A DNA stretch of 22,560 nucleotides. It comes from a virus. Of the stretch, positions 1 to 22,560 are shown one piece after another. Within the stretch, counting starts at the first letter, position 1. Every line of letters starts with the position of its first letter. The translations under genes were made by a program, and so were the position numbers. The DNA is taken from positions 1 through 22,560 of IMG/VR virus record IMGVR_UViG_3300028837_000175, one strand, 5' to 3'. The notes under the pieces are model-generated. The model did not search any database, had not been told where the DNA came from, and saw nothing but the letters and a program-made list of their open reading frames with translations.

Positions 1-30
1 GGACGGGCCTGGCGCAAAGCGGGAAGTACC

Positions 31-59
31 TTGACAAGTTGGCCCGGTTGTGATAAGGT
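31..59 (+). promoter_or_regulatory. Sigma-70-type promoter for the left gene block
   Basis: A perfect -35 box TTGACA (31-36) is followed by a 17-base spacer and a -10-like hexamer TAAGGT (54-59). TAAGGT fits the TANNNT -10 pattern used by housekeeping sigma factors, including those of actinobacteria. Transcription would begin about 7 bases further on, leaving a short leader before the GGAGG (77-81) and the ATG at 86. Bases 1-30 contain nothing I recognise. This is the only clear promoter I found on the plus strand, so it may drive much of the rightward block. The assignment rests on motif match only. Confidence 0.6.
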
Positions 60-85
60 AGGGTCAGCATCGGATCGGAGGTTGT

Positions 86-448
86 ATGTCAAAGCATCGG
101 CAGCAACCCGCGACCGGTAAGCCAAGGTTGAAGGTGAGCGACTGGCGCTACGTGGGTCTGTACCGGTACGACCACAAAGGCAAGCGCCAAGGGACTAGGA
201 TCGAGCCGCACTACACTCATCCCGGTCTTTACAAGGTCGCACCACCGGAAGCCGAAGGTAGGAAGGCTTTACTCACGGTGCAGCAACTCCTCGCCGACAG
301 TCTAGGACTGCGGAATGAGGACAAGCGGGACGCTGCCATCCATGAGAGTCAGCGGGACTACATCCCGCAAGGCACAGCTCTTCCTCACCGGCAGCGGGCG
401 ATTGAGAAGGCTATGCGTGAGAACGGTATGACCCACCTACTCGACTAG
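86..448 (+). CDS. Hypothetical protein, 120 aa, basic
   Basis: I do not recognise this protein. It starts at ATG 86, preceded by GGAGG at 77-81, and is the first gene after the promoter at 31-59. The product is hydrophilic and rich in Lys, Arg, His and Gln, with no membrane segment and no cysteine. The basic N-terminal stretch of about 50 residues has aromatic YVGLYRYD and resembles a small nucleic-acid-binding protein only in composition. Being first behind a strong promoter at the edge of a hypothetical-gene block is typical of phage early genes that act on the host, but that role is inference. The stop codon lies inside a 7-bp hairpin (436-454) that begins the structured RNA region. Confidence 0.7.
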   Translation: MSKHRQQPATGKPRLKVSDWRYVGLYRYDHKGKRQGTRIEPHYTHPGLYKVAPPEAEGRKALLTVQQLLADSLGLRNEDKRDAAIHESQRDYIPQGTALPHRQRAIEKAMRENGMTHLLD

Positions 449-594
449 AGTAGGCGGGCTATGCCCGTGGTAGGGTGGTGTGACCGCATCGCCCAGGTAC
501 GGCTACGATTATGCGTACCACGGAACCATTGACTTGGCTCTCCGTGTACGGCGTGGTACGACTACGCCTTGCGGTCACACGACCCTACGATGGG
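436..594 (+). ncRNA. Structured RNA element A (tandem hairpins and 25-position closing stem)
   Basis: Three consecutive structures are visible. A 7-bp hairpin pairs 436-442 with 448-454, around the stop codon of the preceding gene. A 5-bp hairpin pairs 455-459 with 463-467. A long stem pairs 464-488 with 570-594 over 25 positions, with two G-G mismatches and one G-U pair. The roughly 80-base interior can form a 9-bp stem, 514-522 with 552-560 (CGTACCACG/CGTGGTACG), and an alternative 6-bp stem, 519-524 with 541-546. No open reading frame with a ribosome site covers 449-666. There is no T-run, so it is not a classic intrinsic terminator. It could be a non-coding RNA, an RNase III processing site as in T7-like phages, or a DNA structure. 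No known RNA family is recognised. Confidence 0.45.
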
Positions 595-666
595 GTCGGC
601 GTCGGGCCTTGTCGCCTGGAGTAGATGGGCTGGCTCGACGTACCACTACGGCTTAGGAGGTGCGAA

Positions 667-909
667 GTGCAGGCGCCCGACATGGGCGTCGTCACGCAAG
701 CCCGACGAGACGAGATAGCTCGAACATGCAACTCCGTGTACGGCTACCTGTACTACTTCGGTGTGCAGGAAGGCGACGCACGCGACGCCCTTCGACGAGT
801 TGAGAAGGCGCTTGCGTGCCACGACCCACTGCGATGGGAAGACGTGGCTGCACTGGAGCAGTGCTACGACCTATTGAGTCGAGTGATGGAAGCCGAATGC
901 TCTGCATAG
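667..909 (+). CDS. Hypothetical protein, 80 aa
   Basis: Unrecognised small protein. The frame is open from an ATG at 625, but I chose GTG 667 because AGGAGG (655-660) sits exactly 6 bases before it, while ATG 625 has only a weak GGAG upstream. The product is mixed alpha-helical in character, with a TyrTyr/Phe-rich patch (YGYLYYFG) near residue 25 and two cysteines in the C-terminal half. It has no membrane segment. The coding sequence contains a 13-base copy (730-742) of a sequence in structured RNA element A (539-551, CTCCGTGTACGGC). Its 3' end overlaps the start of the next microprotein gene by 13 bases, suggesting translational coupling. Confidence 0.6.
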   Translation: MQAPDMGVVTQARRDEIARTCNSVYGYLYYFGVQEGDARDALRRVEKALACHDPLRWEDVAALEQCYDLLSRVMEAECSA

Positions 910-983
910 TAGACTGGCTCCTGCTCGGCTGGCTCATCGGGTGGTGGCGACACCACAAGAAACGGCACTGCTCTCCGGAGTAG
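897..983 (+). CDS. Predicted single-span membrane microprotein, 28 aa
   Basis: A 28-codon frame starts at ATG 897, inside the end of the preceding gene, and stops at TAG 981-983. The peptide has a hydrophobic core (VDWLLLGWLIGWW) followed by a strongly basic tail (RHHKKRH), the expected shape of a small membrane protein with its positive end in the cytoplasm. A modest GGAAG lies 4 bases before the start, and the 13-base overlap would allow translational coupling. Its last codons lie in the 5' arm of structured RNA element B. The function is unknown. Several similar coupled membrane microproteins occur in this window, which supports its reality. Confidence 0.45.
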   Translation: MLCIVDWLLLGWLIGWWRHHKKRHCSPE

Positions 984-1096
984 TGTCAACGTAGGGTACG
1001 ACCAGATTCTCGGGTAGCTGTGCCAGAAGACAGCTGTGGACTGGTACGGTGGTCCCACACGGCTGACTGACAGTCGTATCCTACGTTGACGCTACT
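979..1096 (+). ncRNA. Structured RNA element B (24-bp stem enclosing hairpins)
   Basis: Bases 979-1002 pair with 1073-1096 over 24 consecutive positions. Twenty-two are Watson-Crick pairs, and the other two are G-U pairs that are allowed in RNA and would be mismatches in a DNA cruciform. Inside are a 6-bp hairpin (1016-1021 with 1030-1035, extendable by two G-U pairs) and a second hairpin (1036-1042 with 1051-1058, one bulged C). A small GACTG/CAGTC hairpin at 1065-1075 would compete with the outer stem. The element fills the gap between the 28-aa gene and the gene at 1122, and ends 9 bases before that gene's ribosome site (GGGAGGTGAT, 1106-1115). Leader regulator, processing site and non-coding RNA are all possible. 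No family is recognised. Confidence 0.5.
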
Positions 1097-1121
1097 GCGT
1101 CAGAAGGGAGGTGATACACAC

Positions 1122-1595
1122 ATGGAGTGCACCTGGCGCGAAGGGTGCACTTCGACCGCGGACGAGAACAACATGAACCTGTGCTCCGAACACATGGAGC
1201 GAGCCATCGAACTGCGAAAGATCAAGGTCGATGGATGGAAGGTGGCGGCGATTGAGAAGGACAAGGAGCGGTACCTCATGCTCCTCGACCTGCACAACGC
1301 CAACACTGCGGCTCGTGATGCGCTGATTCTTCACGCTGTGGAGACGGGCGACATCGCCGGCGACAAGGCAGTGACCATCGTACACGGACGAACCAACTCA
1401 GTGCTGTACAACGTGCTGACTGGTGGAGTGAAGTCCAGTACGCTCAAGGTTCCCGGCTGGCAAACGGCTGACTTCATTAAGGGCGTTATCAGTGAGCCTA
1501 TCGACGGACTCTCACTGGAAGCGGCTCGGCTGTATGCCAACACGTTCAATGAATCGCTGTCGGAGTGTGACAACACCACGGCTATCGTAACATAG
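1122..1595 (+). CDS. Hypothetical protein with N-terminal Cys/His cluster, 157 aa
   Basis: I place the start at ATG 1122, which has a near-perfect ribosome site GGGAGGTGAT at 1106-1115 with 6-base spacing. The frame also opens further upstream at TTG 1086, but that lies inside the 3' arm of RNA element B. The N-terminus carries C3-x5-C9-x11-C21-x2-H24, a plausible zinc site. The rest is soluble and mainly helical, followed by a segment with VHGRTNSVLYNVLTGG near residues 90-105. I do not recognise a family. It is preceded by structured RNA and followed 28 bases later by a zinc-ribbon/HTH gene, so the pair may form a small regulatory unit. Confidence 0.65.
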   Translation: MECTWREGCTSTADENNMNLCSEHMERAIELRKIKVDGWKVAAIEKDKERYLMLLDLHNANTAARDALILHAVETGDIAGDKAVTIVHGRTNSVLYNVLTGGVKSSTLKVPGWQTADFIKGVISEPIDGLSLEAARLYANTFNESLSECDNTTAIVT

Positions 1596-1623
1596 CCGGC
1601 AATGAGAAGTAGTGAGGTGCGGC

Positions 1624-1917
1624 ATGACGCTATGCGCCAATTGCGGCACCGACGTGGGGTACCAAGGTGATGAGGACGTACTAGTGACTTGCTCACTATG
1701 CGTACAACAAAAGTGCCACACGTTGGCGTCCGGCGATGAGGCTCGGCTGGCACAGCTGAAGCCTGACACGGTGAAGCGTCTTCGCAAGACTCACGACTGG
1801 ACACAGGCAGACCTAGCCCTCGTGCTACGGCTACCGGTCCGGTCCGTTAGTGAGTTCGAGCGTGGACTACGACTACCTGACAAGGCACTGTTTGATTGGG
1901 CTGAAGCAGAGAAGTAG
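1624..1917 (+). CDS. Zinc-ribbon plus HTH (XRE-like) DNA-binding protein, 97 aa
   Basis: This is a probable transcription regulator. Residues 4-26 hold a four-cysteine zinc ribbon (C4-x2-C7 and C23-x2-C26). Residues about 50-85 form a helix-turn-helix of the Xre/Cro type: a VKRLRKTHDWTQADLALVL core, then a recognition-helix region (RSVSEFERG) typical of this fold. Zinc ribbon followed by Xre HTH is the layout of MqsA-type antitoxins and many phage regulators. No obvious toxin gene lies next to it, so I call it only a regulator. I chose ATG 1624 (GAGGTG 4-5 bases upstream) over the in-frame GTG 1612, which would overlap that ribosome site. A tRNA-like gene begins 6 bases after the stop. Confidence 0.75.
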   Translation: MTLCANCGTDVGYQGDEDVLVTCSLCVQQKCHTLASGDEARLAQLKPDTVKRLRKTHDWTQADLALVLRLPVRSVSEFERGLRLPDKALFDWAEAEK

Positions 1918-1923
1918 TGATAC

Positions 1924-2028
1924 GGAGTCAGCGGCGTGGTGGGACACGCAGCCGGACAACGGCAGACCGGGCCTAGCATTAGAGGCGGGTGCCCGGAGAC
2001 TCGGTTCGAATCCGAGCTGACTCCCCCA
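1924..2028 (+). tRNA. tRNA-like gene, irregular anticodon arm, isotype not assignable
   Basis: The outer parts are clearly tRNA. An 8-bp acceptor stem pairs 1924-1931 (GGAGTCAG) with 2017-2024. The T arm at 2000-2016 is textbook (CTCGG, TTCGAAT, CCGAG). A D-arm-like hairpin (GCGT, 8-base loop, ACGC) lies at 1934-1949, and CCA is encoded at 2026-2028. The middle is unusual. The hairpin at 1951-1963 has a 4-bp stem with a 5-base loop, or a 3-bp stem with a 7-base loop, and no U33. It is followed by a long arm (1968-1973 pairing with 1992-1997) around an 18-base loop containing a possible inner stem. The total length of 105 bases and the 8+5 stem geometry recall selenocysteine-type tRNAs, but no UCA anticodon is placed correctly. 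It may be a degenerate tRNA, a tRNA mimic or a highly divergent tRNA. Confidence 0.55.
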
Positions 2029-2279
2029 TGCGGGGGTGAGAGGTGAAGGGTGGATGGGACGGATAACCCTTTATGCTGTGAACAAACACCAACCGCAGTA
2101 CCGGCGCCAACAGTCGGACGGAAACGGTGAACATCACGGCGGACCACGACTCCATCTCTTGCCCCCGCTCCACTACCCCCCACGGCTAGCGGAGTGGGGC
2201 CTACAAGCGACGACCTACCCCGTAGTAGGGGGTAGGGTAGGGTGAAACGAGATCGTGCGTTAGAAAGGACGTGACAGCC
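2029..2279 (+). other. Non-coding stretch with GC-rich hairpins
   Basis: No convincing gene lies in these 251 bases. Three hairpins stand out. One is CCCCC-ATGC-GGGGG at 2023-2036, overlapping the CCA end of the tRNA-like gene. The second pairs 2163-2171 with 2191-2199 (9 bp including one G-U). The third pairs 2214-2221 with 2229-2236 (CCTACCCC/GGGGTAGG, 8 bp, 7-base loop). None is followed by a T-run, so intrinsic termination is uncertain. The first could help define the 3' end of the tRNA-like transcript. The ribosome site of the next gene (GAAAGGA) lies at 2263-2269. A GTG-initiated 69-codon frame at 2036-2245 has no family resemblance and crosses the hairpins, so I do not call it. Confidence 0.45.
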
Positions 2280-2561
2280 ATGTTTGAATCGACATGGCAC
2301 ATTCGGATCGAAGGCGTACCGCTCTGTATGGTAGACTTTATGATACCACCCGGCACCCGGCCTCGGGACCTGACGTGTGGTACTCAGGTACTCTACCCTT
2401 GGTGGAAACTACGAACGATTCTCCGTGGGGTGGACGTGGCACTGCGTCCCGGCCCATGCCCACAAAGTGAAGGCTTCTACGGTGACACCGAGTGGCAGCA
2501 GCGGTCAGCTCAGCTGATGATCTGGCGTGCCCAACGACTCATCGCACTGGCGACATCGTGA
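2280..2561 (+). CDS. Hypothetical protein, 93 aa
   Basis: Unrecognised. I chose ATG 2280, about 10 bases after GAAAGGA (2263-2269). The in-frame GTG at 2271 sits directly on that ribosome site. The protein is tryptophan- and proline-rich (WHIRIEGVPLC, then YPWWKLRTILRG, with a Gln/Arg-rich C-terminal helix). The beta-rich N-terminus with scattered cysteines could be a small single-domain fold. There is no membrane segment or known motif. Its stop TGA (2559-2561) shares one base with the ATG of the next microprotein gene (TGATG), so the two are probably translated as a coupled pair. Confidence 0.6.
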   Translation: MFESTWHIRIEGVPLCMVDFMIPPGTRPRDLTCGTQVLYPWWKLRTILRGVDVALRPGPCPQSEGFYGDTEWQQRSAQLMIWRAQRLIALATS

Positions 2562-2656
2562 TGAGACTTCGACAGCTGGAGTATATACTGACGCTCATCG
2601 TGTGGGTGATCGTCTCCATCCTGATGTACGGTGGTGTCATACCACCGGCTCGGTAG
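2561..2656 (+). CDS. Predicted single-span membrane microprotein, 31 aa
   Basis: This 31-codon frame begins at ATG 2561, overlapping the stop of the preceding gene by one base (TGATG). It consists of a short basic start (MRLRQLE), an uninterrupted hydrophobic helix of about 17 residues (YILTLIVWVIVSILMY) and a short Gly/Pro tail. It therefore looks like a small inner-membrane protein with N-terminus in the cytoplasm. No ribosome site of its own is evident, and start-stop coupling would explain its translation. The function is unknown. Phage microproteins of this shape are often found among host-takeover, superinfection-exclusion or lysis-timing genes, but nothing here decides between these. 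Confidence 0.5.
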   Translation: MRLRQLEYILTLIVWVIVSILMYGGVIPPAR

Positions 2657-2683
2657 CTACGGCTACCAGAAGGGAGCAGCAGC

Positions 2684-2977
2684 ATGACTACCTATAACAT
2701 CCAGTTCACCACGACCACGGCCCTGCCTGTCCGTATCAACACCGCACCTGTCGGTGTCTTCGGCCGAGTGGTCACACCCGAGCGTCACACTGGCAAGCTC
2801 GTGATGAAGCTCGACGACGACACGGTGGTGTGTGTCGATGACATGAAGGCGTGGTCCCGGTTCGGCAATGTCCGCATTGAGCCGCTCACCCCTGGTGAGA
2901 GCGCTGTCATCACCCGTGAGTACGAGTTCGGCATCGGCCTGGACCCCTTCCTTGATGATTGCGACTACGAGATCTAG
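2684..2977 (+). CDS. Hypothetical acidic beta-rich protein, 97 aa
   Basis: Unrecognised. ATG 2684 is preceded by GGGAG about 7-8 bases upstream. The sequence alternates short beta-strand-like stretches (YNIQFTTTT, GVFGRVV, GKLVMKLDDDTVVCVDDM), suggesting a small beta-barrel such as an SH3-like or OB-like fold. The C-terminus is acidic (DPFLDDCDYEI). There is no membrane segment and there are only two cysteines. It sits between two membrane microprotein genes, with the next ATG only two bases after its stop. Confidence 0.65.
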   Translation: MTTYNIQFTTTTALPVRINTAPVGVFGRVVTPERHTGKLVMKLDDDTVVCVDDMKAWSRFGNVRIEPLTPGESAVITREYEFGIGLDPFLDDCDYEI

Positions 2978-2979
2978 CC

Positions 2980-3090
2980 ATGTCTGAGTACGATGGTCAG
3001 TCGTGGTACTGGATCATCGTGGTCATCATCATCGCAACTGGGTTGGGGCTCATCTTCGGATGGGTCCTGACCCTGCTTGCACTACCATGA
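2980..3090 (+). CDS. Predicted single-span membrane microprotein, 36 aa
   Basis: A 36-codon frame starts at ATG 2980, two bases after the preceding stop, and ends at TGA 3088-3090. A short polar N-terminus (MSEYDGQSWYW) is followed by a long hydrophobic segment (IIVVIIIATGLGLIFGWVLTLLALP). It is thus almost entirely one transmembrane helix. Its own ribosome site is weak, and termination-reinitiation from the upstream gene is likely. The TGAGGTG that ends this gene also serves as the ribosome site of the next gene (ATG 3101), showing how tightly the unit is packed. The function is unknown. Confidence 0.5.
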   Translation: MSEYDGQSWYWIIVVIIIATGLGLIFGWVLTLLALP

Positions 3091-3100
3091 GGTGTCGGGA

Positions 3101-3391
3101 ATGCCAAACAGATTGAACGACAAGGAGTGGGATGCTGTATCAGCCATCATCAGTCGGGTACTGTCTAGTCAGATCAGAGCCAAGCGTGACTCCAATGCTT
3201 GCGCTGCCTGTGGCTGGCACAAGCCACCCGAACCCAATATGGACAGAGCCAACTTCTATGCTGGCTACACCAATGCCTGCCATGACATCCTGTTCATGGT
3301 GAACTCGATGATCTCGGCGCTAGAGGATGAGCTTCACCCGGTGTATGATGATGAGCTAGATGAGGAAGGAGATGAAGAATGCGAAGACTGA
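3101..3391 (+). CDS. Hypothetical acidic protein with CxxC site, 96 aa
   Basis: Unrecognised. The start is ATG 3101, with TGAGGTG at 3088-3094 and 6-base spacing. An in-frame TTG at 3077 is inside the previous gene and is disfavoured. Residues C34-x2-C37 with H40 and C60-H61 could form a zinc site. The C-terminal 20 residues are almost all Asp and Glu (from DELHPVYDDEL onward). The N-terminal half is predicted helical. It is the first of four overlapping genes (with 3379, 3524 and 5053) that end with the amidoligase and amidotransferase, so it may belong functionally to that group. That link rests on overlap only. Confidence 0.65.
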   Translation: MPNRLNDKEWDAVSAIISRVLSSQIRAKRDSNACAACGWHKPPEPNMDRANFYAGYTNACHDILFMVNSMISALEDELHPVYDDELDEEGDEECED

Positions 3392-3540
3392 AGGAGCAAG
3401 TGAAGAAGGGGGAGGTCACTGCTTCGGAGGCTCGTGAGTGGTTGAAGCACGCAGCCATAGACAACAACGACTACCCCCGAGTGAAGGGGTGCCACACTTG
3501 GAAGTGGCTGAGTAGGAGGTGCGATGCCTCAGGAAATTGA
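3379..3540 (+). CDS. Small basic protein, 53 aa, linking gene in amidoligase unit
   Basis: A 53-codon frame starts at ATG 3379, overlaps the previous gene by 13 bases, and ends at TGA 3538-3540, overlapping the amidoligase gene by 17 bases. A purine-rich GGAAGGAGATGAAG lies directly upstream. The peptide is basic, with a helical N-terminal half (MRRLKEQVKKGEVTASEAREWLK) and two cysteines in the C-terminal half (GCHTWKWLSRRC). The VTASEAREWLKH stretch looks like a short helix-turn-helix or DNA-binding helix pair, though this is weak. Overlap on both sides argues that it is expressed and co-translated with its neighbours. The function is unknown. Confidence 0.5.
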   Translation: MRRLKEQVKKGEVTASEAREWLKHAAIDNNDYPRVKGCHTWKWLSRRCDASGN

Positions 3541-5053
3541 TTTCACCGGTACTCTACACTGCCGTGATTGCGGTAAGACAGGGGAGTACAAGACACAGGG
3601 TGGTAGGGTCACTGTCATTGAGGATGTAGAGGATTGGATGCTCTACCTCGGGCGGTACTCAACGGTGGAGGTGGTTGCAGTTGAGGATGCTACTGGCCGG
3701 CAGTTGATGGGTAACTGCCGCGCATCATGTGGTGACTGTGATCCAATGGACTTCACCCGTCAGTGCCCTTGGTGTGATGGCATCATCGACGAAGACTTCG
3801 AGCCAGGTATATACATGGATGGTTCGGATGAGGAGATATGCTACTCATGCTTTGAGGACAACGGGTTCAGATGTCAGGATTGCTCTTGCACCTACCACTA
3901 CAATGACTGTAACATCATCGACGAAGATCGCAGTGTGTGCCCTAGTTGCATTGAAGACTACTCATACTGTGACAACTGTGACAACTACACTGCTCATGGT
4001 AACATGAGGTACGCTGATGACATCATTGATATGCTTGACTCAGAGGGGAGGGACCAGGAGCTTGATGACTTTGATCCTGACTTTGAGCAGATGTGTTGCT
4101 ACTGTGCTGATGACAATGACTGGCCGAGTGCTAACATCCCTCACCTACCCGGTGGTCGCACACTCAACACCACGTTCACACCACCAGTTCGGTTTGGTAT
4201 CCTGAACTACACCTACAGGCCAAGCCCCATGATGGTGTACACTGCACAAGAAAAGGCCACGATGTATGACTTCGCTCTTGCTCACTCAAGGATTCAGGTG
4301 TTCGGCCTGGAGATAGAGGTTGAGAGTCAAGTGAGTAATGAGGACATCAACGCTCGGGCTGATGTCATCAACAAGATGGAAGAAGGTCAGCTGTTCTACT
4401 GTAAGTCTGATGTCTCCATCCGTAACGGATTCGAGATCGTCACTCACCCTGGCACCTTCGACTACTGGATGGGGAAGGGGAAGGACATACTCGAAGGGCT
4501 GTTCGATACCCTGAAGGCAGCAGGCTACACCTCATACCAGAGTGGGCGGTGCGGCCTTCACATCCACACCAACAAGTCACCGTTGACTAGGCTACAGATC
4601 TACAACATGGCCCGGTTCATACATGACAGGACAGTGACACCTAACCTTCGCAAGCTGTCCGGTCGCACTGACCAGCAGCTACTCGGCTACTCGTCACTGA
4701 ACTTGACTGACATCTATGACACCAACACTGGACGGTATGGTAAACCTAGCCCGGTTGACTATGCCAAGCAGATCAGACACTCATGGCGGATAGGGGATAG
4801 GGGTAGGGCCTTGAACCTATCCAACGCTGACACTGTGGAACTGAGGTTGTTCCGTGGCTCACTCAAGATAGAGAGACACAACGCTGGCCTTCAGTTCTAC
4901 AACACCCTGCTTGAGTTCGCCAACCCCACCAACGGTAAGCTCAAGGCCAGTGAGAAATCAAGGTGGCTTGACTATCGAGAATTCGTTGAACACTACCACC
5001 AACCCAAGGCCGTCAGAGAACTGAAGGCTCTACTACAGGAGGCCGGAATCTAA
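3524..5053 (+). CDS. Amidoligase-like (COOH-NH2 ligase) protein with cysteine-rich zinc domain, 509 aa
   Basis: The C-terminal half matches the glutamine-synthetase/GCS-like amidoligase fold. It has FGLEIEVES (260-268, metal-binding acidic residues), a GLHIHT motif (344-349; H346, H348) and ELRLFRG (439-445), the usual G-x-E-x-E, G-x-H-x-H and E-x-R-x-F signatures. Such enzymes use ATP to join an amine or ammonia to a carboxylate. The N-terminal 195 residues contain many CxxC pairs (C13/C16, C65 onward, C149/C152, C191-C194), predicted as tandem zinc fingers that could bind the target protein or nucleic acid. AGGAGG with 4-base spacing defines the ATG. Its stop overlaps the next ATG (TAATG), coupling it to a glutamine amidotransferase, a sensible ammonia source. 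The target is unknown. Family assignment is fairly firm; substrate is not. Confidence 0.75.
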   Translation: MPQEIDFTGTLHCRDCGKTGEYKTQGGRVTVIEDVEDWMLYLGRYSTVEVVAVEDATGRQLMGNCRASCGDCDPMDFTRQCPWCDGIIDEDFEPGIYMDGSDEEICYSCFEDNGFRCQDCSCTYHYNDCNIIDEDRSVCPSCIEDYSYCDNCDNYTAHGNMRYADDIIDMLDSEGRDQELDDFDPDFEQMCCYCADDNDWPSANIPHLPGGRTLNTTFTPPVRFGILNYTYRPSPMMVYTAQEKATMYDFALAHSRIQVFGLEIEVESQVSNEDINARADVINKMEEGQLFYCKSDVSIRNGFEIVTHPGTFDYWMGKGKDILEGLFDTLKAAGYTSYQSGRCGLHIHTNKSPLTRLQIYNMARFIHDRTVTPNLRKLSGRTDQQLLGYSSLNLTDIYDTNTGRYGKPSPVDYAKQIRHSWRIGDRGRALNLSNADTVELRLFRGSLKIERHNAGLQFYNTLLEFANPTNGKLKASEKSRWLDYREFVEHYHQPKAVRELKALLQEAGI

Positions 5054-6090
5054 TGTGTGTGATTGTCGTACAACCTGCCGGGGTTCAACTCTCCGGTAAC
5101 AAGTTCCGTAACTGTTGGGATAGGAACAGGGATGGGGGCGGGTACTCTTACGTTGATGATGGTAAGGTACTCATCAAGAAGGGGTACTTTGATTCAGTCA
5201 CCATGCTTGATGAGTACCGTGAAGATGTCAAGGCACATCCCGAGTCACCCTTCCTGATACACTTCAGGATCTCTACCTCTGGCTTGGTTGATGAGGTCAA
5301 CACTCATCCTCACCGGGTACGTCCTGACTTGGTGATGGCACACAACGGACACATCAGCGGGTATGGCAGCAAGGAACAGAGTGATACCCTTGAGTTCGTG
5401 GCTCTGGTACTGAGTCGTATGCCTGACAGGTGGGAGGATGATGAGCTTCAAGTCCACCTCATTGAGAGGTACATCAACGGTGACAAGATAGCCCTGCTCC
5501 GTGGTGATGGTGAGTATGGTATCCTCAATGAAGAGGCTGGCAACTGGCAGGATGGGCTGTGGTTCAGCAACAAGTCATGGACCAAGCCGCAGAAGGTGGT
5601 GCCTTGGGTCAACAACCCGAACAACCCTGCCAACAGGGGGAAGGCGGTAAACCCTACATCAAAAGGTCCTGGGGCGGGTGGGAATAGCGTCACTAGCCCA
5701 TCAGCATTCACTGCTTGTGGTTGGGATGATGATGATATGTATGGGGCATGGGGCAACGAGAGCCCTGACCTCATCACCTACTTCGATGAGACCTGTGCCT
5801 TCTGTGACATGAAGCTCAATGAGATGGACGCTGAGTTCTGTGTTGCACTGGATGCTTGGTACCCTGTGTGTATGGAGTGTGCAGTTGACAACGAGAAGGA
5901 ACTGGTTGAGTCCGGTGCCATGGCTGATGCGCTTGATGAGGTGTGGGATGAGGTGATTGATGCTTATGATGATGTCGAGCCGAATCAGATCCTACTGCAA
6001 GAGGTGGTCGACACTGACATCACTGAGGAAGACACGACACCTGTGACCTCCGGTCTTATGAGGCTCACTGCCAACGTGTTCGATTCGTAA
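5053..6090 (+). CDS. Class II glutamine amidotransferase (Ntn hydrolase) with C-terminal zinc finger, 345 aa
   Basis: The protein begins Met-Cys, and Cys2 would be the N-terminal nucleophile after Met removal. Further class II signatures follow at normal spacing: HFRISTSG with R72, and MAHNGHISG with N98-G99, which form the glutamine site and oxyanion hole. It should hydrolyse glutamine to glutamate and ammonia. There is no asparagine synthetase, GFAT or PRPP domain. Instead comes a Pro/Gly/Asn linker (about 190-220) and a zinc-finger-like segment (C248-x2-C251, C263, C273-x2-C276), then an acidic tail. The start overlaps the amidoligase stop by one base. I infer that the two proteins make one glutamine-dependent amidation system, with the zinc finger aiding substrate or partner binding. 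A stand-alone glutaminase role is possible but less likely. Confidence 0.8.
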   Translation: MCVIVVQPAGVQLSGNKFRNCWDRNRDGGGYSYVDDGKVLIKKGYFDSVTMLDEYREDVKAHPESPFLIHFRISTSGLVDEVNTHPHRVRPDLVMAHNGHISGYGSKEQSDTLEFVALVLSRMPDRWEDDELQVHLIERYINGDKIALLRGDGEYGILNEEAGNWQDGLWFSNKSWTKPQKVVPWVNNPNNPANRGKAVNPTSKGPGAGGNSVTSPSAFTACGWDDDDMYGAWGNESPDLITYFDETCAFCDMKLNEMDAEFCVALDAWYPVCMECAVDNEKELVESGAMADALDEVWDEVIDAYDDVEPNQILLQEVVDTDITEEDTTPVTSGLMRLTANVFDS

Positions 6091-6093
6091 ACG

Positions 6094-6114
6094 CTGCAAC
6101 CATTGGGGTTACAG
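6094..6114 (+). other. Hairpin after the amidotransferase gene
   Basis: CTGCAACC (6094-6101) pairs with GGTTACAG (6107-6114) with one C-A mismatch and a 5-base loop, starting 3 bases after the amidotransferase stop. It is not followed by a T-run, so strong intrinsic termination is unlikely. It may attenuate or stabilise the transcript between the amidation pair and the next genes. CTGCAACC recurs at about 6128, a few bases before the ribosome site GAGGAG of the gene at 6154, so an alternative pairing with that copy is possible. Confidence 0.3.
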
Positions 6115-6153
6115 TGATTAGCTAGACCTGCAACCTACCATGAGGAGAAGCGA

Positions 6154-6351
6154 ATGAGCTACGATGAACTGAAGGATGCAGCAGTTGATGAGTTCAGGTT
6201 GATGTTCGATGTTGAGCTGAACATGAGGGACATCTTCGAGCAAGGCTTCAATGAAGGCTTCGTTGCTGGGCTTGACCGGGGCATGGAGATTGAGAAGGAT
6301 GTCCAAGTTGAACTACAACGAGAAGGGATGCCATTCAGCTATGATGATTGA
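6154..6351 (+). CDS. Hypothetical acidic helical protein, 65 aa
   Basis: Unrecognised. ATG 6154 is preceded by GAGGAG about 7-8 bases upstream. The product is acidic and probably all helical (DELKDAAVDEFRLMFDVELNMRDIFEQGFNEGFVAGLDRGMEIEK). The FEQGFNEGFVAGLDRG stretch, alternating aromatic and small residues, resembles the short helical repeats in small phage proteins of unknown role. There are no cysteines and no membrane segment. Its 3' end overlaps the next gene by 11 bases. Confidence 0.6.
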   Translation: MSYDELKDAAVDEFRLMFDVELNMRDIFEQGFNEGFVAGLDRGMEIEKDVQVELQREGMPFSYDD

Positions 6352-6529
6352 AACTCGTGACTCACTCCTGATCGACACCAAGACGTTCGAGATTGAATCC
6401 CTCCGGTCTGAGCTACACAACATGAGACAGCAACGTGATGACTGGGAGAGCGCTTGGTATGAGCTGCGCCGGGCGTATGATCTGCTTCGGGAGAAGTACG
6501 ATAAGCTCACCACTATATCTAGTGGTTAA
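6341..6529 (+). CDS. Predicted coiled-coil protein, 62 aa
   Basis: The frame is open from ATG 6251, but that start lies deep in the previous gene. I place the start at ATG 6341 (an ATG follows at 6344), overlapping the upstream stop by 11 bases, consistent with coupled translation. AAGGGA at about 6323 is rather distant. From residue about 18 to 57 the sequence is a charged heptad-like helix (FEIESLRSELHNMRQQRDD and on), predicted to form a coiled coil, so it probably oligomerises or binds a partner helix. No other domain is seen. The function is unknown. Confidence 0.5.
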   Translation: MMIETRDSLLIDTKTFEIESLRSELHNMRQQRDDWESAWYELRRAYDLLREKYDKLTTISSG

Positions 6530-6538
6530 GGGGTTGAC

Positions 6539-6793
6539 ATGACTGCTACGGTGTGTCATCATACACGCAGTAAGGTCACAGATTCTAGATCAAGTGACCT
6601 CACTCACATCAGGTGCCGAAGGAGGCGTGAGTGTCTTGACTGTGGTGAAAGGTTCTCTACCGTGGAGGTGGATGCACTGGCGATGAAGCAGGTCAGGGGG
6701 TTCGAGTTGCACCTATGGATCAACAACAGAATCAAGGAGGCCAAGCGGTATGTTAGAGAGACAGATCTTGGCGGCACTCATCAGGCAGGATAG
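6539..6793 (+). CDS. NrdR-type zinc-ribbon protein, 84 aa
   Basis: Residues 6-40 closely follow the N-terminal zinc ribbon of the ribonucleotide reductase repressor Nrd[35 protein letters not shown] compares with the family's TRVxDSR...IRRRRECxxCGxRFTTxE. The second ligand pair C32-x2-C35 is intact. The first CxxC is replaced by C6-H7-H8, so the zinc would be held by Cys/His. The ATP-cone domain that senses dNTPs in true NrdR (total about 150 residues) is absent, and the rest is a basic helix. It therefore probably binds DNA through the ribbon without nucleotide sensing. The 3' end overlaps the helicase gene by 44 bases and contains its ribosome site AAGGAGG. Confidence 0.7.
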
Positions 6794-8009
6794 CTGGCTG
6801 AAGTATGGTGGCCTGTTCGCTGCTCACTTCTTCAGCACAGACACCTACCGCCAGCTGTACTCTCTCATCGAACGGACATGGTCCGGGTATGAGGGGGCAA
6901 GCACCGTCATCCCCCGCAACCTGTTGACCGCTCGGATAGAGGAGACAGCCCTCACGCCCGAGCACGAAGGGTCCCTAAAGAAGACACTAGACCTACTACT
7001 TGAAGAAGACTTTGATGCTGAGCTAGTAGATGGTCTAGTAAAGGATGTACTCTACCGGTGGAGGACACAAGACTTCTTGGTATCAGCAGCACAGGAACTA
7101 GAGGATGGTGGGTTGGATCTCTACTCCCTATCATCCAAGCTATCAGCTCTAGCTAGGGCAGTAGATGCTGAGTCAGTTGAAGAGGATTCCCTGATAGACA
7201 GTGCTCTCTCCCTACTGGAAGAGGAATCAGTAGGCACTGTCTATACCACTGGACTAGAGGAGCTTGACTTCCAGTTGAAAGGTGGGCTATGGGAAGGTGA
7301 GGAAGGGATAGTGATAGCTCCCTCATTTCGTGGCAAGACGTGGGCATTGGTACACTTCGGTGCAACCTCCCTCCTGGGGGGCACACCCGTCCAGCACCAT
7401 ACGTGTGAGATCTCACGGCGCCGCACCGCTATCCGGTACTACCAGTCGATGCTTACCAAGGGTCGACTATGGATCTTGGAGAACAAGACCGAGACACAGG
7501 CTATGCTCCGAGATCGGAACCTCCCTGAGTGGAGCATCCGGGATCACAGTGGTGGTTGTGTCACCACGTCCCGGATACGTAAGGAGGTGGGTGAGTTCGT
7601 TGACAAGTGTGATACGGCACCTCTCATAGTCATCGACTACATCGACCTGCTTGCTCCCTCTAATCGGAAGCTCGAAGGTAGGTTCGCCCTCACCGCCATA
7701 GCCCAGGAGTTGAGAGAGATAGCAGCTGAGTTTGGTGTTGGACTATGGACTGCAACCCAGGCCAACCGACCGTCATGGGATGCAGCTATCGTGAAGATGT
7801 CCGATGTGTCGGAGGCTATCGGCAAGGTGGAGAAGGCTGATGTCATCATCACCTTGAACCAGACAGCCGAAGAGAAAGCGTGCAGTGCCATGCGATTCGT
7901 AATCGAGAAGGCACGAGAGCGTGTCCTCTCGAAACATATCATACCCTCGGTGGCCTTGAGTGAGACACAGCAGTTCAGGGATGTCACCGATGGATTCGAC
8001 GGGGGGTGA
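6750..8009 (+). CDS. dnaB-like: DnaB-like replicative DNA helicase, 419 aa
   Basis: This is a RecA-fold hexameric helicase expected to unwind DNA at the phage fork. The N-terminal 140 residues (starting [39 protein letters not shown]) resemble the DnaB N-domain that contacts primase. The ATPase core has a Walker A at 190-197 (APSFRGKT), with Ala instead of the usual first Gly. The CEISRRR stretch resembles the DnaB H1a region, Walker B is IVIDYIDLL (D296), and TATQANR is the H3-like glutamine motif. Length is close to phage DnaB-type helicases. AAGGAGG lies 9 bases before ATG 6750. A separate primase follows at 8915, so primase and helicase are not fused as in T7 gp4. CpG content changes sharply near the Walker A region. 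Confidence 0.85.
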
Positions 8010-8013
8010 TGCG

Positions 8014-8130
8014 ATGGCGCAACCAGTAGCATCTTTGCCGAGGGTGGCACAGGTATTGTTATTGGTCCTGATGGTCCAGCTGTCCCCTGCTGCACTGAGT
8101 AGGGGGCACTTACCGAGGAGGTACGAATGA
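8014..8130 (+). CDS. Predicted membrane microprotein, 38 aa
   Basis: A 38-codon frame starts at ATG 8014, immediately after the helicase stop, with a strong GGGGGGTGAT (8001-8010) upstream. Its centre is hydrophobic (VAQVLLLVLMVQLSPAALS) and its end is basic (RGHLPRRYE). It could be a single transmembrane helix or a signal-peptide-like segment. The last codons overlap the next ATG by four bases (ATGA, 8127-8130), so it is probably coupled to the 49-aa gene that follows. A pair of tiny membrane proteins in tandem could suggest a lysis-accessory or membrane-modifying role, but no family is recognised. Confidence 0.45.
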   Translation: MAQPVASLPRVAQVLLLVLMVQLSPAALSRGHLPRRYE

Positions 8131-8276
8131 AGAAACTGCTGTACTGGATATCTCTACTGGTACTCTTAATGCTTATGACGAAGATGTGCCAGAGTGACAA
8201 GGCCCCATGTTCTGATGCTTACGACAAGGAGGAGTGCTATGAAACCATCGAGGATGGTGCAAGGTACGGCCAGTGA
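8127..8276 (+). CDS. Predicted small membrane or secreted Cys-containing protein, 49 aa
   Basis: ATG 8127 has GAGGAGG about 6 bases upstream and overlaps the preceding stop by 4 bases. The N-terminus is a classic signal or anchor segment: MKK, then a hydrophobic run (LLYWISLLVLLMLMT). It is followed by a short polar domain with C21, C28 and C37. C21 follows the hydrophobic stretch, but the residues before it (TKM) do not match a lipobox, so lipidation is unlikely. The product is probably an anchored or exported peptide with a small external domain. The stop shares a base with the next ATG (TGATG at 8274-8278). The function is unknown. Confidence 0.5.
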   Translation: MKKLLYWISLLVLLMLMTKMCQSDKAPCSDAYDKEECYETIEDGARYGQ

Positions 8277-8593
8277 TGGGAGGCTTTGAACAAGATGACC
8301 GGGCTGGCTATGCCTACCTGTTGGGCACCGTGGTCGATAACATCTGTGCGTTGTATGACACCACACCTGACCAGCTGAAGGCTGACCCGATGGCAGCGCA
8401 TGAGCTACTGCCTGAATCACTACTTGACCTGATGGGTGTGTTGATGAGCATGCAAGGGTTCCTCTTGGAAGAGGACGCTGACCGCTCAGCCTACCTCATT
8501 CACCGGGTCATCCAACAGATAGGGCCGGTGGTGTACGAGGCACTAGGTGTGTCACCCGCACTCACTGCCCCTGGATCGGAGGTACTGAATTGA
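8276..8593 (+). CDS. Hypothetical helical protein, 105 aa
   Basis: Unrecognised. I place the start at ATG 8276, overlapping the previous stop by one base. A GTG at 8273 would add one residue. The protein is acidic and mainly helical (AYLLGTVVDNICALYDTTPDQL, then ELLPESLLDLMGVLMSMQGFLLEE, then AYLIHRVIQQIGPVVYEALG). Amphipathic helices suggest a soluble helical bundle. It lacks metal-binding clusters. It is followed by a TTG-initiated gene overlapping its stop by four bases and lies between the helicase and primase genes. Confidence 0.6.
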   Translation: MGGFEQDDRAGYAYLLGTVVDNICALYDTTPDQLKADPMAAHELLPESLLDLMGVLMSMQGFLLEEDADRSAYLIHRVIQQIGPVVYEALGVSPALTAPGSEVLN

Positions 8594-8922
8594 TAGCGTA
8601 CAAGGACGGTTGGGCACACTGCAACATGATCCTCTCCAAGTGGCGGGGCCGGATCATGCCGAAGTACAACGCCGGTCAGGTTGAGCATGGTGGTAAGCTG
8701 TGGCGTAAGCCAATGGATGGCCCCATCACTGATGAGATCACTGACCTCATGGTGTATTGGGATGTCCGCCTCGAACAGATGGCTGACCTAAAGGATCATC
8801 TGGTGATCGCACTCGACCACCTGCACCACGGTGACGTGGTTCACACGCATGTGCGAGGGGCCCTTAACATCCTCCTCTATGGTAATGAGGATGGCATGAT
8901 CGAAGAGGAAAAGAATGGCTGA
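8590..8922 (+). CDS. Hypothetical phage protein with EHGG-LW motif, 110 aa
   Basis: The start is inferred at TTG 8590, because GGAGG (8578-8582) sits 7 bases before it and its four-base overlap with the upstream stop (TTGA) fits the local style. The first in-frame ATG is 8629. Residues about 25-60 (MPKYNAGQVEHGGKLWRKP, then ITDEITDLMVYWDVRLEQM) resemble a group of short phage proteins with an AGQxEHGGxLW motif followed by a helix with an E-x2-D. That pattern loosely recalls all-alpha nucleotide pyrophosphohydrolases (MazG-like), but I cannot claim that function. It overlaps the primase start by 8 bases. Confidence 0.55.
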   Translation: MIAYKDGWAHCNMILSKWRGRIMPKYNAGQVEHGGKLWRKPMDGPITDEITDLMVYWDVRLEQMADLKDHLVIALDHLHHGDVVHTHVRGALNILLYGNEDGMIEEEKNG

Positions 8923-9676
8923 GAAACAAATGGACTGCCCTTCTTGTGGTAAGAAGAAGCACCTCTACCTGAACATCGAGAAGCAACTGTTCCACTGCTT
9001 CCGGTGTGGCTACAGTGGCCGGGCCAAGGACCTGGAGATGCAAGGGATCGCAGTGCCAAAGAAGACTGATGAGCTTCTGAAGCCATCGTCTCTCTCCTTC
9101 AGGGTAGCCGAGGGTATGTCCGACCCGCCTGAGTATTGGGATGCAGGCGATGACACGATTGATTACCTAGCAGATAGGGGGGTACATGTCACGATCCAGA
9201 AGTTGCTCCGAAAGAAAATCTATGAGACATCCAGAGGGATACTCTTTTTCTATCCCGACAGGGACTACTGGCAAGTACGTCACTGGTCAGCGTGGGCGCC
9301 CCCCCGTTGGCTTAACCCGACAGTGGCTCCGGTTACGCCTGCTGGTGGTGTGGTCTTTCATCTACGTACGCACTACGATAGCGACCGAGTGGTACTGGTG
9401 GAAGGTATTGTCGATGCCCTACGTGTTGCGCCGTTTGCGAATGTGGCCGCTGTACTCTCGACGAACATCCACGAGGCGCAGATATCTGGGCTGGCAGCCA
9501 TCTACGAGAGCTGCTCGATCATGCTCGACCGGGACGTGCACTTGTCCAAGCTTCTCGCACAAGGACGAAAGGTTGGAGCATACTTCAAACACAAGCACCT
9601 TGTCAAGTACCGGTCAGTAGATCCTGGCTCGGCAAGCGACGAGGAGATAGAGGAGGCACTACATGCTCACGACTGA
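8915..9676 (+). CDS. DnaG/T7-gp4-type primase (zinc ribbon plus TOPRIM), 253 aa
   Basis: Residues 8-31 form a primase zinc ribbon (C8-x2-C11 and C28-x2-C31, with the FHCFRCG pattern) that reads template for priming. A TOPRIM nucleotidyl-transfer core follows: VVLVEGIVDAL with the catalytic E163, and IMLDRDVHL with D205-x-D207, ending in a KHKHLVKY basic segment. It should make RNA primers for the UDG-PolA polymerase, working with the DnaB-like helicase. At 253 residues it is close to the primase half of T7 gp4 and much shorter than DnaG, so there is no helicase-interaction C-domain. ATG 8915 follows GAGGAAAAGA and overlaps the previous gene. The stop overlaps the next ATG by 14 bases. Confidence 0.85.
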   Translation: MAEKQMDCPSCGKKKHLYLNIEKQLFHCFRCGYSGRAKDLEMQGIAVPKKTDELLKPSSLSFRVAEGMSDPPEYWDAGDDTIDYLADRGVHVTIQKLLRKKIYETSRGILFFYPDRDYWQVRHWSAWAPPRWLNPTVAPVTPAGGVVFHLRTHYDSDRVVLVEGIVDALRVAPFANVAAVLSTNIHEAQISGLAAIYESCSIMLDRDVHLSKLLAQGRKVGAYFKHKHLVKYRSVDPGSASDEEIEEALHAHD

Positions 9677-9890
9677 TGAGTATCTCAATGAGTGGAACAA
9701 CGAAGACGAGAGCTATGACTGGGTGTGTTGCATCTGCCACTCCCCCACTGAGAAGGAGTACCGGGGGGTGTGTGTCAGCTGCGACCGGCCAGTGTGCCTT
9801 GACTGTGCCTTCAAGGTTGGCACCGAGCTTGAGTGTGAGGAGTGTTTCGCATCGATACCTACTGGTTGGCGATGCGCCTGGACTCCTTGA
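9663..9890 (+). CDS. Free-standing zinc-finger protein, 75 aa
   Basis: ATG 9663 has GAGGAGG 6 bases upstream and overlaps the primase stop. The protein is built around four CxxC pairs (WVCCICHS, CVSCDR, CLDCAF, CEECFA) with RING/PHD-like spacing, after an acidic start (DEYLNEWNNEDESYDW). It thus appears to be a compact treble-clef zinc domain with little else. Its last 56 bases overlap the start region of the UDG-polymerase gene in another frame. The first two Fe-S ligands (CxxC) of family 4 UDGs are missing from the downstream frame. A ribosomal frameshift joining this CEEC to the UDG domain is therefore conceivable, though a separate adaptor protein is simpler. Confidence 0.7.
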   Translation: MLTTDEYLNEWNNEDESYDWVCCICHSPTEKEYRGVCVSCDRPVCLDCAFKVGTELECEECFASIPTGWRCAWTP

Positions 9891-12132
9891 AGACGAGATG
9901 GGGTACCCCTTCGTTGGCGGTAGTGGTGGCCTTCTCAAGAAAGCGTTGGGTATCCTGGCTACCGAAGGTCTGGATCTCGATAGGGTTGGAGTAACAGATT
10001 CTGTGAAGTGTCGGCCGCAGCAAGACAAGCATGCACCGGCCAAGGCTAGACGTGAGTGCATCAAGTACCTTGAGCAAGAGGTCGCAGCATACGCACCGTG
10101 TGCCGTGATTGCAATGGGGTCGAAGGCTCTCTCCGCCCTCACCGATGGTGAGTTGACAGCCGTTAGCCCCAACCGTCTGAAGGTGCTTGACTACCAGGGC
10201 CTACCACTCATGGCGACCTTTCATCCAGCAGCCGTGCTGTATGATCGGACGAAGGCCCAAGACTTTCTGGATGACCTGCACGCCTACATGATCGCTGAGA
10301 TCTGGGACAAGCAGGAGTTCGACCAGCCCTTCGATGTCCGGCTGGTCAATGACCCGGAAGGTTTTGCTAGAGTACGGACGTTGCTCGAAGAGGAACCTGT
10401 CATCGGCTTGGACATCGAGACCGATGGGTTCACACCTCATGTCTTGACGGTGGCGCTTGCGATCTCAGGGATCAGCTATGTGCTACCGGTTCACCACATG
10501 GAGTCAAAGCTGGACGGTGAAGAAGTTATCCGATGGGTGGTTGAGCGCCATATCCTCAATCCAGATCGAACTCTTGTGGGACAGAACATCAAGTATGACT
10601 TGAGCATGATGATGAGAGCAGCCGGCCTGAGCACTACCCCAGTGCAATGCCGGACCAAGGACAGTATGCTGTACCACTACATGATGAATGAGCACAGCAC
10701 GGCGAGGAACCTGGACTACCTGTCCAGGGCCTTTACTAAACTTGGTGGCTACAAGGACGAGGTGCGCAATTCTGCGCTGGTTGAAGCCCCGATCCGGGAA
10801 CTAGCCCGGTACAACGGCAGAGATGCTGCGGTACCAGCACTCATCATAGAGTCCATACTCTCGCACCTGGATGCAACAGGCTACAGGTCAGAGGCGATGG
10901 AAGAATGCTACTCTCACCTCACCGCCTTCGTCTCCACGATGGAGGCAGCGGGGGTGAAGGTGGATCGTAAGCGGCTTGCGGTGGTGAAGGCTGAGCTTGA
11001 GGATGCCATCGAAGGTCTACGCATTGACGTTGAGAACATGGCACCGGAGGTGAATCTTGACAGTCCGAAACAGCTCTCCGAACATATATATGGGACACTG
11101 GCTCTGCCGATCCCAGACATCAAGGACGCCTGTACCCCGACTGGACAACCCTCAACCCGAGAGGATGTCCTCACCCACCTCAAACACCCATTCATTGACT
11201 CGCTACTGGAGTTTCGTGGACATGCCAAACTTCTCCGTACCTACGTCCGTGGAATTGAGGATAATCTCTGGCCCGATTCTACGGTCCACCCTCAGTTCTT
11301 CATCGCAAAGACTGACTTTGGAGGTACAGTTACCGGCCGGCTATCATGTAAACGTCCGGCCATGCAAACAATCCCCAGGGGATCGGACATTAGAAGTGTG
11401 TTCATCCCCCGAGAATCCAAGGGATGCCTATTGGAAGTCGATGCAGCGCAAGCCGAGCTCCGAATCGCCGCCTCTTTCAGTGGGGACCAAACTCTACTTG
11501 ACATCTTCCGAGGAGGGCATGACCCACATCAGGCTACCGCAGACCTTTGCGGAGTCGAACGACAAGTCGGAAAGACGATCAACTTTGCAAGCATTTATGG
11601 CGTATCTGCTTGGGGACTCACCGAAAAAGCTGGACTGCCCGAAGCCGTCGCCAAGCGGGTTGCGAAAACTATCAAGAGAGAGTGGGCTGGCCTCTATTCA
11701 TGGTTCGATGTGGTTAAGGCTACCGCTGTTCGTACCGGCGAAGTTAGCACAGAGTACGGACGATGGCGACGGGTTCCAGGTGCGGAACCCTCTACTCCCA
11801 AGGGCCGAATGCTCATGCGGGAAGCGGCCAACTTTGTCATCCAGGCGCCGGCTTCGGACTTCATTCAGACGCTCGGTGCGAGGCTTGCGCTCGACCTTGA
11901 GGGGGTGGCGGTACCGATTATGTCGAATCATGATGGACTGATGTTCGATGTCTTCGAGAAAAACAGACTACCACATGTAGTAGATACCCTCTTGACAACC
12001 CTCTCAGAGTTTCATAAGATAGTGCATGATGTGTTCAAGGTTCAGCTGGAGGTCCCCTTCGAGTGGGACATCAAGACTGGGCCCAACCTACAGCAGATGG
12101 ACAAATACAAAGGAGAAAGCGTATGCCAGTAG
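9835..12132 (+). CDS. polA-like: Family A DNA polymerase with N-terminal UDG-like domain, about 765 aa
   Basis: Domains in order: a family 4-like uracil-DNA glycosylase domain (1-165) with LLVGDAPGLLED, a KCRP...REC cysteine pair and the ATFHPAAVL motif; a DEDDy 3'-5' exonuclease with D193-x-E195, N251-x3-D255 and Y326-x3-D330 all present; and a PolA core with motif A D536AAQAE, motif B R576-x3-K580-x7-Y588G, and motif C H699-D700-G701. The O-helix position equal to E. coli Phe762 is F584. Motif C has Gly where most relatives have Glu. The UDG motif has Asp (GDAPG) where family 4 has Glu. The frame is open from 9676, but 9676-9830 is the shadow of the zinc-finger gene. GTG 9835 (or TTG 9829) is my best start, with no clear ribosome site. 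Confidence 0.85.
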   Translation: MRSVSHRYLLVGDAPGLLEDEMGYPFVGGSGGLLKKALGILATEGLDLDRVGVTDSVKCRPQQDKHAPAKARRECIKYLEQEVAAYAPCAVIAMGSKALSALTDGELTAVSPNRLKVLDYQGLPLMATFHPAAVLYDRTKAQDFLDDLHAYMIAEIWDKQEFDQPFDVRLVNDPEGFARVRTLLEEEPVIGLDIETDGFTPHVLTVALAISGISYVLPVHHMESKLDGEEVIRWVVERHILNPDRTLVGQNIKYDLSMMMRAAGLSTTPVQCRTKDSMLYHYMMNEHSTARNLDYLSRAFTKLGGYKDEVRNSALVEAPIRELARYNGRDAAVPALIIESILSHLDATGYRSEAMEECYSHLTAFVSTMEAAGVKVDRKRLAVVKAELEDAIEGLRIDVENMAPEVNLDSPKQLSEHIYGTLALPIPDIKDACTPTGQPSTREDVLTHLKHPFIDSLLEFRGHAKLLRTYVRGIEDNLWPDSTVHPQFFIAKTDFGGTVTGRLSCKRPAMQTIPRGSDIRSVFIPRESKGCLLEVDAAQAELRIAASFSGDQTLLDIFRGGHDPHQATADLCGVERQVGKTINFASIYGVSAWGLTEKAGLPEAVAKRVAKTIKREWAGLYSWFDVVKATAVRTGEVSTEYGRWRRVPGAEPSTPKGRMLMREAANFVIQAPASDFIQTLGARLALDLEGVAVPIMSNHDGLMFDVFEKNRLPHVVDTLLTTLSEFHKIVHDVFKVQLEVPFEWDIKTGPNLQQMDKYKGESVCQ

Positions 12133-12884
12133 ATGCTAAAGCGTTGCGTGATTACAAAATCGGAGGTTCAGGTGGTGGAGCAAATGAGTGGTTCAGACCG
12201 AAGCCCGGAGCAAGTGGATCGGAACAACGGTACACTATCCGGCTACTCCTCAAGGCCGGTGAGAGTATTCCATTCTTTGATACCGTCATCCACTACTTCC
12301 GGTCGAAGGATGGCTTTATGTCGGGGGCATGTCCACGAGCGACGGGAGATTTCTGCCTTGCCTGTGACATGTTCTTCACCCTCCGCCTTGAGTTCGAGAA
12401 TGACAAGGCAAACAAAGAACTTCTCCGAAAAGTATCTCCAACCACGAGAGTCTACGCCAACGTCATCGACCGAAATGTCGACCGAGTGCAGGTGTGGTCG
12501 ATGCCCTTCGGCGTTGCAGGTGATCTCAAGAATGCACTGGAGACGTATCTCGAAGATGGTGTCGACCTCACCGACCCAACGGAAGGCCACGACATCACCT
12601 TCTCCGTCAACAAGACGGGCGCTGTCCAGCAGTATTCAGCACTCACCGTCCGACCGAAGGCCAGTGACGTGGGCGTTGAAGACTGGGAGGCTTCATGTCA
12701 TGACCTCGAAGCCAAGGCCCACAGCCGGATGTTTGACGACGCCGACATTCGGGAGCAGATTGAGAAGGTCCTAGGTGATGACGCCTCTTCCATGCTGGCG
12801 AGGTACGACCTGCTTGCCAAGAACCGGAAGGTGAACAAGGCCAAGGACGATGCCGACACCGACGCACCAGGAGAGAGTGTCTGA
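12123..12884 (+). CDS. gp32-type ssDNA-binding protein with zinc site, 253 aa
   Basis: I place the start at ATG 12123 (AAAGGAG at 12108-12114, 8-base spacing), overlapping the polymerase stop by 10 bases. The N-terminal basic/Gly-rich arm precedes an OB-like core. The ligand series H57-x12-C70-x7-C78-x2-C81 closely matches the zinc site of T4 gp32 (H-x12-C-x9-C-x2-C). The GxxxFCLACDMFF context also fits that family. The C-terminus is acidic after a Lys-rich patch, as in replication SSBs whose tail contacts partners. It should coat single strands exposed by the helicase and recruit polymerase and nuclease. The stop shares a base with the next ATG (TGATG). Confidence 0.75.
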   Translation: MPVDAKALRDYKIGGSGGGANEWFRPKPGASGSEQRYTIRLLLKAGESIPFFDTVIHYFRSKDGFMSGACPRATGDFCLACDMFFTLRLEFENDKANKELLRKVSPTTRVYANVIDRNVDRVQVWSMPFGVAGDLKNALETYLEDGVDLTDPTEGHDITFSVNKTGAVQQYSALTVRPKASDVGVEDWEASCHDLEAKAHSRMFDDADIREQIEKVLGDDASSMLARYDLLAKNRKVNKAKDDADTDAPGESV

Positions 12885-13117
12885 TGCCAGCCAAGAAGAA
12901 GACGAAGGTAGCTTTGGAGTTGGAGTTAGACATCTCCATGTTGGAGAAGTCAATCTCTGAAGCATTCAAGTACATGAGCGAGGGCATCCAAGACTACATC
13001 CACGAGGATTTCAATGACGCAGTGGGCAAGGCTGTTGCTAAGACAGTTGAAGGCCCGGTCGTCAAGAGTGAGATCGAGAGGATGGTCGAGGCTGCGGTTA
13101 AGAGGATCATCAAATGA
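12884..13117 (+). CDS. Hypothetical helical protein, 77 aa
   Basis: Unrecognised. It starts at ATG 12884, overlapping the SSB stop by one base, with AGGAGAGAG about 8 bases upstream. A Lys-rich N-terminus (MPAKKKTKVALELELD) leads into long amphipathic helices (SMLEKSISEAFKYMSEGIQDYI and the C-terminal EIERMVEAAVKRIIK), suggesting a dimeric or coiled-coil protein. Its stop overlaps the nuclease ATG by 4 bases (ATGA). Position between SSB and the Cas4-like nuclease suggests an accessory in recombination or replication, but there is no domain evidence. Confidence 0.6.
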   Translation: MPAKKKTKVALELELDISMLEKSISEAFKYMSEGIQDYIHEDFNDAVGKAVAKTVEGPVVKSEIERMVEAAVKRIIK

Positions 13118-13941
13118 TTCAATTCCGTGCTAGCTCTGCTGGGAATTGCACCCGGCAAATCGTTCTCAAACAGCTAGAGCCAGGGAGGTTTGAAACTGCC
13201 GAGGCCCGGCGTCCATTCTTGGACGCTGGGCACCACCTCCAGGAAGCGGCCGAGGCTTTCATACTGGCACATTCCTTCCCGCAGCGCCTGCTGGTTGAGG
13301 ACCGTGAGTCGGAAGGCTTCTTCGGGGCGGACAGCTGGACAATGGTCGGGCACATCGATGGTGTGTTTGAGGACGGCAACCTCCTGGAAGTCAAGGCCAT
13401 CAAGGATCACAACTTCGAGAAGCTGGCTAAGACCTACGACTGGCGTGACCAGTACGGCCACTACCAGCCACAGTCCCAGTGCTACCAGCACATGTTCACG
13501 GCACCGGGTAGCCACTTCGTTTACTACAACCGCAACACGTCAGACATGATGGGGTCATTGCCAATCGAACACCCCGCCTACACCTTCAGAAAAGACATGT
13601 ACGAGCCACACGATCCGTCCATGTGGAAGGCAATCATGGCGAAGTTCGATGCTGCTGCTAGGTATGTTGAAGATGGGGAGGCCCCGGCCGAGTGCGATGC
13701 CAAGGGGTATTGCTGGTTCTGTGGTGTGCGGGGCACCTCACTTCAACAGAAGAGAGTGAAGAGGGTGGGACTCCTACCTGATGACGACGAGTACCAGTTG
13801 ATGACGGAGTTCTTGAGCCACGTAGATGTAGCCCGGAGCAACGTGGCCGGGCTGATTGGTGAGCTTGAGGCTACCGAGGTTTCCCTCTTGCACCAAGGCA
13901 GCAAGCCCGAGATCATTCGGAAGGAGGACTATGAACTATAG
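13114..13941 (+). CDS. Cas4/RecB-like PD-(D/E)XK nuclease with predicted Fe-S cluster, 275 aa
   Basis: The nuclease core is evident: motif II HIDG with D82, motif III LLEVKAI with E92-x-K94, and a motif IV-type Q120-x-Q122-x2-Q125 helix (YQPQSQCYQHM). A cysteine near the N-terminus (C12, in SSAGNC) and a C-terminal trio (C194, C200, C203) have the 1+3 layout of the Fe-S cluster in Cas4 and AddB nucleases. It is expected to be a 5'-3' or 3'-5' exonuclease in recombination, DNA degradation or packaging-end processing. No CRISPR array or Cas gene is present, so an adaptation role is not suggested. It overlaps the upstream gene by 4 bases and the resolvase start by 11 bases. Confidence 0.8.
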   Translation: MIQFRASSAGNCTRQIVLKQLEPGRFETAEARRPFLDAGHHLQEAAEAFILAHSFPQRLLVEDRESEGFFGADSWTMVGHIDGVFEDGNLLEVKAIKDHNFEKLAKTYDWRDQYGHYQPQSQCYQHMFTAPGSHFVYYNRNTSDMMGSLPIEHPAYTFRKDMYEPHDPSMWKAIMAKFDAAARYVEDGEAPAECDAKGYCWFCGVRGTSLQQKRVKRVGLLPDDDEYQLMTEFLSHVDVARSNVAGLIGELEATEVSLLHQGSKPEIIRKEDYEL

Positions 13942-14473
13942 GATCATGTCCGTTGACCCTGGCACGATCAACACCGGGGTGGTGGTGACGGAGCTAGGGC
14001 CGGGCGATACCTTGAAGGTGTTGAAGACGGTGAAGATCAACAAGCGGAAGGATGATGCTTGGCACCGAGTCACTTACATCGTCGCCCAGATCCTGGAACT
14101 GATCTTGGAGTACGAGGTTCAGGAGCTATGGGTTGAACTCTACATTCCGTATGGCGCACGCAAGGGTTCCTTGTGGAACATGATGCTGGTCGGCGCCTTG
14201 ATCTACCTGCCTGTCACTAGGGGGCTGGACACCCTGACCTCCTACGGGCTCTACGCTAGGGAGTGGAAGGGCTGGCTGAAGAAGGCTACGCCCAACTGCG
14301 ACAAGGACAGTAGGCGAGTGGTTGAATTCGCCGTGGCCCATGACGTGGTGCTTGATGACGAGGCACACTACCACCTCTCCGATCCGCACGTATCCGATGC
14401 GCTCGGTCTGGTACTATTCACTCGGTATTCAGGAGACACGAATGAGCACCCGACTTGTGACCCATCACTTTGA
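13931..14473 (+). CDS. RuvC-like Holliday junction resolvase, 180 aa
   Basis: The N-terminus has the RNase-H-fold signature of RuvC (IMSVDPGTINTGVVV; D9 catalytic). E69 in LWVELYIPYG fits the second acidic residue. The C-terminal HVSDALGL segment (H153-x2-D156, with D151 nearby) fits the RuvC H/D-x2-D motif. The length is typical of RuvC. It should cut branched junctions produced during replication or recombination before packaging. I chose ATG 13931, 3 bases after AAGGAGG, although ATG 13946 is a possible start. The frame extends further upstream to a GTG, but that region is the 3' part of the nuclease gene. The 3' end overlaps the metallophosphoesterase gene by 32 bases. Confidence 0.8.
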   Translation: MNYRIMSVDPGTINTGVVVTELGPGDTLKVLKTVKINKRKDDAWHRVTYIVAQILELILEYEVQELWVELYIPYGARKGSLWNMMLVGALIYLPVTRGLDTLTSYGLYAREWKGWLKKATPNCDKDSRRVVEFAVAHDVVLDDEAHYHLSDPHVSDALGLVLFTRYSGDTNEHPTCDPSL

Positions 14474-15188
14474 CAGCGACCCAGGGTTCCTATACCCCCT
14501 GGGCGACTTTCACTGGGGCCATCCGAACTGTGACCAAGACAAGATCCGGGGCTACCTGGACTGGTGCGTAAACAACGACGCTGCGATCCTGCTGATGGGG
14601 GATCTCATTGAGAACTCCAACAGGAACAGCGTAGGATCAGGAGTCTATGAGCAGACCACCAACCCTGACGAGCAGATTGGCGAAATGCTCGACCTGCTTG
14701 ATCCCTATAGTTCACGCATCTTGGGAATGCTCACCGGCAACCACGAGGAACGAACCTTCAAGGATTCCGGTATTGATCCGTCCCGCTACATGGCAAGAAT
14801 TCTTGGAGTGCCCTACCTGCGATACTCTGGTTTCATTCGACTGTACGTGGGCGGGACTGGCTATACCGTGTATGCTACGCACGGTGCGGCGGGTGGTTCC
14901 ACGTCCGCAGGTAAGCTCAACGCTGTCAAGCGGATGGCTACAGTCGCAGATGCGGACGTCTATCTCATGGGGCACATGCATGACCTGCTACTAGAGACAG
15001 TCATCCGCAAGTACGTCAACCTTCGTGCACGCACCGTCCAAGACAGGCGGCAGCACTTCGTCGTGACCGGCAACTTCCTCACCTATGAGGATAGCTACGG
15101 AGAGATGAAGGGCTACGCCCCTTCGAAGATCGGGGCACCACGCATCCGGTTCTCGGGAACCGACAACGACATTCACGTTTCATTCTAG
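14442..15188 (+). CDS. Calcineurin-like metallophosphoesterase, 248 aa
   Basis: All five blocks of the family are present: GDFHWGH (D22, H24), GDLIEN (D54), GNHE (N100, H101), THGAAGG (H147) and GHMHD (H178, H180). These bind two metal ions and hydrolyse phosphomonoesters or diesters. GD-x2-E replaces the more usual GD-x2-D. The start is ATG 14442, with AGGAGA 5 bases upstream. The frame extends upstream only as a shadow of the resolvase gene. No SbcC-like ATPase partner follows, so SbcD/Mre11-type nuclease action is not supported. A single-domain DNA or nucleotide phosphatase working with the recombination genes is more likely. Confidence 0.85.
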   Translation: MSTRLVTHHFDSDPGFLYPLGDFHWGHPNCDQDKIRGYLDWCVNNDAAILLMGDLIENSNRNSVGSGVYEQTTNPDEQIGEMLDLLDPYSSRILGMLTGNHEERTFKDSGIDPSRYMARILGVPYLRYSGFIRLYVGGTGYTVYATHGAAGGSTSAGKLNAVKRMATVADADVYLMGHMHDLLLETVIRKYVNLRARTVQDRRQHFVVTGNFLTYEDSYGEMKGYAPSKIGAPRIRFSGTDNDIHVSF

Positions 15189-15196
15189 GAGGACGC

Positions 15197-15901
15197 ATGA
15201 AAGACATCTATCCAATCTTTGTCCGGCTCCCTGACATGTTCAACAAGGACCGGGACACCATCATCACCCGTGCTGAGTTGCTAGCGGAGAAGGCCAGACT
15301 CAACGGCCTGGACGTTGGCCTCATCATCGACTACTTCGTGGCGGACCCATACCACGGTCAGCCCCCGCATGTCGATGACGATGGCTCAATCACAAAAAAC
15401 AAAACCCGGCGTGCAGCAGGGCGGGGCTTCTATCCGTTCAGTTGGGTTAAGGGGTGGGTGGATGCGAGGGACGCTATCACTAACATCCTGTACCGGGTCG
15501 AACCGGACTACGTGCAGCAGGGGGTCAATGCTGATGTCATCAACTGGAAGACACAGCTCGAACCCAGCAAGCTCTACTATGGGTACAACGACACGATGGG
15601 CTTGTTCGAGCAGGCCACCAAAGCTGCCAACTGGCACGGCACCTGGGTGGTGTCAGGCTGGGTGAACAAGACGATCAAGAAGGCGCGGGAGAAGTTCGGC
15701 GCGGCCATGACTGACACTGACTTCCTCAACCGGTGCACGTTGGAGATGCCGGATGACGATGACACAACTGTCGAGCCACCGCCTGACGATGGCACCCTCC
15801 TCCATGACCGGGTTACCCTACTTGAGCTCGTCGTGGCGAAGATCGTCAACCTACTGGCTGGGATCAAGGCTGAGTTGGGGACGTGGGAGAATCCTGGATG
15901 A
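15197..15901 (+). CDS. Hypothetical protein, 234 aa, with acidic linker and C-terminal helix
   Basis: Unrecognised. AGGAGG lies 5-6 bases before ATG 15197, 8 bases after the previous stop. Residues 1-185 form an aromatic-rich globular domain (GFYPFSWVKGWVDARD, LYYGYNDTMGLFEQ, NWHGTWVVSGWVNK). This is followed by an Asp/Pro linker (PDDDDTTVEPPPDDG, about 188-202) and a C-terminal helix with leucine heptads (LLELVVAKIVNLLAGIKAEL) likely to oligomerise. The plan of domain, acidic linker and helix is compatible with a minor virion or lysis-associated protein, but no motif proves this. It overlaps the next gene by four bases (ATGA). Confidence 0.65.
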   Translation: MKDIYPIFVRLPDMFNKDRDTIITRAELLAEKARLNGLDVGLIIDYFVADPYHGQPPHVDDDGSITKNKTRRAAGRGFYPFSWVKGWVDARDAITNILYRVEPDYVQQGVNADVINWKTQLEPSKLYYGYNDTMGLFEQATKAANWHGTWVVSGWVNKTIKKAREKFGAAMTDTDFLNRCTLEMPDDDDTTVEPPPDDGTLLHDRVTLLELVVAKIVNLLAGIKAELGTWENPG

Positions 15902-16041
15902 GCAGCTACTTGGTTGACAAGATCGTAGACCTCATCATCAAACACTTGGCGCCAAAGGTCGACGGCCTAGAAGCTCAGCTTCTGGCCGATGACATCGTCG
16001 CCCTGGTTGATGAGTGGATCTCTACTGATCTCTATGCGTAG
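15898..16041 (+). CDS. Small helical protein, 47 aa, last gene of rightward block
   Basis: A 47-codon frame starts at ATG 15898 (ATGA overlap with the previous gene) and ends at TAG 16039-16041. It is acidic and amphipathic (YLVDKIVDLIIKHLAPKV, then EAQLLADDIVALVDEWI), resembling a short helical-hairpin protein. The C-terminal helix of the preceding protein has similar composition, so the two may interact. Its end overlaps the 3' end of the converging leftward gene by 10 bases (16032-16041). The function is unknown. Confidence 0.55.
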   Translation: MSSYLVDKIVDLIIKHLAPKVDGLEAQLLADDIVALVDEWISTDLYA

Positions 16042-16271
16042 CGGTCGAGGGCGTTGTTGAACTTGTCAACATGCCACTGGTTCACATACGCCCCTCGATC
16101 ATTCTTTCTTACTGAGCCTGCGTTGTAGGCTGCGACCGCATCTGTGATGTTACCATCGTACCGATCCAGCTGGTAGCGGATGTATGCGGCAGTCAGATAG
16201 ATGTTCACTTCGGGATCGTGAAGGAGTTTGTTGAACGATGACTCACCTCGTGTGGATAGTTCTTCTACTGC
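16032..16271 (-). pseudogene. Lytic transglycosylase, C-terminal fragment (cut by adapter)
   Basis: Read leftward, residues following the artefact are AVEELSTRGESSFNKL, DPEVNIYLTAAYIRYQLDRY and ITDAVAAYNAGSVRK. The DPxxNIxxxxxYxxxxLxxY and A-x-x-AYNAG motifs are typical of the C-terminal half of SLT/lytic transglycosylases, which cleave the glycan chain of peptidoglycan. The part that should carry the catalytic Glu and the GLMQ motif is missing. It should precede residue 1, exactly where the sequencing adapter (16272-16337) is joined. I treat this as an assembly-broken gene, not a natural pseudogene. The apparent GTG start with MYKRQ is adapter translation. In phages such enzymes open the cell wall for DNA entry or lysis. 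Confidence 0.8.
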
Positions 16272-16337
16272 CTGTCTCTTATACACATCTCCGAGCCCAC
16301 GAGACTAGGCATGATCTCGTATGCCGTCTTCTGCTTG
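16272..16337 (+). other. Illumina Nextera adapter contamination (assembly artefact)
   Basis: These 66 bases are a full read-through adapter: the 19-base transposase mosaic end (16272-16290, CTGTCTCTTATACACATCT), the Nextera read-2 portion (16291-16305, CCGAGCCCACGAGAC), an 8-base index (16306-16313, TAGGCATG, which I recall as Nextera i7 N706), and the reverse-complemented P7 end (16314-16337, ATCTCG...CTGCTTG). In the leftward frames it translates to the known artefact peptides KQKTAYEIM and MCIRDR or MYKRQ. It is not part of the genome. The flanking sequences may be non-adjacent, or may be separated by an unknown missing segment. Confidence 0.98.
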
Positions 16338-16519
16338 AAATACTCCAGCACAGCCGAGGCGTCCGTGTGGATCATCTGGTTGTCAACGTGCTTGTACGCG
16401 GTCATGCCGAACGCAACCACGGCAACCAAACAGCTGCCCACAATGGTAGCTGTCACCTTCGCTAGTAGTGATCCATCTTTGAACATGCAGTGTATCCCCT
16501 TACGGATTAGACGCTCCAT
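16338..16519 (-). CDS. Membrane-anchored N-terminal fragment, probably of the lytic transglycosylase
   Basis: The leftward frame starts at ATG 16519 (GGAG 4 bases upstream) and overlaps the previous stop. ATG 16486, with AAGGGG overlapping that stop, is an equally plausible start. A basic start is followed by one membrane segment (VTATIVGSCLVAVVAFGM), then a short polar stretch ending DASAVLEY at the adapter boundary. Everything after that in the open frame is adapter translation. Given the orientation and the transglycosylase C-terminus just beyond the adapter, the simplest reading is one membrane-anchored transglycosylase gene with a missing middle. The frames of the two fragments differ, so continuity cannot be shown. 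Confidence 0.6.
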
Positions 16520-16796
16520 TGGTCTCCGCCTTTCCTGCCATATCGAACTGGAGTCGTTTGGATTTGTAGTAGAGTTCGTTCACGCCGTCTGTTCCTTCGA
16601 GCGGTGTGCCATCCCAGACTCGTCCTGAGTCGTTGACCACCATCTCCCAGCCCAGCTTGAACGTCGATGCGGATACAATCTTTACATTGTCCCCATGACA
16701 TACGGGGCACACGTCCTCTACCGGAGCGTCAGCTCTGAGGAGGTAGATCTCTTCTGTCCGGTGTCCGTTCTTGCAGATGTATTCGTAGATTGGCAT
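16500..16796 (-). CDS. FmdB-type zinc-ribbon protein, 98 aa
   Basis: The N-terminus MPIYEYICKNGHRTEEIYL and the CPVC pair (C30-x2-C33) followed by VKIVSASTFKLG fit the FmdB/regulatory-protein zinc ribbon (MPxYEYxCxxCGHxxE...CPxCG...). The second Cys of the first pair is replaced (C8-K-N-G-H12), so His may complete the site. The C-terminal half (about 55-98) is extra to the ribbon and ends in a Lys/Arg-rich helix. Phages often carry FmdB-like ribbons of unknown role near structural genes. The start ATG 16796 has GGGAG 6 bases upstream and lies 3 bases after the stop of the giant protein gene. Confidence 0.75.
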   Translation of the reverse strand: MPIYEYICKNGHRTEEIYLLRADAPVEDVCPVCHGDNVKIVSASTFKLGWEMVVNDSGRVWDGTPLEGTDGVNELYYKSKRLQFDMAGKAETNGASNP

Positions 16797-16799
16797 TGG

Positions 16800-19700
16800 T
16801 TACTCCCGTAGGTGTTGTCGCAGACGTTGGAGCGGGTTCTGCGGAGGCGGTGCCCCCTCTTCGAACTGCTCAAACGGGTTGACCTCTAGCTCCCCCTCAG
16901 TGGGGTTCGTAGCGGCCAGTTCTTTTGCGTTCAATGCTATGTCACCAGCTACCTTGGCCCCTCGTGACTGTGTGAGGTCCATGATGATCTGGTTGTAGCG
17001 CTGCCAGTCCTCTCGCCGTACTGCGTCTGCTACCATCGCGGTGAGCTGACCGGTACTGAGGCCCTTGGACAGCGGGAGTGCGGTACCGACTATGCCGAGT
17101 ACCAGCTTCTGGTCCCAGTCCAGGCCACGTAGTGCAGGGTTGGTGAAGGCTCCCAAGCTGAAGGGAGTGAAGCCACCTATCGCGTTGTTGACCGCGATGG
17201 TAAACCCGTCATCCCACCCCATCTCCTTCCCTTCTTTCAAGTACCGGGCCTTCTGGATAGACACATCCATGATAGTGCTGAATGGTACCTGAATCCAGGG
17301 CATGATCTTCCTGCCCAGAAAGGTGCCGATGAAGGCTCCGTCACTGTGGACATAGGGCTTGGCGCCGTGGTAGCCGGGCCGGAAGCCCATCGAACCCCCA
17401 GCCTGGAGGCCGGGCTGTGCGCCTACCGCAGTCCCGAGTTCGCGGAACTGTTTGCCAATGTGCCACATGATGGGTCGGCCGTCCTCATCTACCTGCCCAG
17501 TGTCTACGTAGAAGACCTTCTTGCCGGGCTCGTTCTCCCACATGTAGTGGCCGGATAGTACCTTGTTCATGATGTTCGCGTAGAAGGCCCAGCCCATCAG
17601 GGCGTTGCGCCAGTGGCGGAGGCCCATGATACCTCGTGCGGGGTTGGAGGATCGGAGGCCGGGGATCGCCTGAGCAAATGACAGGCTGGCCCGGATAGCC
17701 GAAGCGTTCCAGTCCACAGAAGTAAACGCAAAGTTAAGTTGCTTGAGGGTGTTGGGCTTGGACATCCAGTTCTCGATCCACCCTCGGGTGTGTGTCTCGA
17801 ATGCCTGGGAGCCGAACTCGTCGTTGATGTAGGAGCCGACCGCCCGAGACAGCGCCTCGTCGTCCATCTCCTGTAGCCCCTTCTTCATCCAGCGGAGGTT
17901 CTCAGGGACGATCCTGCCCATGCCCCCACCCGTGTCTCGGATCATCTTGAGGTTGTTGTACGTGATGTCGTACGCGATGACCTTCATGGGGGTGTGGTAC
18001 TTGGACCAGATCGCAGTGTCGAACCACTCCTGCATCTTGAGGAGCTTCTTCACTGAGCCCTTAGCCAGCCGCTTCCCACCGATGGTGGGGGCTTTGGAGG
18101 CCAGCCTGTTGGCTAGCTCCGAGAACTGGTCAGCCATGATGTCATTCATGGGTGCGCTCAGCTTGACCCCTGCTTCAGAAGCAGAGGTGAAGGCCTCCTT
18201 GTAGCTGTTGGGGGTGACTAGGTGGGCAAGCGCTTCTCCATCTGCCCAGCCTGACCCCCTTGCGAGGAGGTTGTTCTTGGCGAGGGACAGGTTGACCCTC
18301 ATGCCTTGGATGGGATTGAGCAGGGCCACACTTGACTCAGCCAGTGAGTACATGTGGAACAGGGTGAACATGAAGTTCGACCGCTTGGCGATGGCTGACA
18401 ACGCCATCATCCCACCTAGCTCAGTGGGCTGCTCGATGATGTTGCGTAGGTGTTTGCCCACCTCCTCATGGACGTAGACCGTGGTGTTCTTCCTCACACC
18501 CTCCGGTACTTCCTCCCTCATAATGCGGTCAGTGAAGGCGGAACGGAAGCGTACGTACCCCTTGGGCACGCCCTGGTGGGGTGTCAGGCGCACGAACGCC
18601 GGTAGGTCCATGCTCTTGGTAGCCAAACCGAATTCGTTGAGCTCTTTGACGAGCTTCTTGGTAGCGAGGACTCGTGCCAGCTGCTGCTCCATCAGGCCGT
18701 ACATCACTGCGATGTCGTCCGTCCGGGGGGTGAGCTTGGCCTTGGTCATGCCCTCGTGGTAGGTGTTGAAGAAGCGTGGCCGCTCCGACCCATGCTTGAT
18801 CGGTAGCTCGTAGTAGGGGATGGACCCCAGCTTGGCCTCGACATCCTTGATCGGCTCGTCCCACATGTGGTGCAACCAGTTCTTCACGTACTGATACTCA
18901 CCGTCACCGATCTGGACGTTGAGCTCGTTCATCTCCTTGAAGAGATTGTCGAACCGGTCCCGTAGGTAGTTCTTCCACCACACTGCTTGCTCGAAGTGTC
19001 CGCTGTCCTTAAGGCGCTGGACTACCCCAGCGTAGGTATCCTTCTCCCCCTTCGCCAACCGCCAGGGGTTGGCCGTCTCTTCGAGGAAGGGAATCATGTC
19101 CTGCCGGATAGCCGGGTCAGGTAGGGCGGTCTTCATCCTCTGGTAATCTACCCCCACTTGACGGAGGTAAGTCTGCTGCTCGTTGAGGAAGGAACCGGCG
19201 ATGCGGTAGGCTTCCTTGGCGTTGCCCGTCATCTTCCATACTGGGTCGAAGAAGCGAGGCATGCGCCACCGCTTGGAGTTCGGGTCCTTCGCCACTGCCT
19301 TCGCCACCCTACCAGCCTCCTTGACGGCGGGGGACAGCGCGTTCTTCTGGCCTGACAGCTGGGCGAACTCAGTCAGGAACTGGTGGGTCTGTCGTGCCTG
19401 AGCAGCTAGTGCTGGCTCAGCGTAGTGTCGTCCGACCTCGCCTTGTCGGACCATTGTGTCGATCTCTTTCCACAGGGCCGTGGCCTTCTGCGGCACGAGG
19501 TGTCCGAGGCCGGCGTTCTGGACTGCTGCATCCGCTGCGGCCGCTCCTCGGAGCTTTGTCATCTGCTCCTTCGTGACGTAGGGTAGCTTCGTATCCTGGA
19601 AAGGACGGGGCTCGAACACGGCGGTGGGAACTCCACCTACCTTGCCCTTCCTTGTCATAGCAGCTGCACCCTTGCGCTCGGCGATATACCGGAGGCGCCG

Positions 19701-20867
19701 GGTCTCAGCTACCTGCACTTCCCCGAAGATGTTGCTGATGATCTCATCCATGCTGGGGATGCGGGGTGCCCCTGGTGGTTGGGCGCCCATGCGTGCTGCC
19801 CGCAGCTCAGCGTTGACTAGGCCCTCGGCAAAGGCGGCACCGTCAACAGCCGGGTGCGCCCCCCTGCCTGTTCGGGCTAGGAGGTCGAGGGACATACCGA
19901 GCTTGGTCTTCGCCCACTTCCCCCCTTGCGCCACACCTCTCAGTACCCGGCCAGCGTTGCCTGAGCCTACCAGGGCACCGATGCCTAGCGTGACGCCCTT
20001 CACTGTGAGGCCAGTACCTAGGGCAACTAGCTTGGCCGTCTTCCCTACAGGGTTGATGGCAGCAGCTCCCGCGTTGGCGGCGACACTGCCTAGACCCATA
20101 GAGAGGCCAGGGCCGAAGGCTGAGATCTCGTCCACCCCCCGCTGCTTGTTCAGGGCGTTTATGTACTCTGCCTCGACCTCGATCAGATCGTTGTACGACT
20201 GGAAGTAGGGCTCCATAAGCCGGTACGATAGCGGAAGATCCTCCGTACCGTGCCGAGTAATAGGGCCAGTGGGGGCCTCCCCGGTAATCAGCGAGGTCAG
20301 GTTCTGCGGCGCTGCGATTGCCTCATCCTCCACATACTGGGGGTTTCTGCCAGCGGCCATGTTCCAGACCGCTGAGCGACCCTCTTTGCCCCCCGTCCAC
20401 ACGGCCCGACCTAGGGCCTTGGCCGTGCGAATCGGGTGGCGTACTGCTTCGAACTGAGCCTTGATCCCTGTGTTCAGGAACTCGTTGGTCTTGAGAGGGT
20501 GCCTCACCGGGTAGGTGAGGGCCTCCCCAACCAGCGCGATCATACCAGGGAACAGGTTGATCTCTGACTTGATGGCCTCCGTGATGACCGCGTCCTTGTA
20601 CTCGATCTTCTTCTGGTCAACAATCTCATCCCAGTAGTTGTCCACCGGGATGTCGTAGTTGGTACCGTCTGGCTTCTTCCAGCCACGGGTGAACATATGG
20701 CTATCCCGGAACCAATTGTGGATCTGCTCCGGGGGGTTCTCCTGAATCAACCCGTCGATCATGGCCTGAATATCTACCTGGTTCGTGGTCGGACCAGTAC
20801 CCATCCCAGGGTTCGCCATCTGGTCATTGTACGAACTGAGCAGATCGTTTACTAGAGGACTCGCCAT
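16800..20867 (-). CDS. Giant putative internal virion/ejection protein, 1355 aa
   Basis: This is the largest gene in the window. No enzymatic motif is recognisable. The protein is mostly helical, with a Gly/Ala-rich hydrophobic zone around residues 245-305 (GLGSVAANAGAAAINPVG and TVKGVTLGIGALVGSG), another hydrophobic region around 825-850 (FTLFHMYSLAESSVALLNP) and a third near 1255. Very large size, scattered membrane-compatible stretches and position after two smaller virion-like genes fit T7 gp16-type ejection proteins. Those form a channel across the envelope and in T7 carry a transglycosylase domain. Here that activity would be supplied by the separate gene downstream. Start and upstream stop are adjacent (TAAATG), with GAAGGACA as ribosome site. 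A structural role is inferred from context. Confidence 0.6.
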   Translation of the reverse strand: MASPLVNDLLSSYNDQMANPGMGTGPTTNQVDIQAMIDGLIQENPPEQIHNWFRDSHMFTRGWKKPDGTNYDIPVDNYWDEIVDQKKIEYKDAVITEAIKSEINLFPGMIALVGEALTYPVRHPLKTNEFLNTGIKAQFEAVRHPIRTAKALGRAVWTGGKEGRSAVWNMAAGRNPQYVEDEAIAAPQNLTSLITGEAPTGPITRHGTEDLPLSYRLMEPYFQSYNDLIEVEAEYINALNKQRGVDEISAFGPGLSMGLGSVAANAGAAAINPVGKTAKLVALGTGLTVKGVTLGIGALVGSGNAGRVLRGVAQGGKWAKTKLGMSLDLLARTGRGAHPAVDGAAFAEGLVNAELRAARMGAQPPGAPRIPSMDEIISNIFGEVQVAETRRLRYIAERKGAAAMTRKGKVGGVPTAVFEPRPFQDTKLPYVTKEQMTKLRGAAAADAAVQNAGLGHLVPQKATALWKEIDTMVRQGEVGRHYAEPALAAQARQTHQFLTEFAQLSGQKNALSPAVKEAGRVAKAVAKDPNSKRWRMPRFFDPVWKMTGNAKEAYRIAGSFLNEQQTYLRQVGVDYQRMKTALPDPAIRQDMIPFLEETANPWRLAKGEKDTYAGVVQRLKDSGHFEQAVWWKNYLRDRFDNLFKEMNELNVQIGDGEYQYVKNWLHHMWDEPIKDVEAKLGSIPYYELPIKHGSERPRFFNTYHEGMTKAKLTPRTDDIAVMYGLMEQQLARVLATKKLVKELNEFGLATKSMDLPAFVRLTPHQGVPKGYVRFRSAFTDRIMREEVPEGVRKNTTVYVHEEVGKHLRNIIEQPTELGGMMALSAIAKRSNFMFTLFHMYSLAESSVALLNPIQGMRVNLSLAKNNLLARGSGWADGEALAHLVTPNSYKEAFTSASEAGVKLSAPMNDIMADQFSELANRLASKAPTIGGKRLAKGSVKKLLKMQEWFDTAIWSKYHTPMKVIAYDITYNNLKMIRDTGGGMGRIVPENLRWMKKGLQEMDDEALSRAVGSYINDEFGSQAFETHTRGWIENWMSKPNTLKQLNFAFTSVDWNASAIRASLSFAQAIPGLRSSNPARGIMGLRHWRNALMGWAFYANIMNKVLSGHYMWENEPGKKVFYVDTGQVDEDGRPIMWHIGKQFRELGTAVGAQPGLQAGGSMGFRPGYHGAKPYVHSDGAFIGTFLGRKIMPWIQVPFSTIMDVSIQKARYLKEGKEMGWDDGFTIAVNNAIGGFTPFSLGAFTNPALRGLDWDQKLVLGIVGTALPLSKGLSTGQLTAMVADAVRREDWQRYNQIIMDLTQSRGAKVAGDIALNAKELAATNPTEGELEVNPFEQFEEGAPPPQNPLQRLRQHLRE

Positions 20868-22130
20868 TTATTGTCCTTCGCCATACATGGGCTGCAAGTA
20901 GCCTTGGTCGATGAACCCCTGTGTCAGGTCCAGCATGTCCTGCTTGGCCGCTTCGTAGTCGAAGCCATGAGCCTGGAGTATGGTAGCATACCTGGAGTTC
21001 AGGCCCGAGACATCCTCCCCCTGCATGAACATCTGCTGATACAGTGGGGGCAGGTCCTCGAACGTCACTTCAGGTTGGGTGTATATAATCTCGCCTTGGC
21101 CGGGGTAGAGAACATCCTGCCCCGTATCGCCAGGTGGGAATGGCGCAGGCTGACCTGCTGCGATAGCTGCTCGATTGACTACATCGAAGGCCGACTCGTT
21201 GGGCTGGGATACAATCCGCTCATTGGCCTTGTCCTGGAGGTATACCCTGGCTTGGTCATCCATCCTACCCTTGATGGTGTTGGCCTCGGGGTGGCTACCC
21301 AGAGTGGACATCAAGAGACCGGGATCTCTAGCCTCGTTTGCACCAACGTACCCCTTGGCATTCTCCCAATCGGTGCCGTAGTCCCGCTCGAACTGCTCGA
21401 TGTTTGAGTTGAACTCCCTCCAGAGGGAACTGACACCCGGTGAACTCTCACCTAGGCTGCGGTTGAGGTGGATCATTTGAGCCAACCCCAAGTACCTCGG
21501 CTCCAGCTGTGACTGGACGAGATCGAGGTCAGCCCTTGCCGCAGCTTCAGCTCCCGGTGCTAGACCGGGCTGCTCAGTCGGGGTATCGGCTGTTTTCAGT
21601 GCAGCGAGGAGCCCTTGGCCTACTCCACCAATGGCCCCAGCGATTGCATTCCCGGAACCTAGCTGGCCTTGTGATCTGATCCTGGCTAGCTCAAGGGCCC
21701 GTTCGTGGTCAGTCAATCCATCGGAGAGCTCGTTGGCTCTGGCTGTAGCTGCTGTCCCCCTTACGCCTGCTGAGAGGTCAGCACCGGCACCAGCCAATCC
21801 CCCGGTAGTATCCACATCGTAGCCAGCGCCTGCACCCGTGCCGAAGATCTCATCTATGAGATCCTGCTCCTTCACACCTCGGGCAACGCCAGCTACCCTC
21901 CCCTCCTCCCCGAGCCTGGCTTCATTCACCATGCCGAACGCCCCTGCTACCCCGCCGAACTGCTCGTCAGGGAAGGCATCGGACAGTGCTGCCTGGATCT
22001 CCGGGGTCTCTGCTAGCGCCGGGTTCTGGGATACCAGCTGAGTCAGCAGCTGCCGGGTGATGGCATTCCGCTGCTCGTCCTGCTCCTGGATAGCCGAGAG
22101 TCCGGCACCAAACGATTCAAAGAGTCCCAT
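20868..22130 (-). CDS. Putative virion/ejection protein, 420 aa (T7 gp15 position)
   Basis: Unrecognised at motif level. The N-terminus (MGLFESFGAGLSAIQEQDEQRN) is followed by Ala/Gly-rich, low-complexity stretches (GTGAGAGYDVDTTGGLAGAGAD near 97-118, and AIAGAIGGVGQGLLAALK near 164-181). Then come a long helical region and a more acidic C-terminus (FEDLPPLYQQMFMQGEDVSG). Such Ala/Gly-rich helical proteins are common among internal virion proteins. It overlaps the upstream gene by one base (TAATG), has GGAGGAGGG about 9 bases upstream, and abuts the giant protein gene without a gap, so the three are surely one transcription unit. The ejection role is inferred from gene order. Confidence 0.6.
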   Translation of the reverse strand: MGLFESFGAGLSAIQEQDEQRNAITRQLLTQLVSQNPALAETPEIQAALSDAFPDEQFGGVAGAFGMVNEARLGEEGRVAGVARGVKEQDLIDEIFGTGAGAGYDVDTTGGLAGAGADLSAGVRGTAATARANELSDGLTDHERALELARIRSQGQLGSGNAIAGAIGGVGQGLLAALKTADTPTEQPGLAPGAEAAARADLDLVQSQLEPRYLGLAQMIHLNRSLGESSPGVSSLWREFNSNIEQFERDYGTDWENAKGYVGANEARDPGLLMSTLGSHPEANTIKGRMDDQARVYLQDKANERIVSQPNESAFDVVNRAAIAAGQPAPFPPGDTGQDVLYPGQGEIIYTQPEVTFEDLPPLYQQMFMQGEDVSGLNSRYATILQAHGFDYEAAKQDMLDLTQGFIDQGYLQPMYGEGQ

Positions 22131-22560
22131 TATGCGTACCCTCCTCCGCGTCCACTACGAGCGGCGATGTCACCGGCCAGGGCCCCGTAGGCTCCTGCAC
22201 CCGCACCACCACCCCCAGGTCCTGATGGGGAGTAGCCTTGAGCGAGCAGGTTCATCTGGAACTCCTGCCAAGCCCGCTGCATGTCCAGCTGGCTGTGTCC
22301 CAGCCCGAGCTGACCTGCTGCGATCTTGTTCTGTGTGGCGTTCTGCATATCCGCAATGGACATCTGGTTAGCGAGACCACGCTTCCCTAGGAAATGGCTG
22401 GACGATAGCCCCAGGCCTTGGAGTGCTTGCTGCGCATTCTGCATCTCTAGATTCTGGAGGGAGTCCAGGTACTTACCGTGGAAGTCTGCCTCGATACCCT
22501 GGAAGCCTTGCTGTGTGAGGCCGGAATCGAACAGGCCCTTGGCCGATCCTTCTCCAGCCC
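22130..22560 (-). CDS. Partial virion-like protein, 5' end beyond window
   Basis: The frame remains open from the stop (TAA at 22130-22132) to the end of the window. An internal ATG at 22444 is only a methionine codon, because upstream codons continue without interruption (DSGLTQQGFQGIEADFHGKYLDSL is encoded between 22445 and about 22530). The visible 143 residues are rich in Gln, Ala and Gly, with repeated helical units (ALQGLGLSSSHF, QNKIAAGQLGLGHSQLDMQRAW) and a Gly-rich C-terminus (GPGGGGAGAGAYGALAGD). Composition and position before two larger genes match a T7 gp14-type internal virion protein. The family is not proven. Confidence 0.65.
   Translation of the reverse strand, partial: AGEGSAKGLFDSGLTQQGFQGIEADFHGKYLDSLQNLEMQNAQQALQGLGLSSSHFLGKRGLANQMSIADMQNATQNKIAAGQLGLGHSQLDMQRAWQEFQMNLLAQGYSPSGPGGGGAGAGAYGALAGDIAARSGRGGGYA

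Follow-up and report, generated by a model that had tools for sequence, protein, structure and literature searches.

The stretch of DNA analysed here, a 22,560-base virus record classed as such in IMG/VR (hereafter the window), carries a pair of overlapping genes that we identify, from sequence and structure modelling, as encoding a putative GS-fold amidoligase and a putative class II glutamine amidotransferase. The pair is a member, in two-gene form, of a widespread and already described phage cassette. Our preferred reading, to which we give a probability of roughly one half, is that the two proteins together amidate, at the expense of glutamine, an early target in the host, with a cell-wall peptide as the likeliest candidate.

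The amidoligase gene occupies positions 3524-5053 of the plus strand (509 residues) and is followed on the same strand by the amidotransferase gene at 5053-6090 (345 residues). The two reading frames share one base within a TAATG stop/start overlap at 5051-5055 (plus strand; TAA at 5051-5053 and ATG at 5053-5055), and a gap of -1 is also the commonest spacing of the two genes among relatives found with the amidotransferase as seed. Each start is preceded by an AGGAGG ribosome-binding site that can be read directly from the plus strand, at 3514-3519 for the amidoligase and at 5037-5042, within the 3' end of the amidoligase gene, for the amidotransferase, which makes the latter start credible. 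The first-pass annotation had described this overlap, both reading frames and a set of active-site residues in each protein, and all are present at the positions it gave. No tRNA genes were found in the window.

The predicted catalytic core of the amidoligase spans residues 260-509 (4301-5050, plus strand) and contains E263/E265, D296, E304, H346/H348 and E439/R441. The protein matches Amidoligase_2 alone in Pfam, at 20.4 bits against a cut-off of 22 bits (E 5e-4), and its best match in PHROGs is an unnamed family (2.7e-23), with amidoligase families matched too. When the window protein was aligned with eight distant homologues, all nine matched Amidoligase_2 (PF12224) at E <0.1 (best 8e-54). 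An NCBIfam search returned no amidoligase match, and a sequence search for a solved structure of the catalytic core found none. The AlphaFold model, built on 86 sequences, has pLDDT values mostly >90 across the core, and its best neighbours in the PDB by Foldseek are YbdK, glutamine synthetase, PafA, Dop and plant glutamate-cysteine ligase (best E 5e-6, with modest target-normalised TM-scores of 0.2-0.4). Many of its matches in a viral structure library are named amidoligase and one is named 'LIM domain containing protein', while a protein of the giant virus Catovirus CTV1 has the same fold, indicating that the GS-like amidoligase fold is not tied to peptidoglycan. Residues G261, E263, E265, D296 and H346 are invariant in an alignment of 170 amidoligases that includes the seeds and some near-identical contigs, whereas E439 and R441 are found in 169 (one row being gapped) and H348 and E304 in 168. 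The claim that the amidoligase signatures are intact is therefore upheld across 168-170 of 170 relatives, and the profile and structure searches proposed as its check place the 509-residue protein among the GS-fold ligases, with the ExE, D, E, HxH and ExR catalytic and metal-binding set of Amidoligase_2 present.

The partner is predicted to begin with an Ntn glutaminase domain (residues 1-176; 5053-5580, plus strand) which is modelled at pLDDT ~97 and displays the N-terminal nucleophile C2 together with R72, N98, G99 and D111, the residues expected of a class II amidotransferase. Searched as a single sequence the protein gives weak matches, with GATase_4 and GATase_6 both below threshold in Pfam, but a profile of the protein and seven relatives has the GlmS glutaminase domain as its top match (9e-11), and a fold search with the model (E 6e-7) returns GlmS first and then EgtC. 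Residues C2, G30, H70, R72, H85, P86, N98, G99 and D111 are invariant in 154 of 154 amidotransferases, again counting alignment seeds and some near-identical contigs, so the glutaminase residues singled out earlier (C2, R72 and N98-G99) are indeed intact. The HMM search suggested as a check returns Amidoligase_2 and GATase_6, each below threshold from a single sequence. From profile, fold and residues, we assign the product of 5053-6090 to the class II glutamine amidotransferases, with glutaminase activity as its probable function.

Ergothioneine synthesis uses the same two folds together, in EgtA and EgtC, and an arrangement of that kind is for this reason the strongest rival to amidation. 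Here the amidoligase would tag an amine or thiol with a gamma-glutamyl group, which would later be taken off by the Ntn partner. The Foldseek matches to plant glutamate-cysteine ligase and YbdK for the amidoligase and to EgtC for its partner are consistent with such chemistry, as is the gamma-glutamyl cyclotransferase gene found near the pairs of some relatives. Moreover, the class II amidotransferase folds include hydrolases that do not donate ammonia, which, together with the presence of EgtC among the fold matches, counts against the amidation model. Sequence and catalytic residues fail to separate the two readings because both bind a gamma-glutamyl moiety with the same types of residue. 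Nevertheless, the GlmS glutaminase fits the partner better than EgtC by fold and provides the top profile matches, and we regard the ergothioneine-like arrangement as unlikely, albeit the main competitor. For a GS-fold ligase coupled to a class II amidotransferase, glutamine-fed amidation offers the simplest explanation.

The two genes are coupled in nearly every relative. IMG/VR was scanned separately with amidoligase and amidotransferase seeds (80 loci each), and the partner was found on the same strand, no more than 500 bases away, in 76 of 80 and 79 of 80 loci, respectively; since the seeds came from paired loci, paired versions may be over-represented in these counts. The amidoligase is nearly always the first gene of the IMG/VR pairs, often overlapping the second by 1 or 10 bases, and the pair also adjoins in 73 of 80 loci from bacterial genome contigs, mostly of Oscillospiraceae. 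Across the same 55 loci, the distance matrices of the two proteins correlate at r=0.89, compared with 0.58-0.71 against DnaB, primase or PolA, and so the amidoligase and amidotransferase travel together to a greater extent than either does with neighbouring genes. The near-universal adjacency and matched divergence argue well for the coupling that the first-pass annotation had proposed. Against strictly obligate pairing stands Clostridioides phage AR1086-1 (L007:3668-5857), where no recognisable amidotransferase lies directly downstream of the amidoligase; the gene in that place looks nucleotidyltransferase-like by eye. Two amidoligase genes occur in or near one cassette at six other loci (L031, L032, L055, L027, L118 and L124). 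No natural fusion of the two proteins was found, and a single-protein scan of IMG/VR and GTDB contigs found no close relative of either window protein.

Both proteins are extended by cysteine-rich stretches whose spacing suggests zinc binding. The N-terminal extension of the amidoligase (residues 13-194; 3560-4105, plus strand) is LIM/treble-clef-like by profile and accounts for the eight CxxC motifs of residues 1-260, located at residues 13, 69, 81, 106, 117, 139, 149 and 191. It is modelled at pLDDT ~66-93 over residues 81-200, and the family profile of this region resembles LIM and other zinc-binding proteins marginally (LIM E 0.001). The amidotransferase carries a C-terminal CxxC...CxxC arrangement (residues 248-276; 5794-5880, plus strand; pLDDT ~62-75). 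Such predicted zinc extensions are a general feature of the family: the amidoligase N-terminus holds a mean of 4.6 CxxC motifs compared with 0.9 in shuffled sequences, and at least two are present in the N-terminus of 150 of 170 amidoligases and the C-terminus of 61 of 154 amidotransferases. We also considered the joint presence of the extensions as evidence for a shared function and rejected it, because the extensions show 9 and 8 inferred character changes in the two partners with just one on a shared branch, and the association is mostly clade structure. The cysteine-rich stretches are thus real in both proteins, as the first-pass annotation had it, but, being family-wide, they are not by themselves evidence for the macromolecular target that it drew from them.

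If the extensions did recognise a host protein, its carboxylates might be amidated or conjugated, as Pup and its targets are by PafA and Dop. These two enzymes rank among the best fold matches of the amidoligase, multiple predicted zinc modules are present on both partners and a RimK-like ATP-grasp ligase is encoded by roughly half of the closest marine relatives, all of which would suit a protein substrate. The pair persists, however, in those parts of the family in which the zinc modules are absent or reduced (15 of 170 amidoligases and 92 of 154 amidotransferases contain no CxxC), and we consider a protein-directed system of this type distinctly improbable. A broader version, in which the zinc-bearing pair would be an amidation or conjugation machine directed at protein or nucleic acid, separate from the presumed wall cassette and with its zinc modules selecting an early host macromolecule, is rather doubtful. 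In the amidation model that we prefer, the extensions would probably hold the two proteins together or hold the substrate.

The pair sits beside the replication module of the phage. Downstream of it in the window are genes for a small NrdR-like zinc ribbon protein, DnaB, primase and a UDG-PolA fusion, and within 2.5 kb downstream of the pair in the 80 amidotransferase-seeded loci there is a primase in 56 and DnaB in 44. This position, in which primase, helicase and polymerase follow directly both in the window and in many relatives, is what might be expected of enzymes that modify phage DNA bases or a nucleotide; searches of the window and of the main conserved neighbour clusters tested (Pfam/PHROGs) recovered no base-modification gene, and we give this explanation hardly any weight. 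An auxiliary role in nitrogen metabolism, of the kind put forward for phage ZRK32, in which the amino-acid pools of the host would be fed, seems very unlikely too. PMC10945688 describes better growth with a phage that has genes of this kind, but the effect is described there for the whole phage and not for single genes, and the cysteine-rich extensions and strong divergence are ill-suited to a housekeeping role. A known defence system was likewise rejected, as neither protein matches a known anti-phage defence family in PADLOC.

Other genes recur around the pair in relatives. The RimK-like ATP-grasp gene is present at 37 of the 80 amidotransferase-seeded loci, usually straight after the amidotransferase, and matches a PHROG named ribosomal protein S6 glutaminyl transferase; a profile derived from these relatives found no match in the window, which is a fragment, and around half of the relatives also have none. 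WhiB lies nearby in 23 of the 80 amidoligase-seeded loci and a lytic-transglycosylase-like gene within 2.5 kb in 21; we count the latter in favour of the amidation reading.

Several further features of the window deserve mention in their own right. The zinc ribbon protein just downstream of the pair (6539-6793; 84 residues) contains an NrdR-type ribbon (6e-11) without the rest of NrdR. The gene at 9676-12132 encodes a family A DNA polymerase fused to an N-terminal uracil-DNA glycosylase-like domain, with homologues at ~25% identity in Serratia, Lysinibacillus and Gordonia phages. On the minus strand, 16800-20867 and 20868-22130 encode proteins of 1355 and 420 residues that have no match in Pfam, PHROGs or a phage collection. 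Positions 16271-16340 hold what we take to be a complete Illumina Nextera read-2/i7 adapter, with index TAGGCATG and P7, which truncates a lytic-transglycosylase-like reading frame (16032-16286, minus strand). This suggests a contig misjoin, so that the window beyond it, on the right, may derive from a different molecule; the adapter lies ~10 kb from the gene pair and leaves the conclusions about the pair unaffected.

The first-pass annotation had presented the pair as a candidate system, but it belongs to a phage cassette that is already in the literature. A larger cluster has been termed the 'peptidoglycan modification cassette' and assigned a proposed role against superinfection (PMC5498523, PMC11945000, PMC11318856), and Iyer et al. 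2009 is the source cited for the described phage cassette in PMC5498523 and PMC10580990. LUZ24-like and Pa11-like phages carry the cassette, and related full versions are found in UFV-P2 (PMC3890496) and StenR_269. The window shares the clustered Amidoligase_2 and class II amidotransferase with the cassette of RIO-1/PSA-HP1, LUZ24, tf and phiEco32 (Iyer 2009, Hardies 2013, PMC5498523). It differs from the peptidoglycan modification cassette in that Pfam/PHROG-type searches of the window found no ATP-grasp, COOH-NH2 ligase or gamma-glutamyl cyclotransferase, and in that both of its proteins bear the predicted zinc extensions. As the ATP-grasp is missing, we class the window with the two-gene form of the pair and not with the full cassette.

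Other close parallels are compact. In the Methylophilales (OM43) phages MEP401 and MEP402 (gp06-gp07 of MEP402) an overlapping pair immediately precedes primase, helicase and polymerase, as in the window, and their amidotransferase is 36% identical to that of the window over residues 1-180; their amidoligase, by contrast, has a longer and mostly non-cysteine N-terminal extension and their amidotransferase lacks the C-terminal CxxC pair. Mycobacterium phage Marvin encodes an adjoining pair (gp105-gp106) with CxxC clusters in both proteins, as here, although at ~30% identity and at the genome end, away from replication genes. The two-gene zinc-bearing form is common in gut Clostridia genomes: the pairs of Oscillospiraceae such as Oscillibacter valericigenes Sjm18-20 and Butyricicoccus pullicaecorum DSM 23266 consist of a zinc-bearing amidoligase and then an amidotransferase, with no ATP-grasp match, but they are located in bacterial genome contigs that may or may not be prophage and show ~24-33% identity.

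The amidation reading would work as follows. The amidoligase and amidotransferase would form a single enzyme system, produced in the early phase of infection, as might be expected from PSA-HP1, whose cassette genes are transcribed immediately on infection (PMC7082346). The amidotransferase would hydrolyse glutamine to release ammonia, and the amidoligase would activate a carboxylate with ATP and condense it with that ammonia, thereby converting a carboxylate of the host into an amide; where an ATP-grasp ligase is also encoded, amino acids would probably be added as well. A cell-wall peptide precursor is the most likely target by analogy with MurT/GatD, the peptidoglycan glutamate amidation system in which an ATP-dependent ligase is fed by a glutamine amidotransferase. 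The likeness is one of function: MurT is Mur-ligase-like, GatD belongs to the class I amidotransferases, and neither is homologous to the phage proteins (PMC3267633). A cell-wall target is also the one most often proposed, and our preference for it draws on those literature proposals too. The benefit to the phage may be an early change to the envelope, for example one directed against superinfecting phages, and the two-gene form of the OM43 phages has been discussed in the same envelope and superinfection terms (PMC10580990). The earlier statement that the target in phages lacks demonstration agrees with the open-access literature searched, in which no experimentally shown target, activity, complex or substrate is reported.

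The pair extends from marine podophages to mycobacteriophages and the genomes of gut Clostridia, and is thus a widespread enzyme pair. Compact versions are found in cultured systems, namely Marvin in M. smegmatis, MEP401/402 and Clostridia type strains, and the substrate of the pair would reveal what it is that many phages alter in the host shortly after they enter it.

Follow-up and report, generated by a model that had tools for sequence, protein, structure and literature searches.

An untrimmed Nextera adapter and a false join within a metagenomic phage contig

The window analysed here is an entire IMG/VR virus record of 22,560 bases. Its positions 16272–16337 raise the question of whether these 66 bases belong to the phage genome and whether the sequences on either side of them can be read as continuous. 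Our answer is that the 66 bases are a laboratory and assembly artefact without any biology. We hold it practically certain that an untrimmed Nextera library adapter was retained in this metagenomic phage contig and that the join made at this point is false.

The 66 bases were identified as the Nextera i7 adapter in the read-through direction, with no mismatch at the 58 fixed positions. On the plus strand, the 19-base mosaic end CTGTCTCTTATACACATCT (16272–16290) is followed by the 15-base N7/read-2 part CCGAGCCCACGAGAC (16291–16305), the 8-base i7 index TAGGCATG (16306–16313) and the 24-base complement of Illumina P7, ATCTCGTATGCCGTCTTCTGCTTG (16314–16337). The three constant parts match exactly and the index is a standard one, which we take to be Nextera XT N706. 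All the fixed bases, their order and their spacing are therefore those of an Illumina Nextera or Nextera XT i7 (N7xx) adapter with P7. A search allowing up to three mismatches located a single mosaic end in the window, and it was carried by none of 100 dinucleotide-preserving shuffles of the window. No other 12-mer of P5, P7, TruSeq or Nextera was found elsewhere in the window.

The same pattern, with any index, was found in at least 119 IMG/VR stretches and in at least 120 stretches of a collection holding one genome per species. Adapter matches were also found in 41 GenBank phage records, in nine plasmid records and in one of 5,426 complete Escherichia coli genomes. Among the matches listed, 129 of the 139 distinct IMG/VR copies lay within 15 bases of an end of the fetched DNA, six lay at 16–300 bases and four lay more than 300 bases inside; the numbers for the same three classes in the genome collection were 77, 47 and 1 of the 125 copies listed. 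Nearly all the listed copies are thus located at contig ends, and they point outward, as would leftovers of reads overrunning short fragments; a few are internal like that of the window. Twelve different indices were seen among the copies tallied. The commonest was TAGGCATG (48 of 140), which was also present on three of the four internal IMG/VR copies among the matches listed. Internal matches were also noted in bacterial genomes: in Streptomyces mexicanus (NZ_LR732544.1), an adapter followed by a long poly-A lies within a 7.16 Mb contig (positions 4232–4297 of the fetched stretch), and in the complete E. coli genome NZ_CP069692.1, an adapter-like stretch lies within ybjT (3167112–3167168).

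In the adapter copies tallied, the bases that follow P7 are mostly poly-A, the usual mark of reads that have overrun a short library fragment. In the window, P7 is followed by AAATACTCC, i.e. by three As (16338–16340, plus strand), whereas other contaminated contigs typically have a run of about ten. These three As may be the first genomic bases or a remnant of the usual poly-A. The window adapter thus differs from the usual Nextera i7 contamination in lying inside the contig rather than at its end and in having AAA instead of a long poly-A. Contig-end position and poly-A are usual and not obligatory, and a minority of records lack them likewise. The earlier note had described a complete adapter with its parts in exact order over 66 bases, a sequence that could not be natural and that had no poly-A after it. 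The first two statements are borne out, the second by the exact match and by the outward-oriented copies in hundreds of unrelated contigs. The third holds in that no long run is present, and has to be qualified for the three As.

A natural insertion into the phage genome would have to account for the exact order of synthetic oligonucleotides, for a standard index and for the recurrence of the pattern, chiefly at the ends of contigs, across hundreds of unrelated records; we consider it vanishingly improbable. A natural Tn5-like insertion was considered and rejected, as the 9-base target-site duplication is absent around the insert: by eye, the flanks TTCTACTGC and AAATACTCC differ. A search for repeats of at least 12 bases common to both flanks within 1500 bases found none.

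The adapter splits one minus-strand gene, the pieces of which lie on either side of it on the same strand and in the correct order. Positions 16032–16271 (minus strand) encode the C-terminal half of a cell-wall-digesting enzyme, an SLT lytic transglycosylase; the stop codon is included, without which the piece spans 16035–16271. The translation of this half begins with AVEELSTRGESSFNKLLHDPEVNIYLTAAYIRYQLDRYDGNITDAVAAYNAG. It matched Pfam PF01464 (SLT) at model positions 57–109 with an E-value of 8.8e-9 and a score of 35.4 bits, above the gathering score of 21.3. It also matched PHROG families of lytic tail proteins, endolysins and transglycosylases. The N-terminal piece occupies 16338–16519 (minus strand). 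Its 60 codons encode MERLIRKGIHCMFKDGSLLAKVTATIVGSCLVAVVAFGMTAYKHVDNQMIHTDASAVLEY, which contains a hydrophobic, membrane-anchor-like stretch and ends in DASAVLEY; searches of Pfam, PHROGs and GenBank phages gave no match for this piece.

The motifs DPEVNI and AAYNAG are common to the C-terminal half and to SLT (PF01464) lytic transglycosylases. These enzymes also have a catalytic half, which the window gene lacks at the join. When the window piece was aligned with three phage transglycosylases, it was seen to start just after the ES.....SP.GA.GLMQLMP.T block, so that the catalytic glutamate and the GLMQ block are absent at the join. The glutamate of the ES...GLMQ block is the catalytic residue of the SLT family, and this segment is presumably present in the real phage. 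When the adapter was removed and the flanks were joined directly, the two pieces were out of frame. Because the frame stays broken without the adapter and no target-site duplication is present, the adapter is a foreign sequence and the join a false one; sequence has probably been lost. From the alignment with relatives, the missing conserved segment would amount to about 30 codons or more, and about 100 bases or more of real phage sequence were probably lost at the join.

The claim that the contig join is unsupported agrees with the finding of a conserved gene broken at this point and deprived of its catalytic segment. It had also been claimed that any protein predicted here is false; this holds for the adapter-encoded tails but is otherwise too broad. 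Two composite ORFs of 84 amino acids each run into the adapter on the minus strand. The first (16265–16519) is a false composite with the adapter-encoded tail KQKTAYEIMPSLVGSEMCIRD; the second (16032–16286) starts with the adapter-encoded residues MYKRQ and is phage sequence for the rest. The adapter codons alone are false. The flanking pieces look like genuine transglycosylase halves and probably represent the authentic termini of a single gene. The phage may have a membrane-anchored transglycosylase at this site; an origin of the pieces from different genes appears improbable.

Two different phages or organisms could also have been fused into a chimera with the adapter as its seam, the left 16.3 kb being unrelated to the right 6.2 kb. 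With the adapter in between, nothing directly supports the join, and the reading frame does not continue from one side to the other. However, apparent N- and C-terminal halves of a transglycosylase stand on either side, on the same strand and in the right order. The GC content is 0.558 on one side of the seam and 0.579 on the other, and the tetranucleotide correlation across it is 0.72–0.75, the two sides being as similar as other parts of the contig. As neither measure changes at the seam beyond the variation of the contig, a single genome is favoured over a chimera of two, without being proven; the chimera is unlikely. We infer a common origin of the two flanks in a single genome and a single gene.

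An intact copy of the gene in a close relative was searched for in IMG/VR with the SLT half, the N-terminal half, a 1355-amino-acid protein and the DNA polymerase of the window, and with the same regions in GenBank phages; no close relative was found. The N-terminal half with its adapter tail gave 49 matches in IMG/VR, all of them to the adapter-coded tail.

As controls, two deposited genomes of phages that carry an internal adapter were each compared with a near-identical relative. Escherichia phage vB_EcoM_G4507 (NC_054919.1/MK327946.1) carries a complete internal Nextera adapter at 76694–76759, followed by poly-A. This adapter cuts gene 5 into two CDS, KMC11_gp260 and gp261, both annotated as ‘baseplate hub subunit and tail lysozyme’; the same gene is intact in phage ECP52, which was used as the reference. 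The left flank matches ECP52 to the last base before the adapter, and the match resumes after the poly-A 63 bases back, so that 63 genomic bases are duplicated relative to ECP52. A lysozyme-bearing structural gene is thus split by an internal Nextera adapter into two annotated pieces, and the window gene is split likewise. The two cases differ in that vB_EcoM_G4507 has a long poly-A and flanks overlapping by 63 bases, whereas the window lacks a long poly-A and has sequence missing. In Pseudomonas phage SaPL (MH973725.1), an internal Nextera adapter lies at 6641–6706 within an annotated hypothetical protein and, by comparison with phage SA22, 264 genomic bases are duplicated around it. These mis-joins indicate that internal adapters mark wrong joins, with sequence duplicated in the two controls and lost in the window.

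The proposed course of events is as follows. A short Tn5-cut fragment would have ended at 16271 and the read would have run on into the i7 adapter. The adapter would have been left untrimmed and the assembler would have extended the contig with it. From this dead end, a wrong connection would then have been made to the following piece of what is most likely the same phage genome, with omission of a stretch of the transglycosylase gene. Alternatively, the adapter may have been part of a real chimeric library molecule rather than of a join made by the assembler. Such molecules, arising by ligation or PCR, exist, and the absence of poly-A would fit this origin. Nevertheless, a contig consensus usually requires several reads, and the comparison set is dominated by adapters located at contig ends and followed by poly-A; we consider this origin quite doubtful.

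Other features of the contig were recorded. One ORF at 9676–12132 (plus strand) combines domains of the uracil-DNA glycosylase superfamily, of a 3'-5' exonuclease and of a family A DNA polymerase; distant phage polymerases align with it from query residue 27 or 36 onward, with an identity of about 25%. The region 3524–6090 (plus strand) contains an amidoligase-like protein (PHROG 2443; Pfam below the cut-off) and, adjoining it, a protein starting with Met-Cys that has a weak class-II glutamine amidotransferase match. For the 1355-amino-acid protein encoded at 16800–20867 (minus strand), Pfam, PHROGs and GenBank phages gave no match. It and the neighbouring 420-amino-acid protein may belong to the virion of a phage that has few relatives.

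Nothing was found in the literature on the tell-tale peptides MCIRDR and KQKTAYEI and, judged by titles, a broader literature search found no paper devoted to this adapter artefact. The relevance of the finding is one of data hygiene only. In viral, plasmid and MAG collections, unscreened adapters give rise to false ORFs (KQKTAYEIM..., ...MCIRDR) and to genes that are wrongly split. Where an adapter lies internally, the join it marks is not to be relied on. In the present contig, it would lead an annotator to describe a lysis-type enzyme that lacks an active site.
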